In this document: positions 1 through 64,000 of the stretch, piece after piece
Numbering within the stretch: the stretch's first letter is position 1
How the letters are laid out: each line of letters opens with the position of its first letter
Translations under genes and position numbers: made by a program
Notes under the pieces: model-generated
Seen by the model: only the letters and a program-made list of their open reading frames with translations
Told to the model about the DNA's origin: nothing
The model's database searches: none
Assembly: GCA_026874595.1 (NCBI GenBank)
Contig: CM049308.1
Span: 53,269,624-53,333,623, forward strand
Direction of reading: 5' to 3'
From: Sipunculus nudus
Taxonomy: Eukaryota > Annelida > Sipuncula > Golfingiida > Sipunculidae
DNA: 64,000 nucleotides

Positions 1-199
1 CTGACCCTCACACCAGATTTGATATGTCATGTAATAGCTATGTTATGTTTTTCCAGTTCGTTGATCTGTTAACATATTGCAAGGTGTTTACATATTGCTG
101 TTTACACTGCAAGAGGGATACAGTACTATTGAGTATATGTAAAATTATTTAGCAGGTGGCTGATCTAGTTTTATTTAATGACACAATTACCATAAATAT

Positions 200-460
200 T
201 CATTCCATATAGTTAAGTATGGCTGACACTATGACATTATACTGGGTCGACGATTGAATATACGACATGTGACCGCCAGGTGTCAGCAGCGGAGATAAGA
301 GAAAGGTATGGAACACTAAGAACCTTCCAGATCCTTCGTTGATGTTTGCTTTGTGTTTTCTAAACCAGCTTGTCACTTTTTTCCACAGTGGTTTAATTTT
401 TCTACACTCAACAAAATATGTGTCATGAATTCTTTCATCGTTCAGCAGAAGCCTTATCAA
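200..460 (-). mobile_element. possible C-terminal scrap of a LINE ORF2
   Basis: An 86-codon open stretch on the minus strand contains the motif FVECRKIKPLWKKVTSWFRK. It resembles the C-terminal segment of non-LTR retrotransposon polyproteins, where a Cys of a degenerate zinc knuckle is followed by a Trp-rich segment of the type xPLWxxVxxWF. No reverse transcriptase domain is visible nearby, so this would be a small fragment at most. The assignment rests only on motif resemblance and could be chance. Confidence 0.3.
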
Positions 461-916
461 TACTAAAATTCAATGAAGAATATTGCACTGGAAAATTCGT
501 AATTTAACAGATTTCGTAACAGTATAAATATGAGCGAAGCTTGTTCTTACAACACATTCAATGAAGAAGGAACTGCCACTGGCTGTTGTTAACTGGATGT
601 TATATATTTGTGATATAAACCAGCGAACTAGGTCTTTTCATCATTTAGCCTGTAATCATTTTACTTTATAATATGTTGAAAAACACGCATTAGTTCACCA
701 ATACAAATCAATCTGTCATGTTTTTTTTTATTGAAAAGGTTATTTATATTTACCCTGAGCGGCAAAGAAAATGATAGCAATTTTTTTCTCCTTGTGGTAT
801 TCAGGCAGATGTGACGTTACCGATGACATTTATGGGCACACATAATAACGAGCCTCAAGGCAGAGCGCTTTGGCGACTTTAGGCCGCACCAAGATATATT
901 TATTTTGATTTTTAAT
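461..916. other. non-coding, nothing recognised
   Basis: AT-rich DNA with no ORF, splice-flanked exon, or inverted repeat that I can support. Confidence 0.5.
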
Positions 917-1137
917 TACCTCCACTGGGACGGTATGCGTTCATTCCTTTTCGTGTGTGGGTCTTTGGCCAGGAATATTCACAAATGTGCAGTCACATAT
1001 GCCCGATTGAACATGGGCCCAATGAACCAATGAACCTGGGAATATGGGCCTATAAGTGAATGAAAACACTTCTTTCGGAGTACCCCAAGATAAGGACGGC
1101 CACTCATGGCGGAGGCCTGCATTCCTGAGAATACATA
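917..1137 (-). repeat. dispersed repeat family A, copy 1
   Basis: This is a member of a family with about nine copies in the window. On the minus strand it runs from a segment close to GGAATGCAGGCCTCCGCCAT, through a central part containing TATTCCCAGGTTCAT, to an end close to CAGTGGAGGTAA. Family hallmarks are GCCTCCGCC near the 5' end and GGCGGAGGC at the 3' end, which are inverted complements and suggest a MITE with short terminal inverted repeats. The 5' side also carries a small hairpin of the form TGCATTC-n-GAATGCA. The family is unclassified. Confidence 0.6.
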
Positions 1138-2034
1138 TTTGTTGTTAATTATTATAATTATCGGTCGAGACCAGATACGAAAAATTTTAAAATTTTACGG
1201 GAAGAAAAACTGTGCAACAGTTCTTTAACTAGTGTATATGAACAACACAAACTGATCCTATTTTTCAGGGTACATGTACAAATGAATATTTTGCATTATT
1301 AAATATTTATACAAATCATGATCTATTGGAGGGACAGAGGAAAGAGCAGCTGTTTACAAAGTGAACACCGAGCAATTTATGGAGATTCATTATACAAAAT
1401 GGAAAGTTCATTCCTGGATAAATAGGACCGGGCGATGACGTAGCGCAGTAATGTTTTGTTTGACCTCATTAAAAAAAGATACATGACTCTTAACAGAAGG
1501 TCTGGCCATAATCTTTGAGGCATTATCACCGTTATAACCAAGTACCGTTTGTAGAGTATGTTTTTACCAGTAGCATGCAAACCTTTTCCTCCAAGACAGC
1601 TTTCATCATATCACGACATTGATGAACAGGTCGCTATCATTTTAATCATCAACTAGAGTCTCTACATTAGATTAGCCTGGTCGCCCGAAGAGTTATGGTC
1701 CGAGGGTGTAACAGCCCTATTGATCAGCTGTTTAATTTGAGTTAGGGCAAGACAATATCGCAGTTAATCAAATGATTGCGCGAGTTTTCCCCATGAGTCC
1801 TGTTTAATCATGAAAGCGCTATAAAATAACATTTCTCATTTGTTGTTTATTGGTTTCACAGCTTTCAGGTGCTATAACTCTCAATGTGGTAATTAACTTG
1901 AGCTATAATTTACTTCCACTTTATATTGGCGTAAATATAAACAAAAAAAAATATTCATTATTTCATCCGGGACTGGAACTGAAACGTTTTATTATAGTAC
2001 CTTACTAATATATTGCTATATTTAAGGGATTTGT
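1138..2034. other. non-coding, nothing recognised
   Basis: AT-rich upstream or intronic DNA without a supportable gene or repeat. The short ORF at 1377-1580 on the minus strand has no recognisable domain. Confidence 0.5.
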
Positions 2035-2300
2035 AAAGGTAGGCGTTTATAGTACCGTTCACAATGTACCGGGGCTCCTAAATACACCAGCAGCGTAGGT
2101 ATAAATGTAGCGAAGAGGGTAATGTTGTCCGTACGAATATGTTGGTTAAGAATTGTTTCAAGGCATATTGCATAAACATGGGTGTTTTATGGTAAGGACT
2201 TCACGGAATAAGTAATATTTGTAAGCATTCGCGTGTGAAATGTAAACAGAAACCTTTTTCTTATATTTTGATTTTAAAGTTTGACTGCTGAGATAATAGT
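2035..2300 (+). repeat. dispersed repeat family C, copy 1
   Basis: It shares stretches such as GTAAGGACTTCACGGAATAA and GCATTCGCGTGTGAAATGTA with copies at 13342-13702 (opposite strand) and 16770-16960. The 13.3-kb copy shows that the family is mobile, because it interrupts another repeat and is flanked by a 10-bp direct duplication. This copy is diverged and its ends are unclear. Confidence 0.55.
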
Positions 2301-3298
2301 CCCACGTACACTACCAAACTGGCAAAGGTTCGTTTTGATGGGAAGGGTGCGAATCCAGCGCTCGAATGATTACGTCAACAATCCCGATCTTCATTTAAGA
2401 CGTTCACCCTCTTATTTTTCTGAAAAATCCCGTTTTATTATATCCAATCTTATGATATCTTATGAATTTGCAGTGTTAATTTTCGGAGATAAAAATATCT
2501 ATCCAAAGCAGAAGGGCTGTATCAAACTTTCCTTTAGCAACATTAATATCATTCTTTTAGATTCCCCGAAAGGCATCGAAATAAATATAGGAGGTTTATT
2601 CATAGAGTTGTTGGAAATACATCATGTATTCAGTCAAACAAACGAAGATGGCCGAGGCGTCCCGGGCTTTACTTTCAATATTTCTCAGGGACATTTGTGA
2701 CGTAGACCAGATTTTTTTCAATTACTTCAGGCTCCCATCGTGTCCACCGAGACCGGTGTGACATTTTCATGATCTATTATCGTCTAGTCCTCTGACAGTC
2801 GCTTCATTAGGAACGTCAAGGACCGCGCGCTGGAAAACAACGGTCATTTTTCAGCCGGGCAGAGTATTCAGTTTTAATAATTTAATTTCTGCACCATTTA
2901 TCGGTTCTAGTCAGGTTAGAAAACGTTTCCTTACTGACAGATATTTATGGATAACAGGACTTTTGGTCTGGTGATATTCAGGTAATTATTAATTGTATAA
3001 ATCTGGTTAAAGACCAATCAACCAAGGTCTGGATTTATCTACCCACTAAACTCTCCGACCGAACCTTGCTAATTCAAATAATTTCCTCTTGCGGCAAACC
3101 TTTTTGTTATTAATATGTATCTGCATTATTAAAGATGTTATATTACAATACAGACTATCTCGGGAAATATGAAGACAGAGGAGAGTGGTGGTGGTAAATA
3201 GAAGGTACATTGAGAAGTTTTCCAGGAGACTATTATGTATATGGATGTGCATGATTGTGTTAGCGCTAAGAGTCTGATCTTTTTTAAATAATTCAAGA
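2301..3298. other. non-coding, contains one unassigned ORF
   Basis: A 139-codon open frame (2281-2700, plus) starts inside repeat family C and has no domain I can recognise. It is probably a chance ORF. The rest is AT-rich and featureless. Confidence 0.4.
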
Positions 3299-3380
3299 AA
3301 GTTTTTATTATTATCAATAATATTAATAATAATAATAATTATCATTATTATAATAATAATAATAACAATCATCATCATAA
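3299..3380. repeat. (AAT)n/(ATT)n-rich microsatellite
   Basis: Imperfect trinucleotide tract of mixed ATT and AAT units. Its six-frame translation gives the isoleucine-rich ORF seen on the minus strand at this position, which is not a gene. Confidence 0.85.
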
Positions 3381-3798
3381 TTACATCCAGTATAAAGGGG
3401 CGGCTTGTAGGAATTGGTTAGTTTACTTATATATCGATATTTAGGACCTTTTTTTATTTTTTATTTTTTTTCCGGAGGGGGGGGGGGTCTTTTAATTTCA
3501 GATCCTTTCTTTCGTGTTTGCGCAAGATCTAAAATAAACAGCTGATACACATACAAAAGTGACCCTTCGTCAGGGTATTAGTCACAAGTGAGAGTTAGCA
3601 CTTTTTATTTATTTTCGAAGGTGACTTAATTTTCATAGTTGTTACATGCTAGCGGTAGTTTAGAGTAAGGTAAACACGTAAAACAAAACCAGTTATTTGA
3701 TACAAGGTGAAGCTGTTGTATTTCAACATTATAATTATTTTAATGTTATTCTAAAAACCGTCCATCCATTGTACAATTGTTTTACCTGCCGAGGAGAA

Positions 3799-3840
3799 AA
3801 CTAGAGTATGGAAATGGTGTTTTAAATCCATACTCTAGTT
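3799..3840. repeat. perfect 14-bp inverted repeat with 14-nt loop
   Basis: AACTAGAGTATGGA at 3799-3812 is the exact reverse complement of TCCATACTCTAGTT at 3827-3840. The stem does not extend outward, so it is short for a microRNA precursor. It may be the remnant of a small foldback element. Confidence 0.7.
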
Positions 3841-4107
3841 GTCAAAAAATAGAACTATTATTAGAAAAAAATAGCTTACGGTACAACAGGCAAATAACAG
3901 AGCGGAGAGATTAATTGCCTCCTCAAGGAGGGTAAGTGTTCAATCCCGTTCGTGTGGGGATTCGTGTGTTTGTTTACTCATGAACGAAATCTTGGAAAAA
4001 TGAAATATGTATAGCAAACGGCAGAGGATTACTGAACAAGCATTATGATAAGTTGGGCAAACAAAGGAGCTTGTTTGAAGATGTTTATTTACAAAATAAT
4101 GATTGTT

Positions 4108-4109
<2 letters not shown>

Positions 4110-4157
<48 letters not shown>
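4110..4157. repeat. (AT)n microsatellite
   Basis: Uninterrupted AT dinucleotide run of about 48 bp. Confidence 0.95.
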
Positions 4158-4161
<4 letters not shown>

Positions 4162-4347
4162 GTGATAAGTCCTGTATCATTGTATTGTGGTACTGTTGTG
4201 AGTGTATCGTATACCTATGATCATTATGTTTGCCTAAAAAATGACTGTTATGAAACAAAACTGTATCATATGAAAAATTTTAAGGCTAAGAAAAAAACGA
4301 AATTTCATGAAAAATCTATAGCCTTCTGGGAATGTGTCAATGAAGAA

Positions 4348-4557
4348 TCGATTAGATTTCGGTGTGGATCCGCCTCATGATCAAGGTGCAAGAAGGACTT
4401 CCAGGAATATTCAGACATATACAGTAACCTATGCACGAATGAACCTGGGAGTTAGGCCGAATGAAAGAATGCAAACACGTTTTTTGGACCATGACACAAT
4501 TATAGGACCACCCACATGGTGGAGGGCTGGATTCCTGAAGAATGCATATTTCTTGGT
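4348..4557 (-). repeat. dispersed repeat family A, copy 2
   Basis: On the minus strand it begins with a segment close to AGAAATATGCATTCTTCAGG and continues with the CCTCCACCATGTG variant of the family's GC-rich box, then the conserved TTCATTCG and GGATCCACACCGAAATC segments. The 3' GGCGGAGGC end is missing or diverged. Confidence 0.6.
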
Positions 4558-5421
4558 TAGACCCGTTAGCCCGCAGGCGCCTAATTAATAGTTCAGAAAA
4601 TCCGTCCAGCGTATATTTAGAGGATGAGGTCCATTTACAGATAAATGTACCTGGGAAAAAATTACTAAATGATCCAACCAGCTCAATGGCAGAGGTGGAG
4701 ATCTTCCTGGGATGAGCTAACAAGACAAATAAAAGCAATATTTAACCGTCTCAAATCCACAATACCGGGCCCCTTTAGGCTTAAGAAATGATTAAGCATT
4801 ACAAACGGTGCCCTTGACTATCTTCTATATACCCTCTTTATCGCATAAAATATTTTGCCGGCAGAAAAGGAGAAAAAATCACAACGGACCATTAATAATG
4901 GATAGGACAAGGATGCCGCTGATGAATTTGGAAGCTTGCCAGCTCATTAGTGAAACCCTCCGCCCTGGAGTGCGCCCATTTGAGTAGAAACGGGATGATT
5001 GTAATACTATTTATTGTGAAAGGATGTGTGTAAGTGCCCAGGGAGGTCAATTAACCGTGATGTAACGAGCTTTATCCCCTTCTCTTGTTCTGTCTAGGTT
5101 GTTTATTATCTCAAGTTAGCACGTGTTAGGCCTGTCTAGGCCGCAACGGTATTATGTGATAGATGTTTAATATACACCAATATTTATACTATAGAAATCT
5201 GAAATGACTGCTATAGTAATATTCAAGGTATATCACGCACAGTCGAGCACTTAGCGGGGGCATGTATAACGTAGAGGTAATAGTTTATTGGTTTAAAAGA
5301 AATGTTCCTTATCTCTTGTTATGTCCTGTTCCAGAACCGATATAATGCGTCATTTATCGTTGTGTAAGGATTATATTCCAGTAACCAAGACGGGTTCTGT
5401 TGAGTACGATACTTTCAACAG
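4558..5421. other. non-coding, nothing recognised
   Basis: No exon with convincing splice sites and no repeat member found. Confidence 0.5.
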
Positions 5422-5888
5422 CAGTGATGTAGTCGAGCCCACACCATCCGAGTCCGAGTGCGAGTCCAGGCCACTCGAGTCCGAACCTTTGAGGTTCGAG
5501 TCCAACATCTTCGAGTCCATGTCATTTGGAACCCGAGTCCGAGGCAAATATAAATATCCTTAAAAAGCAATTTAAAATGGAAATTCTACCATGTACATTT
5601 TTAAGTTAGTTCTCAAAATTGTTATAAATAAAACGGTCAATTACATTGATCTTTCCTATGCTTTGCGAAGTTTGGTAAAAATAGTGTAATTATTATTAAT
5701 AATCTGTTGGTAGTAAAAATATGTAAAAATGTCTTCATTATATGTGACAGATTTTTTTTCTATTTGACTCCAGATGGACTAGGCTTGATTTCTCGAGTCC
5801 TTACCTCCGAGACCGAGTACAAGTTTAAGTCCAGGTCCGAGTCCCTAAAACGTGGACTCGAAATCTGGACTCAAGCCCTACATCACTG
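5422..5888. mobile_element. hAT-like MITE made of CGAGTCC motifs
   Basis: The element opens with CAGTGATGTAGTCGAG and closes with the inverted form ending in CTACATCACTG, so the first 11 bp (CAGTGATGTAG) are perfect terminal inverted repeats. The flanking 8-mers TTCAACAG (5414-5421) and CTCAAAAG (5889-5896) match at 6 of 8 positions, as expected for an aged 8-bp hAT target duplication. A CAG-type terminus is also typical of hAT elements. Both subterminal zones (about 5440-5535 and 5790-5880) are packed with imperfect CGAGTCC/GAGTCCGAG repeats, separated by an AT-rich middle. No transposase is encoded. Confidence 0.7.
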
Positions 5889-6937
5889 CTCAAAAGGGGG
5901 TAGCAATTTGCGCCACTAGGGGGCACGGTTCCTCTCCCACAACCCACTTCTGATCTAATATTGAGGTTACACTTACAAGACGTTAGAAATTTTAGTGTGA
6001 AAATAAACGGAAATATATAAAAATATCAATCAAGTTTCCTTAATGCACACTTTCATCTGCAACAATTTATTCAAAGATATGTTTCCTAAGGACGTTATTT
6101 CTGAATCTGTCAAGAGATACTGGTGATTGGAATCATGCATCCCAAACGAAAAAGTGATACGTTAATTGGAACATTTGACTCTTTTCATCAATTCCAAATT
6201 TTTAGTACCACTCAGGCAACCGTATTCTTATTTTGAGTATTAAAATGTTTTTAGAATATTGAAATTCTCAGCTGATACTCGGCAGAATTTTAATGTTCTT
6301 GCATTTCACCTGGACTCTCATATACAAACAAAATTGTACACATATATACACAAGTTGGGAAATCCTGACTACGATATTGATATAATCCGTTAAAAGAAAG
6401 TGAAGCATTTAGCGTCAAATTATCAAGGAAAACAGTGAAAGTATACTTGAGAACCCTGTCAAATTAAGTAATTGTGCTTTGTATGGACAGGGAATCGTCT
6501 AAATTTGGTTCTGACGGATCTCCAGTTTCCATTATACTTTGACTCATATGTGGACTTGATCTTTGAACCCAATGACCCTAGTTAGTACATTACCTGTAAT
6601 TTGAAAAATGAAGTACCAACACAGAAATAGTGTTAAATTTGACAGTTCCTTCTGGGATCGTCACTTGTTCTGGATATTGTGACGTATCTATTCATAATTT
6701 GCATATAACGGAAACAACATTAAATATAACTTTGAAAAACTTGCCACTACAATGACCAGTCGTATATTCTTCAGATTTTGCCTTTTATATTGAATATTTA
6801 TTGAGGAACTGCTCGTTAAATGGAAGTTGTGGATCACAGCGACTGCGGAAACTAAATATATCATTTAAATGCAAATAGAAGCCCTCAATATTATTTTCGA
6901 CATGTCATTATTTTTATCCTCTTACGTTTCTTTTCAG
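5889..6937 (+). other. intron upstream of the claudin-like exon at 6938
   Basis: AT-rich and non-coding. It ends in a pyrimidine-rich tract and AG (TTTCTTTTCAG) directly before the exon. I searched it for a first exon with the W-GLW-C motif of the family and found none, so that exon should lie outside the window. Confidence 0.6.
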
Positions 6938-7087
6938 TGTGGCTGTACATCTGCGCCGGTCTGATGTCAATGATCCTCGGTCTCCTGGTGGCCGCCATCA
7001 TCAGCGCCATTTTGTTTTTGCTGGTGACCCCGACCCGCGGAAAACTAAAGGTCGCCTACGCCCTCTACGTCACATGCAGCGGAGCTG
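6938..7087 (+). CDS. claudin/PMP22-type tetraspan protein, penultimate exon (gene partial at 5' end)
   Basis: This is a 150-nt exon between a TTTTCAG acceptor and a G|GTAAT donor, phase 1 on both sides. It encodes about 50 residues: a long hydrophobic helix (ICAGLMSMILGLLVAAIISA and following residues), a short basic loop TPTRGK, and the start of the next helix. By comparison with the complete minus-strand gene (27255-59516) this is membrane segment 2 and the beginning of segment 3 of a four-pass protein of the claudin/PMP22/EMP superfamily. It probably acts in the plasma membrane, in cell-cell contacts or as an accessory subunit; the exact role is unknown. Exon length, phase and position of the junction after a small Gly/Ala-rich segment match the 141-nt exon 2 of the other gene. 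The first exon, with transmembrane segment 1 and the extracellular loop signature, is not in the window. Family membership is inferred from architecture. Confidence 0.75.
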
Positions 7088-7524
7088 GTAATCTCAAATA
7101 TACAATTACGATAACTAATAGAAATGATATAGTGTGTGACATTTGTAACACAAATTATTTCTCGTAATTGTGTTAAGACAAAATAGTCAATAAAGCATTT
7201 AGAAAACATTTGTCTCATTTATCCATCCTTTGACTATTCACAGAGCTCATCAAAATCTCTAAAACAAATATAATAATATCTCAAATGTTGTTTATAGTTT
7301 GTATCGAACGCTCTATCTGTTTAAACAACATGAAATCGCGTTGTTTGGATAAATGTATAGAGTGAAAAAGTAAAATGTTAATTATAACTAAACTGAGGAC
7401 AGTTTAAGGAAACATAGGTCATAAAATGTTAGGCTTAATCTAGAGGATTTGTATTAGCTAAAAGATGTATACCCCAACTTTGGGTCTGTTAACTTGACTG
7501 TGCCTATTTGTCTTATCGTTTTAG

Positions 7525-7721
7525 CATTTAGCGATGTGGTTGCCGTGGTGATATACACCGTTCTCCATCGGCTCGTTGCCAACAAGCACATGATTGGCTG
7601 GGCTTACCCGGTTGCCCTGGCGACATGTGGCGCCAGCATTGTGTGTTCAGTTTCTGCTTACGTCCAATACAAACTGACAAAGCGAAGGGAACAAGGACAC
7701 GAGTTGGTCCTTATCACGTGA
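7525..7721 (+). CDS. claudin/PMP22-type tetraspan protein, terminal exon
   Basis: It follows the 437-bp intron 7088-7524, whose acceptor is TTATCGTTTTAG. Joining phase 1 to phase 1 gives the codon G|CA and the sequence SGAG-AFSDVVAVVIYTVLHRLV. This completes membrane helix 3. A short second extracellular loop (ANKHMIGW) is followed by helix 4 (AYPVALATCGASIVCSVSAY), then a charged cytosolic tail KLTKRREQGHELVLIT and the stop TGA at 7719-7721. The second loop is unusually short compared with the minus-strand relative, where about 35 residues separate the helices. The tail does not end in a PDZ ligand. The gene lies on the same strand as, and about 4 kb upstream of, the CXorf65-like gene. I see no clear poly(A) signal. 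Confidence 0.75.
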
Positions 7722-9577
7722 CCTTGAAAACAACCGTTTATTGGTTGTTGAAATTACCGATGTAAAAATGTGATTAATCCTGTGGATTTATATATTATCC
7801 TGAAAGAAGATTCCATCGTGATATCATGTTACCCGGCCATTACTGTAATCTTGGCATGTTTTGCGATCAAACAATTCACAGAGAAGAGAAGGACACCAAT
7901 TCTTAAATTCATTGAGGCCGAACAACAAAAATTTAGAGCATTTGGTACGAGCAGGTGATTTTTTTTTTTTTTTTTTTTTGGTCATTATCGAGACAGATTA
8001 GGGGGTATTTGCAAGCTTGCCCAGAAAAAGCAAAAATAACTGCAATTTTTTAAATGGTATATATGATAATCACTCTTTAAAAATTCGTTGATAGAAAATT
8101 AAAATAGATCAATGAAATTGGGTGCGATGAATCCGTAGAACAATATTTTTTTTTGCATGGCCTGGTTTTTAAATATAAATTTCAGGCGAGGTCAATGTAA
8201 ATTGTCATGTGGTTTTTCTTTGTATTATTACTGGGGGCGTTTTATGGACCCCTTATGGGGGAACTTAACATTATACAGTGAAGCTCGGTATTTATCAATT
8301 CAGTGTACAAGTATACAGCAATGAACGATAATCATTGGTAGCGGCCTGAGACATGTTGATGTAAAGCGATGCATTTTACAGTGTCATTATGCCTCAAACA
8401 GGTGGCGCCAGGTATTATATTACCTGGATGGTTGGATTGTCTGTAAGCAATTTACCAAAAAAAGAAAGTTAAGTACATATATTGATGTTTTTTAAAGTTA
8501 GAATACATTCAAATTTTGGAAGGTAATATTGATCATCAATTTATTTTTAATTCTAAAGGACTTTTTACAAGTGGCAATTTCTTTGTCCCGGACCATTCGC
8601 TGGTATGATACCTCGTTCAGCAGTTTCATAATGACATCTTCCATTTAACAAAAATGTAATGTATATGGCCGGTCTCATCCTTGATTGTGATCAATTCCTG
8701 ATGTATAATTTTTATAACAACTATACTGAAATAATGCTCTATATATATCGGCATAAGATGAACAATATAGGTATTCAGCTGTTCAAATTCTGTTGAACAT
8801 AGATAATATTATATATGGACATGCATTTATATACAACGAGATAAATGAATACGGCTTTGTGTTTTGTTTACGTAAGTTCATGTTTATATCTTTATAATCT
8901 ACATTATTGATATACTGTTTATGTCCATCCTCCATTTGTGACAAGGTTGTGTAATAAACTGTAACAAGGTGTTTGTTTACATTTTTTTAATACTATTAAA
9001 CTTTATGGAAGATCATTTTTAAAAGTTTATAGCAGCATATCATCAAGACTTTTTCTATATAAAAAGGAAAAGCACTTTTCACTTTTATTTATTACAGTGC
9101 TAAATACTTCTGATAAAAAAAGAGAACCCTGTTAAGCTGTGCGCGTATATGCAAATATGGGTCAAAAATCGTTCATATGATTTGGTATGTGGGGTTTCCA
9201 TGTTTCCGTCAGAGTGTATGCGTATGCATATGCGTAAATTCGCCACTCAGTTACTGAGTTTGGGGGAAAAACCAGCTACATCTATTGTACAATTGTATAC
9301 CTCAGCCACTTAACGCATGTATACGCACATCCTCGCTGCTACTTTTTTTTCAAGACCACACGTATATATGCGCATATACGCGCATATGGAAACACACCTT
9401 CAGTAAATAATTGAATTCTGTACACGTATATGTGAAATATCTAAATATAGATGCATAGTGGCTGTTATCAGTATCAAGGCCATCCCTGCCCACACATTTT
9501 CGACTCCATATCGTGTTTCGTCGATGTTAATATCGTTTTCATTATCCCCACCAGGGGGCACTGAACTGCTTGTCTGC
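7722..9577. other. 3' flank of claudin-like gene and intergenic DNA
   Basis: Contains a T-run near 7959-7978 and otherwise AT-rich sequence. One isolated GGTGGCGCC half-palindrome occurs near 8401. A zone around 9140-9380 is rich in CGTATATGCGCATATACG-like alternating purine-pyrimidine words in both orientations. No gene is seen. Confidence 0.5.
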
Positions 9578-9578
9578 A

Positions 9579-9618
<40 letters not shown>
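9578..9618. repeat. poly(C) plus (CT)n microsatellite
   Basis: About ten C residues run into about 30 bp of CT repeats. Confidence 0.9.
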
Positions 9619-9620
<2 letters not shown>

Positions 9621-9930
9621 AGTAGAGAGTCAGAAGTCAGAATGCCTGCCATGCTATCTTTCAACTAGCCTACGTATAAAGCCTCCCAGTGGGGCTTACA
9701 AGCACTCTATATAAAATTTTGGTGTGCGAGCGAGGACAAAGATTTTTAAATAAATCAAATAATTAGCTTGAAATAAATAAACGTGGGTTTACATGGGTGT
9801 GTGAACCGTTTCTAATTTGTTAAAACAAGAAAAATGTGCAGGTAGCTACAAGCACCGCTTTGAGCCATTTTTCTGTTAAGTCACTATATGGCACTATTTT
9901 AGGGACCACACAGTAGATTTTATGCTTGAA

Positions 9931-10136
9931 CCGAAGCGGATCCAGGGTTAGGGCCCCCCTTTTTTTCCAGCCGCTGCAACATTTTTTTACAAGTTTCTGA
10001 TCAATTTTCCCGGCTTGGAACCCCCCCCCCCCTTTTTTTCCCCCGGACCTAAGGACTTTTTTTGGGGGGGGGGGGGTTTGTCGTTAGTCCTCACGAGTTG
10101 GACCCCTAATTTTCCTTTATCCTGGATCCGCCCCTG
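9931..10136. mobile_element. small MITE-like repeat with CGGATCCAGG ends
   Basis: GCGGATCCAGGGTTAGG near the left end is inverted as CCTGGATCCGCCCC at the right end (10121-10134). The interior is also symmetrical: a run of about 14 C (near 10020-10033) is mirrored by a run of about 13 G (near 10065-10077), so the piece can fold back on itself. The CAGGGG-type outer ends would suit a hAT MITE, but the left outer end is eroded and the flanks do not give a clear 8-bp duplication. Confidence 0.5.
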
Positions 10137-10892
10137 ATGAATGATCCTGAAACCTAATAGCCAGTCTGAAGGATTTAAAAAAATGGCTGCTCCATGTAAC
10201 CTTGGCCCTAAAGCAACATTTCGTGTCTGGTTAGAAACTTGCTAGCATCACTTCCTAACTTTGCACCTAGATAATGAGTTTCATAGTCTTAGCTGAGCAA
10301 GAAAACAAGTAAGGTGTCGTAATTAAGGGTTTGTTGGCTAGATTATATTTGGTTATGTGGCAAAAGGAGGGATATTTAGTATTTTTAAGGCATGGAACTA
10401 GAATGCATGCGATGCTCGCCGTCTCTGTATAGAGTCGGATACTGCGTCTATCTGTCAACCTGCGTGAAACAGCGGACAAATGCCTTCAAGTCCATTTTAC
10501 TTAAAACGACTGTTTGTCGTGGTTCTATCACTAAATTTTCTCGATTTATATACGAACGCAAACAGATAATTTTCGGCTCCGCTAAAAAAATAAAAATCCC
10601 ATTGTTACAATTAAATATTTTATTCCAAAATCATTTTAATTTGAGAAAATTATTAATTTTCTAAGACCTATGGATAACACCATATTATAGACTTTTATTT
10701 CAATAATGGGCCATCTTTGTTCAGACACAAAACAAAATTCTACCATTCTTCTTAATCCAGGCTACTAGGCCACCACACTGTACACACGTATATAAGATAA
10801 ATCAGTTATATTAGTATCTTTATCATATTTTATTTTTATCATTTATATTTATTACTATTATCACTATAATCTTTATTATATTTATTATTTCT
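10137..10892. other. intergenic, nothing recognised
   Basis: AT-rich sequence with short chance ORFs on both strands (10267-10664) that overlap each other and have no domain. Confidence 0.5.
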
Positions 10893-10895
10893 ATC

Positions 10896-10958
<63 letters not shown>
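10893..10958. repeat. (ATT)n microsatellite
   Basis: About 20 nearly perfect TTA/ATT units. Confidence 0.95.
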
Positions 10959-11330
10959 TATGGGTTCTACAAATTGTATTTCCATACTGGAGTTGTATCC
11001 CTGAATGACATCAAACTAATAATTCGAACAAGGGTTATAGCTTTAGCTTAGTAGGCTGAGTCTTACTTGTACTCAGCAAAAAACAAATACTGATATATAA
11101 TAACAGTATACCAACACAGGTGTACAAATCGATAAATAACATTATTTAATCATGCGTGATTAGTTTTAACAAGAAGCGGGTAGTGCATGAAAAACTGGTG
11201 ACTGTCAGATCCGCTGTGGGTCAGAGTTTAGTTTTCCCAATCAGCTTGGTCATGGCCTTATTGAATGCAGAGCTTGATACTGAACTTGTATCAACTCCAG
11301 TAGATCAAAGGGCACGGTGTGTGTGCTTGC

Positions 11331-11338
11331 TGACGTCA
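11331..11338. promoter_or_regulatory. palindromic CRE-like site
   Basis: TGACGTCA is a full CREB/ATF consensus palindrome. It sits 434 bp before the ATG of the CXorf65-like gene, in the GC-richer stretch (about 11300-11771) that probably holds its promoter. Function is inferred from the consensus only. Confidence 0.4.
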
Positions 11339-11671
11339 CACGAGGGACTCCCCTGACTGTATGATTGACAGAAACTAGTCGCACTCACCGGAGCGAGATA
11401 AATTGAGTGCACAGATAAATGTGTAGTATACCGGTGCTACCTGCATGACGTATTAAGAGCCGGGCTTTGTGCGTGTGTGTACGTAACAAAACCACATAGC
11501 TACCGCGCATGCCGTTTGTTTATGTGTCGTGGCTTGTCGGGGATAAGCTAAGGGAAAGCGTCATAATTCCCCTAATATCGGCAGGTCAGCTGGTTTACAT
11601 GACAAACTGAGAAAGGTCACAAATCTGCGGCTTATCGACTGAAGCGGGACTTTCTTCTGTCGTCTGCTTCC

Positions 11672-11684
11672 GTTGCTAGGGAAC
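11672..11684 (+). promoter_or_regulatory. X-box, candidate RFX binding site
   Basis: GTTGCTAGGGAAC fits the X-box consensus GYTRYY-N(1-3)-RRNAAC exactly, with a one-base spacer. It ends 87 bp before the ATG of the CXorf65-like gene. In animals, RFX factors act on X-boxes located just upstream of ciliary genes, so the site suggests expression in ciliated or flagellated cells. Position and match are seen directly; the regulation is inferred. Confidence 0.55.
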
Positions 11685-11771
11685 CACGGAGAAGCGACGC
11701 GGGCACGGGAAGTGGTCGGCGGGGTTTGTTATGTTTGTATCTGGACTCACCGGTTCCTGAAGGTTTAGATC

Positions 11772-11913
11772 ATGTTTATTACTGTACGATACGGGAACAA
11801 TGAGTCGCTGGTTTGTAACCCGACTTGTGCCGTGGTCAACCTCCTATCAAGTATCAAACGCCGGGCCGGATTCTCTAATTCAGGTGTACTGCTTGATCTG
11901 TCCGACGAGTCAG
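11772..11913 (+). CDS. CXorf65: CXorf65-homolog protein, exon 1
   Basis: The ATG at 11772 opens a 142-nt coding exon that ends at the strong donor CAG|GTAAGAA after codon 47 plus one base (phase 1). It starts MFITVRYGNNESLVCNPTCA, continues with VVNLLSSIKRR, and ends in the hydrophobic-acidic strand LLDLSDES. This order (a short ubiquitin-like beta-strand start, a Cys-containing turn, an LLxxIKRR helix and the DLxDE box) matches the N-terminus of vertebrate CXorf65 and its invertebrate homologues, a small conserved family of unknown biochemical function (listed in Pfam, as I recall, under the misleading name Il2rg). The complete protein after splicing to 22719 is 159 aa, close to the vertebrate length of about 180. 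The upstream region is GC-richer and carries an X-box and a CRE-like site. Confidence 0.8.
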
Positions 11914-12596
11914 GTAAGAATAAAAATATAGCACTAAGTCACCCCGGCAATACATGAGAGTAAACAAACCAAAGGCAGGGGTTACGTTGTTACGAAGACC
12001 GTTTATTACAACTGCTCAAAAAATGATTGTTTTCGTGAATATGTTACTATAGTTTGTGAAAACATTCCTTTAAACAGTACGACTGGAAACTGTTAGGCCT
12101 ATATATTTTCTCTATATTTACAACTGCATGATGTTTTAAAGATGTGTAATGTGTTGATTGCAACAAAGGTCTAATCCTGCTCCTGAGAAGATTGTTCAGT
12201 TATACATTTTATAAAAATGGGAATATCGCTATTCATGAACGAATTGCAGACCTACATTTGCATGGATATACAGATGTGAAAATGTTAATACTCTCCCTAT
12301 CTTTATACGCAGTGATATAATTTCTTTCTTGATTTTTAAGATGACTATGAACATCCCACAACACCTTGTAGACCCATTATTCAAATTATACCTTCCGTTT
12401 CATTTCCAAGAAACCCCTTTACGTGCCCAAGATAATTTATAGTTCGAGTAATCGGGAAATTTAGCACCAACACTTTTTCCTAAGGGTTTCTTCTTTTGTC
12501 TTTATTACATTTTTCTAACCTTTCCTTCAAAACAATTTTGGTTCATTTTCTAGCATGTAGTATGTGCATTAGCTGTGAAAGTGTGCATATTTTGTT

Positions 12597-13245
12597 ATAA
12601 GTGACATATTAAGGCCAATTTGGAGCATTGTGTGATCACAGAACTGTTTGTTCAAATTGAGCACCATCACAATTTTGTTTAAATATGTTGTCAGTGCTAT
12701 CTCTTTTTTTTCAGTTTCGCTATCCTTTATCAAGAATAAGCATGAATAATGTTGCTACATATGTGTTCTCAGTCCATTTATGTCAACTTTTCCTTCTGTT
12801 GTCCTACTTCTGTCCTACTTCTGTCCCCTCTGATTCCCCACAACCCCAAACCGAAATCATATAAGTGACATATTAAGGCCAATTTGGAGCATTGTGTGAT
12901 CACAGAACTGTTTGTTCAAATTGAGCACCATCACAATTTTGTTTAAATATGTTGTCAGTGCTATCTCTTTTTTTTCAGTTTCGCTATCCTTTATCAAGAA
13001 TAAGCATGAATAATGTTGCTACATATGTGTTCTCAGTCCATTTATGTCAACTTTTCCTTCTGTTGTCCTACTTCTGTCCAACGTTTTTTTTTTCTTTATT
13101 TCCATTTCACTTTTACACAATAATGTACCGTACAGCCTTGGTGATAGCCCGAACATTCAACCTCCATTCGTAGTGATGGTTTCCGAATGCCTGTGGGGGA
13201 GAGTTCCCCTCTGATTCCCCACAACCCCAAACCGAAATCTTATGC
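12597..13245. repeat. partial tandem duplication within the CXorf65-like intron
   Basis: A segment starting ATAAGTGACATATTAAGGCC occurs at 12597 and again at 12861, 264 bp later, and the copies are essentially identical for about 220 bp (to 12818 and 13081). A second block, starting CCTCTGATTCCCCACAACCC, follows each copy, at about 12829 and about 13207. The second copy has about 125 bp between the two blocks that are absent from the first. The simplest reading is a tandem duplication followed by an internal deletion in the first copy, or a local assembly artefact that merges two alleles. Confidence 0.85.
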
Positions 13246-13272
13246 AATATATGCTAGATACCAACAATGTGT

Positions 13273-13990
13273 ACACTAGAAACCTGCATTCTAAGAAATG
13301 TAAACCTCCACCATGTTGGGGGTCCCTATATTGGGATGCTCTCGCCCCTTCCCCTAGAGATCATTTTAACTCAAAACTAAGCTCTTCCGGATATAGGCAC
13401 TGTGGGACGACTGGCACTACTTTTCTTAAGTGTCAGGTTTTAAGACAAAATTTGTTACATTTCAAGTAAAAATCTTCTGTTAATATTTCACATGCGTTTG
13501 CTTACAAAAGTCACTTATTCCATGAAGTCCTTACCACAAAACACCCGTGTTTATGCAATTTGCCTTGAAACAATTCTACTCCAACCTATTATAGTGGACC
13601 ACATTACCCTCTTTACTATGTTTTACCTACGCTTCTGATGTGTGTAGAAGCCGCGGTGCATTGTAAGGGTCAGGTTGTGACGCCCATAAACCCTGAACAG
13701 TGTGGGATGCTCCCCAACGCGTGTTCGCATTCACTTATTCGTCCCATATTCCCAGATTCTTTCGTGCATTCAGTCAGTATTTTTTAAATATTCTTTGTTT
13801 AAGTTACTGAATCCGGATCATGCACCGGATATACACCAAAATCTATTCAATTCTTCACTGGCCTATTCCCGTGATGGCCTTGAAATATCACGAGATTCGT
13901 TTTCTGATTGCGTTGTTGAACAAACATATATTCACGCATGTATTGACTATGATCTTTGGTAAGTATGGTAAACTGTAAAGGTATAATATC
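13273..13990 (+). repeat. dispersed repeat family A, copy 3, interrupted
   Basis: The 5' part (13273-13341: the CCTGCATTCTAAGAAATG hairpin region and the CCTCCACCATG box) and the 3' part (from 13703: the Cys-free segment with TTCGCATTCACTTATTCG and later ATGCACCGGATATACACC) are split by a 361-bp insertion. The intact copy at 22296-22654 has the two halves continuous at TGGGATGCTCCTC. Confidence 0.75.
13342..13702 (-). mobile_element. family C element inserted with 10-bp target duplication
   Basis: The inserted DNA is flanked by two copies of TGGGATGCTC (13332-13341 and 13703-13712). The uninterrupted family A copy at 22.35 kb has this word once, which gives an empty-site comparison. On the minus strand the interior contains GTAAGGACTTCATGGAATAA and matches the copies at 2035-2300 and 16770-16960. 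A 9-10 bp duplication would suit a Mutator-like element and 8 bp a hAT. Terminal inverted repeats are not obvious, so the class stays open. No ORF of note. Confidence 0.7.
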
Positions 13991-15534
13991 TCCACGCAAT
14001 CCCGACACTCTTGAGACGGACACAAATATACCAGAGCACGTAAAGCAAACGATGGAAAGACGGTGGCCCCATTTTGAACGAAAGTAAAAGTACCACTTCC
14101 TAGCCATCAGTCAAAGACCTTTGATCCAAACACGCCTTTGATTGTAAAGTATTAACACATTGTATGCAACCTATACTGTAAGTTAATAACCGACCGTATT
14201 ATAGAGTAACTATATGTATGACGGACTAAAATTTTGTGTTAAGAATTACATTTTTAACTGTGTAAACTCCAATGAATATGTTTATGTCCATTTATGCGCG
14301 TTCACTCATACAGGGTCTCATGAAGTTTAGAGATTCCCTGCAAAATTTATTTATTTATATTTATTTATTTACCAATATTTATAAAGAGCCAATATGCACA
14401 AAGAATACATTTGCCTAGTGGCGCTGATTCAATATATACAATGTATGTCAAGTCATAAAAATATAAGCAATGAAGATCCAGTTGATAAAAAGTTCACAGG
14501 GTTACATATAATACCAATAAGTTGACTAAAAACATTCTAATATTGATTATACCATCACATTGTAGAGTAAAACATGATAAAGCAAAAGAAGAAGTGAAGT
14601 ATTCTTTATAACCATACAGTTACGTCAGTCGAATTTCACTTTTCGGAGAAGACCTGAATTCGCATTCCTGTTATGCTAGATACTAATGGTTAAGTTAATT
14701 AGAGTTAACAAACAAGTTTTCATACATTTGGCAGTGATTTAGTGATATAATACAATAATGCTTTATAAACTATAACCCACGTCATAAACTAACGATACGC
14801 CCACCATTAACTGCGCACAAATACACTTTTTACTTGGCATTGGTACCAAATAGATTATCAATGAAGTGACATAAACAGCTCTTTTATTTTCGACGGAACC
14901 TGCTTCGTGGAGCCAGGTGCTACCTTTATTCAGGGAGATTTATCAATCTGGCGCGAGGCCAGGTTTCATTTAAACAAACGTGCCGTCGATCAAAGCTGTT
15001 TGTCACCTTGGAAGACCTCAAAGTACTCAACTGTTTACGGTCGCCACTGTTGTTAAAGTTTTGTTGACATAAAACAGTAGTTTACATGAGCAGGATATTG
15101 GTGAAACAGACCGATTGTTCAAGGCGACAGGTAAACAGGCAAGCGAAATAATGATCTAAGAAACCGCCTGAAAAACCTGGTTTGGGGTAACAAAAGAAAC
15201 TGCCTCAGGCAGACTCATATTATCAGCGTGGAGATCAGTACAGAAAATTAACAGGTTCTGTGTCAAGAACGTATGCAAACTCATGGAAACCTGGTCTCAG
15301 GACATATTTGTACACTTAAGGTAACTGCTCACAGAACTAATTTGAACCCTTTATTATGAACTATTCATATTTACATGTATAAACGATCATGTTTGTGGGC
15401 GATAAATTCCCCGTGGGTTATACGGATTGCGGCAGCAGGACGCGGAATGTGGAATAAAATCGCGTTGGGCATTTACATGACGGGCGCTACAACACTACGG
15501 TGTGGGACTGGTGATACCAAAACCCGCTTGATAA
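13991..15534. other. intron sequence, nothing recognised
   Basis: Part of the long intron of the CXorf65-like gene. AT-rich with a TTTATTTATT run near 14347-14370. No exon is supported and the phase-1 splice of the two known exons needs none. Confidence 0.5.
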
Positions 15535-16648
15535 GGCCAAAAAGGTTTGCTTTTTAGTCATTTTTTTACGGAATCAATACGGGCTGGCGATTTTTTACCT
15601 GTTTTGTATGTTCCGATAAATATGTCATATTGTTACGGAACCTAATATCAACAGATCACGTATGCGTGATGTACATAAATTTTGTAATGGAGAAAAAAAA
15701 AATCAGATTCTGTAACACTAGGCAGCGTAAAATGACTAGGGGTATGAATAAAGAAGTCATTTTTTTTGTGAACAAATAACTATAATTTATTCTTAAAACA
15801 GCCCTAACATTACAATACACTAAATCAATACAATTACACAGTACGACAACAGCACAATAACATATCAATACAACCACACAGTAAAATAAACAAAGTGCAA
15901 AGTACCTGGATACCACCACTGTCACAGCGATAAGTCCTTTAAAATGTATAAACCTGACGAAAAGTTCACACGAATTCTCTCGGAGAATAACAGTCCAATT
16001 TAATGCTCTTGTAACAATCCAGAAAGTAAACTGAAGAAAATCTATAATTGCCGCACTTATCGGAACAGGTCCCACAAACTGACTTGCACACGTCTGTGCC
16101 CGCTGGAATATTCTCTCACCTCTCCCCGGCTCTAAAACACACACCCCCTATTTTTACCTTTTCGCCCCAAGTCGAGAATTTTTTACTTCTCGAACAGTCT
16201 AAAGAATCTAACATAAAACACAGTACACATGCTCAAAGAACATACTAGAACAGAGAACGCCGTGTCAGGGTTCACACGTGGGTCATCCCGGTCCGGCCAG
16301 GCGACGCTGCCACGGCAACGAGCCACGCGTGCTACACGAACCAAACGCCAACAACACATGGAACATCCGTGTGCACAATAAAACAACCATCTGTAAGACC
16401 GCTGCACACAATAAAAGGGGCAACTGTAACAATATGACCAGGAAAAGCATAATGATAAAATATTTTTTTTTGCTAAAAAGGTAAAAGCACTACATAACAA
16501 AGGAAATCTTATCAAAATCATATTAGTTAATCTCCTTGAAAGAATTTCCGAGCGGGTGTAGCTCAAAACTGGTAAGTTTCTATTGAAAATCAAAATAAAT
16601 GACGCGGGCGGTGCCTGAGAACCATACCTTTTAATATTTTTTTTTACC
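15535..16648 (+). mobile_element. Harbinger-like MITE, copy 1, carrying an inserted LTR
   Basis: It starts GGCCAAAAAGG and ends in CCTGAGAACCATACC plus a T-run and TACC. It is flanked on both sides by TAA (15532-15534 and 16649-16651). Outside the LTR it aligns along its whole length with copies at 26263-26629 and 40070-40391, for example AAGCACTACATAACAAAGGA and TAAGTTTCTATTGAAAATCA. Three-base TAA/TTA duplications with GGCC/GGGC ends are the usual signature of PIF/Harbinger transposons. The family has no coding capacity. Confidence 0.75.
15631..16431 (-). mobile_element. solo LTR inserted in the MITE
   Basis: An 801-bp unit. Read on the minus strand it begins TGTTACAG and ends CCGTAACA, bounded by ATAT on both sides. 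It aligns throughout with the second copy at 29035-29848 on the plus strand. The minus strand carries a late AATAAATT poly(A)-type signal in the same place as the other copy. Its TATA-like box (TAAAAATAG) is weaker. No internal retrotransposon region or partner LTR is present, so it is a solo LTR. The minus-strand ORFs in it (15656-16144, 16183-16593) are not genes. Confidence 0.8.
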
Positions 16649-16769
16649 TAACCCTGGATTCTTAGGTCAAATACATGGTAACCCACAGTGCGCAGACTCG
16701 GACTCACAAGAGTACGACTCGAAGTATCAGTGTAGTGACGAGTACAATGTATTCCATTCAATATTTTGG

Positions 16770-16960
16770 ATAAGTATTGATTAAAGGCAAATAACATAAA
16801 CTCGGGTGTTTTTGTGGTAAGGACTTTACGAAATAATTATTTTGTTAGCATGCGCATGTGAAATATAAAAAGCAGTTGTTTCCTTGAAATGTAACACAGT
16901 TTGATTTTGAAGTTTGTTAGTTGTCCCAGCCGTCCCACTGGCGGTAGGTTGATGAAGAAG
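16770..16960 (+). repeat. dispersed repeat family C, copy 3 (partial)
   Basis: Matches the other family members through GTAAGGACTTTACGAAATAA, CATGCGCATGTGAAATATAA and the segment CCAGCCGTCCCACTGG. Confidence 0.6.
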
Positions 16961-17457
16961 AAGTCCCGTGGTCTCTTCACGGTATGCGGAACCTATTTCA
17001 ATCTGGCATTTCATTTTACTGCGTCTCATGCCGCAATGTACATTTCGCGGGCCAAGTAATTGGTTTATGACAAAACAATCTTGAGACCAAAAAATCTGTT
17101 TCGCATACCGCGTCCGGTGAATTAACGCAGCTTATCACAACCTGCAACTAGTTACTACCGTAACTATGCCAGAAGGGAAACAGTTTCATTTATATAGTGC
17201 CATTTAGCCTCACGCTCCATTTCCAACATTTGCGGTAAAATAAGTAACTGGGGAATGTAGAATGATACTTCCGGCTTTCACCTGTCGCGAAAACAATCAC
17301 CTACGCTTACTGGGACATTAATATGACATATTTGCTAATTGGCAGTCGCATATTTGCAATAAATATATTAAAACTAGCATTTGAACAAGCTAAACGTTAA
17401 TGAAGAGACATTTTGCGACCTTTGAGAATTTAAAGCACAACTAGGGCATGGTTTTTT
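16961..17457. other. intron sequence, nothing recognised
   Basis: No exon or repeat recognised between the family C copy and the Helentron-like element. Confidence 0.5.
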
Positions 17458-20400
17458 AGCTCAGCTGACTGAAAGTCATCTGAGCTATAGCGATCACTCT
17501 TTGTCCGTCGTCCGTCTGTCCGTCTGTCCGTCTGTCCGTCCGTTAACCAGGCACAAATCGTAACCGCTGGACCTAGAACCTTGTAACTTGGGATTCTGAG
17601 AGGTCCATAAAAAATCTCCTTGGAAACCAGAAATTAGGTCTCTGTTACCCATATCCTTCGAGCTATGTGGTCCCAAAGTACCCCCCAGAAAAGTCAAAAA
17701 TTTCATACAAAAACTTCAATATCTCATTAACTACTTGACTGATTGTCATGATTTTTGGCATACATATTGATCATGAGATGTTACATCACTTCCTGCAGAC
17801 TGGTGGCGCCACCTGTACTGTTTGATTTTTTACGATTTTTTCCTCTCTTTTTGAGACCTTTGAGGATGCTGTCATCTGTTAGCGTGGCACAAATCGTAAC
17901 GACTGGACCTAGAATCTTCATTTTCGACACACTGAGAGACCTATGAAAAGTCTCCATGGAAACCAGAAATTAGGTCTCTGTTACCCATATCCTTTGAGCT
18001 ATGGGGCCCAAAATTACCCCCCAGAATAGTCAAAAATTTCATACAAAAACGTCAATATCTCATTAACTACATCACTGATGGTCATGATTTTTGACATACA
18101 TATTGATCATGAGATGTTTCATCAGTTTGTGCAGACTGGTGGCGCCACCTGTATTTTTCAATGTTCACGAATTGTTTTCTCCATTTTTGAGACCTTTAAG
18201 GATGTAGTTATCTGTCAACAGGGTACAAATTGTAACGACTTGACCTAGAATCTTCGTTCTTTACACACAGGGAGACCCATGATAAGTCTCCATGGAAACC
18301 TGAAATTTGGTCTCTGTTACCCATATCCTTCGAGCTATGTGGCCCCAAAGTACCCCCCAGAAAAGTCAAAAATTTCATACAAAAACTTCAATATCTCATT
18401 AACTACTTGACTGATGGTCATGATTTTTGGCATACATATTGATCATGAGATGTTACATCACTTCCTGCAGACTGGTGGCGCCACCTGTATTTGTTCGTTT
18501 TCTTTTACGAAATTTTTCTGTATTTTTGAGACCTTTAAAGATATGAACATATGTTAACAGGGCACAAATCATAAAAACTGGACCAAGAATCTTCATTCTT
18601 GACACACAGGGAGACCCATGAAAAGTCTCCATGGAAACTTGAAATTAGGTCTCTGTTACCCATATTCTTTAAGCTGTATGGGTCCAAAATACCCCCCCCC
18701 CCAGAATAATGGAAAATTTGATACAAAAACTGCAGTATTTCAATAACTACAACACTGATGGTCATGATTTTAGGCATACATATTGATCATGAGCTGTTCC
18801 ATCAGTTTCTGCAGACTGGGTGTGCCACCTCTATTTTTTTTTTCAAATTTTTACAAATTTTTTTCTTTTTTTTGAGACCTTTAAAGATGTGGTTATCTGT
18901 CAACAGGGTACAAATCGCAACAACTGGACCTAGAATCTTCATTCTTGTCATGCAAGGAGGCCCATGAAAGGTGCCTGTGGAAACTTGAAATTAGGTCTCT
19001 GTTACCCATATCCTTCAAGCTATAGGACTCCGAAGTATCCCTCAGAATAATGGACAATTTGATACAAAAACTGAAGTATCTGAACAACTAATGCAGAGAT
19101 CACCATGATTTTTTGCATGGATATTGACCATTAAGTGTTTTTATTAGTTTCTGCAGACTGGTGGAGCCACCTGTATTTTTGTATCCGCCAAAACGAAGTT
19201 TTGCGGATACTATGTTTTTGACCGAGTTCCTCCGCCGCCGCGGCGTTCGTTTCCAGAGAGCTCCTCGGAGACTAATGGACCGATTTTTCCCAAACTTACA
19301 CCTATTATCGGGTCACATGTGAACTGGTGCCTAACCAATTTGCATTGACCTCTGACCTTTCATCTCTATCCAGTGTCCATTTGTGGGTCTGTTTCCACTC
19401 ATAAACCCTCATATCTCGGGAACCGTTTGACCGATCAGGAAATAAAATTGATACAAATGTAGCCCTTGGATTGCTTTATAACATACACAAAAAATGGTGG
19501 CGCCACCTGAAACCATGTTTGCACAGTGTCCATCTGTTCATCTGCCTTGGGTTAAAATCACTCATATCTCTGCAGTGAATTGACTAATTCACCTGAAATT
19601 CGTCATGTGTATACATCCAGGATAGCTTTCTTGATTTTATGACAGGTGGCGCCACCTACGTTCACGTTCACGCTGATGACATCCAAGCTTATATCTCGGG
19701 AACCGTTTGACCGATCAGGAAATAAAATTTATACAAATGTAGCCCTTTGATAGCTCTGTAACATACACAAAAAATGGTGGCGCCACCTGTAACAATGTTT
19801 GCACAGCGTCTGTCTGTTAGTCTGCCGTGGCCTAAAATTACTCATTTCTCTGTAGTGGTTCGACATAACTGCCTAAAATTTTGCAGGTTTATACATCGTG
19901 GACAGCTTTCTTGATTTTATGACAGGTGGCGCCACCTACATTCTAGTTAACGCTGGACACATCCAAGCTCATATCTCAGGAACCATTTGACCGATTGGGC
20001 CAAAATTGTGCATGTGTTTAGATCTCACATAGGTCTTTATCATACACAAAACTGGAGGGGTTACCTGCAAAGATTTTTGCACAGTGTTTGTCTGTTTGTC
20101 TGCCATGGGCAAAAATCGCTCATATACATGTAGTGGTTTGACTTTTCTGCCTAAAATTTTGCAGGTGTATACAACTTGGACAGCTTTCTGGATTTGTGGT
20201 AGGTGGCACAACCTACATACACATTTAGGCTGCAGACATCCATGCTAATATGCAACATACCTCACTCTATTTCCCCTTGCCACTCAATCCATGCCTCACT
20301 ATCCGATTTTGGCAGATACATGTAGTCACTTGTCGGTTACCCGTATTCTAGTTTTAAAAGTTTACACATTTTTCTCTATTTTTGAGATATATAAATACAG

Positions 20401-20528
20401 ACTAAATCTTGGCCTGTTGGTTAATCTGTTTGATGCTTCAGTTGAATGGGTATATACTACCATTCTGATGATAAAATTTTCTTTTGCGAATCTCTTCCCA
20501 GTCAGCTGAGCGTCATGACCCATGGGTC
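17458..20528 (+). mobile_element. Helentron-like element 1 with tandem-repeat core, host of a nested element
   Basis: The 5' end is a hairpin, AGCTCAGCTGACT-GAA-AGTCATCTGAGCT (17458-17486, one mismatch), followed by a short TCCGTCTG minisatellite. The core consists of five tandem units of about 340 bp; the landmark ACAAAT starts at 17553, 17889, 18225, 18564 and 18910. Near the 3' end GTCAGCTGAGC (20501-20511) is the exact inverted complement of GCTCAGCTGAC at 17459-17469. It is followed by the palindrome GACCCATGGGTC (20517-20528) and TTGTA. Paired subterminal inverted repeats plus a 3' hairpin and a tandem core match non-autonomous Helentron-type elements known from molluscs. Units 1-3 carry the palindrome GGTGGCGCCACC at 17802, 18138 and 18474; in units 4 and 5 it has decayed. 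No protein is encoded. Confidence 0.7.
19181..20352 (+). mobile_element. Helentron-like element 2, nested in element 1
   Basis: It starts with the hairpin GTATCCGCCAAAAC-GAA-GTTTTGCGGATAC (19181-19210). Near the 3' end ATTTTGGCAGATAC (20306-20319) is a 12-of-14 inverted match to the 5' arm. The right boundary, at CCGTATTCTAG followed by T, is shared with the opposite-strand copy at 62431-63590 and ends in CTAG, which fits the CTRR ending of Helitrons. The core contains about three units of some 280 bp, each with two AGGTGGCGCCACCT-like palindromes (near 19497, 19648, 19778 and 19924, decayed near 20057 and 20206). To its right, TTTTCTCTATTTTTGAGATA resumes the sequence of element 1, which shows the nesting. 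Confidence 0.7.
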
Positions 20529-20984
20529 ACTTGTATTTCTTTAGTATTCACACTTGAGTCTGATCCAGGTATAGCCCACCCCATTCCGTTTTAAAGCTTT
20601 CCTTGAAGGACGGCGAGGCATATAGGGATTGATGAGTTTATTCATTTATAATATTATAAAATATTTTTGTTGAGGGACCATCTTAGGGCCCAGTGAGTGC
20701 TAAACCATCGATTCCAGTTCTTTTCCGTTATTTTTTTCTTTCTTCTGCAATATTCTGTTTCCGCTTGATCTCCCATGTGGCTGATTTTCAGATCTGGATT
20801 TTGAGCACAATATTAGTCCTAGGTCGCAAATTTGCACCTGATATTTATGTTAAGACCTTGACCTTATTCCCGAGGTCGTACACTCCACAGACGATTATCT
20901 CATTAACACTCAGATGGAAAGTGTGTGTGTGTGTGAGGGGGGGGGGGAGATTCCAGTGATGGCTTTGCGACTGCATGTATCTAG

Positions 20985-21165
20985 TTTATTGCTTTGGGTT
21001 GTCTGTCTGTCCTTCTTTCTGTCCGTCCTTCAGGTTTTCGTTTCCGTGCGATAACTTCCTAAATATTATCCGATTTCATTCAAATTTGGGTCCGTCATTG
21101 CTCTCAAGTATAGCTTGGTTGGGATTGGTTTAGAAGTGTCTGTCTGAAGTTTATGGTAAGCCATT
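20985..21165 (+). repeat. dispersed repeat family D, copy 1
   Basis: Contains GTCTGTCTGTCCTTCTTTCT, then CAGGTTTTCGTTTCCGTGCG and ATTTCATTCAAATTTGGGTC. These blocks recur in the same order, inverted, at 39095-39290. The arrangement (a CTGT-type minisatellite head plus a short conserved body) is similar to the start of the Helentron-like elements. Confidence 0.6.
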
Positions 21166-22295
21166 CAAAAACAAACAAAAAAAAAATCCCCTTTGGTTCT
21201 CAATTCACAACCAAAAATTATTACATGTGGAGACATCTTCAGGAGGCCAGGAAAACTAAAACACAGCCACTATGAGTTGTGGAGACATATTCAGGGGACA
21301 TAAAAACTAAAAAAAATTGATAGAGCTAGTAGGGGACAACAAGAGGCATAAGTGGAGGACATAGATTCCACGAATATGATTGTTTGTTCTTGATTGAGGT
21401 AACCGCATCCATTCTAATGGTAATTTGTCCAATCTTAGTCTCAGTAGTTACATCTACAGGATTGCAGTTCAGTATGGGAATTTTCGCTAGGGTTGCACGC
21501 GCTTCTCACGCTTATATCCCGGTGTCAACAGGCCTGGCGTAAACCAAGCCTGCGCGTTCTTGGTATGTAATCATCCCAATCGTTTGTTCAGATAATTCAC
21601 AAAGTCGCGCTCATGTCTTGGTAGAACATGGCCATATTGTAGGGCCTTTCGTTTGACCCTGCAAGCAGAGCGCTCATTTTGTGGGGGCTGATCATGAAAA
21701 TCCTCATGAAAAAAAAACAGTTTCTGAGTTTCAATTACTGATTATCTGGCTCTGAGTCGGTGGTCTACCCCTAAACCACAGAGCCTGGTCTGTGGTTGCC
21801 TTTTTGTTCGCGATGGTTTTAATTTCGCGATTGGAAAATATTTGCGAATAACGAATCCTTGGGGGGGGGGGGGGAATATGCTTAACCAAATAAAGTGAAC
21901 AAAAAGGGATGATTCATCTGCACAATCGGAATGGCCATTACCCTTTGAAAACATGGTTCGTTAATCAGCATCCTGATCCGCTCCGAAATACCTAACACTG
22001 CCAGACTGTTCGTGATTTGTTTTGTCATGAACAACGTCTTAAGTAAATCGCGACATCTAATATCGATAGACATCATTATTTCAGAGCCCTCTGCTGCTGG
22101 TTAACAGTTCGTGACTGAAGGATGACAAGTACTGCCATCTAGCGGAAATTTAATAACCATTTCACTGTGACTTAATGTACCACATTTGCAGTATATTTGC
22201 GGCGCGATTTGTCCAGCTTTAATTTTCCCTTACATTTATTAAAAATTACTAAGACTTGGAAAGTGGATATGAATATATTTCTAAAATCTTTAACA
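21166..22295. other. intron sequence with one TTCGCGA-type repeat
   Basis: Contains a short TTCGCGATGGTTTTAATTTC-type repeat at about 21805-21855 and a G-run near 21861-21874. Nothing else recognised. Confidence 0.5.
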
Positions 22296-22654
22296 ATACT
22301 AGAAATCTGCATTCTAAGAAATGCAAGCCTCCGCCTGGTGAGGAGTCACTGTTGTGGTGGGATGCTCCTCAACCCGTGTTTGCATTCACTTATTCGACCG
22401 ATATTCCCAGGTTCATCAATGCTTCAGTGACTATATATTTGTCAATATTCCTTGATGACGTTCCTGAAACTGGGTCATTTTCCGGATCCACGTTAAAATC
22501 AAATCGAGTCGTCACTGGCCTTTTCTCGAATTTATAAGAAAATTTCATGAGAATCTGCTTGATTCCGTGAGTTATGTTGTCAACAAACACACAAAAAACA
22601 CTCACACAAATACACACAAACACACCCATGAACGCATAAACTCCTGGCGGAGGC
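22296..22654 (+). repeat. dispersed repeat family A, copy 4 (most complete)
   Basis: Runs from ACTAGAAATCTGCATTCTAA through GCCTCCGCC at 22329, the conserved blocks GCATTCACTTATTCG, CCGGATCCACG and TTTCATGAGA, an A/C-rich ACACACAAACACACCC stretch, and ends at CTCCTGGCGGAGGCAA. The GC-rich ends are inverted complements. About 360 bp long, non-coding, and located just upstream of the last exon of the CXorf65-like gene. Confidence 0.75.
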
Positions 22655-22718
22655 AACAGGTATTAATTTTGTTGACGACCAATCATGGTGAAATATATAA
22701 TTGCTTTTGCTTTTGTAG

Positions 22719-23056
22719 GACTAGTGAAGGAGCTAGACACACACCGGTATGACTACGCCAACAAGTACCTCTCCTCTCACACCACCTATGTTCTTGTCGA
22801 GAAACAAGCGATAGCGTCAGACGAACACGACAGTCCAATTCTAGACGGCAGCTCCTCGCCAAACATTCAGTATCAGTATATACCACTGCTGGATAATTAT
22901 TCAGAACTGCTGCCTAACTATAGACTTCATGTCCAACAAGTGGACAAGAAAAGAAAGGGGCGCAATGCTAGCAAGTCACCGAGTCCAGCCGGTGTTCGTG
23001 GCACCAAAGGAAAGAAGGCCGGAGTTGGGTCGCGCGCACCAAGCAGGCGAAAATAG
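22719..23056 (+). CDS. CXorf65: CXorf65-homolog protein, exon 2 (terminal)
   Basis: The acceptor TTTTGCTTTTGTAG precedes the exon. Phase 1 to phase 1 joining rebuilds the Gly codon and reads DES-G-LVKELDTHRYDYANKYL, continuing the family's alpha/beta N-terminal region without a gap, so no exon is missing. Then SSHTTYVLVEK follows, the second conserved strand. A middle region (about residues 75-120) contains a tract that is likely to be extended (YQYIPLLDNYSELLPNYRLH). The tail from about residue 125 is strongly basic and low in complexity (KKRKGRNASKSPSPAG and onward to SRRK), as in vertebrate members. The stop TAG is at 23054-23056. The 10.8-kb intron before it is largely transposon sequence. 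The role is unknown; the X-box hints at cilia or sperm flagella. Confidence 0.8.
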
Positions 23057-23408
23057 GCTGTTACATCCACCACCCCTCGCTTACTAAGTCACGGCTGTTC
23101 CATGTTGTTTACTTACCTCATATATGGAACATAACCAATTACTAATTATTTCTGATTTTCCTATCTATTGAAATACAAATGGTGTATCGTTGTGTCCCGC
23201 ACGGGCAGTTTTCTATAATGAATGTTATTTATCGCTATTCTTATAACTGCGAGGTCACAATGTTAAGCATAATTTCTTTGTCAAACGCCTAACAGTCGAA
23301 AAATATTTACCATGAAGATAATGTATTTGAGCGAATGCTGTGATACAGTTCAAGTATTATGAAGCCATGCAGACGATATTATTTTTCCCTGATGTACATA
23401 AAGTCACC

Positions 23409-23414
23409 AATAAA
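23409..23414 (+). terminator. candidate poly(A) signal of the CXorf65-like gene
   Basis: AATAAA lies 353 bp after the stop codon, the first canonical hexamer I notice downstream on the plus strand. It would give a 3' UTR of about 370 nt. Confidence 0.4.
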
Positions 23415-23739
23415 TACGTAAATGATATAAAATGAGTTTTTTTAGTTCTAACATTTAACAAGAGCAGGAATATAGAGATGCACAAATTTTATTCTTTGTA
23501 GCATTTATGTAAATGATCTGTTACCGACTGTTATCATTCATCGGTCTTTGTTCAACCACTTTGTTCAGTTCCCTATTTTAAACCAATTTTTAATTTATTT
23601 GGGAAACTTTAGTAGCAGAAACATATATCGTCATCTGCTGAAAGGTATAACCCTGACCTTTCCATTTGCCACCTTGTCTATGTTGAAGATCTGACATCCT
23701 CTGGGTTTTGATTTGATAAAATATTGTTATTACTATTAT

Positions 23740-24010
23740 TAACTGAGGACGATTCTGTCCGATCCACGTGCCGATTGACCTACGACCAGCCAAAGAGTGT
23801 CTACGAGTCCGGAACGATAAATCCCGATTTACCACGGTGGAATTACGACGCGGGTTATCGGGACAAGTCGCCAAAAACTGTGACAAATCGAAGCAACGTC
23901 GTAGCACAAACGCAGAGAAGTCGTGCGGACATGGCCTACGACTGTTTGGATTACCCAAGATTGGTGCAGATTTGGCGCAACACTGCCTCTTGATTAATGA
24001 TTGCTGACAT
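23740..24010. other. GC-rich island open on both strands
   Basis: This stretch is noticeably richer in CG dinucleotides than its surroundings and contains many GTCCG, CGACC and GTCGTAG words. It is open as 89 codons on the plus strand and within a 206-codon frame (23590-24210) on the minus strand. Neither translation has a recognisable domain, and simultaneous openness on both strands suggests compositional bias, perhaps of an unrecognised transposon. Confidence 0.35.
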
Positions 24011-24689
24011 ACGATGGGACTACGATTTGAAACAATTTTGAACGGTCTACAGACTCGCCCACCTCCCCTCCCCCCGGTCCTACTTTGAACCCATCCTGAC
24101 CACAACTGTTCACAACGACTTCGCCAAACCGTAAGCCCGACCACCAGGATTTCCCATACCGTGAAGATATGACAGGGGTTTAATTTACTATCTTGACAGA
24201 CCCTTGGCACGTCGCTGAAATGTTTTCAGTGCTACAAATATTAAGAAGCGTCCAAAGTATATTCGGTTTAATGTACTCGTTAATGAACGTATATTGTTAA
24301 AGGCATCAAGATTCCTATCGAATCTTATCTTATCGCAGTGATTTTACCCAGAGCCATAAATTATCGTTAATGTCCTCTAGCGTTCATCGATATATCACTG
24401 CAACCGAACCATTAACAGATTAAGAGATAGGCATACGACAAGAGAAAAAGCACAAGAGATGATACGTGTACAGCGTCTCGGAAACTTTAATCTTAGCATC
24501 AAATTTCGGACCCACTTCAAATGAAAGCTAAGAAGTATATGTAATACCACAGGCTCTTTGAAATGTTTAGATTGATTGTGGTTATCAGGAAATGTTTACA
24601 TCTGAAAACACTCCTACAAGTTGTATAGCGCCACCTGTCGACATACTGTGTATCCTGTTTAAGAACTAAACTTGTCCCAAACGTTTTCC

Positions 24690-24701
24690 CGCGCGCGCGC
24701 G

Positions 24702-24736
<35 letters not shown>

Positions 24737-24764
24737 TTATATATATAAGAGAGAGAGAGAGAGA
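24690..24764. repeat. compound microsatellite (GC)n(AC)n(AT)n(AG)n
   Basis: Four dinucleotide runs follow each other without spacer. The alternating GC/AC part could adopt Z-DNA. Confidence 0.95.
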
Positions 24765-25939
24765 TGAAGGCAACTCGATTTTTTAGGTTGGTATTATTGT
24801 ATTTAATTCCTAAAACTATCTACATGAAACCTTGGACTTGTTCCAGGATATGTGCTAGCGATGACTTTACAAAGCTTATATGAACTGGTTAAACACCCAC
24901 GCTTTTTAAATAAAAATACAAATTAATAAAGATCACCATTGCCACGTGATGTTTGCATAATCAGTCTCATAAAAATGAATGTATGGAGGTAATTTGGCGA
25001 TTCTAGAAAAATGATGATAATAAACATTCACACGAGATAATATATGTACTTAGCTTACTGTAGTACATCGGTTCCAGTTCACCGGATAGAATCAAGCTTT
25101 AGTGTAATATGTGCACCACAGATGGCGCAAGTAGAAAGAGTCGAGTGTTCACATCCACGGTCTTAATGTTCACTTTGCCTTAAGTACAATGCTAATGATA
25201 AATATATATATATAAACCAGTAAAAGTTTTCACCCTACTTGAATCTGTCCAAAAAGACATTGAATGTATATATGTAAATTCTGCCAAAAGCTGGCTCAGA
25301 TAAATTTTAGGTCATTGGCCATTTAATGTTGTGACCAATATGTAGAGCATAAAAAAAACACGTATAGACGTGTTTTCTTGTCCATAAAATTTGTGCCAAA
25401 ATTTGATTGTAAAATTAACATGACGATAAGATAAGTCCATGTTCTCTTATAGTATACCATATGAATTTATAAAATCTATAATGTTTAATACATTAATCAA
25501 TATCTTTTTTTCATCTTATTTATAATAAGAGAAAATGAGTCCACAAAAAGTAATAATATTGAATAAACATTACTTGTCTCCACGATACGATAAAACTGTT
25601 TCGGAAGATAATAGTTTACATAAAAGTGAAAATATAATTGTCGTTATTATAATACAGGATACTGGATATAATAAAAGTACACTCACCACGCAGTAGTTAT
25701 ACAATGCATTCGTTCCAGAACTGGTTCACATAGCCACTACTTTTTAGCAGGTTGTGCTACTTTTTGCCACCAGGCGGTTGGCACAGGTCAAAACATGTTT
25801 AGTCCAATAAGAGCGGGATATCACATTGTGAAACACGTTTTATCTATATTATATCCTATTTCATCATCTAAAAACATGCATTATATATCTAAAATCACTT
25901 ATCTGTTTATATATCCATGAAATACTGAAGTTGGGTTTT
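24765..25939. other. intergenic, nothing recognised
   Basis: AT-rich DNA between the convergent CXorf65-like and claudin-like genes. Only an isolated short AT run near 25205 and a GATGGCGCAAG word near 25122. Confidence 0.5.
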
Positions 25940-26002
25940 TATTCGCGAGGGTTTCAAAATCGCCAAAGGGAAGTTATAGCAAAAAGGAAACCTTCGCGAA
26001 TA
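25940..26002. mobile_element. 63-bp inverted-repeat element of the TTCGCGA family
   Basis: TATTCGCGAGGGTTTC at the left is inverted as GAAACCTTCGCGAATA at the right, a 15-of-16 match. Related words occur at about 21805, 26667-26740, 40475-40542 and 40768-40842. This looks like one of the smallest members of a MITE family. Confidence 0.65.
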
Positions 26003-26262
26003 AGACACCTTGTCTAAATAGGTGAATGATCATATGTTATCCACGCAACGCCTACTTATAAGTTGGAAGGCAAAAGATTTACATTATAAATAATAAGATA
26101 TATATTTTTTTTATATTAATTGTATATCAAAGATGGACATTATAATTATGAATATTTTTTTCACACTATTTGATTAAAGGGGACAAGAATTCCTACTCCC
26201 TGTCGTGGGTCCTTTTCAGATTGTTGAGATTAAGCGCCCATATTAAAATATTCAATGTGCTA

Positions 26263-26629
26263 GGGCAAAAAAAAATTAATAAATAAAAGGTTTGGTTCTC
26301 AGGCATTTTTTTTTCTCAGAAATCAGTGCGGGCGGGCGAATTTTTGAAAACCTTAATTTTTTTGTATGTTTCGATAAAAATGTCATATGATCAGGGAAAA
26401 GCATGATAATAACATTTATTTTGCTTAACAGGTAAAAGTACTACATAACAAAGGAATTCTTATCTAAATCATTTCATCTTATCTTCTTGGAAGAAATGTC
26501 TGAGCGACTGGAGCTCAAATTTGGTAAGTTTCTATTGAAAATCAAAATACAAATCTTTGATGCGTTGGGTTAAATTGACGTGCGCGGCGGCTGAGAACCA
26601 TAGCTTTTTTTCATTTTTTTTTTTTGGGC
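26263..26629 (+). mobile_element. Harbinger-like MITE, copy 2 (no LTR insertion)
   Basis: Starts GGGCAAAA, then AAAAGGTTTGGTTCTCAGGC, and ends GGCTGAGAACCATAGC plus a T-run and GGGC. The flanking triplets are CTA and TTA. Around 26385 it has GTCATATGATCAGGGAAAAG uninterrupted. This is the empty version of the site into which the LTR was inserted in copy 1. Confidence 0.7.
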
Positions 26630-26666
26630 TTAATGGATATAATTTGTGTAGGTTACTGCATGGTAA

Positions 26667-26740
26667 GATCGCGAAAATGTAACCCTCGCGAAATAATGAT
26701 AGTTAAAATCGCGAAATATTATCCTCACGAGTGTGACAGT
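26667..26740. repeat. TTCGCGA-family repeat
   Basis: Carries ATCGCGAAAATGTAACCCTC, then GCGAAATAATGATAG and ATCGCGAAATATTATCCTCA, an imperfect direct and inverted arrangement shared with the copies near 40.5 and 40.8 kb. Confidence 0.5.
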
Positions 26741-27254
26741 AAACGCATTATGTTTGATGCATAATGCCAAGAAGTACGGCATGCCAGCTAGTGTTGATCT
26801 TTCCCATTAAACGCCTTAGGCAAACAGAAATTTAAAATTGCATGGTCAAGGCGTGACGATTTCATATTCAAAGTCCTATCATTGTCACCGCCTTGATTTA
26901 TTTGTATATTTCAGCTAATAAACTAATATAAGTACCGCATAGTACAATGGAATAACAAGTGCTTAATGGATACATTAAATATAAATTGAGTTATGATTCA
27001 GATTAAACGGAGCAAATTTCATGATCAAAACGTATATTGAATCTGACGATGAATAAGTTATTATCATATATTAATCTTTTACCAGTAAATGTTCAATAAA
27101 GTTGAAATGTGTAAATGTTAACGTGAATTATTATTCATTTAGTGTGAACGAAATTATTTAAAAAAATTAAAACTGACGGAACGTACACAGACTTATAAAG
27201 AGCACCAAGAAAAGAGATATATTATATATAAAAGCTATAGGGCATCAGCCGTTA

Positions 27255-27580
27255 TCAAACACTACTGGTACCCTCGGCGGCTTTTTCCGGAGAATCCCTT
27301 TTATAAAGAGATTTGGCTGACATGGGATATCCAGTTTCCACGTAAGTCTTCTGGACTTCTCGCCTCTCCCATTGGCCAGTGACGAAGACAGCTCCCAGGA
27401 TGCATAGTATACCGGCCACGGCTCCTAAAGCGAAGCCCCATTCGATCTTAGTGATGGCGTAATGACGGTGCCGGATGAGCTCCAGTATTGCGTTATTGTA
27501 TTCCACGTAGTCTATGTCTCTGAAGATGTGATATGGTGCGCACAGACCGAATATAACCAAGCCGGCGAAGGTGAACAGAG
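27255..27580 (-). CDS. claudin-like tetraspan protein, exon 3 (terminal)
   Basis: Encodes residues 150-257 of the 257-aa protein whose first exon is at 59210-59516. The acceptor, read on the minus strand, is TTTGTCATTACAG. Joining phase 1 to phase 1 gives GIPG-ALFTFAGLVIFGLCA, which completes helix 3. The second extracellular loop (about 35 residues, with DIDYVEYNNAILEL) leads into helix 4, KIEWGFALGAVAGILCILGA, where the EWGxALG start is typical of claudin-type fourth helices. The cytosolic tail is charged and ends EGTSSV, which fits a class I PDZ ligand (S/T-x-V). The stop TAA-type codon is at 27255-27257. A TTTATT at 26897-26902 is a possible poly(A) signal read on this strand. The gene faces the CXorf65-like gene tail to tail. 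Confidence 0.85.
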
Positions 27581-27751
27581 CTGTAATGACAAAATAAAGA
27601 TAATTTGATGGAGTAATGATGAAAAACAAAGAACATATGGTCACATACCATACGTCATGATATGCTTTTGAAAATAAGTGCCTTGTTATTAACTACACAA
27701 CATTAGCATGAGTGAAAAATGGCAACTCTTTTAATATGAAACTTTGAATTA

Positions 27752-28164
27752 TAGTGAAACCTCGCCAAGTGGGCACCTCCATTAAGAGGACACCTCTATA
27801 TAGTAGGCAGTTATCAAAAATCCCGTTTTTCTCTTCCTGCTATGGACATAACCTCCATAAAGGGGGCAGCTCTCTAAACTGGCCCAGTCGATGCAATGGT
27901 TAAGACATAATTCCTCCCACTAACAGAACCACCAAACTTACTTTGCTGAGTCGCAAAGCTTAGAACAGGTACCTCGTGGCAAATTATATAACTAAAGTAC
28001 GGCTCTCTTCCTCACTGAATTACGTCTGTCGGTACCTGGATCCACGTTTTATATAAGGCATTTTTAGTAATAAACGTAAAAACTAAAGCCCAGGCAGGGC
28101 CAGCACCTCTCTTAGGTTGGCAATTTGCACAAAAGGTTCCCATGTTTGTGGAGGTTTTACTTTG
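27752..28164. mobile_element. candidate pogo/Tigger-type MITE
   Basis: TAGTGAAACCTCGCCAAG at the left is inverted as GAGGTTTTACTTTGTA at the right. The left side repeats words like CACCTCCATTAAGAGGACAC. CAGT-A/G-AAACCTC ends are familiar from mariner/pogo-group MITEs in many animals. It lies in intron 2 of the minus-strand claudin-like gene. The class is inferred from end sequence only. Confidence 0.45.
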
Positions 28165-28797
28165 TACTAATAATTGGATACATAAAAAAAGCCCATGTAA
28201 CACCTGACGAGTTCAATGCTCTCCTGGATTCATTATCACAAATTTACAGAAATTCGATGCACTTCATTGCTTTGCTATTTATGCAGAAAGGATCAGCGTA
28301 GAGCTATTTATCCTATATTCCATCCGAAACTTCTTCGCTGGGAAGTATGCTTTGGCAATTGCACTGCCCCCTGGCAACAGCACCTGTATCCAAAACTTCG
28401 GGCAGAACATTCCCTTCAAGTAAAAGTAAAAACGATTTTCATCTAAAGCACGTTTAAGTGAAGCCGATTCCTGGGTAATGCATTCTTTGCGGCGTAAGAG
28501 TTTTAGACCCCCCTTCCCTCGACCCCCCGAACATAGATTTAAGGTTCAACCAGCCTCTTTTTATTTTATTAAATGTTAAATTCTAAATAGTCGTTTCAAA
28601 TTTTTCTTTCATTTGAATGAGGATGTCAACAATTTTTGGCTTTACATGCATTTTAAGTCCCTTTTTTATGCACACTTCTGCGCTCCTCCTGTTTCATCTT
28701 TTTGACACCAGATATGACATCGCGCATATGACTGCTCTGTAACAGTTGATTCTATTTATATATATACTATTATATATATATGTGTGTGTGTGTGTAT

Positions 28798-28975
28798 GTA
28801 TTCAGATGACGCCTAGGGACCACCTCAGTTTAGCGACCACCTCAAAATAACGACCACTTTTTCATAGTCCCAATTTTGTTTTGCTCTTCATATCAGATGT
28901 CGGTTAGACGTCCATCTCAAAAGTGCAACCACTTATCGAGGTCCCTTTGGTGGTCGTTATTTTAAGGTTTCTCTG
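28798..28975. repeat. GACCACC-rich repeat related to CAGTAAAACCTC elements
   Basis: Repeats of the word ACCACCTC and AACGACCAC on the left are mirrored by GTGGTCGTTATTTTAAGGTT on the right. It shares vocabulary with the elements at 27752 and 54744. Immediately followed by an (AT)n run (28976-29034). Confidence 0.45.
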
Positions 28976-28983
28976 TATGTATG

Positions 28984-29034
<51 letters not shown>
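28976..29034. repeat. (AT)n microsatellite, target of an LTR insertion
   Basis: AT run broken by the LTR at 29035-29848 and resuming at 29849-29891. Confidence 0.9.
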
Positions 29035-29038
<4 letters not shown>

Positions 29039-29844
29039 ACAGGTGCTCTTTTTATTGTGTGACACGGGCGTAATTCGTGTTGTAGTTGCACTCTCAGTTT
29101 AATCCGTATTGGTTGAACTCTCGTTGCCATGCTAGCTTGGGGCTTTCTCTCCTGGCCGAGCCGGGTCGGGCTCACGTGTGGACCCTGGTATGTAGAAACA
29201 CATCGATGTTTTTCTAGATGATTCCTGTAACGCGTGTTTACTGTGTGTTGTGTTAGATTCTTTAGACTGTTCGAGAAGTGGAAAACTCTCGGCTTTGGGT
29301 GAAAAGTTATAAATAGGGGGCTGTGTTTTAGAGCCGAGAGAGAGGCGAGTAAATATTCCAGCGGACACAGACGTGTGGGACCTATCCGATTATCCAATAA
29401 TTTCAGGGATTCTACTATTACTAATTCTATATTATTTGGTGCTGCCTCCCTCAGGTTTACTTTCTGGATTGTTACAAGAGCTTTACATTGGACTGTTATT
29501 CTCCTAGATATTTCGTGTGAACTGTTCGCCGGCTTATACATTTTAAAGGACGTATCGTTGTGACAGTGGTGGTATCCAGGTACTGTGCACTTTGTTTATT
29601 TTACTGTATGATTGTATTGATTTGCTGTTATACTGTGTCATTGTATTGATTTGGTGTATTGTAATGTTAGGGTTGTTTAAAGAATAAATTATAGTTATTT
29701 GTTAACAAAAAACCACTGACTTCTTTATTCATCCCCCTAATCATTTCACGCTGCCTAGTGTTACAGAATCTGAATTTTTTTGTTATCTCCTTGACAAAAT
29801 TTATGTTCATCACGCATACGTGATCTGTTGATATTAGGTTCCGT

Positions 29845-29848
<4 letters not shown>
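29035..29848 (+). mobile_element. solo LTR, copy 2
   Basis: An 814-bp unit from TGTTACAGGTGC to GGTTCCGTAACA, with 6-bp terminal inverted repeats TGTTAC/GTAACA, sitting between ATAT and ATAT. It contains a TATA box (TTATAAATAG, 29308-29317) and AATAAA at 29683-29688, in the order promoter then poly(A) signal expected of an LTR. It aligns end to end with the minus-strand copy at 15631-16431. No gag-pol sequence adjoins it. Ty3/gypsy or BEL/Pao origin is possible from the short duplication; the sequence does not decide it. Confidence 0.8.
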
Positions 29849-29893
<45 letters not shown>

Positions 29894-29896
<3 letters not shown>

Positions 29897-30984
29897 TGTC
29901 TGGAATTAGAGAAATATCACATCAGTGTCTCATGCAACGTCCGATGGGGCTTCGGTTCCCTGCAGCAAGATGTGAGGTCGGCTTTATAATGATATTTAGG
30001 TTTTTGGAGGCCTCGGTTCCCAGCCTTCTGTAATTAAATGTTACGCCCCGTGTAATATTTCATGGCTTGATTTGCAGGTCTTGTGAATGTTATTATATGC
30101 ATAATTATGCATAATGGCAAACACATAAAGGTAATATTTAATAAACAAAAAGTATTAGGCACTAAAAAGGATCTATATTGTGTAGAATTTTAAATTAATT
30201 GAAATCAAAGAATGACTCCTGGAACTTTAAAAAGAAAAAGTAGTAAAAAAATAAACGGAGGGGGCATGCTGATACTGCACATGCGCACACTTTGACAACA
30301 GAAACGATTCTGTTCACTGGTATTTGTCATATCTGTCTGAAGGATAATGAAAGAGCTAATATAATTAATTGGTCATTGATGGTACAGGTTAAAGAAAACA
30401 CCTTCCGACAGGCTGCAAATCCACGCATCATTAACAAAAATTTATTGTTTAAATTTATTAAAATTTTCTCTAGATTTCAACACATATTTTTTCACTTTCT
30501 ACCATTGCCTTCAAAGCCATGTTTCTTTGGAGATAACCTAGTAAAGGTACAATTACGTTTCCATGGAGACCGTTTCCTGAATTTCACAGATGCTATAGTT
30601 TGAATAATGCAGGGCAAGCCAAACCGAAAAATTGGATTCTTTTATCAAAGAAACCTTAAAATCAGAAAGAAGAGCTGGCCAACCAAATCAATACGTTATC
30701 CGAAACTGGCGCCTTCTTATACGAACTAAACCCGCTAGGATTTGATTGACTTGGCTTCCCTTGCGTGTAAAGCGAGTTAAAGGATGGAAAACCAGTGCCG
30801 GACAGTAGAAGCCATACATCAAGTTGTGACAGCATTTATGTATAAAACACACAGATGGTGGCGGTTTCACAGTCACACTGAGATCTACACTGAAGGAGGT
30901 GTACGGCGATGTGTCTTAAAGGGGCCTATTCACTGCCTGACGCCTGATAAAATAAAATATATAAAAGAGATATTAACATACATA
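29894..30984. other. intron 2 sequence, nothing firm
   Basis: AT-rich. Short ORFs at 30292-30603 and in the left part of 30784-31149 have no domain. The left limit of the LINE relic may lie somewhere in here. Confidence 0.4.
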
Positions 30985-32188
30985 AGAAGGCATGGCCTTG
31001 AACGGATAAATACTGAAAACATGTGGGCACAACTGAAAGCAGATCACAAGATTATATTGTTAGGCGTATACTATAGATATCCGGGTCAAGTTTTGGAAGA
31101 TAGAAACAAATTGATTATAGATTTTGCTTGGATTGAGAGAAGACTATAAAGAAGAAATCATATGCAGCTTTCATAACAGGAGACTTTAACAATAGCTTTC
31201 AGCAGTGGGAATCCCAGCACTTAAATAGTGAATTAGGTAATGCTTTAGTGGATGTTAACGGATTATATCAGCTTATAGATCAGTCCAAAAGAATAAGTGC
31301 ATATTCAATCCTCAGTACTAGATACCGTTTTAACAGACTCTCCAGGTCGAGTTAAGGAATTAGATTTTATGAGCCCAGTATCCACTTGCTACCATAGTGT
31401 ACTAATCAGGTCATTATTTTTAAAATGTAAAAGAAAACAAGTGCTTATAAACGAATCGTTTAGTATTATGAATGGGCTGACCTAGATGGCTAAAGGGAAT
31501 CCCTCAGAATGGCAACATGTGAATTTGGTTTTGAGATTTATGATGATTTGTCAGACATTTTAGATTTATATACAGTGGTATCATTAATTCTGCTGTTGCT
31601 GTATTTGTTCCACAGAAGAGGTGTTTACAAGACCTAAAGACTAACCATGGATGACAAATGAACTCAAAAGGTTAATTAGAAAACGAAATAAATTAAGGAT
31701 AAGGTTAACAAGTTCAAATTTGTAAAAGGCATTCCCCTAATAGAACATGAAAGCAAATACGCCACTGATGATAAAAAAAATATTTATTAAATAAACACTT
31801 CGCATCCCAATGTAATGTAGAAACACAGCATCAAATCAACCTACATTCCAGTCGGTGATGACTCAATTTAATTCTTTTAAGTATTCCAACAAGGCAACAG
31901 GACCTGGTGGAATTAGTAACTAGATCATAAAGAATTGTGCTGACATTCTCTCTAAACCTTTCTCTAAAATTTTCAACCACTGTATACAAATTAAATGAGT
32001 TTCCGCGTGAATGGAAAAAGGCTTATGTAACACCAGTGTATAAAAAGGCTGAACGTCATCTTGTTAACAACTACAGGCCCATTTAACGGATTATACGACT
32101 ACTTGGTATAAGGGATCATCTTTTGTCATCGATAAATTCTGGATAAAAAAAAAGATTTTGCGATGTTCTTGTTACTATAATTGTGTCA

Positions 32189-32237
<49 letters not shown>

Positions 32238-32770
32238 TTTCGAAAAAGGACACGATACCAGGCTGGTATGTGTGGACGCTACCTGAGCCTTTGACAGAGT
32301 GTGGCATCAATGACTTTTACACCAACTAGAAAACCTGGGTGTAACAGGTTCTCTTTTTAAGATAGATCTCAATGCGTGTTATTAAGAGGGCTCACCTCAC
32401 CGTTTTTAGGTATTAAACAAGAGTCAAATTTAGGTCCACTATTGATTTTGATCTATACGAACTACATTCACTGCCAAATGGTAAATAACATTAGATAATA
32501 TGCAGACGACACGTGCCCGTACACCACTGCACGTAGAGAATCCCGAGGCGTCTGCAGCCTCTTTAAACCGGCATCTTCGCCGTATTCGTCAGTGGACACG
32601 ACAGTGGCAACTGAATTTCATTGCAATCAAACCAAGGTCCTTTTTTTCTCTAATAAAAGAAATTATTCATCCACCGTTATTCTTTAATGAACAGCAACTG
32701 ACAGAGTCTACTTGTCTATCTCACTTGGGGGTTATATTTACTTAAAGTCTCTCTTGGTCTGAACACATTA
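30985..32770 (+). mobile_element. degenerate non-LTR retrotransposon (LINE) with endonuclease and RT remnants
   Basis: Frame-broken remains are in the correct order. The first is an APE-type endonuclease: NTENMWAQLK and ILLGVYYRYPG (30985-31090), GDFNNSFQQW in another frame (about 31180), and the LDTVLTDSP motif (about 31315). The second is reverse transcriptase: KATGPGGISN (31891-31920), FPREWKKAYVTPVYKK (31998-32045), NNYRPI (32067-32084), an AFDRVWH box (about 32287-32307) and the catalytic YADD (32499-32510), with an SLSWSEHIK-type segment at about 32750. At least several frameshifts and stops separate them, and an (AT)n run (32190-32235) lies inside. The motif set suits the CR1/Jockey group. 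It lies in intron 2 of the claudin-like gene in the opposite orientation and is dead. Confidence 0.8.
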
Positions 32771-33134
32771 AAATAATCAGCTTGACATATTCTTCAGCCT
32801 CGTGACACGCGCAGACTGGATTGTCTGCTCCCCCTATTGTTAACAGTACTGATTAAGTAAAATAAAACCTAACCTTAACCTCATCTGTTTTATATCGTCT
32901 TCCTTAGTATGTGTGATACATTATTAATACGATTTTGTGTTATATATTTTCGTATGAGTTAAATCATGTATAATATGATTATTAAATTAACCGCGCGTGT
33001 AGTCAATAGAAAAAGAGCTTATCATTTTGAAACATTTATCATAACTCCATCAAAGTATCATTTTCTTTTAAATGATTGTCTTTTCGTCTAAAATCTTTAT
33101 CAGAGACTATGTTGCCATGGCAGCCGTGACTCAC

Positions 33135-33275
33135 CTCCCGGTATACCCATGACCGAGAGAAACACCAAGAGCTCATCGTTGCCCCTAGCGACACAGAAGA
33201 GAACCCCTGAAGCTGCTCCGGCGATCATGAATAGTAGACCAATGAGCATCATCGCCTGGGTGCCTCGTATGTAAC
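33135..33275 (-). CDS. claudin-like tetraspan protein, exon 2
   Basis: A 141-nt exon, phase 1 at both ends, between the acceptor TTTGATTTCAG and the donor G|GTGAGT as read on the minus strand. It encodes residues 103-149: GYIRGTQAMMLIGLLFMIAG opens membrane helix 2, which continues through AASGVLFCV. A short loop ARGND leads into the start of helix 3 (ELLVFLSVMGIPG). The preceding Q-to-G junction and the GIPG-A junction both keep the frame open. Exon size and domain content match the 150-nt exon of the plus-strand relative at 6938-7087, supporting common ancestry. Intron 1 (33276-59209, 25.9 kb) and intron 2 (27581-33134, 5.55 kb) are full of transposons. Confidence 0.85.
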
Positions 33276-35506
33276 CTGAAATCAAATTATAAAAATCGAT
33301 GAACATGTACTGTATATTTGGGAATTAAGTGGACCAGCGCTATTTATTCCTATAAACTATGCTGAGGCCTGTTTCTTTAACATTGTGGTATGGTTAATCG
33401 GGAAAGTATACCGACGAAAATATAATGACCATTCTCTCTAAACTTTAAAGGCCCACCTTACAATGCAACTAAGCACTGACTATTGCTATATATGCGGACT
33501 TTTAGTATCAAGAGAATGCATATTGTAAAGAAAACAGTAGCTCGCTCATTGGTCCCTTCCGGGGAATTCTCAGAGCAGTTTGACTTTGGTGCAGCACCAG
33601 AAACACGCGGCGTCACTGGGGGCCGTATACGGCAAAGTAGAATTTGCAAGCATTTGGAAAGTGGAAGGAGTGGGATCGAATTTAATGTGACCACTTTCTC
33701 AGCAGTAAAGTTGATGATGCATCCACTGGTTTTCTTTTTATAACACCAAGGGGAGACGTTGTTATATACGGGACAGACGGCGTCATTTACTTTTACGGTT
33801 TGTTTTCTTAATATTGGTATTAGGTTAAATAGCAGGACAGATAGAAGCGGCGATATTTGTTTACCCATATTTGTTGCCTGTCCATTGAAACCAATAGTGA
33901 CGGCCGCAGCACGGCATCACTGCGAGTAATATGTATACATTCGCTTAAAACACCCTTGTCAATAAATTCCCGCTTACTTAATATCGGTAAAACAGAACAA
34001 TATGTGTACACCCATGAATCATACGAAAATTTGATTTAACATGACTTGTAGCAAAACTTGCATAATTTATCCGTAACTCTTATCTCTGGTTAATGGCCTG
34101 AAGAAGCAACAATATGAGTCTGTGAGACGCCATATTACTAAACTTTGGAAAATCTTGCAAATGCACTAACAGCTTGTTGTGAGAGCACTATAATCTGTTC
34201 TCATTTATCTATATTTTCGCTCTTTAAATAAAATTGAACGAACTACTTTATATCCTAAATTTATATGCATTTCTATCAAAAGAGCCTGTTACATTTTATT
34301 TAGTTGTCTTATTATAGTGCAGGTTTTATTCTGAAATCGCGGTAAAAGCATACATAGACGTTTATTTACAAAGTTCTTCACTGGGGATGGTTTCTGTAAC
34401 AATTTTATGACTTTGGTACAGACTGAATTTATTGCCGAGCAATGTTCTTGGGCAACCTACATTTAACTGCCCCATACTTTACATTATCTTAGTCATTTAT
34501 CACCGAAATAAAACTGTTCAGTGATTACAACAATTCTCTTGAGCAGATGTTTTAGTTACAGAGCCTTTGGAGGTTTGCCTGCCCATGACTTTTGAAACAG
34601 ACCTTTTATTTGGCTAAAACATTCCACAGGGACAGATCCATTTTTTAATATAAGGAGGGGTCAAATCCGGTGAACTTATGATAAAAACCTAAAAAAAGTC
34701 CCCAATTATGGAAAGGGTGGGGGTCCAGGGCGCAAATATCGGTCTGAAAAGGTGGCGACTAAAACAGGGGAGACTTTCTCGGCTTAATTACAGAAGTTAA
34801 TAAGTAACTTTATACATTAATATTTTTGTCAACGTTTATTTGATTTGATTTTCCAATTTACTATTCATTTTATCAATGGGTATATACTTAAACATATATA
34901 TTATTATGCGAATGGCGTTCCAAAGCGCTTTTCAGTCAGCTTTTTAAACTACATCTTTCGGCAGCTGGTCGTTTTCTGATACTTTTACCTAGGATGACTG
35001 TCTGGAGAGTTTAACCGGCTATAAAATTTAATTATTTTTTTCTGTAAGACCCAGGTTGCCCGTATTCGTCTGCAAGTCTTGTACCTGCCCGCTGGGGAAG
35101 TCTTGTCATTAAATGGAACAGACTCTGCATTATTTATGTAGCAAGCGACGTGAAGAACGGGATAATGTAATTAGTGCCCCCCTGCATAAAGTCAACGTAT
35201 AGACACTTATAACCATGCCGACAGCGCATGAAAGCTAGGCGCTGATTGGACACTCGCTTTATCGCGTTGCTCTTTTTCATTTGCCAATGCTGGGCACGTG
35301 ACACCTTCGATCGTTTGATGAAAATCCTTTATTAGAAGCGCCCATATATGGATTCCTTTTCCGTGGCATCTACCGAAAGCCGAATGAAGTATGTATTTTC
35401 AATTTTGTAGGCTGAATCCCTGCCTAAAATAAAAGTGATATGCGCCAAGGGATGATCCTCGCCCTGTAGATACCTCATGTGACTCCATAAAATTAACACG
35501 ATGAGA

Positions 35507-35537
<31 letters not shown>

Positions 35538-36961
35538 GCAGGCGGAAGATTCTTTTTTTCCTATTGTTATAGGAAGTTTTCTGTTTATTTGCTATTTAAT
35601 TTGAATCTTTTGTACAGGAACCTTCAGTACCTTTATAGGGGCGGTGCTCATTTACACCATGGCATGAACAGTTGGAACAATTAGATATTCAGTTACGGTC
35701 CTTCGTCAGAAGATGACTGTGTTTGACTTTTCGACATGAATATGCTCAGCAAAGTTACTCAGACAGAGTTGATCTAGCTTAGAACTGTGATCCAGTAACA
35801 TTCTTCTCTGCAACTCTCTCATATTCTATGTCCCCATTTAATCCAATATACATATCTTAAATCCAGCTATTCAACTATCTTGTTAGTAGAATTCATGTGA
35901 TTTCTAGTTTAAGCTGCGTATATGTTGAAGAAGTGTTGGTAATATATGTTCAGAATTGTTCATATAACGTCTCTGTGACGGATTTTCATTTACAAGCTGT
36001 TAGTAAACATAGTATCTTTAAAGAACAATCAGAAAAAAAACATGTAATCTAAGATGGTTGGTTGAATATGTGCGGATATTTAAAGGTCACTTGTTGCAAA
36101 ATGCCCTTTACAAAACTCTAATTCGTCTGACTTAGCGCCAGAGGTCCTTGTTGAATGTGTTTGCTATAATGTTATAACCATATATTTAATGTTATATTTA
36201 AATATGTTATATTTAAACAAAACGGACAACCTGTGTGTGGTGGGATCGGCGTTTTCTGGGCTATATTAATAAAAGGGTCAATGGCTGATCTTTAGTTAAC
36301 AGACATAAGATTTGGTTTGAAATCTTGGTTTGGAATGTAAGCCTCTATCAACCCGAAACCACAAAGAATACATCCCAGTCCATTTTAATACATTAAATGT
36401 GCTGAGATTTCTCTATAATGACTGGTAATATAAATACGCGAGAGCCAGCTTCTAAATTTCTCACATCTGCAGGAACGTCTGGGGGCTTTATGCTAATTAT
36501 CAGTATTACATGTTATCAAAAATTTGCTAATCACAGAGATACACTAAGGTGAATCTTGGTTTTACTCAGGTGTGTGAGGGGGCGTATTTTTCTAATGTAC
36601 ACGCCAAGCCACACCCTTCACTCATATACACAGCATGTGATGCTCAATCAAAGGAAACGGCAGATTTAGTTCCTTGTTTTCCTCAATTAGAAAGCAATGG
36701 CTTGGAGTTGCCATAACAGCTGTGCTGTATTAACACAGTGCCAGACGAGGTTATAAAACTGATTTTAGGAATCCGAGGTTTGCTGATTACGGTGTATTAT
36801 CAGGGTTTCCCTAGTGGTTCTATTATCTAGAGGCCGCCCAGCCCAGCCAGCCCTGACATGTTGTGAAGCTACTTGACGGACCACCCCCCCCCCCCCCCCC
36901 CCCCCCGGGCCCTTTTGCATAAATCGCAGCTACTGAACACAAGACTAAACTAGTCATCTAC
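33276..36961. other. intron 1 of the claudin-like gene, left part
   Basis: No exon supported. Contains (GA)n at 35502-35537, a poly(C) run at 36882-36906, and around 35225-35300 a short GC-richer stretch with CCAAT-type words (GATTGG, GCCAAT) and CACGTG that might be regulatory. The rest is AT-rich and featureless. Confidence 0.45.
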
Positions 36962-37216
36962 ATTGTAAGGAATGCAAGCATTCGCCATGTGCTTGTATTC
37001 ACTTATCCGCCACATATTCCCAAGTTCTTGAGTGCATAATTGACTTTACATTTGTAAATATTGATTCGTAATGTTCTTGAAACCGGGTCATGTGCCGGCT
37101 CCACACCAAAATCTAATCTTTCTTGGCCCATTCCCGAAATTCCCTGAAAATTACACGAGATTCACAAACACACACCCGAACGGTGATGAAAGAATACCCT
37201 TCTGACGGAGGCAATA
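36962..37216 (+). repeat. dispersed repeat family A, copy 5
   Basis: Has GAATGCAAGCATTCGCCATG at the left, then CACTTATCCGCCACATATTC, CATGTGCCGGCTCCACACCA and TTACACGAGATTC, and ends CTGACGGAGGCAAT. Confidence 0.65.
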
Positions 37217-38283
37217 AAATTCTCTGTTCCACAGGTCGGTAAGGTAAAACATGTTAATCATTCGGGTCACAGAAGAAATTATTTTATTGACGATGGTCTC
37301 ATGCAATAATATAATATTAAAATTATTAAAATGCTTTTGAACTATCATAAAAACTGCCATGCCTACAGGCAAATATTTCTCATAAAATCTTCCTACTTAG
37401 AAATCTTCACCATTCTTCAATTCTCACAAAACCCGAAACGGAAAGTATTCATATGTTTGCTCCCTTTCCATTTCCATTTTATATTTCGAGCCTCAAAAAA
37501 AGAATAGTCTGTGAAAGCGATAGCAACAATCAGTATGCAATAGAGACCTACAGATAATGGTAAAACATTAAATTGTTTCCCATAATCAATTGTTACGAAG
37601 CGGCGCCTTACACCTCGCTATAAACACTTAGACACCTGGTACAATGACGGAGGTAGAGTCCGATCTGGACAGATTCAGGTCACGTGGTTACCACAAACTT
37701 CCTCATAGCACCTTAGTTGTTTCATACCTACAAGGTTTGCCTTGTTTTTTTTTCTAGGACTGACATGCCTGTTTTTTATCCTACTTTTTGTAAAGGTCAC
37801 TGAAGCGCCGGCATCGTGCTTGGCGTTACGCATAGACCTAGCACGAATTGAACTAGTTACGGTTGTACCTTGTTGATCGCGATCAGTTGTTCCAAAACAC
37901 AACTTACAGGTTCTTGGTGTAAATGAGAGCGTGCGGAGATTGTATGGAACAGATTAACAAGATCAGTACTGGCCGACAAATGAGCTTACCTTCGTAAATA
38001 ACTTGCTTTTACTCAACGGCTACAGGCCTGCCGTTTTCTTACACACTTCAGTTGATATTTGTTAGGAAAAAGACCTATGATATATAAACAAGCTAATCCT
38101 CAGAAAATATGCTGATGGCTTTAACATCTTTAGACTGTTTACTATTGCTATGTACCACCGCGTAAATATTTACTAGAAACTCACTTCTTTAATGAGGCCA
38201 AATTATATTCCGTATATATTTTAAAATTTATATTATCATATAATATATGATAATCATTCCAACTGTCACCGATGATCAAAAGC

Positions 38284-38318
<35 letters not shown>

Positions 38319-39094
38319 CAGCAGCAGCAGCAGCAGCAGCAGCATTATTTATTTTATTCTCATATCTAGAATTCTTAAAGGGAACTATTCACATACCTTG
38401 TATGTTGAATATACATGAAATATAGTATTTACCCCTTACATCATTATCGTTTATGTCAATATGTGGTTCTGACACCGTCTGCTTACTCCTGTGCACATTT
38501 AGAAAAAAGGCGTGCATCGGGCATGACCAGTGGAACAATTAATATTCATAGCGCAAGCCACCTGGTGGCCGCATCTCCCACTAAGTACAAATCATTATTT
38601 TTCAATCTTCCAATATGTTTTCCTTATTAATGTTACTGCTCCTTTTTGGTAGTTGTCTTGTTATGGTAAACAGTGCATACGTTGTCTATGTTTACACACA
38701 CACAGAACCATAACAACGTATATAACAAATAAATTGGCCATAGCATATCCCTGTGCCGGGATGGTTTTGCTTTGAAACGTTTGTATTCATCATAATGACG
38801 TTATATACCGTGAAATAAGGTATTTATTCGCTGCCAAAATAATATAAATGAACATGAGTTCAAACAGATTATAAGCTAATATTATATTGTTTGAAAAGTA
38901 TTACATATATGCCACAAAATGCAAAAGAGCACTCTTATCAAGTGATGGAGTAAAAGAATTATAAACAAGCAAATTCAAGGAATTTATGTCCCTCGCTTCC
39001 GCCTCATACTAGCGACATCTATTGGTGATAAGTGACGCTGAATGTGTTGATTCATCATATTAACAATGAAAGATCCTATTGTATTATTATCTGG
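37217..39094. other. intron 1 sequence
   Basis: Nothing recognised apart from the compound microsatellite at 38283-38344. Minus-strand ORFs at 37151-37372 and 37675-37902 lack domains and splice support. Confidence 0.45.
38283..38344. repeat. (GA)n followed by (GCA)n
   Basis: About 38 bp of GA repeats followed by eight GCA/CAG units. The CAG run lies outside any ORF of note. Confidence 0.95.
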
Positions 39095-39290
39095 TCAGAC
39101 ATAAACTCTTGGCCCAATCCCATCCAAGGTAAGCATAAAATCAATCAAGGACCCAAATTTGAATGAAACCGGAGAATATTTATGAAAGTTATCGCACGGA
39201 AACGAAAACCTGATGGTCGGATAGACAGATGAACAGTCAGCGAACAAACCCAAAACAATATCCCCCGTTCCAAGGAAGTGAGGGACAAAA
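39095..39290 (-). repeat. dispersed repeat family D, copy 2
   Basis: On the minus strand it contains CAGGTTTTCGTTTCCGTGCG, ATAACTTTCATAAATATTCT and TTGATTGATTTTATGCTTAC, in the same order as the copy at 20985-21165. Confidence 0.6.
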
Positions 39291-40069
39291 ATTATTATCT
39301 CATTGAGTTGCGATGTACAAATGTAAACTCAATTACACAAAACATTGTGGAAACCGTTTATCATTTTGTGCCTTGGTGTATTGATATGGATTCTATGTCT
39401 TTCTATTGCTATCTCTTGTATACATATATATGTATCGTTGTATTTGTTTTATATTTCGAACAATAGCAAAATTATTTAAAAATGTATATATTATGTTCGT
39501 GTGCCTTTAACAGAACTTGAAGATCGAGTATCACATACGAGATTTTTCCAAGCCGACGTAAAGGCAATACATCAAATAAATTAATCACATTACAGACGGC
39601 GCCGGTGGATGACCCTTTGGTGCGAAGACATAGTCCAAAAATAAGACTGGTGCAGAAAATAGTTTTGCACATAAACACCAATTGTATTAAATTAATGTAT
39701 ATTCATTCCCAAATAATATCACAGCCTAACTTGCCGTAAAAGTGGCTGATGTTTTACGACTGGTACGGATTTGATGCTTTTGAATTAGGAAACGGCCGAC
39801 GGGAACCGTGGTCCAAGGCCACCGATCGATTTTCAGACATATTTCACGGAGTGCGGGATACATCACTGCTGCGAAAAAAATGGCCAAGATATGACAGGCA
39901 GCACTTTCAGTAATGTTAATATAAAAGCTTCCTTGGAGACATATTATTTTCCAGTTAGCCTATCATTTGAGCTTTTATTCAACTTCAAGGCTTGTTCCGC
40001 TGTATCGTGTTTAACAGGGTCATTAGAAATGCCTTTAACAAGTATGACCGAATCAATAACGTCTTTTAA

Positions 40070-40391
40070 GGCCAAAAAAAATAAAAGGTATGGTTCTCAG
40101 GCACCGCCCGCGTCAATTTTAACCCCCCCCCCCCCCCCCCCGCATCAAACATTTTTATTTTGATTTTCATCTTTCAAGAAGATAAAATAATACAATATCG
40201 ATACCATTATCTTTTTTATGTAGTGCCTTTACCTGTTTAGCAAGAAGAAACCTGTCATTTTCATGCTTTTCCCAGATCAAATGACATTTTATCGAAACAT
40301 ACAAAAAAAAGGTAAAAAATAAAATACCGCCCGCCGGCATTGATTTCTGAAAAATGGTGCCTGAGAACCATACCCTTTTATTTTTTTGGCC
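40070..40391 (-). mobile_element. Harbinger-like MITE, copy 3 (best preserved ends)
   Basis: The left end GGCCAAAAAAAATAAAAGG and the next block TATGGTTCTCAGGCACC are inverted at the right as GGTGCCTGAGAACCATA, CCCTTTTATTTTTTTGGCC. The terminal inverted repeats are therefore about 36 bp. The flanks are TAA (40067-40069) and TAA (40392-40394). A poly(C) run (40122-40141) sits just inside the left end. The interior aligns in reverse with copies 1 and 2. Confidence 0.8.
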
Positions 40392-40474
40392 TAATAACAT
40401 TCTCTTTTAAATGAGACATCTCCGTCTCAGACAAAAGCGTCTACTACTCTTGGTATATAATGTGTTTGGTTCAT

Positions 40475-40842
40475 ATTAGCGAGGCTAATCTTTCGCGATT
40501 TATTACTTGATCATTGTTTCGCGAGGGTTCCATTTTCGCGATCAGTAACCGACACATAATATATCCTTCATCACATTATTTAATATGTCTGTTAAATCAT
40601 AGGCAGATAATATGAAAGACCTGACATTATTTATCATGTCAATTTTTTATTACGGGAAACAATAAGATATGTCATTATATATTATATTAATCTTTTGCCT
40701 TTCGAAATTTTAAACATACATAAAATGCCAATGAGGCCATGCAACAAATTACCGTTCAGCTGAGTCTTATTCACGATGGTTTAATTTTTTCGATAATTTA
40801 CCTTTCGCAAATAATGGAAATTTTAAACCCTCGCAAACAAAA
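40475..40842. repeat. two TTCGCGA-family repeats
   Basis: At 40475-40542 the words TTAGCGAGGCTAATCTTTCG and TTTCGCGAGGGTTCCATTTT occur. At 40768-40842 TTCACGATGGTTTAATTTTT is mirrored by AAATTTTAAACCCTCGCAAA. Both fit the pattern of the 63-bp element at 25940. Confidence 0.55.
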
Positions 40843-40875
40843 AGCCGACCACAGTATCTTGAATCCTTCCAGACT

Positions 40876-41250
40876 GGCTTTTGTGGCTCAGGGTTAGAAC
40901 GCAGGAATCAAAGTCGGGAGATCGTGAGTTCGAGTCTCAGCTGAGGCGGTTAGATTTTTCACGGTCGGCTCCAACCCAGGGTGAGCGCTGTGTAGGCTTA
41001 AAGGGGTGTTTCACTCACAAACCCTGCCTTTCGAGGGTTCCTCGGTGTTATGACCCAGCAATGGGGATGACACACGCCAGGACCCACAGGAGCGGTACAC
41101 CGAGCCAGGTTGACACCATGATAATCGGGTATAAGCCCCTGTCACGTAGTCCAAAACCGTAATGGAACTCTGCAGGTGTACGTAGTAATAGGAAAGCAAG
41201 CATTTAAAAATGGAAGCGGTTACCTCCACCTTAAAATCAATAAAAAAAAA
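40876..41250 (+). mobile_element. tRNA-derived SINE with A-rich tail and target duplication
   Basis: The first 70 bp look like a tRNA: a box A word TGGCTCAGGGT (40884-40894) and a box B word GTTCGAGTCT (40928-40937) about 35 bp apart, the arrangement needed for RNA polymerase III. A body of about 290 bp follows, then the A-rich tail AATCAATAAAAAAAAA. The flanks GAATCCTTCC (40861-40870) and GAATCCTTTC (41255-41264) are a 9-of-10 direct duplication, as left by target-primed reverse transcription. A truncated relative lies at 44953-45180. The ORF across it (40881-41162) is not a gene. Confidence 0.8.
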
Positions 41251-41957
41251 TCCGGAATCCTTTCATTCTGCTGTGGAACATTGTGTAGTCGGAAACATCG
41301 AACCCCCAACAGGATGATCTTTACTATGTAGGACGGCACACCTGTTACGGTTCAACAACCCCATCCCAGGTAACCTCCAGAACAAAGGTATCAGCTGTTG
41401 CCGATCGAATGCACGATTATAATGAAATGGCCGTAACATTGGGACAGAATCCTGTGAATTGAATGTTGTTTATTGTCCCCCCCCCCCCCCACCCCCCAAA
41501 AAAATGGTTGTACCATGGTTGGATTCCAAACCCTCTAAATCATTTCAACAGGATCTTTTCATAACTGTTTGCGTCAATTTGCTGAAAGACAGACTAAGGG
41601 TAAATGATAATACCTCTCGCCACCTGGAATGATTATACATCGTGAACTATTCTATTTATACATAGTAAAAAACTCTTGATATTATCTAAGGGATGCGATT
41701 TCGAAACTTCCATATTAATGACTCACGAATGAAATGTCTGTTTAAAGATATCACATATTATCATATAATTTTAAAATATCATCTAGTACTGGATAGACAG
41801 GAATATAAACATCACAGGAATCATTGGTCGCTTTCCCCTTGTATGCGCTATACAAAGGCATGATAACATATTTAATTTTTCATGATATTTCAAAATAAAT
41901 CACATCCAGGTCACACCCTAATTATCAGTTATAACTAGTAATTTGCAATCTTGTTTT

Positions 41958-42209
41958 CGGCACATATTCTTAGGTTTTTCGTACATGATTGACTCTACAT
42001 TTGCGAATCATCCTTGATTTTCGTCCCTGAATCCTGATCATGTGCCGGATCCACACCCTAAATCTAATCAATTCTTCATTGGCCCATAATAGAAATTTCC
42101 AGAAAATGTCATGAGATTCCGTTCATGACTACGTGAGTTATTTTTTTTCGACAAACACAAACACACACGAACGGGGATGAACACATACCCTCCTGGCGGA
42201 GGCAATCAA
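41958..42209 (+). repeat. dispersed repeat family A, copy 6 (5' truncated)
   Basis: Contains GATCATGTGCCGGATCCACA, CAATTCTTCATTGGCCCATA, GTCATGAGATTCCGTTCATG and the end CTCCTGGCGGAGGCAATC. The 5' box is missing. Confidence 0.65.
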
Positions 42210-44520
42210 CTGTTCCTTGCCATTTGTCTTATAACCTTAGGTTTTAATAACAAAAAGTGCTACAACGGGCCCCAAGATGCCTGTAGCCGTTAAAGTTCCC
42301 GTCAGAAGCAAAGGCACAGCCGCAAATGGTCCTGCATACACATTCATCTAGGAAGCAAACCACATTTAAAAACCTCAAAAATTGAGGCCACATAACAGTA
42401 AAATGTAACGGAAATTCTTCCATCATTTCATGAGATATATTTCCAACAGACAAGCAAGTGATAACATAATGCGGGTTAATTTAAACGGTGACCATATACA
42501 AACCTCGCCAAGCAGTGGGTCACTTACACACCCGTATTTTTATCATAAGATATGTACATAATGTGGATTCAAAGGGCATTGTATTATGTGGCCAGTAAAG
42601 CGATTCCCATGTATTGTCAGGTATCTGGGTCAGCTACAGTTACTTGATGTATTAGAATCTGGGGAGGAAAAGCAGTCGTGATATATAATGCACAGGACCG
42701 GAAAAACGGGTCACCAAGGAGACTCAGAGAGGAAAAAAAGACTGAGACAAAGTGTGATAATTTGTTATAAAGACTACGCTATATTTATAAAATATTCTTT
42801 TTTTTGCTTTATATAATTTTAAAGCAGTGTAATATTTATGATCTTTGTATTTTTTTAATTAAGTTATATATGAAAACCTGATTATAGTGTAAAAAATGAT
42901 AAATTAAAACTTAAGTTTGACTTTTTTCATCCACTTTGAGAGACTAAGGCATTCTATATTCTGAAATCAACGATATTTTATGAAGTAGTTTATTCAATTT
43001 TTTCATCTTTACATGAATTTGCAAGAATATTAACTTTTCAACAGTCACTGATTTCTAAGCTGGTATAGACTGAGCCATATGCTTTTTTATAACCATCTTT
43101 TGATCCATCGGTTGCAAATAATTTATATTTATAATTTATTAATTAATTAATTATTATTTAAAATAGAATTGAATAAGCTAGAATTTAGTTTTAAACTCTG
43201 CTGCTGTAAAGGCAAAACCAGTGATAGATTATTGTATGAAGTCCTGTGAATATTAACCAGTTCAATGTAGGGTCAGACTTACATCACGTTCATGAAGTTA
43301 GCAGGCTTGAATATAAGTGGGCCAGAGTTTTTCTTTCTTTATAGGTTGAATAGTCATAAATTCCCTGTCTGTCACGCTTGAATGTATTGTACAGTCACAT
43401 AGTCATAAAATGTATCTTTGTCACATAATGTGTATCTCAGCTGTATCATGTATCTTAATTGGATCTTACAATGCATCACACATACACCTGTTTATAAAAT
43501 ACATTTACATGCCAATGTTATCAACACTCATTAGTTTTCATTGAATACCTGTTTTCATTTCATCTAATATAAACTTATCTCATCTTATCTTAATTTATTT
43601 TACCCTATTCTTATACTATCTTGTCATAATTGATGAAGGTCCCCAAGTCGGATACCCTTCCACTTGCTCGTGTCTTTCATGTAAGTATAAAAGATATATG
43701 TGACTATGGTAGTCCCGGGGCATATTCCATCCAGCCCAGGACGATTTACGAGCTGTCGGTCTGCTGAGGCAGCATGAAAGGAGATTATGGTCGACGGACC
43801 CGTGGAGCCCCGTGCAGCACTGTCATGTAAGTACACAAAGGTCGCAACACGTTAACTCTATGACTACGTAACCAATAAAGCAACTTTAACCCTTTGCTGT
43901 CTGTTTCATCCTATCTTATATTTTGACCATTTCGTTCTCATCAGGATGCAAGGTGGGAAAATGCATTGTGCTACAGATTTTAGATTTTATGAATTTCCTT
44001 GCATAAATCTGAATTAATGGTAATATTTCAATAAAAATCGTATAGATTTTATTTGTCTAAAAGTCCTTTCAGTTTGTATAAACAACATTTAGCATAGATC
44101 ACGCTGTGAAAAAATTGGTAACCTGAAAGTTTTGTAATAACTCGAAGTTACTCATGAAAAATTGGTTATAGTATATCTTATAACCAATGTATACACTTAG
44201 GCCATATGATGACCTGATTTAAGAAGCAATATAAAAAAAATTATTGGTTCCTTGACTGGATTTATAATACTCTTCATATTTAATCTTTGTCATGTATTTC
44301 TTTTTCAGTCGAATACTTGATGATGCGATTCTTGGCCCTCAAAGCCAAGTAAAAGGCTTGATTCGGAGACACTCAAAAATCGGCCCCTACTTTACTAAAA
44401 TTTAACAGTGTACATATACCTTTGACACTGTTTTTTTAATGTATTGTGATGTAGTGTTGATTCATATTCATTTAAGCAACACCGTGCCATGTGAATAGCT
44501 TCTACTATTGCCACTGTCAC
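42210..44520. other. intron 1 sequence, nothing recognised
   Basis: AT-rich. Short ORFs (42244-42453 and 43624-43836, minus) lack domains or convincing splice sites. Confidence 0.4.
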
Positions 44521-44640
44521 TTAATATCAGATCCGCAAAGAACCCAAAGGAAAACGATAATAGTCCTTCGACCAATAACGCAGCACACATTGCAAGTAAA
44601 GCCTGCCTCAGTTCACTCAAACTACCGTTTCGTAACATAC
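44521..44640 (-). CDS. candidate alternative or relic exon in intron 1 of the claudin-like gene
   Basis: On the minus strand an AG acceptor (GGTTTTACAG) is followed by a 120-nt open segment that ends at A|GTGAC, a moderate donor. Both ends are phase 1 and the length is a multiple of three, so it could be spliced between exon 1 and exon 2, or replace exon 2, without changing frame. It encodes GMLRNGSLSELRQALLAMCA followed by ALLVEGLLSFSFGFF, a hydrophobic helix. It shares the G-x-I/L-R start and the QA-M/L-M/L helix start with exon 2 (GYIRGTQAMML). The polypyrimidine tract is weak. It could equally be a decayed exon of a lost duplicate or pure chance. Confidence 0.3.
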
Positions 44641-44952
44641 CTGTAAAACCGACCATGACAGAACAGTTGAGAGTACTAATTTATGCATGGAGGCCCACGG
44701 TAGCGCAGCGTGGGCCATAATGTAACGTTAAGGGTTTAAATATTCAACAGCAGCGTTCGCTGTCATCTCTCGGGGGTCGCTTAATGAGTAATCAGTGCTT
44801 GTTTCTTAAATTAGAGGGTTCATTACGCTTAACCTTTATAAAATAATCAGTCCACCTGGCCTCGTTAGAGTTTTAAATTATCCACATTCAGAATGAAAGA
44901 CAAACCATAATGTTAAACGGTAATTATATTGTAACAACTGGTTCTTGTGTGA

Positions 44953-45180
44953 TTTAAGTTATGTGGTTTATTCCTCGGTGGTATGCCTCAGCTATGGATA
45001 CGATAACACACCCAGGGTGCAGTAGTCACCGGGCATAGTTAACACCAGGATATAAAATGAAAGGAACCGTGCGATACTGCCCTGTCACATAGTCCTAAAC
45101 CGCAATGGAAATCTACAGATTTACATAGAGTTAAGCTAGCATTAAAAATTAAGGCGGTTACCTCCACAAACAACAAACAC
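44953..45180 (+). mobile_element. 5'-truncated copy of the SINE
   Basis: TTCCTCGGTGGTATGCCTCA, the segment CCCTGTCACATAGTCCTAAA and the end GGCGGTTACCTCCAC correspond in order to the 3' two thirds of the SINE at 40876. The tRNA-like head is absent, as expected for incomplete reverse transcription. Confidence 0.65.
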
Positions 45181-46376
45181 TTAAAAATAAGGTGAAAAAA
45201 GTTCTGAACTCACAAAAATGAGTGAGACAAATGAGACAAATGTAACAATGTAAAATGTACTTTATAATAGTCAAATGTTATTGATAGAAGATCGTCTGCC
45301 GAGCGTGGGGACATGATCCGTAGCAGAACTAGGTCACTCAGGTGTTCCCTCATTAGTATACAGACTTGGATGAACTTCATGTTTCTCGCAAACTGAATAC
45401 ATCACGTGCATAAAATATGACAAAATCAACCCTAATGGCAGGGCTCGCCAAGGCTAGACTTAAACAAATTAAATGTCCTACCCGGTTACAGAGTGTATAA
45501 GAATACCTAACACCATTTTATCCAGTAACCAACAACCAATTATTATTACCCTTCGATAAATAATGTTGGCCCGAGGTATAATGTACTTTATAAATAAGAC
45601 ACAGCTTAATGTCACACACTATCATTAAATGTCATATTTGAACTTCCCTTCTATATGTATTGTCTAATAATGTAATAAACACAGAAATTGGTATACCCCT
45701 TTTCAGCTTGAAACCACGCAGGTATAATATACAATATACATTTGCGGTGGGGTATTGATTATAATTTAGATACTGCGGCTTAGTGGAAGAGCTTTGTTTC
45801 TATTAAATTGACTATATATCACAAAAGGTCCTATGATCTCTCGTTCTTCTCCGCCTCGTTCTCATCTACAATCCCCACGTGACTAGCTATAACCAAACCC
45901 CGTGTGGCCAGAAAGATTACGTCCCAATAAAACCCTGCCATAGCTTAGCCTATAATCACCACATTTTCAAGCCAGCGGTGCCAATACACTTTCGCGACTT
46001 GAAAGAAAGTGGCTTCAGATCACGAATAGCCTCGTTATGGAGAGGAAGCTCTCAAATAAAGAAGTGGCAAAAACTGCACTGTTTGTGTATGGTTATCATC
46101 CTGTTAGGCTTTGGCGAAAATAGGGGATTCAGAGTTTATATTCAAATACGTGCATCATGTGATATCTTCCAGGTTTTGATAGACTTTTGTAGCTTCAATA
46201 AAGCCATGGGACTTATCCATGATCCTTTGCAACACTGTTTACTACTGGTATTTCATGTTAGGGTGATATATTGTACTATTGATTGTTAAGCTGTACCAAG
46301 AAGGCCTTGTGTCGAAGGCTTCCCTGTTCTCTTATACAGTAAGAGTGTTTTTTTTTTAACTCTTTATATATGTATA
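45181..46376. other. intron 1 sequence, nothing recognised
   Basis: A 136-codon ORF at 45879-46289 (plus) has no domain or splice context that I can support. Confidence 0.4.
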
Positions 46377-46563
46377 ATATGTGTAACTGCGCAAATAAAC
46401 CATTGACTACTCGTATACGGCACGGAATGAAACGTTTCCTTGATGAAATCCTTGGAGAGGGAATAGGGCTGATGTCTTTTATATTATAACAAAAATGGGC
46501 CATATGTGTAACTGCGCAAATAAACCATTGACTACTCGTATACGGCACGGAATGAAACGTTTC
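46377..46563. repeat. 62-bp direct repeats around a 62-bp segment found elsewhere
   Basis: The 62 bp starting ATATGTGTAACTGCGCAAAT are present identically at 46377-46438 and 46502-46563. The segment between them (GATGAAATCCTTGGAGAGGG and onward) is repeated almost exactly at 47893-47955 without the flanks. Confidence 0.85.
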
Positions 46564-46601
46564 TTACAGACTAATCTAACAACATTATAAATACACACCA
46601 A

Positions 46602-46603
<2 letters not shown>

Positions 46604-46642
<39 letters not shown>

Positions 46643-46680
46643 TATTATATATATATATATATATAATATACATATATATA
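46604..46680. repeat. (AT)n microsatellite, interrupted
   Basis: AT runs with short AAATATT and AATA interruptions. Confidence 0.9.
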
Positions 46681-46819
46681 TCCTTGGTGCGTTTTCCTGT
46701 AAAATCTTGGACACTTCAAGCCTGTGATTATACATTGCTTTCTTTACTAAACGGTTTTATGGGCAAAATATTTAAAAAATAAAAATAAGATCACTCATCA
46801 TTCAGTTAAGACATTACCA

Positions 46820-46820
46820 T

Positions 46821-46894
<74 letters not shown>
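46820..46894. repeat. self-complementary (AC)n(AT)n(GT)n tract
   Basis: (AC)10, (AT)10 and (GT)17 follow directly. The AC and GT runs are complementary, so the 75 bp can fold into one long hairpin or cruciform. Confidence 0.95.
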
Positions 46895-46897
<3 letters not shown>

Positions 46898-47103
46898 AAC
46901 TTGATGTTAAATCATATTCTACGACTGAAAGATGTGCATACATAATCAACTGCTAGAGTGTTCTACGGTATTGAACAAGACCTATATACAGTTATACAAA
47001 TATAGAGAAATTAAATTTTGTCAAGCATGCGTGTTAACAACTACGTAGTTTCATGCTACATATAGTTACATTCATCAGGTAAGCAGCCTCCTGATGAGTG
47101 CAT

Positions 47104-47104
47104 C

Positions 47105-47155
<51 letters not shown>

Positions 47156-47173
47156 CAGACAGACAGACAGACA
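47104..47173. repeat. compound microsatellite (AT)n(AG)n(AGAC)n
   Basis: Three simple repeats in series. Confidence 0.95.
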
Positions 47174-47559
47174 TATCAACTGAAGTATATAACAAGGTAT
47201 TTTTAACACTATGCATTAATGTATTCGTGAAAAGTAGAAGGTTTTTATCAGTTTGACCTATTGGCTCGCGGCCTGGACGTTAACTTGTCACTATGCACAC
47301 CTATGGAGCAAACATGTGATGGCTATCACGCAGTACAGAAAGACAAAGTCATTCATAAAAAGTACATATACTGCCCATACTGTACATGGAACCCAGCTAA
47401 CACTTTCTGCTGCGTGTAAAATGCATTCAGTTTCAGAGGCAATTACTGTATGACCGTCGTTACCTTCCCCAGCTAGAGAGGTATGCTTTCATTGCCGTTG
47501 GTGTGTGTGTGTTTGTGTGTTTGATTACAACATAACTATACGCAATCATGAATGGGTCA

Positions 47560-48115
47560 GGGTATTTCGGGAATAGGCCAGTACACTAAGAATCGAGGTT
47601 CGGATCTGACACATGATTCGTATCTGGGAACGTCAACAAGGAATATTCACAAATGTACAGTCACTTATTTACGCATGTACCTGGCCGAATATTAATCAAA
47701 TCATGTGAAAATAAGTTTAAAGTTCAGAAATATGTATACCATCAGAAAGATTACTGTACATAGCTTAGCTCAGCTGAATTTTATTATAATAAAATATGAG
47801 TTGGAAGAAGGGGTAGACAAATGTTGGTGTTGTGTGGTAAAATAAGCTGATTTATGAGGATGGTGGCGTTTTACTCAAGTTATGTAAGGATTTTGATGAA
47901 ATCCTTGGAGAGGGAATAGGGCTGATGTCTTTTATATTATAAAAAAAATTGGCCAATGAATAATCGATAAGATTTTGTTGGTACAGGACATCATTCGGAT
48001 TCGGGAATTCATACACGAATTAACCTGGGAACATGAACATCCGATAATTGGCATCCCCACCGCCGACACACACATGGCGGAGGTTTGCATTCCTTAGAAT
48101 GTATATTTCTAGTTG
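47560..48115 (-). repeat. dispersed repeat family A, copy 7, split in two
   Basis: On the minus strand the 5' half (48115 down to about 47984: GCATTCTAAG hairpin region, CCTCCGCCATGTGTGTG) and the 3' half (about 47695 down to 47560: GTACATTTGTGAATATTCCT, CAGATCCGAACC) are in order but separated by about 285 bp of unrelated DNA, which includes the 62-bp segment also seen at 46439. Confidence 0.6.
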
Positions 48116-50439
48116 TGAATAAAATGCACAAGCCATGTATTATTCGATTAACAACGACCTCAGCGGCCGCGCATTATAATTCATTTGTTCAGAATTATGC
48201 AAAAAATATACAAATAATATCATGTTAGTCACGCTCCGCCACCAGATGACAGGGACGTAATGTTATTTGATACTTTATCAATGTATGTTCATTATGTAAT
48301 AGAAATCCGGCCGTTTATTTAAAAAAAATACCTTACCTTGCATGGGAATACACATTTGGGAAAATTTTGAAGTTCTAAGGTAATACATTAAGCTATAATA
48401 CATTTTCCATCAGATGGTTTTCAACGAGAACACAGCGCGGTGATACTGATAGATGATACATTAAATAGTAGATCCATACTTTCCTAATGGCATCTGAAAG
48501 GCCAATACCCGATGCCGGTTTGACATAATATTGACACTGCCGACTGTGTCTGTTTATTAGAGTGAAATGTCTGGTTGATACTGAGCTACGCGATGTTATC
48601 CTATGTTTGCTATTGATGAGGCTTTGCCTTGTGGTCGAAAACAGCACTTACGGTGCGAAATACCCTGAATATTGTACGTGTGTTATTATATTACGCCGGT
48701 AGGGATACTTTTGTGTTCACGGCAAATACTGATTTTTATGGGTATTTTTTATTCTGCCAATGCTTGGAGGGTTATTTGTTACTGAGAGTGTTTCCATAAA
48801 CTGATTAAGCCCAAATATGACTGATTAGGACTTAAGTCCTAACTGCGTCGAGTTTATTTTTAGGAACTCTGTAATTAATTCACATTTTTTAGAGAGCTTA
48901 AATCCTCTTGTTATCAAGTATTCAAAGTATCTGCCAAATATAGACATAAAATATCCTCTCGTTATCCAGTATTAAAGGTATTTACGCCAAATAGTTACAG
49001 GATACGCCTGTTATCCAGTGTTCAAATTTTCTACCAAATATAAGCATATAAAATTCTTTTGTTATCCTGATTCAAATATCTCAAAGTAACTACCAAATAT
49101 AGGTATATGAACGGTTGATCGTTTGATGTTTATAAAAGTGTCAGAAAGACCACTGAATATGGTTTTCTTATGTTGGCTGAAGACAAGTTGATACAAATGA
49201 TCATAGAGGTTATTGTTGAGTGTTATGGGATGGTGTTTCCATATTCGTCTGGCGTGGTACCTAAGCCGGGTTCTCTGCTTGTCTTCCACACTGACAGTCC
49301 TGTGGTTAAGTTTCCCTAAGTGGGAATTAAGATGCATAAAATCGATAACCGACGCTGAAAGTCAAGGTCAAACCGTAAAACCAAACAAGTGATCAAATTT
49401 AAATGACACAAAGCATTGCATTTTTCACAAAATGAAGCTTATACATTAGTAACCATGTTATTGGGAAGAGAATTGATAAATGATTGCGGAATCCATAAAA
49501 ATATCACCGCCCTTGTGTAAAAATATTCTGTACACAATTCCCGTATGGCTTCCGGGAGTCATGCTTCTATTGCAAGCTGGTCTGTACTGCATGGGAGCAT
49601 ATCAATATTGAAGCTCCGTTAATATATCCCGTTCTAAGGACAATCAAACATTGGCCTTCTTTGTATGAACCCGCTGTATGCCCGAAATCTTGATCTTCAT
49701 AAAGCGTATCGTGTATACACTTCAAGTACGACTGATATGTATTCAATATTAGCACCTTAAAATTTCTTTTCGGATTATTCAAACAGGCAATGCCAGGTCT
49801 TTTACTTAAACCAATGACTCTGTATAAAATAATTTAGTTTTTATTTGTAAAAAATATAAAAAAAACTTGCAAAAAATAAAATGTGCTGGTCAGCAGCTGT
49901 CCATGCATACCATACCACCTTTTTCATTAAAAAAAATCATCATCATGATAACATTTACACAATCATTTATTTTGTCCTACATTTATTATTTATATTATTA
50001 TTTATTTTTCATATAACATTACATTATACTATTATTCCATGTATCAATATATATCATTTTTAAGTAAGTCTTAAAAAATGATTGACGATAAATATTTAGA
50101 GACCCAGATTATTTAAGGTACTAAGACGGAACAATACTAGTAACAGGGAGCGATAATAAATTACCGATTACGCTTTGCGAGGCAAACCAATGTCACATAA
50201 GTTATGGCGGACCGATCATACCATTACACCAACGAGGCCATTATCCCTCCTATCTCTTCTATAATTTCAGCTATTACGGCATATTTTACATATGTTTATC
50301 TATGGCGTTGTTAGATTCATCCATAAATTTTATACACCTCAGGTTTCATTAACTGAAGGTCTTGAAAAGAGGAACCACTGGCAAAATTGCATTAGATTTA
50401 TGGGTTTCCTTATTAAAAACAGTAATGAGGTTTGTTTGA
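48116..50439. other. intron 1 sequence, nothing recognised
   Basis: Around 48900-49090 a short phrase like GTTATCCAGTATTCAAAGTA recurs about four times at 60-65 bp spacing, an imperfect minisatellite. Nothing else is seen. Confidence 0.45.
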
Positions 50440-50995
50440 TGACATGTTATATGCTGTCTGACAATAAAAGCAACATAGCTCATGCCTTTCCAGCGAATCA
50501 TTATTAATCAAACAGTTTTATCAAGCTTAATCACGCTGGGTGATTCGTTGAATAAGAAGTCACGAGCTGGCCTCATGTTGCTGGGGCGTGCCTACCTATA
50601 TACACTTTATGAAAGGGTTCTTACTACAACATTTGAAGAAACATTTTTACGGTCTTGCATGAATTTTAATTAATGTATCCTCTCGGAGTGTACGTATACG
50701 CTCTCAGATCGGTAGGTGCGTCTCGTTAACTGGGAATTAAAATTTTTGTTTCTTTTTTTTTCCTTCTTTCGATTTCCATGTTTCTTTTTTAAACCTGAAA
50801 AACTTTGTGACCTCCTTCTTACATTTCTGTTTGATTGTCAGGGTACACCACTGCATGGTTAGATTCCATTTAAGATTATTTAATCCGATCATAACATGGT
50901 TGATATTTAAAGATTTAAAGATGAACGGAAGTTGAATTGCCATATGATGCTTCTGTTATTCTCACAAGCCATAATTAGGGGCATACTGGACCAAG

Positions 50996-51060
<65 letters not shown>

Positions 51061-51890
51061 TGTATTTTCTTCTTTCAGTAGAAAGAAAGCCTGCATCCAC
51101 TGATTCCAATGTTATAAAGCCTAACGGAAATAAATATCAGTCTGTACAATCGCTGTAATGAAGCAAGGTTTGAGCAAGAAACTATGCGGCGGTTATTAAT
51201 TCCCATGTATAGTGCTGTATGACAATTAAGGCAACATAGCCCATGCCTTTCCAACAGATTATTAATAAAACAATTTATCAGGGTTAATCATGCTCAATGA
51301 TCGCACCAGGTTCACTGACTTAGAGGTCACGACCCGGCATCTTGTAACAGTTCTACCTACACTGTAGAAAAGTCTCTTATACAACAACCCTTGAAAGAAT
51401 ATTTTAAAGGTTCTTGCTTGAATCTTAATCCATGCACCCTCTTGGTGTGTGTGTGTACGCTTTTTGACCGATAGGTGCATAATGCTAGCTAAAAATGAAA
51501 ACCTTGAGTGTGTCGGATAAAGTTCGAATTCTATCTTTATTTATAAACTTAAAAAAAAACATTTGTGACCTCTTACGGGCATTTTGTGGCATATATGTAA
51601 AGTACAGACCACTGCACGATAACATATATGCCATTTTACGATGATTAAATCCGACAAGAAGGATTGAATATTTAAAGATTTACAGATTTGATGGTCTAAG
51701 TGGAATTTGGAATTGCCTTCTGATGCTTCCATTATCGCCCATACGCCGTCGATATTGGCTAAATTTAGTGATTAGGGGGCATATTCCACGGAATAGGTAA
51801 ATATATATATATATATATATATATTTATATTTTGTATCATCTTCTTTCAGAAGAAAGAAATACAATATCCAATGATCCCAAATTAGTAAA
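50440..51890. repeat. diverged 775-bp tandem duplication
   Basis: Unit 1 (about 50440-51140) and unit 2 (about 51215-51890) share, in order, GCAACATAGC-CATGCCTTTCC, GCATG/CTTG-AATTTTAAT, GTACGC-TCAGAT-CGGTAGGTGC-like, TTTGTGACCTC, ATATTTAAAGATTTA, GAATTGCC-TATGATGCTTC, an (AT)n run (50998-51057 and 51799-51825) and TTCTTCTTTCAG. Both units thus end in an acceptor-like site followed by a GAAAGAAA open stretch. Identity is moderate, so the duplication is old. Confidence 0.75.
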
Positions 51891-53089
51891 GCTCAATGTC
51901 ACAGAATTAGTGTTACACTATCGCATGGTGTTCTTGTATTCAAATGTAAGGGGTAGTCCCAACAAGGAGATTCAACAAGACGGAGTAGCCACTGGGATGA
52001 CGGATCGCGTCAGATGTCGCTTGCTGTCTTGATAAGAAACCTCGCACCTACGTGTAAAAGCTCTTTGATCTGGCTACCAGCGCTTGCCTTTTAAGCTTGG
52101 GTTATCCTCATTGAGAATACCGCAGAATCGCTGCGGGATTTGCAAGGTAGCTGTCATATCTGTCTCCGTACTGGATAAATATTCTTTTCAGGTGTAATGA
52201 AATTGTAAGATACAAATTTTAGTTAGCACTGCATGGTTGTAGGTTACTTGGTACAAAGGATTTGCTCGCATGAAAAAAAAAAATACACGCAAAGAAATTA
52301 CATTAATGGCATGCAGGAAAACTTAATTTTTCGGGGGAAAAACAGTGTTACTGTGCGGTAAAGTCAGATGCAAACAAATCACAGTACTATCTATTATAAC
52401 ATATACATTAAACACTGGATAAGTTGAGATTGAAAGCAGCGCGACTCTAAAATCACTCAATGTGGCAACTGGTATACAAGGATCCGGTAGCCGATGACTG
52501 CGCATATATGTGACTTTTAATTTGATAATGCGCATGCAATAAATTTTAACTTCAGCTTGCATAAAATTTCATGAAAATTCATGCGGATCATCCAGCACAC
52601 CAATGCTTAGACTTGGCGGAGGCAGGAACGGACGCAACAATTGTACTGTCTCACTTTTACGAGGTGTCGCGATAACAATGGACCGCAAGTACAACAGGCA
52701 TCACCCGCGAGTACAATACTCAGGAGCAATAAAACCTCGGGACCTGCCACGCGTGTCCCTTTGACGCTGGACGTTGACCCAAGTGCTTACTTCATCTTAT
52801 TGAATCTCCTTGGTCAAACTCCCTTCCGCATGCAGCTATTAGAGGTTAACTTTTTTCACTAGATATATTGTTCATTGGCTGAAGCTTGTGTTGTTCACGG
52901 AAAAAAACTTATATCCGATGATTCAAAAGTCCCCAAAGCCTTGTGGTGATTACGCTCCCGAGGCAGCGGAAACCTTGCGCTTTTTAAAGAAGCAACTGAT
53001 TTTCACGCTGCCAACTTTTACCGTTTATGATATATTTAAACAAGAGATGGCGGTTTGTTGTCCACTGAAATGAACGTGCGTACGATGTG
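51891..53089. other. intron 1 sequence with a family A fragment
   Basis: A 3' fragment of family A is recognisable at 52562-52626 (TTTCATGAAAATTCATGCGG to TTGGCGGAGGCAG). The rest has no supported feature. Confidence 0.45.
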
Positions 53090-53545
53090 ACAAGCAGCCA
53101 ATCAGATGCCAATAAACAAACACTCGACAGGCATCCTGGCTCCGCCCATTGCCGCGCTTCAAGCGCCGCTTGAGGAGTTTCCGGTCGAATTTAAATTGCT
53201 CCCTCTGCATTCTCGCATCATCGACCGATTCGATTATGACATTATGACTGTGTTAGCGTAGCCATGTATCTGTTGTCTGCAGAACTGAAACCAGCCAGCG
53301 AGGTGTGCACGCAGCCTTTGTTGTTACGTTTCGTTTGAATTACAGCTCACCGGCCGAGCATCCTATGTGCAAAAGGCCCTAAGCAAACCACGTCAGGGGC
53401 AATTCTCTCTGAGCCTGTGGCCTGTTCAGACGGTTACGCTGGGGGATGAGCTGTCACTCAAAAAGAAATGAATATGATTGGCTCCGTGTATTCCTCGCTT
53501 GGCTTTGTCTTCCAGCACAAGGTCTCATCTGATTGGACAAAAATA
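53090..53545. promoter_or_regulatory. GC-richer stretch with CCAAT and GC boxes
   Basis: Contains GCCAATCAGATGCCAAT (about 53098), CTCCGCCCATTG (about 53142), and two further inverted CCAAT boxes (TGATTGGCTCC near 53476, TGATTGGAC near 53530), with local CpG enrichment. It lies inside intron 1 of the claudin-like gene, 6 kb downstream of its first exon. It could be an alternative promoter or an enhancer; no attached first exon can be identified. Confidence 0.35.
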
Positions 53546-54743
53546 CAGTGCTCCCCTCTGGTGTTGCAATTCAGGATACGAGGTCATAACAAACAGCGCC
53601 TTACGATATAGGAAGTAGCCCTATAGGTAAAGCGCTGTGTAAAGAGCGTATGTGGTGATAAGAATCAGATTCTGTTCTACAGAGTACCGAAGTCAAGTTT
53701 GAGAAAAATACTGTACGGCTTGCCCGGGACTGTTCATCTTTTTTTACGTACATTGGTATGTTATGCAGCCCCCTGGCTTGAAGTCGCATGGTATTCAGGA
53801 ATGACGCAAACCCATCCATCTTCACGGCAGCGGCGACGTGCGCCCCTGGGTGCATGAAGGGTACCAGATGGAAACGCTAACACAGTGTGTCTCAGCTGTA
53901 GTTTTGATTGCTAATGTTTCAAGATTTAGTTATGAATAAGCGGTTAGATGGTAGCAGCATCAAATGCAACATGTTTACTCTTTCTTGGAACTGCATCCGG
54001 TACGAGGCGATGAGAAAGTGACGACAGCGCCTAGATAACCAAAGATGCTGCCACTGAAAAACAATCGGTCCAAGTATCAGCATTTGGTGCTAATATATAA
54101 TGAATACTATAATAATGAAAAGTGAGATTTTAACCATCCAATCGTGCATGCAAATATTGATGAATTGCTGCTTTCATTTATTAGGTTGCTCGCTGACGTG
54201 AATGTTCAGTGTTATCATTCTCCACATGTTTTAGCAGCAAATAAAAGACGATCGGTATGGCTTGTCTACATGTAGCAGGAATCGGTCGTAAAATCATGGA
54301 AAATTTTGACAGAAATAACTATATTAATCGATTATTTCATGTCCATTCCATATATATCCGTGAAATATACCAATATTGTGAGTCAAGATTCACGTAAAAC
54401 CCGAAGAGTCAAGCTATCATAGTAATCATACAGGTGTCGTCCGGTGTTTATGGTAACAATGGCAGACAGTGGCCGATTTATAAACGGGCACTAATAACAT
54501 TAAGCATTGTTTACGGTCACACTGAACATTCAAGATAACAGACGGGTTGATGACATTTGTCTGTTGTTCTGAATGAAATTTATTATTTTTTTTCGCTTAT
54601 TATTATATTTTTTCACAGGTTATGTCACTTTTTTTCATGTGCTAATATCAACGCGTGTGGTCGATTTTACAAAGATGGACCTAATTTAATTATGAAAGAA
54701 ATCGACCAGTCATCGATGTAATTGACTAATCGGCACAATACTA
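53546..54743. other. intron 1 sequence, nothing recognised
   Basis: The minus-strand ORF at 53601-53855 has no domain. Confidence 0.4.
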
Positions 54744-54835
54744 CGGTTAAACATCGCGTAACGCCCACCTCGTTAAAGCGACCACCTCGGAAATGCGACC
54801 TTTTGATCGGTGTTCGTAATTTCGAGGTTTTACTG
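54744..54835. mobile_element. 92-bp pogo/mariner-type MITE relic
   Basis: Left CGGTTAAACATCGCGTAACG and right CGAGGTTTTACTG are imperfect inverted complements (consensus CAGTTAAACCTCG). The interior repeats ACCACCTCG and GCGACC. Preceded by TA; the right TA is mutated to TG. Confidence 0.5.
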
Positions 54836-55411
54836 TGTCTACAAAGGACCTCCGATGATGAACGATGGTCTGTCTTTTTCTGCAGCTGTGCTAAGTACTG
54901 ACGGCCAGGTGCATAGAGGGTACCGGGTTACATATGTCCCACTTGTGGGGAAATAGGCCAACTTTTTTAAATGTACACTTATCACGTGTATATATTAACC
55001 GATATACCTGGGCTTCCATTAAGTAGATATGGTAATACATGTATATAAATGAATATATGCGGTAGATACAAAGAAACAAACATTTTATTCTATTAACCCA
55101 ATTGGCAGCATATCTCATTAATATGGTCCATAGACACCAGTCCCGACTGGAGCTCCCTCGTGTGTGTTGTGTCTGTGTGTGCGAACTCAATACTCGAGAT
55201 GTGTTGAATAAGCTGATTCAGGTTTTGTAAACGAACTACAGTGCGAACCCAAAGCAAACTATTTCGAGACTTAAGTTAACCGATTAAGTATTATCCGGTG
55301 TAGCTGCGAACAATGTGCGGCTACGGCCAGAAAGACCAGATACCGTGAGGATGTGCATGGTTCTTATGTTCAGGTGGTCGTCAAACAGAGAAGGTCATAA
55401 GGCGATGTTTT

Positions 55412-55462
<51 letters not shown>

Positions 55463-56197
55463 TGTGACAGCATGTTTAAACATACATATCGAAATAAACT
55501 TGGAACTATTGGAAACACTTCATGTTCGTTCTGACATGTTTTATAACATGTTTTATAACCTTTGATTAGGCTTCTCTATACCATATCACCTATGTAGCAA
55601 GTCCATCTGTTCATATTTATGGTCATTCTGAAGGACTTCATTTCTTTAGAGTAGATGTTCTCTCTGGTCAGTACTCATTTCTTCATGTCACCTATTGTAC
55701 ACACTGTATCATCATTATCATATACTCTACGCTCATTAGCGGTTTGCGCAATTTGTGAAATCCAGCTGAAATAAATAAGTTTCAGCTGGACTAATATTGA
55801 AAGACCAACACCTGAATAAATAACCGTCAAACTGTCCTTTATGGCACCAAATTTACGTATCACAGAGTTACCAGAGAGATTGTTAATCCTCTACACGTAT
55901 TGGCAAAATGTAACCATAATAACTAAAAGCTCATGTCAGCAATAATTGGTGCTAATAGACAATTATTCGATTGTGAGTCAAAACATGTTCAGTTATGGGA
56001 ATGGGGTCGCGAACAATTAATTTTATCAAATTTATAAAAATAAAAAGGGCTACCAATTCAAGATTTCTACAATACTCTGTTATTTATAGGCCTTATATTG
56101 GCGAAGCAATGAATATATAATTGCTTTAAATAAGGTTTGTGTATCTTACGTGTGTGTGTTATGTGTTCATGATTACATTAATTCCCTAATCCCTTAC

Positions 56198-56241
<44 letters not shown>
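54836..56241. other. intron 1 sequence with two (AT)n runs
   Basis: (AT)n at 55415-55460 and 56201-56241. Otherwise no feature recognised. Confidence 0.5.
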
Positions 56242-56244
<3 letters not shown>

Positions 56245-57764
56245 ACAGTCAATCTGTCATTTCATGAAATGCCTAAACATTTCAGGCATTTCGCGTAATG
56301 GCTGGGACCACCATTGGTCAGCTCAAACATTATAGAATTTATAATCAAACATTATAGAATTTATAATGGAAGTGAGTTAATTTGTAGGTATATCACTTTC
56401 TGAAATTCCTTAAAACCTACATAACTGGTGTTGAATTTACACTCTAAAGGACCAGATGAAAAAAAAATCCTATAAATTATAAAATAAAGAAGAAAGTGGA
56501 GATGAAGTATAATGACTTATATAAAAGCTTAAAAAATAAAAATTAGGCCAGATCCCATTTAATTTTGATATGAGGAAATTTTTGGATAATCCTAAGAGCA
56601 ATATCAAAGGATACATTTGATTAACAATAACAATAGTAATAATAGTAAAAGTAATTAATATTTCTCAAAACAGGCTAAACATGCTCAGATAGCTAAAACA
56701 AAGTTAATAAAACGAAAATTCTTTGAAACTTTGCCCAATATTCCTGTTTTATCGAGCTAACCAGTTATGCTGAGCCAGCCCTAGCGAGCTTTATGAGATA
56801 TGAATGGAATGCTTCTACAGTATATACCATTTTGCTAGTATTATCTAAATACTCAATTTCGGGTATTAATTTTCCATCCGAAAATCTACCTAGTAGACAG
56901 TTCTAAACATAACAGATTGAAAACATCAATGCTTGATGAAACTACCTGTTCTCATGGATTTAATATATCATTTATCAGATTACACCTATTTCAATTTACA
57001 GCTGAAAACTTTGAAGCTTGCAAACCTGTGCATTTAATGTTTCACATGCAAAAGACTTGATCTAGATATGTACGTTGCCTAATGCCATTACTGATTAAAA
57101 TTTTCAAGTGAGTAATTGTGTTAGATTCTAATAATTAATCAAATTGAATACTTTTTTAATGCATTTAATGCTTCTTAATGTGTCATATGTGGAGCTTAGA
57201 ATCCAAGACCTGCTAAACTCACAAACATGGAGGCTTTTCCCCACTGCTACTCACTGCTGATGGCTACTAAGAGTAAGACCCCGTATTATAAAAAAGGTAT
57301 CTTAGTCCCCTGCTCAGCTAATACGTTTGTGTAGGGTTTCTTTGTAGCTAGCACTACTCATTTTTGCTACCCAAGGGGACCAATGATGTCTGGTATCCTG
57401 GTCGCCTGCTAAACTATCTAACACAAACATGGCGGCTTTCTTCGCCACTATAATAACTGCCAATGGCTACCTGAAAACCATTATAGTGAAAGGAGATACC
57501 ATAATGATACCAAACTTGGTGAAAAAAAAAACAGTTGATCAGTTGCTTTGAAAACTTCTTGCTCGAATATCTGCTCATATCTCACTATTTTTACTTGTTA
57601 CACAGATTGCATGATTTGTTGTCAGGCATTGTGTGTAATTATAACCCTTCATTTTCAGTCAATTTAGTCATTTTACGTAATGACTGGTGGTCACAGGCAT
57701 TACGTAAAATGCCTGAAATGTTTAGGCATTTCATGATATGACTGATTTCACAGACTGACTGTAA

Positions 57765-57765
<1 letters not shown>
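56242..57765. mobile_element. 1.5-kb foldback transposon with multi-hairpin ends
   Basis: GTTACAGTCAATCTGTCATT at the left is inverted at the right end (GACAGACTGACTGTAAC-like, ending 57765). Inside both ends the block CATGAAATGCCTAAACATTT and CAGGCATTT appears in opposite orientation, so the inverted repeats are about 60 bp at the left and up to about 100 bp at the right. Each end also folds on itself: GAAATGCCT with AGGCATTTC, and at the right TTTTACGTAATG (about 57669) with CATTACGTAAAA (about 57697). It lies directly between two (AT)n runs. The interior has no transposase and shows an internal duplication (CACAAACATGG-GGCTTT near 57224 and 57425). Confidence 0.7.

Positions 57766-57768
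<3 letters not shown>

Positions 57769-57810
<42 letters not shown>
57769..57810. repeat. (AT)n microsatellite
   Basis: AT run flanking the foldback element on the right. Confidence 0.95.
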
Positions 57811-57814
<4 letters not shown>

Positions 57815-58591
57815 CATAATGCAAACAATTTCATCAGAAAAGTAAATTTATTTATTTATACATAAATCATATGGCACTGGCTCTACAAATGATATTTAAA
57901 TATAGTAACGGAAAACCATGGGTCGTAAACAAATATTAAAAGTAGAGAGTAGCGAAAACGTGTTGGATATTACATTGTTGGCATTAACCGCCAGCCCATA
58001 GTACTGAGGCAGAATGCCTTTATGCCAGCTTTGGATCATTAAAAAACGCTCAATGATACAAAGGTGTCGGAAGAGAACTACTATTTTCGATAGTATGAAC
58101 ATGAGATATTTTTGAAAAAAAAGGCATCCGTAGCACTATTTTACTACCACTACGCAGCACGCTGACCCCCATTGTATCTTTACTTAGTTATACAAACTCT
58201 ATCCCAGAATGACGACTATTATTAACTCCGGATAGCAAACCTGAGCAAACCCAGAAGACTAACCTATAGCTTAGCTCTAGGATAAAAAAGTCACAGCGCT
58301 TGGTATAAATATAAATGAGTCTGAACGCGGGTACCTCTGTGATGTGTTGCCAAGCTACCACGTGCAGCTTGCCCTTTCGTCAGATGTGTTTCGTGGTGAA
58401 TCAAGCTGGGTTTTAAACACTTCATGAAAAGTTAGCAAATAGATGTTCAACCCACCTATATTCGACAATAGTATATTTACGATATTTACAACATTTGACC
58501 AATAACTGACCGTCACAGATATATGGCATACATTTCAAATGATATGTAAAATTATATCATCTTTGTTACAAAGTTTACCCAAAGCTACCAT

Positions 58592-58596
<5 letters not shown>

Positions 58597-58659
<63 letters not shown>

Positions 58660-58788
58660 TAAACAAACGTTCGGAATTATAAAAACTTAATTATAAAAAC
58701 CAGTATCGCAACTAGTTGAATCCAGTTGAATCCTGACGAGCCGACGAGGCGAAACCGACGGTCGTGACCCAGATTCATCACATACCTT

Positions 58789-58860
<72 letters not shown>
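58597..58860. repeat. two long (AT)n runs enclosing 135 bp of unique DNA
   Basis: AT runs at 58597-58656 and 58792-58860. The enclosed piece is GC-richer and contains GTTGAATCCAGTTGAATCC and CGACGAGGCGAAACCGACGG. It resembles an insertion into a microsatellite. Confidence 0.85.
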
Positions 58861-58862
<2 letters not shown>

Positions 58863-59209
58863 TCTACAATAAGAATGCCTGCCTATTCGAGTTTTCACAG
58901 CTACAAGCATTCCTTAGGTACCTTTATCTCTTGACACATTAACGGATGTATTATAAACTACATATCCAATTATTTTTATATAAAAGCTAAATTTTTCATA
59001 TAAAAGTTTGCATTCGAATTTATTTCTTGATCCGCATAGCTACAGGTTTTGCAAGCATGGCGTAAATATTGAAGAGAAGAGCGAAATACTCCAGAAGCAC
59101 GAGGCAATTGTTTTCCAACAAACAATATCATCAATAAGTGAATTTCTGATAAGTATAAAAGAGCATAAAAGCTCCAGTACATTTCATTGTATGCTGTATA
59201 TTATCTTAC

Positions 59210-59516
59210 CTTGCGTGTCTCCGGTGACCAGATTTTTGCATTCCTTCTTGGTGTTGGTCGGGTGCTCGTAAGAGCCGGGTTCAGGAGGGACAGTGGTCAG
59301 TCGAGGGTCCACTTTAGTTTCACAGTACTGCCACAGTCCCCATTCAGCTTCCAGCAGACCATCCAGATTCTGTGTCATTAACTGTGGTCGTTCAGTGTAC
59401 GGCACAGGAACCTTAACTGTATACCAGTACGGTACTCCAATAGCGATCAAATCAAAGAGAAACCCGAGGATAACTAACGTCACCCCTAAAATGGCACCTT
59501 TTGTCATTCCATTCAT
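59210..59516 (-). CDS. claudin-like tetraspan protein, exon 1
   Basis: The ATG is at 59514-59516. The 307-nt coding part ends at the donor CAAG|GTAAGAT (minus strand), phase 1. Residues 1-102 hold helix 1 (AILGVTLVILGFLFDLIAIG, about 8-32), then a first extracellular loop with Trp31, the signature WGLWQYC at 59-65 and Cys93. This is the W-GLW-C-C pattern of claudins and their PMP22/EMP relatives, in which the two cysteines form a disulfide. With exons 33135-33275 and 27255-27580 the protein is 257 aa with four helices, both termini cytosolic, and a C-terminal SSV that could bind PDZ proteins at junctions. The start is chosen as the first ATG, shortly after a TATA-like box; a second Met at codon 4 is also possible. 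A first loop of about 75 residues is rather long for the family. Confidence 0.88.
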
Positions 59517-59573
59517 TTTGTTTAATGTATAATGACGACACTCCGCGATTTATTAAAGATAGCGAGAGACGAG

Positions 59574-59580
59574 ATATATA
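59574..59580 (-). promoter_or_regulatory. TATA-like box of the claudin-like gene
   Basis: TATATAT on the minus strand in the context CTTATATATCTCG, 58 bp before the ATG. It predicts transcription start near 59545-59550 and a 5' UTR of about 30 nt. AT-rich words are common here, so this is tentative. Confidence 0.35.
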
Positions 59581-59583
59581 AGG

Positions 59584-60430
59584 CGATACAAGTTATTAGC
59601 CCAGTATCATTTCAACCTATCTGGCACGCGTATGTATCCCAATGTGAACGCAGCACGCTACCCTTGATCCCAATCTGTACTTGAAGCTTCTACACGCGTT
59701 GCGCGGAGAACCGTGAATTTACGAGCAACGGAGATGCTCTATTTAGTTGCTGACTCTGGCTTGCTTCCCCGCAATGAATTCACCTCCACAGGAGAAAAAG
59801 AACTTGCTAGTTTGGTTGCTATCAACAGTATGTGCTGCTCTTACAAGGCTCATTGGGTCACACACGGTTTGATGTCATCGCGCCCGCCAACATAGATTCA
59901 GAGCCCGCGCATGCAACTGGCGTCTTGCATTTACCGAGCGGAACGCGCTTGTACTGTCCAGTCCCAGTACTGTAGCTGTCCAGTTTGTGCATCAAATGCA
60001 CTGTGCGCATTGATGGTTCCTTCATCTCATTATGACCAAACCTGCGGTAGCTGAACACATACAATCGATTTTGTTCCTTCCGCAGCCAACTAGAATATGC
60101 AGCACTACCCATTCTGTACCATAGAAAACCTATACCGAAGTCACTTTGTCATATAAAAATAAACAACTGACATTTAATATAATAATTGCCGGGGTGATAT
60201 ACATCAGATTTTGTACAGTACATCTTATTTCTAACACTGTAGCTACACCAAATACTGTTTTAATACCCAGTTGGTCAAACGTGTTGCAGATAAATTTATT
60301 TAGTCAGTACCTGCTTGTACATGGCACTAACCCAGAACCACCAAGAATTCATCAGCTATCAGGAATTCATCAGTTGTCAGTAAAAAGTCCTATCTTGTCA
60401 AGGGCCATATGTATATACTTATATATATAT

Positions 60431-60478
<48 letters not shown>

Positions 60479-60729
60479 CATATCATATTATATCATATCA
60501 TACTGGGCTCGAAACTGGCAACAGTTTCTTCTGGAACAAGAATCAGCCGAAACCCTGGAAAAGAAGCACGAGGAAAACGAAACTGCTAGAACAGTGTCAT
60601 AAGAACAGGTATCACAAGTATAACTTGTCACAGGTATAAAAATGACGTGTAAATCAATGCAAGATTAACCGGTACATGATTCCACGCACTAAAGATTATG
60701 TGCTGATTCAATGTCCTATTTTATAAGAC
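59584..60729. other. upstream region of the claudin-like gene
   Basis: The first 500 bp (59584-60080) are GC-richer, with ACGCGT and GCGCGG words, and probably hold the promoter and upstream regulatory region. A (AT)n run lies at about 60418-60473, followed by ATATCATATCAT repeats to about 60500. Confidence 0.45.
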
Positions 60730-60895
60730 ATGGATCAACTAGATAAAAGAAAACGCCAAGCGATCACTGCCAGCCTTCTAGTGCCATTTCGATCCTTTGA
60801 CAATACAGAACCTCCGTTAAGCGTCAGAGTGCCATTACATCTTGATGAGGATGCAAATATTTTCGTCATTTTTTACAGCGCCCCAAAATCTACAG
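60730..60895 (+). CDS. uncertain ORF, possible first exon
   Basis: ATG at 60730 begins a frame that reaches a good donor, CTACAG|GTAATT, after 55 codons plus one base (phase 1). The peptide is MDQLDKRKRQAITASLLVPF and onward to IFVIFYSAPKST. It is not hydrophobic enough for a signal peptide and matches no family I know. It points away from the claudin-like gene, about 1.2 kb from its start. Chance ORF is at least as likely. Confidence 0.2.
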
Positions 60896-61041
60896 GTAAT
60901 TTGTCACATAAAATAAACAGACCAATCGTTAGATATGTTTGTGTACTTTCTGATAACACCTACCATGTGCGAGAAATATTCCTTTCAACTGCGCATATTG
61001 GTGAATCCTCCTGCATGTTTGTTGAATTTCTGACCGCATGA

Positions 61042-61882
61042 ACGAAAGCGTGTTCCATACCGGTTACTGGACGATAGCCAACTTGTATTAGACGCAGTAA
61101 ATGATCTGATACAAAAGATATATATTTCGGCTATGGAGTGTACGATGTTGGAAATAATGTCAAGGTCAAAAGTAAATATCAGGTACAAATCTGTGACACA
61201 GGACTAATATTGTGCTCCAATTTCAGCCATACTGGAAATCTAATGCAAACAGAAAGGAAAAAAGGAAAAAAGAAAAGGAAAAAAATTGAAACGATGTTTG
61301 CACTCGGGTCGACCTAAGAAGGTCCACTTATAAATTTTATTTGACAAAAATATGGATATAGAAATAACTCCATATAAGCCTCTCGTTCTACCGGAGGGGG
61401 AGTCTTAATTAAAGATCAAATGACTGTGCTGATTGGAGATTAAAGGAGTAAAACTAATTGTATTTTTTAACTTACTGCTTTAGAAAGGATTTAACTCCCT
61501 TGATATATAGACAAAATGTTTAACAGGGCTGAAACTGAACTGAAATCCTGAAACTGCATGTCGCAGTTCAAATGTATGTTCTCTCTGTAGGGAGCAAAAG
61601 CTTGTTAGCTTCGTCTATTGCTTGTGCTCAAAAACCGGAGACTAACATGACAGGGGGAACCCGATAAAGTCACACTCGGTGCAAGGTTCCCTAAAAGACT
61701 GGTCATCTGAAATCAATACCTACAATGTTTCATTGCTGTATTACTGGTTCCGCACTGCGTATATATATACCGGTTTCCTTAGCCCATAGAAAGCAGGTAT
61801 ACATTTTATTCATCGGTCTCGCATTTAACAATACATGCAATGATAATCACTATAAATTTTGATCTATGTTTTACAAGACGAG

Positions 61883-61913
<31 letters not shown>

Positions 61914-62393
61914 TAATAATAATAATACCATAATTTGCGTATTCAAGTGTGGTCTCAAGAAAAGCGCTATTCCGGTGTAAACCCAGCTGGAATTCACGTC
62001 CTATTGCCGCCAAACTCTCTCCGCAGACACGCCCTAATCCAAACTCGACAGGTTTATGAAATGTAAACTTATTTATTTTACATTGATTTTACAAATATTT
62101 CTTATAACTAATCGCGGCAAACGCAACCTCAGATGGTTGCGTTTGGTAGTCTGTAGGATCGGAGGAAACCGGAGGACCCTGAGAAAACTACCGTCCATGG
62201 CAACTACAGCCCACTCTCATTGACACGCCCGGGTTGCCAGCGGAGAGAGCGGAGCGTATTACCCCTCAACTGTCCGTGCCTCCCAGTTTCTCGAAACCGC
62301 TAATGGGAACATTTTGCGTACACGCTAAAACCCGGATGACACAGATCACATCCGAAATTATTGTTATACCGTTATATTAATAATAATAATAAT

Positions 62394-62426
<33 letters not shown>

Positions 62427-62430
62427 TATA
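61042..62430. other. intergenic with two (AAT)n microsatellites
   Basis: (AAT)n at 61884-61927 and 62375-62430, the latter abutting the Helentron-like element. No gene recognised. Confidence 0.6.
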
Positions 62431-63590
62431 ACTAGAATACGGGGAGTCGACAAGCGGCTTCGTGTACCCGCTTAAACCAGAGTGGGACGGGTGAAGTGAG
62501 GTATGGATTGATTGGCAAGGGGAAATAGAGAGAGGTGTATTGCACATTAGCATGGACGTCTGCAGCCGAATTGTGTATGTAGGTGGCGCCACCTGCCACA
62601 AAATCCAGAAAGTTATCCAAGGTGTATACAATTACAACATTTTAGGCAGATAAGTCAAACCACTGCCGATATATGAGTGATTTAATCCCACGGCAGACAA
62701 ATAGACGGACGCTGTTCAAAAATGGTTGCAGGTATTGTCACCAGTTTTGCGTATGTGAGATCTATACAAACATGCAAAGTTTCAGGAGGATACGTCAAAC
62801 CAGTCCTGAGATATAAGCCTGGATGTCTGAAGCCTGAACGTGAAAGTAGGTGGCGCCACCTGCCACAAAATCGAGAAAGCTATCCAAGATGTATATACAT
62901 GCACAATTTTAGGCAGATAAGTTGACCACTGACGAGGAATGAGTGATTTTGTCCCACGGCAGACAAACAGAAGGATTCTGTGCAAACATGGTTGCAGGTG
63001 GCGCCACCAGTTTTTCGTACGATAAAGAGCTATGTGGGATCTATACACATGTAAAATTTCAGGAGGATATGTCAAACCAGTCTTGAGATATAAGCTTGGA
63101 TGTCTGCAGCCTGAACGTGAATGTAGGTGGCGCAACCTGTCATAAATAAGGAAAGCTATCGAGGATGAATTCACATGGAAAACTTCAGGAGGATAAGTCA
63201 GACTACTGCAGAGATATGAGTAATTTTATCCCAAGGCAGATGAACAGATGGACGCTGTGCAAAAATGTTTGCAGATGGCGCCACCATTTTTATGTATGTT
63301 ATAAGGCTATCCAATGGCTACATTTGTGCAAATTTTTTTTTCCGATTGGTCAAACGAGTCCGAAGCTATGTGTGTTAATGTGTCAAAACAGACGCACAGA
63401 TGCACGCACTGGAGAGAGGAAAGGTCAGAGTTCAACCAAAATCAGGGCGCATTAGTTCACATGTGACCCGATCATAATTCCTAATTAAAAAAAAAATTCT
63501 GCCCAGTGGTTATGGAGGAGTTCTCCGGAAACCTATGCCTATGAAAACCTATAAGAATAAAGTATCCGCAAAAATCTGTTTTAGGGGATA
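62431..63590 (-). mobile_element. Helentron-like element 2, second copy, inverted
   Basis: Read on the minus strand it opens with the hairpin TATCCCCTAAAACAGATTTT-TGCGGATA and ends CCGTATTCTAG at the (AAT)n tract. It matches 19181-20352 in order, including CATCCATGCTAAT, CTCTATTTCCCCTTGCCA and the tandem palindromes (near 62583, 62851, 62998, with decayed forms near 63127 and 63274). Near its 3' end GTTTAAGCGGGTAC is an 11-of-14 inverted match to the start arm of copy 1. Confidence 0.7.
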
Positions 63591-64000
63591 AAATAAAAAT
63601 TATCTATGTTATAATAGACCGTATCCATAATGGACTTTTGTCACGGAACTCCTCTGCATGTGCCACACAACGGATATGCCTGTTCCTGGTCTTGAACTGT
63701 CAGAAATGATCCAAAGTGTGTCCTAAGAGGGTCCGTTTCCCCATTTGTTACCCATATCCTGAGATTATATCACTCAAAGGCTATGGCATCGCCTTCTATT
63801 GGAAACACACGGGCGCAACCTGCCAGAAACTCTCTGTATACGCAAGTCCAATCGGCCCATATCAAATGGCTCATTTCACCTCCAAACTGACCGTGTTACG
63901 GCAAAACAACTATGAACGTGTTCATGCTACATTTACGAACTTATCCATATAGATGGTAGGTCTAATACTTACTGCTATATATATATATACATATTACATT
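63591..64000. other. right edge, possible further repeat fragment
   Basis: TTTGTTACCCATATCCTGAG near 63745 resembles the CTCTGTTACCCATATCCTTC block of Helentron-like element 1, followed by GGGCGCAACCTGCC. This suggests a diverged relative running off the window. No gene is recognised. Confidence 0.35.

Follow-up and report, generated by a model that had tools for sequence, protein, structure and literature searches.

The locus analyzed here raises the question of why one short palindrome is retained in the tandem units of transposable elements whose units otherwise differ in sequence. In the preliminary description of the window, i.e., the whole stretch of 64,000 nucleotides of Sipunculus nudus DNA, a perfect palindrome of 12 to 14 bp was reported from two families of Helentron-like elements and was interpreted as a pair of head-to-head CTCF cores or, alternatively, as a structure needed for replication of the elements. 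Our results partly supported this interpretation as a whole and, as judged from the sequence, they point to a constrained, probably protein-binding box that is spread by Helentrons.

The exact 12-mer GGTGGCGCCACC was found at 10 places in the window, all of them within three tandem arrays (Table 1), which confirmed its repetition within transposon arrays; its extent reaches far beyond the window. The positions reported for element 1 (17802, 18138, and 18474) were exact for the 12-mer, and the recurrence in the inverted copy at 62.5 to 63.3 kb was borne out by exact 12-mers at 62582, 62849, and 62997. In element 2, the palindromes were present but the reported positions were off by 0 to 4 bases. 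Similarly, the length of 12 to 14 bp applied only in part, as the exact 14-mer AGGTGGCGCCACCT occurs at only 4 places in the window (19644, 19924, 62581, and 62848); in the element 1 palindromes, the first letter of the 14-mer form is T. When up to 2 mismatches were allowed, the 14-mer was found at 15 places in the window compared with a chance mean of 0.03, and none of 100 shuffles reached 15. TA/AT runs aside, GGTGGCGCCACC is the sole 12-bp perfect palindrome that occurs more than twice in the window. Degenerate palindrome words lie at the approximate positions 18818 to 18820, 19160, 20055, 20202, 62730, 63126, and 63274.

Table 1. Palindromes, example box, and element modules (positions are those of the window)
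Feature	Positions	Strand	Basis
Element 1 5′ module: sub-terminal inverted repeat GCTCAGCTGACTG (17459-17471), inner inverted repeat, GTCC-type microsatellite (17502-17543)	17459..17543	+	
Central array of element 1 (4.8 copies of a 336-bp unit)	17550..19180	+	
TATCTC box, first element 1 unit, 82 bp ahead of its palindrome (example)	17720..17725	+	
Palindrome GGTGGCGCCACC, element 1 unit	17802..17813	.	exact word search
Palindrome GGTGGCGCCACC, element 1 unit	18138..18149	.	exact word search
Palindrome GGTGGCGCCACC, element 1 unit	18474..18485	.	exact word search
Degenerate palindrome GGTGGAGCCACC, last element 1 unit ahead of element 2 insertion	19160..19171	.	
Element 2, nested in element 1; from GTATCCGC (inverted partner at 19203) to CCCGTATTCTAGTT	19181..20353	+	
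Element 2 central array, 280-bp unit = half-units A + B	19411..20251	+	
Palindrome GGTGGCGCCACC, element 2 half-unit A	19496..19507	.	exact word search
Palindrome GGTGGCGCCACC, element 2 half-unit B (14-mer starts 19644)	19645..19656	.	
Palindrome GGTGGCGCCACC, element 2 half-unit A	19776..19787	.	exact word search
Palindrome GGTGGCGCCACC, element 2 half-unit B (14-mer starts 19924)	19925..19936	.	
Element 1 3′ module: CAGTCAGCTGAGC (20499-20511) and palindrome TGACCCATGGGTCA (20516-20529)	20499..20529	+	
Second, inverted element 2 copy; position of outer (5′) end approximate	62430..63590	-	
Palindrome GGTGGCGCCACC, inverted element 2 copy, half-unit B	62582..62593	.	
Palindrome GGTGGCGCCACC, inverted element 2 copy, half-unit B	62849..62860	.	
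Palindrome GGTGGCGCCACC, inverted element 2 copy, half-unit A	62997..63008	.	

The palindrome arrays are the central repeats of non-autonomous Helentrons (HINEs). Element 1 spans positions 17459 to 20529 and carries element 2 (19181 to 20353) nested inside it, inserted 9 bp past a degenerate element 1 palindrome (19171 to 19181), and the composite of both recurs at a further locus (L011; 2,510 bp, 91%). The Helentron-like nature of element 1 was upheld by its sub-terminal inverted repeats (13 bp exact, at 17459 and 20499), inner inverted repeat, GTCC-type microsatellite, central array, and 3′ palindrome. For element 2, the same designation was supported in good part: its sub-terminal repeats, GTATCCGC at 19181 and GCAGATAC at 20312, differ by one mismatch, but no left-module microsatellite was seen, and there is no clear case of a 3′ palindrome or hairpin. 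Such a microsatellite lies in the left module of element 1 (17502 to 17543) and of unit type F3, while a palindrome or hairpin follows the 3′ sub-terminal repeat in element 1 (14 bp, TGACCCATGGGTCA at 20516) and in unit type F5 (GGCACCTGCGGTGCC), whose sub-terminal inverted repeats at locus L027 are exact over 12 bp. The palindrome arrays of element 1, element 2, and F5 in L027 sit between differing HINE ends. A search of window positions 17000 to 20800 against the Rfam database gave no match at E values up to 1. Elsewhere in the window (12596 to 13079), a 264-bp unit is present in 1.8 copies at 100% identity, reflecting either a recent duplication or an assembly effect.

Besides the element 1 unit (E1) and half-units A and B, the palindrome was found in unit types F3, F4, F5, F5b, F5c, F6, E1b, and E2c. 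The upstream stretches of these eleven monomer types or subtypes are 30 to 81% alike (55 pairs), the more alike ones being subtypes and four rows being single sequences. As the types were found by the palindrome, its invariance over all eleven is circular, and the rule was therefore tested from the side of a second kept box, TATCTC, which lies approximately 82 bp upstream of the palindrome. Out of 166 TATCTC words drawn from twenty random loci and the window, 38 had a palindrome match of at least 10/12 at 70 to 88 bp downstream, 22 of these at exactly 82 bp, compared with 1 of 167 in the upstream control, and the spacing between box and palindrome is fixed genome-wide. The unit types thus diverge while the palindrome is retained, as originally proposed, but it is not the only word kept. 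In units found by the box, the palindrome is directly followed by T in 39 of 42 cases and preceded by A in 15 and by T in 27 of the 42. In a separate flank tally, sites near locus ends were dropped, and 3 of 44 sites were omitted because they had no orientation.

With the palindrome excluded, half-units A and B proved homologous by profile comparison (E values of 9e-10 to 0.48, most below 1e-4). Elements 1 and 2, compared in the same way, gave E values of 0.13 to 0.98, which is at background level (0.3 and 0.83 for non-element sites), and their kinship therefore rests on the box and the spacing. The view of two distinct families was too simple: the unit types fall into a single alignment phase and have the TATCTC box in common. 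At L012:4218-4836, a tandem array of 159-bp units whose starts are of the ATATCTC type contains no palindrome and possibly represents a related monomer that lacks it. We also considered the 336-bp unit of element 1 as a dimer of a 150-bp monomer and rejected this idea, since the alignment score of its two halves was reached by 94 of 300 shuffles.

In the whole assembly (1,426,538,692 bases, 153 contigs), exact GGTGGCGCCACC occurs 111,729 times and the reversed letters 14 times. The pattern TATCTCN{60,90}GGTGGCGCCACC occurs 67,247 times genome-wide (reversed control, 0), and TATCTCN{60,90}GCGCCACCT occurs 77,296 times (reversed control, 6). A random sample of twenty 10-kb loci, taken at even steps on contigs C1 to C4, contained 23 exact palindromes spread over 5 of the 20 loci, and 6 of its 14 arrays with a period of at least 100 bp carried the exact palindrome. 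Perfect units made up 17 of 47 in the random loci; if this share is typical, a rough extrapolation gives approximately 300,000 units in all. On contig C1 (1405071 to 1418984), six near-identical F5b-type units lie approximately 2.6 to 2.9 kb apart in a single orientation and may represent whole elements arranged head to tail. Long satellite arrays without the palindrome were also observed, one with a 180-bp unit in 34.7 copies (L021:3680-9888) and one with a 129-bp unit in 70.8 copies (L029:876-10000). Strict exact patterns, which distant relatives may escape, returned no relative from prokaryotic collections and a single match from viral collections (L051); the latter lies inside an open frame on a phage-like contig without tandem repeats and was taken as chance.

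An excess of conservation of the palindrome over the rest of the unit, whose absence was named in the preliminary description as evidence against its proposal, was nearly missing before CpGs were set aside, because the palindrome ranked unimpressively in small samples. Among 12-bp stretches, it ranked 86 of 299, 43 of 136, and 5 of 146 in the window, and 29, 76, 61, 15, and 117 of 134 when random loci were added (one of 13 E1 units was dropped in this test). Our early reading that copies lack excess conservation was overturned by the comparison without CpGs, in which the palindrome arms were kept at 0.883 and other G/C bases at 0.801 (47 units in 7 of 20 random loci; F4, with 4 units and rank 117/134, was absent from this comparison). 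The difference of 0.082 had a locus bootstrap range of 0.042 to 0.098 and was positive in 6 of the 7 loci. The corresponding values were 0.935 and 0.807 for the window units (n = 17), and 0.975 and 0.882 for arrays picked by the palindrome (n = 104 units), which are biased and unused for the conservation claim. It should be noted that the shared consensus was built from 168 units, 104 of which came from arrays picked off palindrome lists, and that TATCTC was kept at 0.940 in random loci, above the arms, while unit detection leans on TATCTC. The excess within families is moderate once CpGs are put aside. Of the 16 units in which the central CpG has changed, 12 show CA or TG in its place. When the 64 units from random loci and the window were split into halves of 32, the ratio of divergence in the arms to that in other bases was 0.27 in the younger half and 0.61 in the older one; this rise speaks against protection of single copies by the host, and we read the values as constraint acting on living source elements, followed by nearly neutral decay.

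On balance, we favor the explanation that the palindrome is kept in HINE source elements as a predicted binding site that aids the element and is scattered by transposition. The palindrome is one of two boxes retained in a presumably old repeat monomer, which occurs as short central arrays in several HINE families; the unit grammar is TATCTC, approximately 82 bp, and then [A/T]GGTGGCGCCACCT. At the level of source elements, the palindrome may be kept for a DNA-binding protein that would act in cis to the benefit of the element, for example, by maintaining access to the array; transposition would then scatter the sites across the genome. Inserted copies decay, the arms more slowly than other G/C bases. 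We favor this explanation because 67,247 places combine box and palindrome against none in the reversed control, because the spacing of exactly 82 bp predominates downstream of TATCTC (22 of 38) and matches are nearly missing upstream (1/167), because the arms exceed other G/C bases in random loci by 0.082, because differing HINE ends carry palindrome arrays, and because T follows the palindrome in 39/42 units and CTCF, as described below, keeps its core-reading residues. It is weakened by the unremarkable ranks in small samples and the better retention of TATCTC than of the arms, by the L012 array, which has the box without the palindrome, and by the large share of palindrome-picked units (104/168) in the shared consensus.

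The sequence points to CTCF as the best-supported named candidate for the predicted reader. The consensus of CTCF comprises a 5′ part, CCASY, and the core AGRKGGCRS in its 3′ part, and AGRKGGCGC has been reported as the insect CTCF core. Among the literature matches listed for AGGTGGCGC, none was plainly on CTCF. In all 8 unit types examined, the core AGRKGGCRS is matched 9/9 on one strand (AGGTGGCGC), although this fit is largely implied because the palindrome was the chosen word; the added T is present in 39/42 units found by the box. The CCASY part, in contrast, scored only 1 to 2 of 5 in every one of these 8 types. Furthermore, the two cores of the palindrome overlap by 4 bp (GCGC), and therefore both presumably cannot be filled at once. 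Three CTCF-core-like AGRKGGCGC words also lie outside the arrays (window 8400, 24636, and 25120).

A query with human CTCF returned one clear genome match (L052; C11:67037578-67038510), which is 56% identical over 11 fingers (next match, 40%), lies within an open frame of 989 codons and has CTCF chains as its best solved-structure matches. Fingers 6 to 11 used as the query again returned this place first (44%), and a closer gene was absent among the matches listed. Compared with the human chain, L052 keeps R339, E362, K365, R377, D390, K393, R396, and Q418, which speak for CTCF as the reader, as well as S364, R368, Y392, R448, and D451; G420, T421, and M424 in finger 6, which speak against it, are changed, as are S450 and V454. 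Identical residues number 20/28, 23/28, and 21/28 in fingers 3 to 5, a likewise high 20/29 in finger 2, and 17/30, 10/30, and 8/25 in fingers 6, 7, and 8; the 11-finger stretch is intron-free, with fingers 2 to 5 conserved and fingers 7 and 8 drifted. Published structural studies place R339 at C30/G31, K365 at G29, R377 at the G25 phosphate, and Q418 at A24, i.e., on AGRKGGCG (PMC10094706), and describe joint reading of the CpG by fingers 3 and 4 (PMC12264921). As L052 keeps the core-reading residues, CTCF should still read the core in this species. The CTCF-finger query gave more than 300 matches (319), many on C16 and others on C7, C9, C11, and C6, suggesting that other C2H2 zinc-finger genes form large clusters.

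A tentative possibility, and a special case of the explanation favored above, is that CTCF occupies the palindrome in vivo by way of the one-strand AGGTGGCGC core and that the elements spread arrays acting as insulators or loop stops. However, the two arms have decayed to a similar extent (12 and 13 changes among 42 units), and the far arm, GGTG, which a one-strand reader would not need, is intact in up to 87% (67,247/77,296) of units with the box and GCGCCACCT. These observations, together with the presence of both arms in all 11 types (a circular point, as the types were found by the palindrome), would suit a dimeric, dyad-symmetric DNA-binding protein, encoded by the host or by the Helentron, that reads both arms. 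Such an unnamed protein fits the symmetry better than CTCF and is nearly as likely, but it comes without a named candidate, and the outer letters are asymmetric, with T after the palindrome and either A or T before it. More speculatively, Helentron arrays may have supplied approximately 100,000 intact (perhaps 300,000 total) palindromic CTCF-core sites, usable in either orientation, that co-evolve with CTCF, its core-reading fingers being frozen and the others drifted; if so, an architectural protein and its transposon-borne sites would evolve together.

That the palindrome has no present function appears unlikely. One ancestral monomer, amplified in recent bursts, would then account for the arrays, and base composition or gene conversion for the modest excess, in line with the unremarkable small-sample ranks and with decay after insertion chiefly at the CpG; however, the arms exceed other non-CpG G/C bases, and types only 30 to 81% alike upstream nevertheless have palindrome and spacing in common. 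Least likely is a DNA structure or break site acting in replication or array growth, for which one can cite a 12-bp palindrome at 13 of 16 array breakpoints of the clam satellite phBglII400 (PMC5139131, the available text of which does not give its letters), the insertion of element 2 just past a degenerate palindrome, and the better folding of the 20-bp F5 form as single-stranded DNA than of shuffles (z of −3.22), but the common palindrome form has a 4-bp stem of −2.2 kcal/mol, four unit consensuses show no folding advantage over shuffles (z of −0.25, 0.60, −1.06, and 0.21), five 10/12 variants carry no compensating change, and of the 6 array ends in the window, just 2 (19180, which is the insertion point, and 63291) lie at most 10 bp from a palindrome-type word.

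Mammalian SINEs spread CTCF sites, and gypsy carries an array of Su(Hw) sites. As in our case, these are sites of architectural proteins on transposons, arrayed in gypsy, but they belong to other element classes, whereas our site is a palindrome and has no counterpart of the 5′ CTCF part. Closer in mechanism are the Helitron-borne heat shock elements of Caenorhabditis (PMC6927752) and the Helitron-borne ISX of Drosophila (PMC4384637), in which rolling-circle-type elements likewise scatter sites for host proteins; binding was studied there, whereas here the protein is predicted and the sites stand in arrays and in far higher number. Among the literature matches listed for Helitron and CTCF, nothing fitting appeared, and none of the papers containing the 12-mer or the 10-mer GTGGCGCCAC concerned molluscs or transposons as judged by title and start of abstract, although one of them deals with chromatin insulators (PMC13083895). 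Should the reader prove to be CTCF, transposon arrays would rank among the chief sources of architectural sites in a spiralian; for spiralians, the evidence of loop formation is thin (PMC10658181). If the reader is another protein, the palindrome is a ready bait for it.

The closest known systems are Cg_HINE of the Pacific oyster and the Cg170/BIV160 bivalve satellites, which, in the sections available, share Helentron ends, a GTCC-type microsatellite, and short central arrays with the elements described here (PMC7492417; PMC5139131). Some Cg_HINE elements even carry two arrays in a row, as does element 1 with the nested element 2 (PMC7492417). The palindrome also resembles the CENP-B box in satellites, mentioned in PMC5139131, in that one short word is kept while monomers diverge, although the word is a different one. 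Two kept segments in otherwise unlike monomers, compared here by description and not by letters, and their persistence in diverging bivalve Helentron monomers have already been reported, with the binding protein unnamed in the text available (PMC5139131; PMC7492417), and the Cg_HINE paper, as far as its text was at hand, contains no link to CTCF (0 occurrences of the name; PMC7492417). Here, one such box is spelled out in full, tallied across the genome, and linked to a candidate protein that can be tested.
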